Positions 1 through 6,170 of a stretch of 6,170 nt of DNA are shown one piece after another. The notes beneath the pieces are model-generated. The model saw only the letters and a list, made by a program, of their open reading frames with translations. It searched no databases and had not been told where the DNA came from. Source of the DNA: Selenomonas sp. (GTDB lineage Bacteria > Bacillota_C > Negativicutes > Selenomonadales > Selenomonadaceae); contig NZ_JAILKR010000074.1 of assembly GCF_024693525.1 (NCBI RefSeq), forward strand, positions 1 to 6,170, in the 5' to 3' direction. How positions within the stretch are numbered: position 1 is the first letter of the stretch; every line of letters starts with the position of its first letter. The position numbers and the translations under genes were made by a program.

Positions 1-136
1 GCCTGCGTTCTCGTTGGAAAAGCAGTTTCGTCCAAGCGAAGCGCGTTTAACTGTTTTCCAACTCTTAATTAAAAGGCAAAAATTTCTTGTAGCGGGTTGT
101 CACCGGTGGAGCGTTGGTACTGGGGCCCCCGCCGCC
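1..136 (-). repeat. Structured repeat, copy A (truncated by the window edge)
   Basis: This is part of a long hairpin repeat also found at 5839-6039 (copy B) and 6109-6170 (copy C). A core stem pairs 13-27 with 49-62: 14 bp with G22 bulged out. It closes a loop containing CAAGCGAAGCGCGTTT (33-48), which is identical to the reverse complement of 5927-5942 in copy B. The stem is followed by CTTAATTAAA (64-73), also present in copy B as the reverse complement of 5901-5910. Next come AAAATTTCTTG (79-89) and a 22-base GC-rich box at 115-136. The last two are exact reverse complements of 6160-6170 and 6109-6130 in copy C. Orientation is given relative to copy B. The other outer arm lies beyond the left edge. 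The function is unknown. Confidence 0.8.
13..62. repeat. Core hairpin of repeat copy A
   Basis: The arms GTTGGAAAA-G-CAGTT and AACTGTTTTCCAAC pair perfectly except for one bulged G at 22. The loop (28-48) holds the conserved GCGAAGC at 36-42. In copy B the same loop sits on a stem of different sequence. Confidence 0.8.
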
Positions 137-200
137 GGCGATTGGCTTTGAACACGAACTCGCTAATACGAACCTACAAATTGTAATTTTACCATCCCTT

Positions 201-1562
201 TTATTGGGAACAGTTTGTTTTTGTGCGAAGAATCTTTAAGATAATGCCGATGACAAGTCCTAGCAGGGCGGGGAGAATCCAGCCAAATCCTTGGGCGAAA
301 AAAGGCAGGACAGCGGTTAGGGCAGTCACGAATTCATTAAGGCCGAAAGCGGTGAGCCAGGCTGGTGGCAGTGCTTTTATAAAGTCAAAGACGGAACTAA
401 ACACTACCATGGTCATGATACTGCGGATAACCAGGCGGTCAAGGCCGCAGATATGACCCGCCAGCGAGGTCAGTGTCAGCATGATGGCAATGGGATAAAG
501 CATCATGAACACGGGAATGGAAAATTGGATGATGGCCGACAGGCCCACATTGGCAATCAAAAAGGTAATAATAGCAAAGGCTATAGACAGCTGCTCATAG
601 GTGAATTTGCCGGGGAACATCGCCACTAAGGCCTCAGAACAGCTGGTAATCAGTCCGATAACGGTCTTGAGGCAGGCGAAAAGTACGATTAGAGCCAGTA
701 AGGCCGCACCGGCGTCTGAGAAATAATAAGAGGAAATTGACGCGAGGACAGCGCCACCATTGCCGTTTATGGGGGCATAGCCGCGGCTTTCCGCACCGGC
801 AAGGGATACGAGGATGTAGATGATACCCATGAGCAGGCAGCTGAATACACCGGCTTTGACGGTGTTTTTGGCGATGGCGCCAGAATCCTTAATGCCCAGC
901 TTGCGGATGACATCGACGACGATGATGCCAAAGGCAAGTCCTGCCAAGGTATCCATGGTGTTATAGCCGTCAAGCAGCCCTTGGAGAACTGGCGCCGTGG
1001 TATAGGCTGGTGTGGGGGTAAAGGCGGTGATGGGGCTGGTGGGCTGGGTGAGAGCTGCCACCAACAGGATGCCAAGTACCACGAGGAAAAGCGGCGTCAG
1101 GATTTTGCCGGTCCAGACAAGTATTTTGCCGGGGCGCAGGGAGAACCAGAGGGCAGCGGCCATAAAGGCCAGAGAAAAGAGGAACAAGGCCAGCTGTTCA
1201 TTAAAGCCAGCAGGCAGCAAGGCTTTAGCGCCGATTTCAAAAGGGACGGTAACACAGCGGGGGCTGGCAAAGAAGGGGCCGATGGTGAGATACAGGGCAC
1301 AGGTAAAGATTAGCCCAAACCGGCGGCCAATGCGCTGGCTTAGATTCAAGAGGCCGCTGCTGCCGGTAATACCCAGTGCTGTCACGGCCAGCATAGGCAT
1401 GCCTACGCCGGTAATGAGAAAGCCGGCCAGCGCATACCAGACATTGCTGCCGGCTTCCTGGCCCATAAAGGCCGGAAAAATCAAGTTGCCGGCCCCGAAG
1501 AACAGGCCGAATAGCATGCTGGTAATGGAGAGGGTTTCTCCCCAGGTAAGGTTTGTTTTCAC
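201..1562 (-). CDS. brnQ: Branched-chain amino acid:cation symporter, BrnQ/LIVCS family
   Basis: This is an inner-membrane secondary transporter that, by family, brings in leucine, isoleucine and valine with Na+ or H+. The protein is 453 aa, close to the usual 430-450, and hydrophobic throughout, consistent with about 12 membrane helices. Family signatures are LFGLFFGAGNLIFP (residues 17-30), GPFFASPRCVTVPFE (95-109, matching the conserved GPxFAxPR region) and GYNTMDTLAGLAFG (199-212). The start is GTG (1560-1562), supported by AGGAGTG 8 bases upstream (1571-1577 on the plus strand); no better ATG is nearby. It is transcribed alone, divergently from the Fur-controlled sRNA candidate. Its leader contains a small palindrome (ACAGG at 1605-1609, CCTGT at 1614-1618) that could be an operator. 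No T-box motif and no strong promoter is seen in the leader, and no clear hairpin terminator follows the stop. The family call is firm; the exact substrate is inferred. Confidence 0.95.
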   Translation of the reverse strand: MKTNLTWGETLSITSMLFGLFFGAGNLIFPAFMGQEAGSNVWYALAGFLITGVGMPMLAVTALGITGSSGLLNLSQRIGRRFGLIFTCALYLTIGPFFASPRCVTVPFEIGAKALLPAGFNEQLALFLFSLAFMAAALWFSLRPGKILVWTGKILTPLFLVVLGILLVAALTQPTSPITAFTPTPAYTTAPVLQGLLDGYNTMDTLAGLAFGIIVVDVIRKLGIKDSGAIAKNTVKAGVFSCLLMGIIYILVSLAGAESRGYAPINGNGGAVLASISSYYFSDAGAALLALIVLFACLKTVIGLITSCSEALVAMFPGKFTYEQLSIAFAIITFLIANVGLSAIIQFSIPVFMMLYPIAIMLTLTSLAGHICGLDRLVIRSIMTMVVFSSVFDFIKALPPAWLTAFGLNEFVTALTAVLPFFAQGFGWILPALLGLVIGIILKILRTKTNCSQ

Positions 1563-1683
1563 AGATTATACACTCCTAAGTCTTGTTTCATGCCTACTAG
1601 TTTAACAGGTTGGCCTGTATTTGTGCAATGGATTCTTTGGTGTAGAAATTTGTAAAAAAGTGAGAAAAATTTTCATTACACTA

Positions 1684-1712
1684 TTGACAATGATTATCAA
1701 TTGGGGTATATT
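1684..1712 (+). promoter_or_regulatory. Sigma-70-type promoter of the sRNA candidate
   Basis: TTGACA (1684-1689, a perfect -35), a 17-base spacer and TATATT (1707-1712, 5 of 6 for the -10) form a near-consensus promoter pointing right. Transcription should begin at about 1719-1720. No convincing ORF follows before the terminator at 1812-1852. Confidence 0.85.
1685..1699. promoter_or_regulatory. Fur box (7-1-7) inside the sRNA promoter
   Basis: TGACAAT-G-ATTATCA matches the 7-1-7 Fur consensus TGATAAT-N-ATTATCA with a single mismatch at the fourth base. It overlaps the -35 and fills most of the -35/-10 spacer, so an iron-loaded Fur would block polymerase. The expected behaviour is repression in iron-rich cells and expression in iron starvation. 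A paralogue such as Zur or PerR recognises related sites and cannot be excluded. Confidence 0.8.
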
Positions 1713-1718
1713 ATCTAT

Positions 1719-1855
1719 AGGCTTTCGTTAAGGCAATTGGTTGGAGCGTGGAGGCGCTTCCGGTTGTCGGGTGCATTTAGCACCAAGCTCTCCTAAAATA
1801 TAATACACAGCAAAAATGGCGATTCGTACTGCTCATGCGAATCGCCATTTTTGTG
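1719..1855 (+). ncRNA. Candidate Fur-regulated small RNA (about 135 nt)
   Basis: A near-consensus promoter with a Fur box and a strong terminator bracket about 90 bases lacking any convincing ORF. The predicted transcript has three hairpins. The first pairs 1743-1748 with 1755-1760 (6 pairs including one G-U, loop UGGAGG). The second pairs GGUGC (1770-1774) with GCACC (1780-1784) around AUUUA. The third is the terminator. Between hairpins two and three lies a stretch with CUCUCCU (1788-1794), complementary to Shine-Dalgarno sequences. This layout resembles iron-sparing sRNAs such as RyhB and FsrA, which silence iron-using proteins under iron limitation. That function is inferred from layout, not from sequence similarity, and I recognise no known family. 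GGAG stretches upstream could pair with the CU-rich segment, so its exposure is uncertain. The ends are predicted to within a few bases. Confidence 0.65.
1812..1852. terminator. Bidirectional intrinsic terminator (sRNA and mazG)
   Basis: A 15-bp perfect stem pairs 1812-1826 with 1838-1852 around an 11-base loop. It starts with AAAAA and ends with TTTTT, so it reads as a terminator on both strands. On the plus strand it ends the sRNA candidate. On the minus strand it lies about 20 bases beyond the mazG stop codon. Confidence 0.9.
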
Positions 1856-1871
1856 TGCAATTTATAAAGGC

Positions 1872-2351
1872 TTATTGCAGGCCCTTTCTCTTTTCAGCCC
1901 GGGCGATGAGTTCCCGCCCTTCGCGGAAGGCGGCGGGCAGAAAGTCGTCTTCCCATTCCCGGCCGCGTTTTTCCATTTTCTTGATTTCTTTCCAATCGGT
2001 AACGGGATCGCCGTTTTCATCGGTCAGCGGTTCGTGGAAGATATGCGGGTGACGGCGAATCATTTTGCCCGCCGAGGCTTTGGCCACATCCTGCAAGGTA
2101 AAGAGCCCTTCTTTTTCGGCCAGGCAGGCATGGAAAACCACCTGCAGCAGCAGATCTCCTAGTTCTTCCTTCAGGTTTTCGGCATTGCCGGTTTCCCGGA
2201 GGATATTGATACCGGCCAAAACTTCGCAGGCTTCTTCGATGCAGCCCGGTTTTACGCTTTCGTGGGTTTGGGTACTGTCCCAAGGGCAGCCATCCTCGGA
2301 TTGGAGTTTTTTGACGATTGTTTCGAGACGCTTTACTTCATCATGATTCAT
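1872..2351 (-). CDS. mazG: MazG-family nucleoside triphosphate pyrophosphohydrolase
   Basis: By family it is a cytoplasmic enzyme that hydrolyses (d)NTPs to the monophosphate and pyrophosphate, cleaning abnormal nucleotides from the pool. Motifs in the 159-aa product are GCPWD (21-25), the Mg-binding EExxE (E39, E40, E43), ExxD (E63, D66, within EELGDLLLQVVFH) and RRHPHIF (99-105). All catalytic acidic residues are present. It matches only the N-terminal half of the two-domain, roughly 260-aa E. coli MazG, so it is a single-domain form. The start at 2349-2351 is chosen because AAGG lies 6 bases upstream. An in-frame ATG 13 codons further up (2388-2390) has no ribosome site and falls at or before the predicted transcription start. 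The gene is monocistronic and convergent with the sRNA candidate. Confidence 0.93.
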   Translation of the reverse strand: MNHDEVKRLETIVKKLQSEDGCPWDSTQTHESVKPGCIEEACEVLAGINILRETGNAENLKEELGDLLLQVVFHACLAEKEGLFTLQDVAKASAGKMIRRHPHIFHEPLTDENGDPVTDWKEIKKMEKRGREWEDDFLPAAFREGRELIARAEKRKGLQ

Positions 2352-2397
2352 AATGGACCTTCTCTTCCTGTCAGCTGGCAAACTTCTCATAGGCGTA

Positions 2398-2426
2398 ATT
2401 ATACCGCCATTGCGCAGGTTTTGCCA
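2398..2426 (-). promoter_or_regulatory. Probable mazG promoter
   Basis: On the minus strand a perfect TATAAT -10 (2398-2403) lies 17 bases from a weak -35, TGGCAA (2421-2426). Transcription would start near 2391, giving a leader of about 40 bases before the chosen mazG start. The palindrome TTGCC-ATA-GGCAA (2421-2433) covers the -35 and could be an operator. Confidence 0.5.
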
Positions 2427-2519
2427 TAGGCAATGTGAGGTAAGGGGTTTTCAAGAGGTGTGGTGCGGCGCGATATATGGTATATATGATACTAAATAAT
2501 AAGCATTCATAAAAAGTAA

Positions 2520-2548
2520 TTGTATAACCGAGGTGATAGTAGTATACT
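2520..2548 (+). promoter_or_regulatory. Promoter of the 106-aa hypothetical gene
   Basis: TTGTAT (2520-2525), a 17-base spacer and TATACT (2543-2548, 5 of 6) predict a start at about 2555, some 26 bases before the start codon. The -35 is only a partial match. Confidence 0.55.
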
Positions 2549-2554
2549 GTATAC
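2542..2554. promoter_or_regulatory. Palindromic operator-like site over the -10
   Basis: GTATAC-T-GTATAC is a perfect 13-base palindrome covering the -10 box and reaching the predicted transcription start. The position is ideal for a repressor. The half-site resembles those of GntR-type regulators, but the regulator is not identified. Confidence 0.45.
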
Positions 2555-2580
2555 AAGAGCAAGATCAGCAGAGGAGCGTG

Positions 2581-2901
2581 ATGAGCATGTTTGCTTGGGT
2601 AGAAGTTTTGCGGGAGAAGAATAATGCGATGGATATCGCCTACAGCCTGGGGACGGACATGAATCTTGACGGACGGATTCATTATGACAGGGTGACAGAT
2701 TCCATCTCACTGGAGCAGCTTTCGGATGGCGCCAGCCCGCAGGCGACCAGGGATTTCATGGAGGCTTTACGGGAACGGCTTCAGGAGAAAAACTGGGGGT
2801 CGGGACAGGCGGTCTGTGTATCCTATAATCGAAGCCTTGAACCGGAGATGGCGACCCGCTGGCAGATGGATAAGCAGGCATCCTTTGTCCGGTTTTGCTG
2901 A
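2581..2901 (+). CDS. Hypothetical protein, 106 aa
   Basis: I do not recognise this protein. It is a small, soluble, fairly acidic product with no signal peptide or membrane segment. The N-terminal half contains MDIAYSLGTDMNLDGRIHYD (17-36). The middle (about 53-70, ASPQATRDFMEALRERLQEK) looks like an amphipathic helix. A short hydrophobic patch, GQAVCVSYN (75-83), follows, and the protein ends in Cys. There are two cysteines (79 and 106) and no evident metal or catalytic motif. The start at 2581 is supported by GAGGAG at 2571-2576; the ATG at 2587 is also possible. An upstream GTG at 2533 is unlikely because it precedes the predicted transcription start. It has its own promoter and an operator-like palindrome, and it converges on eno across a shared terminator. 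It may be a lineage-specific gene. Confidence 0.75.
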   Translation: MSMFAWVEVLREKNNAMDIAYSLGTDMNLDGRIHYDRVTDSISLEQLSDGASPQATRDFMEALRERLQEKNWGSGQAVCVSYNRSLEPEMATRWQMDKQASFVRFC

Positions 2902-2912
2902 TGGGCAATGCA

Positions 2913-2948
2913 AAAAAACGCAATGGAGTTTTCTCCATTGCGTTTTTT
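2913..2948. terminator. Bidirectional intrinsic terminator (hypothetical gene and eno)
   Basis: A 16-bp perfect stem pairs 2913-2928 with 2933-2948 around a TTTT loop. It has six A's at the left foot and six T's at the right, so it can stop transcription from both directions. It lies 11 bases after the stop of the 106-aa gene and 36 bases after the eno stop. Confidence 0.92.
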
Positions 2949-2984
2949 GGTTGAGAATAGGGGTTAGGGACAGACTCTCATATA

Positions 2985-4367
<1,383 letters not shown>

Positions 4368-4438
4368 CTAAAATATTGAATGATGGCAAGTCACATTTAC
4401 GAAAAAATAAAAAAGGAGTAGGATAGGATTTAGGAACA

Positions 4439-4500
4439 GGGGCTTGATACTTGATACCCCTACCTGCGACAGGGAAAAGATTTGAAGATAGGGGCAGGTA
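4439..4500 (+). promoter_or_regulatory. Leader of the MFS gene with competing pairings and a tandem heptamer
   Basis: TTGATAC occurs twice back to back (4444-4450, 4451-4457), framed by GGGG (4439-4442) and CCCC (4457-4460). The following CCCCTA (4457-4462) or TACCTGC (4461-4467) can pair with TAGGGG (4489-4494) or GCAGGTA (4494-4500), which overlap the ribosome-binding region of the ATG at 4503. CCTG-CGA-CAGG (4463-4473) is a competing small hairpin. This could be a translational control leader or an operator. No clear promoter is visible upstream, so the call is tentative. Confidence 0.3.
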
Positions 4501-4502
4501 AA

Positions 4503-5726
4503 ATGATAGGTTTGTTGAGGAATAATAAAAATTTTTTCTATTACTTTATGGGAATTTTCATTAGTTCCGGTGGTGATTTTATTGATGATGTCGCCTTAGC
4601 CCAGTTGACGTTTTATGTAACGAAATCAACCCTTCTCATGAGCTGTGTTTTCGTCATAAAAATCCTGTTTCTTGTCGTATCCCTGTTTACCTCGGTTTTG
4701 GTAGACCGGTGGAAGAAAAAGAGAATATTGGTACTGTCGTCTTTGGTGCAGGCTTTCAACCTGATGGTTTTGGGGTGTTTATACGCCCAGAACAGCTTGA
4801 ACGTCGGCCTGCTGTTCCTCTTTATCGTGTTTCAGACACTGTTCAGTACCCTTTCTATATCGGCCAGGAATGCGATTATTCCCTTGCTTGTCCCCAGGGA
4901 GGACTTGGTAAAAGCTAGTGCATCCCTTAGTGTCGTCATGCAGGTTTTGCAGATTACCGCGTATTTCTTTGCCGGAATCTTGATTGCTCGTTTCGATGTT
5001 ACAGGAGCTGTGGCTATCGATAGTCTATCGTTTGTCCTAGCGGCCCTGCTCTTATTGAGATTGAAGCTGCCAGAAGAAGAGAGAGAAGAACAGGGGCGGC
5101 AGGATTTTTCCTTCCGGGAAGAGTTGAACCGTGGTTTTGCTTTTATCAAGAAAGAAAAGATTATCCTGGCCGTCATGTTGGTGACCTTTGGCGGAAATTT
5201 CTTTTCCGCGCCGACAGAATCCTTGATGCCGGCTTATTTTTCTGAGAGTCAATTTGATACGGCCGCTTTTTCCCGGTATATGCTGCTGGCAGCAGTGGGA
5301 AGTGTTATGGGGAGCTACTGGGTGGCGAAAGTAAATGCGAAACTGGAGGTATCTAGATTAGGGGGAATGCTGGCGGGAGGCTTTTTGCTAGGCGGGCTTG
5401 GTATCGCTGGCCTGTATGTCAATCGAGGGCTGGTACCTTATGTATGCGCATGGTTAATCGGCCTGTCGGAAGGTTTTGTTTCGGTGCTGAATGCCAGTCT
5501 CATACAGATAAAAACGCCGCAAGAAATGATGGCCAGAGTTTTCAGTGTCTTTAAATGTACCTCGTATATAGCAAGTCCTTTGGGTGTTGTGGCGGCTGGG
5601 GCTTTGGGAGAATATCTGAAGCTGAATATAATTTTCCTGCCCTTTGGCATTGGTTTGTTGGTGGTGGCCGTTTATACGGGAATATCTTTCCGGCGCAAGG
5701 GCGTTTTGGCGCAGGTGGTTCGGTGA
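4503..5726 (+). CDS. Major facilitator superfamily exporter, DHA3-like
   Basis: This is an inner-membrane proton-driven antiporter of the group that includes macrolide (MefA-type) and enterobactin (EntS-type) exporters; the substrate cannot be told from sequence. The protein is 407 aa, the usual 400-420. It opens with the typical short cytoplasmic lead (LLRNNKNF) before the first helix and has about 12 membrane segments. A motif A-like loop is LVDRWKKKRIL (66-76), and IPLLVPREDLVKASASLS (126-143) is typical of this subgroup. A charged central loop (about 187-218, EEEREEQGRQ) and QIKTPQEMMARVFSVF (335-350) are also present. The ATG at 4503 is chosen because it gives the usual N-terminus. A TTG at 4482, with AGGG 7 bases upstream, would add 7 residues and cannot be excluded. 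It is transcribed alone, divergently from eno. No conventional terminator follows; the repeat hairpin at 5839 comes next. Confidence 0.88.
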   Translation: MIGLLRNNKNFFYYFMGIFISSGGDFIDDVALAQLTFYVTKSTLLMSCVFVIKILFLVVSLFTSVLVDRWKKKRILVLSSLVQAFNLMVLGCLYAQNSLNVGLLFLFIVFQTLFSTLSISARNAIIPLLVPREDLVKASASLSVVMQVLQITAYFFAGILIARFDVTGAVAIDSLSFVLAALLLLRLKLPEEEREEQGRQDFSFREELNRGFAFIKKEKIILAVMLVTFGGNFFSAPTESLMPAYFSESQFDTAAFSRYMLLAAVGSVMGSYWVAKVNAKLEVSRLGGMLAGGFLLGGLGIAGLYVNRGLVPYVCAWLIGLSEGFVSVLNASLIQIKTPQEMMARVFSVFKCTSYIASPLGVVAAGALGEYLKLNIIFLPFGIGLLVVAVYTGISFRRKGVLAQVVR

Positions 5727-5838
5727 AGCAATAGCGTCAGCATGCTGCTGGCAAAGGCAGCGGCGGCAGTTTGATAAATATTTCCGTGTGCATACAGTTG
5801 TCAGTAATCCTGTGGAGCCTTATTCGAAGCAACTCTTC
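5727..5838. other. Intergenic stretch without recognised features
   Basis: Between the MFS stop and repeat copy B I see no gene, promoter or T-tailed hairpin. The only local items are the palindrome CAGCATGCTG (5738-5747) and AGCGGCGGC (near 5758-5768). The latter matches the end of the copy B outer box and may be a remnant or chance. Confidence 0.5.
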
Positions 5839-6039
5839 GCCGCCGCTAGGGGCAGTGCCAACACTACGCGGGAGATGTTTTTCTAAACGAAATTTTTATC
5901 TTTAATTAAGCATCGAAAAAGTTGCAAAACGCGCTTCGCTTGAACGGTAGCAATTTTTCGACGAACGATGAGGATAAAAATTTCGTTCTTCACGAAAAAC
6001 ATCAAACGCTTCGTTTATGGCACTGCCCCTAGCGGCGGC
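5839..6039 (+). repeat. Structured repeat, copy B (complete, about 200 bases)
   Basis: This is a nested inverted repeat that could fold into one long hairpin. The outer arms 5839-5860 and 6018-6039 are a perfect 22-base inverted pair. Inside them, GATGTTTTT (5874-5882) pairs with 5995-6003 and the 15-base arm 5886-5900 pairs perfectly with 5973-5987. The core stem 5914-5925 pairs with 5950-5960 (11 bp, one bulge) around a 24-base loop. Two internal asymmetric loops separate the stem blocks. TTTAATTAAG (5901-5910) lies just before the core. The loop segment 5927-5942 is identical to the reverse complement of 33-48 in copy A. The arm 6004-6017 contains a small self-complementary AAACG-CTT-CGTTT. 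It contains no gene. It could be a cruciform-forming mobile or REP-like element, or a structured transcript. Confidence 0.88.
5914..5960. repeat. Core hairpin of repeat copy B
   Basis: CGAAAAAGTTGC (5914-5925) pairs with GCAATTTTTCG (5950-5960) with one bulged base. The loop carries GCTTCGC (5933-5939), the reverse complement of the GCGAAGC in copy A. The stem sequence differs from copy A while pairing is kept. Confidence 0.8.
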
Positions 6040-6108
6040 TGAGTCTGTGGCAAGTTTCGCGGGGCTACCCCCTCCGAGGGCGCAGCAATTCGTGCCGGCT
6101 TTAACCGA
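6040..6108. other. GC-rich linker between repeat copies B and C
   Basis: These 69 bases separate the end of copy B from the outer box of copy C. They hold two overlapping GC-rich palindromes, GGGG-CTA-CCCC (6061-6071) and CCCTC-C-GAGGG (6070-6080). I see no promoter or gene. It may be part of a larger repeat unit. Confidence 0.45.
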
Positions 6109-6170
6109 GGCGGCGGGGGCCCCAGTACCATAAGCGTAGCCTTGACGTTCCGCGTGAAGCAAGAAATTTT
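6109..6170 (+). repeat. Structured repeat, copy C (truncated by the right edge)
   Basis: The first arm of another copy begins with a 22-base box at 6109-6130, the exact reverse complement of 115-136 in copy A. It continues to CAAGAAATTTT (6160-6170), the exact reverse complement of 79-89. The distance between the two blocks (29 bases) is close to that in copy A (25 bases). The box aligns with that of copy B (5839-5860) but has GGGGCCCC where copy B has a TAGGGGC-type centre. The core hairpin would lie beyond the window. Confidence 0.75.

Follow-up and report, generated by a model that had tools for sequence, protein, structure and literature searches.

The intergenic locus and its promoter

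The interval between brnQ and mazG in the 6,170-nucleotide stretch of DNA analysed here (the window) poses the question of whether the short plus-strand unit that it contains is a gene in its own right and, if so, what that gene would regulate. We consider it very probable, on the strength of the comparisons below, that positions 1684–1857 constitute the gene for a trans-acting, Fur-repressed, iron-sparing sRNA of about 140 nt, which RNA would be accompanied, in many Selenomonas genomes, by a family of probable sponge RNAs. The features of the locus are the following:

201–1562, minus strand: brnQ, branched-chain amino acid transport (Pfam PF05525), divergent from the sRNA
1684–1712, plus strand: sigma-70-type promoter TTGACA-17-TATATT, with 11 of 12 consensus positions
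1685–1699, plus strand: Fur-box-like palindrome TGACAATGATTATCA within the -35/-10 promoter region, read directly
1719–1857, plus strand: predicted sRNA, long form, the 5' end inferred from the spacing to the -10 and the 3' end from the terminator
1732–1768, plus strand: extra hairpin of the long form (predicted fold and alignment), not in compact copies
1770–1784, plus strand: second small hairpin, GGTGC-ATTTA-GCACC (predicted fold)
1785–1811, plus strand: conserved core AAGCTCTCCTAAAATATAATACACAGC, the predicted target-pairing region
1811–1853, plus strand: intrinsic terminator, with arms 1811–1826/1838–1853 and the conserved loop TACTGCTCAT
1872–2390, minus strand: mazG (Pfam PF03819), convergent with the sRNA

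Among the 12 promoter-like sites listed by a scan of the window, TTGACA-17-TATATT scored the highest, and this promoter is present as the first-pass annotation had described it; an element like it precedes most of the copies of the unit elsewhere. The Fur box consensus is TGATAATNATTATCA, with which TGACAATGATTATCA agrees, as had been claimed, at 14 of 15 positions, the N being counted and the sequence being read directly against the consensus. Sites scoring at least 14/15 numbered none in 2.4 Mb of a congener and two in one Markov simulation of equal length. That the interval, being short, intergenic and bounded by a promoter and a terminator, is merely an untranslated leader or the 3' end of a neighbouring gene—the circumstance that the annotation had named as fatal to its own proposal—strikes us as scarcely credible: the two flanking genes, brnQ and mazG, are read from the minus strand, so that a plus-strand transcript would be the leader of neither, and the proposed unit, which brings a promoter and a terminator of its own, is found again at many loci beside other genes.

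A multi-copy family in the Selenomonadaceae

The window interval is one member of a multi-copy family of predicted sRNA genes of the Selenomonadaceae. With positions 1600–1900 as the query, BLAST gave matches in 27 of 41 genomes, frequently at several places in each, and the 22 genomes of the nearest genome's genus set were all matched. The copies occur in two forms: a compact one of about 75 nt, consisting of a GGCUUU-CGUU-AAAGCU hairpin, the core and the terminator; and a long one, that of the window included, which carries additional hairpin sequence inside the 5' stem. The exact 27-nt core was present in 44 stretches of named genomes, all of them titled Selenomonas, Centipeda, or uncultured Selenomonadaceae/Selenomonadales; none was found in viral contigs, nor did the phage records searched with the copy from TAM6421 give any match.

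A covariance model built from 21 compact copies (R1) matched, at E ≤0.001, 79 of 300 genomes of the class, 76 belonging to the same family and three lying outside, with up to seven matches per genome on chromosome and plasmid; these counts also take in copies that are degenerate or reduced to the terminator (e.g., G019:C10:154002, G012:C1:249683 and L165–L169), wherever such copies reached E 0.001, and we do not regard them as working genes. TAM6421 (G019) has seven R1 matches, two of which, on the plasmid pSRC1, are without a full promoter. The promoter with its Fur box, the 5' hairpin, the core and the terminator all recur among the copies while the flanks differ, which is the pattern that the annotation had asked for; conservation of the terminator alone, which it had set down as counting against a gene, was looked for, and the conservation extends far beyond that element.

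The number of R1 matches per genome, their presence on both chromosome and plasmid, and an IS110-family element apparently inside the copies of G020 and G021 might suggest a small repeat or a MITE-like mobile element, spread with no regulatory role, as the nature of the copies. We regard that explanation as very improbable, because the promoter, the core and compensatory stem changes are retained while the flanks differ, and because the core tracks the ribosome-binding sites (RBSs) of iron genes.

Several unusual copies deserve mention. Two loci from other families of the class (L056 2277–2523 and L177 1468–1683) each contain two tandem diverged copies 70–100 bp apart, with a palindromic box upstream and the core CTCTCCAAAATATAAAATACAC, which arrangement suggests that the family is older than the Selenomonadaceae. 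In G020 and G021 (L026 298–479, L049 1–1700, L050 1–1715, L051 1–1700) a mobile element of about 1.6 kb is apparently inserted in the conserved core of the sRNA, and apparently brings its own 3' half of the sRNA; the 428-aa ORF of that element (L050 102–1388, minus strand) is an IS110-family transposase (Pfam PF01548, PF02371). Finally, about 155 bp of foreign sequence separate the promoter part from the core in L011 (G018) and L013 (G010), an interruption that probably breaks the gene in both.

Predicted structure and the conserved core

Model R1 matches the window at 1719–1848 (68.2 bits, E 7.6e-15), and the segment 1719–1857 folds at -59 kcal/mol, the shuffled sequences giving -36.7 ± 3.6 (z -6.2). 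In the predicted fold an outer stem (1720–1724/1785–1789) closes both 5' hairpins; when the segment folded was 1722–1855, three 5' bases short, that stem was absent. Of the two short hairpins claimed earlier both are present, but the first, at 1732–1768, is not short. Its GGAG loop (1750–1753) sits in the block AGCGTGGAGGCGC (1745–1757), which is common to the long copies L003–L006 and L023–L025 amid an otherwise variable insert. A GGA in a hairpin loop is a feature of CsrA binding, and CsrA was found in 22 of 26 relatives; the GGAG-loop hairpin resembles such a CsrA-binding loop, or might base-pair with the CUCC of the copy itself.

The 25-nt core AAGCUCUCCUAAAAUAUAAUACACA is nearly invariant, with its middle unpaired: positions 1785–1789 are engaged in the outer stem of the predicted fold, CUCCUAAAAUAUAAUA (1790–1805) is free, and 1806–1809 may pair with the 3' tail in the model. 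In 38 aligned copies, 24 of the 25 columns of AAGCTCTCCTAAAATATAATACACA are identical throughout, which invariance is overstated for the distant genera, since part of that set was collected through an exact match to the core; cores in distant genera differ by a few letters. The CUCUCCU stretch (1788–1794) that had been proposed to pair with ribosome-binding sites is indeed conserved, and its CUCCU is free, but its first two letters lie in the outer stem and the unit of conservation is the entire block 1785–1811.

The terminator that had been described is likewise present, though with a stem of 16 rather than 15 bp, whose arms are fully complementary; a simple terminator scan of the window had missed this 16-bp stem. 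Its symmetric A/T flanks suggest that it could also stop transcription of mazG on the opposite strand. The stem covaries, with compensatory changes in 6 of 16 predicted pairs in one alignment (A3) and in 5 of 8 in another (A1), and while the terminator stems thus vary the core is fixed and the loop mostly so. A protein-coding reading of the interval was considered and rejected, since covarying stems are combined with a fixed core and with a 5' insert of variable length between copies.

Probable control by Fur and the presence of Hfq

FUR-family proteins were found in all 26 relatives, at one to four in each, and Hfq in 24 of the 26, the nearest genome (G001) included. Inspection of 47 distinct promoter strings showed a Fur-box variant, as judged by eye, in 42, the other five having been mis-picked or shifted by the regular expression used. 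The commonest box of the compact copies, TGATTTTCATTCTCA, agrees with the Fur consensus at 12 of 15 positions, a score that occurs 241 times in 2.4 Mb of the congener. Neither a consensus scan nor a matrix scan of that congener brought out a clean, broad iron regulon: the two top sites of the matrix scan were the genome's own sRNA promoters, which had contributed to the matrix; many other top sites were intragenic; and the remainder included a box pair upstream of feoB (named from Pfam) and a site preceding an ABC ATPase that by eye resembles SufC. Since the box is recurrent, weaker in the compact copies, and accompanied by a regulon that is merely hinted at, we judge Fur control of the sRNA to be likely. 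A Fur-box promoter, as in the iron-sparing class, is present at the level of sequence, and so are the attributes of a trans-acting RNA of the Hfq type: a promoter of its own, a partly unpaired seed, a rho-independent terminator, and Hfq in the genomes of the relatives.

As a separate observation, paired Fur-like boxes 34–44 bp apart occur in the congener at G012:C1 199050/199094, 239329/239371 and 2387581/2387615, one of these sets being upstream of feoB; perhaps such pairs represent the layout of Fur operators in the genus.

Predicted targets in a congener and across genera

The target scan covered 2.4 of the 2.83 Mb (85%) of one congeneric genome, G012, in which 2,247 crude start regions were scored against the core with mRNA folding ignored. 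In the best sites the core would pair nearly end to end across the Shine-Dalgarno sequence, the top energies being those of a radical-SAM protein (-29.9 kcal/mol), a DUF362/4Fe-4S protein (-28.8) and a rubrerythrin-like protein (-24.7), with a Prismane/CO-dehydrogenase-family protein (-22.7) and a rubrerythrin (-21.6) following. Uninterrupted Watson–Crick complements to the core at starts reached 20 pairs, and those of at least 13 nt numbered 5 in the 2,247 starts versus about 0.2 with shuffled-tail cores; the five belong to DUF362/Fer4, a rubrerythrin, RnfC, a NUBPL/Mrp Fe-S carrier and a rubrerythrin-like protein. Of the 20 top genes by energy, 9 carry domains for iron or Fe-S in Pfam (radical SAM, DUF362/Fer4, two rubrerythrin types, two Prismane, Fer2_BFD, NUBPL and RnfC) versus none of 20 random genes, which latter set was drawn outside the top 100 and contained one FeoB transporter; the third of the top-20 proteins was scanned in Pfam by its first 60 residues only. 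The other 11 top genes, with no iron domain in Pfam, encode transporters, a porin-like protein, a methyltransferase, a reverse transcriptase and others.

The controls differ in how far they set the real core apart. Proteins with a Cys motif made up 6 of the top 30 versus 58 of the 2,247 overall (p 8e-5), and their counts in the top 10, 20 and 50 were 2, 4 and 6 versus maxima of 2, 3 and 5 with 40 shuffled cores, a modest excess; the lowest energy among those shuffled cores was -27.7 kcal/mol versus the -29.9 of the real one. The 10 sites at or below -18 kcal/mol are inside the range of the shuffled-tail controls (mean 6.9, maximum 14, 12 shuffles). Prediction against Shine-Dalgarno regions, which the annotation had recommended as a check, thus yields near-full-length core complements at the RBSs of iron and Fe-S proteins, and the pairing characteristic of the iron-sparing class is thereby found in silico. 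A crude search of six genomes for a Shine-Dalgarno-plus-ATG form of the target was uninformative (65 matches versus 45 with the reversed control), and the minus strand of the sRNA genes themselves made up 16 of the 65. A 20-nt target word gave 126 matches in 81 genomes versus 30 with the reversed controls; many of these being sRNA genes, the word search was used solely for locating sites.

For co-variation of core and target site we compared, in the case of DUF362, the upstream 120 nt of 20 orthologues, one per genome, from 10 genera with 7 distinct cores, one core being taken per genus. With the core of their own genus the leaders gave a mean of -17.7 kcal/mol versus -15.8 (sd 0.49) with permuted cores, none of 5,000 permutations being as low, and shuffled tails gave a mean of -12.4 and a lowest value of -14.9 in 300 trials; the own core was the best or tied in only 12 of the 20 genomes. 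At one position core and site are both C/G in G281 and T/A in the Selenomonas genome G013.

On pSRC1, where 17 genes were examined, the lowest energy was that of a C-GCAxxG gene beside an sRNA copy (-15.3 kcal/mol, the next being -13.7), and in the G012 scan the sixth place is taken by another member of its Pfam family. This C-GCAxxG-C-C redox gene (L325 4351–4749) is convergent beside the sRNA/sponge pair of the plasmid; the gene table of PLSDB, which is incomplete, has no feature under that pair.

One to four FUR-family proteins per relative, together with a compact-copy box at only 12/15, leave room for a trans-acting sRNA under a PerR- or Zur-like repressor of that family that responds to peroxide or to another metal, and rubrerythrins and hybrid-cluster proteins have roles in oxidative or nitrosative stress as well. 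We nevertheless find that explanation unlikely, in view of the 14/15 box of the window, of the pair of Fur-like boxes that precedes feoB in the congener, and of the RnfC, NUBPL and radical-SAM targets, which fit an iron economy better.

A second predicted RNA adjoining many sRNA copies

A conserved unit (A4) lies directly upstream of 12 sRNA copies and would produce an RNA of about 65 nt from its own -35/-10; both that element and the lack of a Fur box were read by eye. Its terminator stem covaries in 6 of 15 pairs, and TGTGTATT is in the loop of all 12 aligned copies. The free 5' end of this RNA, UAGGAGAGC, is antisense to the core segment GCUCUCCUA, and its terminator loop, UGUGUAUU, to the core segment AAUACACA, the predicted pairing energies being -17.6 and -9.4 kcal/mol, respectively; both antisense segments are unpaired in the predicted folds. 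Both halves are present in 22 of 23 copies examined, and their joint occurrence was matched in 0 of 300 shuffles for 21 copies and in 1 of 300 for one; the exception, L161 (46.7 bits), does not pass that test (20 of 300) and was kept in the set. That count is partly circular, and so is the finding that the unit exposes conserved stretches able to pair with the sRNA seed, as a sponge would, since the pattern and the model used to collect the copies themselves include the antisense segments; the part that is not circular is that those segments are the best-kept unpaired portions of an independent unit.

The corresponding covariance model (R2) matched 21 of 300 genomes of the class, the strong matches being in the window's genus (10 of its 16 genomes in the set having a match) and in one other. 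Eleven matches at or below 30.8 bits (L148–L155, L162–L164) were excluded from the sponge counts as likely chance terminators, of which L153 does contain GGAGAGCG. An R2 search of G012, the genome of the target scan, gave no sponge match, and the window likewise contains no second RNA; the nearest genome has one at another of its sRNA copies (L021). The second RNA is downstream of the sRNA in G002, G003 and G014, and occurs also at L157, L170, L160 and L144, where the locus as fetched gave no match to the sRNA. Compared with a colinear duplex its two halves have changed places, and one sponge may accordingly hold a single sRNA, in a kissing geometry, or two of them at a time.

We conclude that the 65-nt RNA is probably a dedicated sponge that titrates the sRNA. 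A possible though clearly less favoured explanation is that it is no sponge, but a regulator or a target in its own right that the Fur-controlled RNA partly silences: the complementarity between the two is symmetric, and the copies with no sRNA match at their loci may have targets of their own. Against this, the two exposed segments are the halves of the mRNA target site, swapped, as in a target mimic, and there is no other conserved exposed segment except a small central hairpin.

Proposed circuit and comparison with known systems

Under the preferred interpretation, that of an iron-sparing sRNA with its sponge, Fe-Fur would cover the promoter when iron is plentiful, as the box suggests, and the RNA would be transcribed when iron is scarce. 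The 25-nt core would then pair over RBSs resembling UGUGUAUU-AUAU-UUUAGGAG, to which it is complementary in silico, and would block translation of iron and Fe-S proteins, thus sparing iron, probably with the assistance of Hfq. Many Selenomonas genomes, those of the window's nearest kin included, would also make the 65-nt RNA from its own promoter, which RNA probably titrates the sRNA through its unpaired antisense halves and might in this manner set an iron threshold. The iron-sparing architecture originally claimed is in this way supported in silico by the Fur-box promoter, the conserved core, and the complements at the RBSs of iron proteins. The multiplicity of the family, and the apparent antagonist beside many of its copies, were beyond what the annotation could have read from the window. 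By a small margin of belief we favour a broader proposal: that the iron economy of the Selenomonadaceae is a two-RNA circuit, in which a multi-copy Fur-repressed sRNA, with the 25-nt core as its targeting word, and co-spreading 65-nt target mimics, promoter-bearing and with no visible Fur box, together set the iron threshold of a strain through the dosage of each RNA.

The RNA matched no Rfam family. With E up to 10 allowed, the window had chance hits only, none reaching a gathering score; ten related loci at the gathering threshold gave only tRNAs; and the RyhB covariance model matched neither the window (E up to 10) nor the ten loci (gathering threshold). Nor was there a match in the window or those loci to any other Rfam sRNA family, a negative that would extend to FsrA and IsrR if these are modelled in Rfam. 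These searches agree with the annotation's statement that no known family was recognizable. Among the matches listed, moreover, the open-licence literature on Negativicutes, Selenomonas and Veillonella offered no description of this RNA, so that the suggestion of a hitherto undescribed Negativicutes analogue holds within that scope.

Like RyhB of the enterobacteria, the sRNA is predicted to be Fur-controlled and to lower the levels of iron-using proteins. It differs from RyhB in belonging to another phylum, in having no Rfam match, and in its up to seven model matches per genome; furthermore, uninterrupted pairing of 20 nt with a target, as predicted here, is unusual for RyhB. FsrA of Bacillus, also of the Bacillota, is a Fur-regulated iron-sparing sRNA with C/U-rich pairing segments and a single copy; the present RNA shares with it the phylum, the Fur box and a C/U-rich pairing segment, and is distinguished from it by its multiple copies and by the lack of an Rfam match.

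Since the copies within one genome share the core, the same targets would be expected of them; in Salmonella, RyhB-1 and RyhB-2 have a stretch of 33 identical bp in common and are able to act on the same targets (PMC8383071). IsrR of Staphylococcus is described as an iron-repressed sRNA acting against the mRNAs of iron-containing enzymes, with three C-rich regions and an Hfq-independent activity, and as not orthologous to RyhB although targets are shared (PMC9410917); the present RNA, with one core, several gene copies, and Hfq in most relatives, is set apart from it by those described features.

Sponges, too, have precedents. The CU-rich, RyhB-like CjNC140 of Campylobacter jejuni is bound directly by the GA-rich CjNC110, which is discussed as a sponge (PMC10470494), and one sponge RNA of Caulobacter, CrfA, inactivates the four sibling sRNAs SisA-D (PMC12559287). 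By comparison with the former description, the two halves of the target site lie together on the partner here, which adjoins many sRNA copies. CrfA, unlike the sponge proposed here, is induced by carbon starvation, with no link to iron mentioned in the abstract (PMC12559287). As further antagonists, 3'ETS-leuZ sponges RyhB under non-inducing conditions (PMC8383071), and CJnc190 is opposed by the cis-encoded CJnc180 (PMC8687705); the former is a by-product of a tRNA precursor and CJnc180 is encoded antisense to its partner, whereas the second RNA here would be a separate, promoter-bearing gene neighbouring that of the sRNA. Sponges of sibling and of RyhB-like sRNAs being known, each part of the circuit is of a known kind; the combination of sRNA and sponge as linked multi-copy genes was not described in the literature searched.

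If the proposal is true, the family would be another independent invention of an iron-sparing sRNA, this time in rumen and oral members of the diderm Bacillota (Negativicutes), a class for which the same literature, among the matches listed, contained no sRNA studies. Since the target sites are long and readable, the regulon would be predictable from sequence, and co-variation across genera could serve as a check on it. It would likewise be unusual for an sRNA to have multiplied jointly with a sponge dedicated to it, as the adjacent antagonist would imply, and the setting of a threshold by gene dosage would be testable across natural strains.

As a minor observation on the window itself, its ends (1–170 and 5840–6140) are inverted copies of a GC-rich repeat, whose arms 115–136 and 6109–6130 are 100% complementary; this is perhaps an intergenic repeat family that flanks the block of genes.
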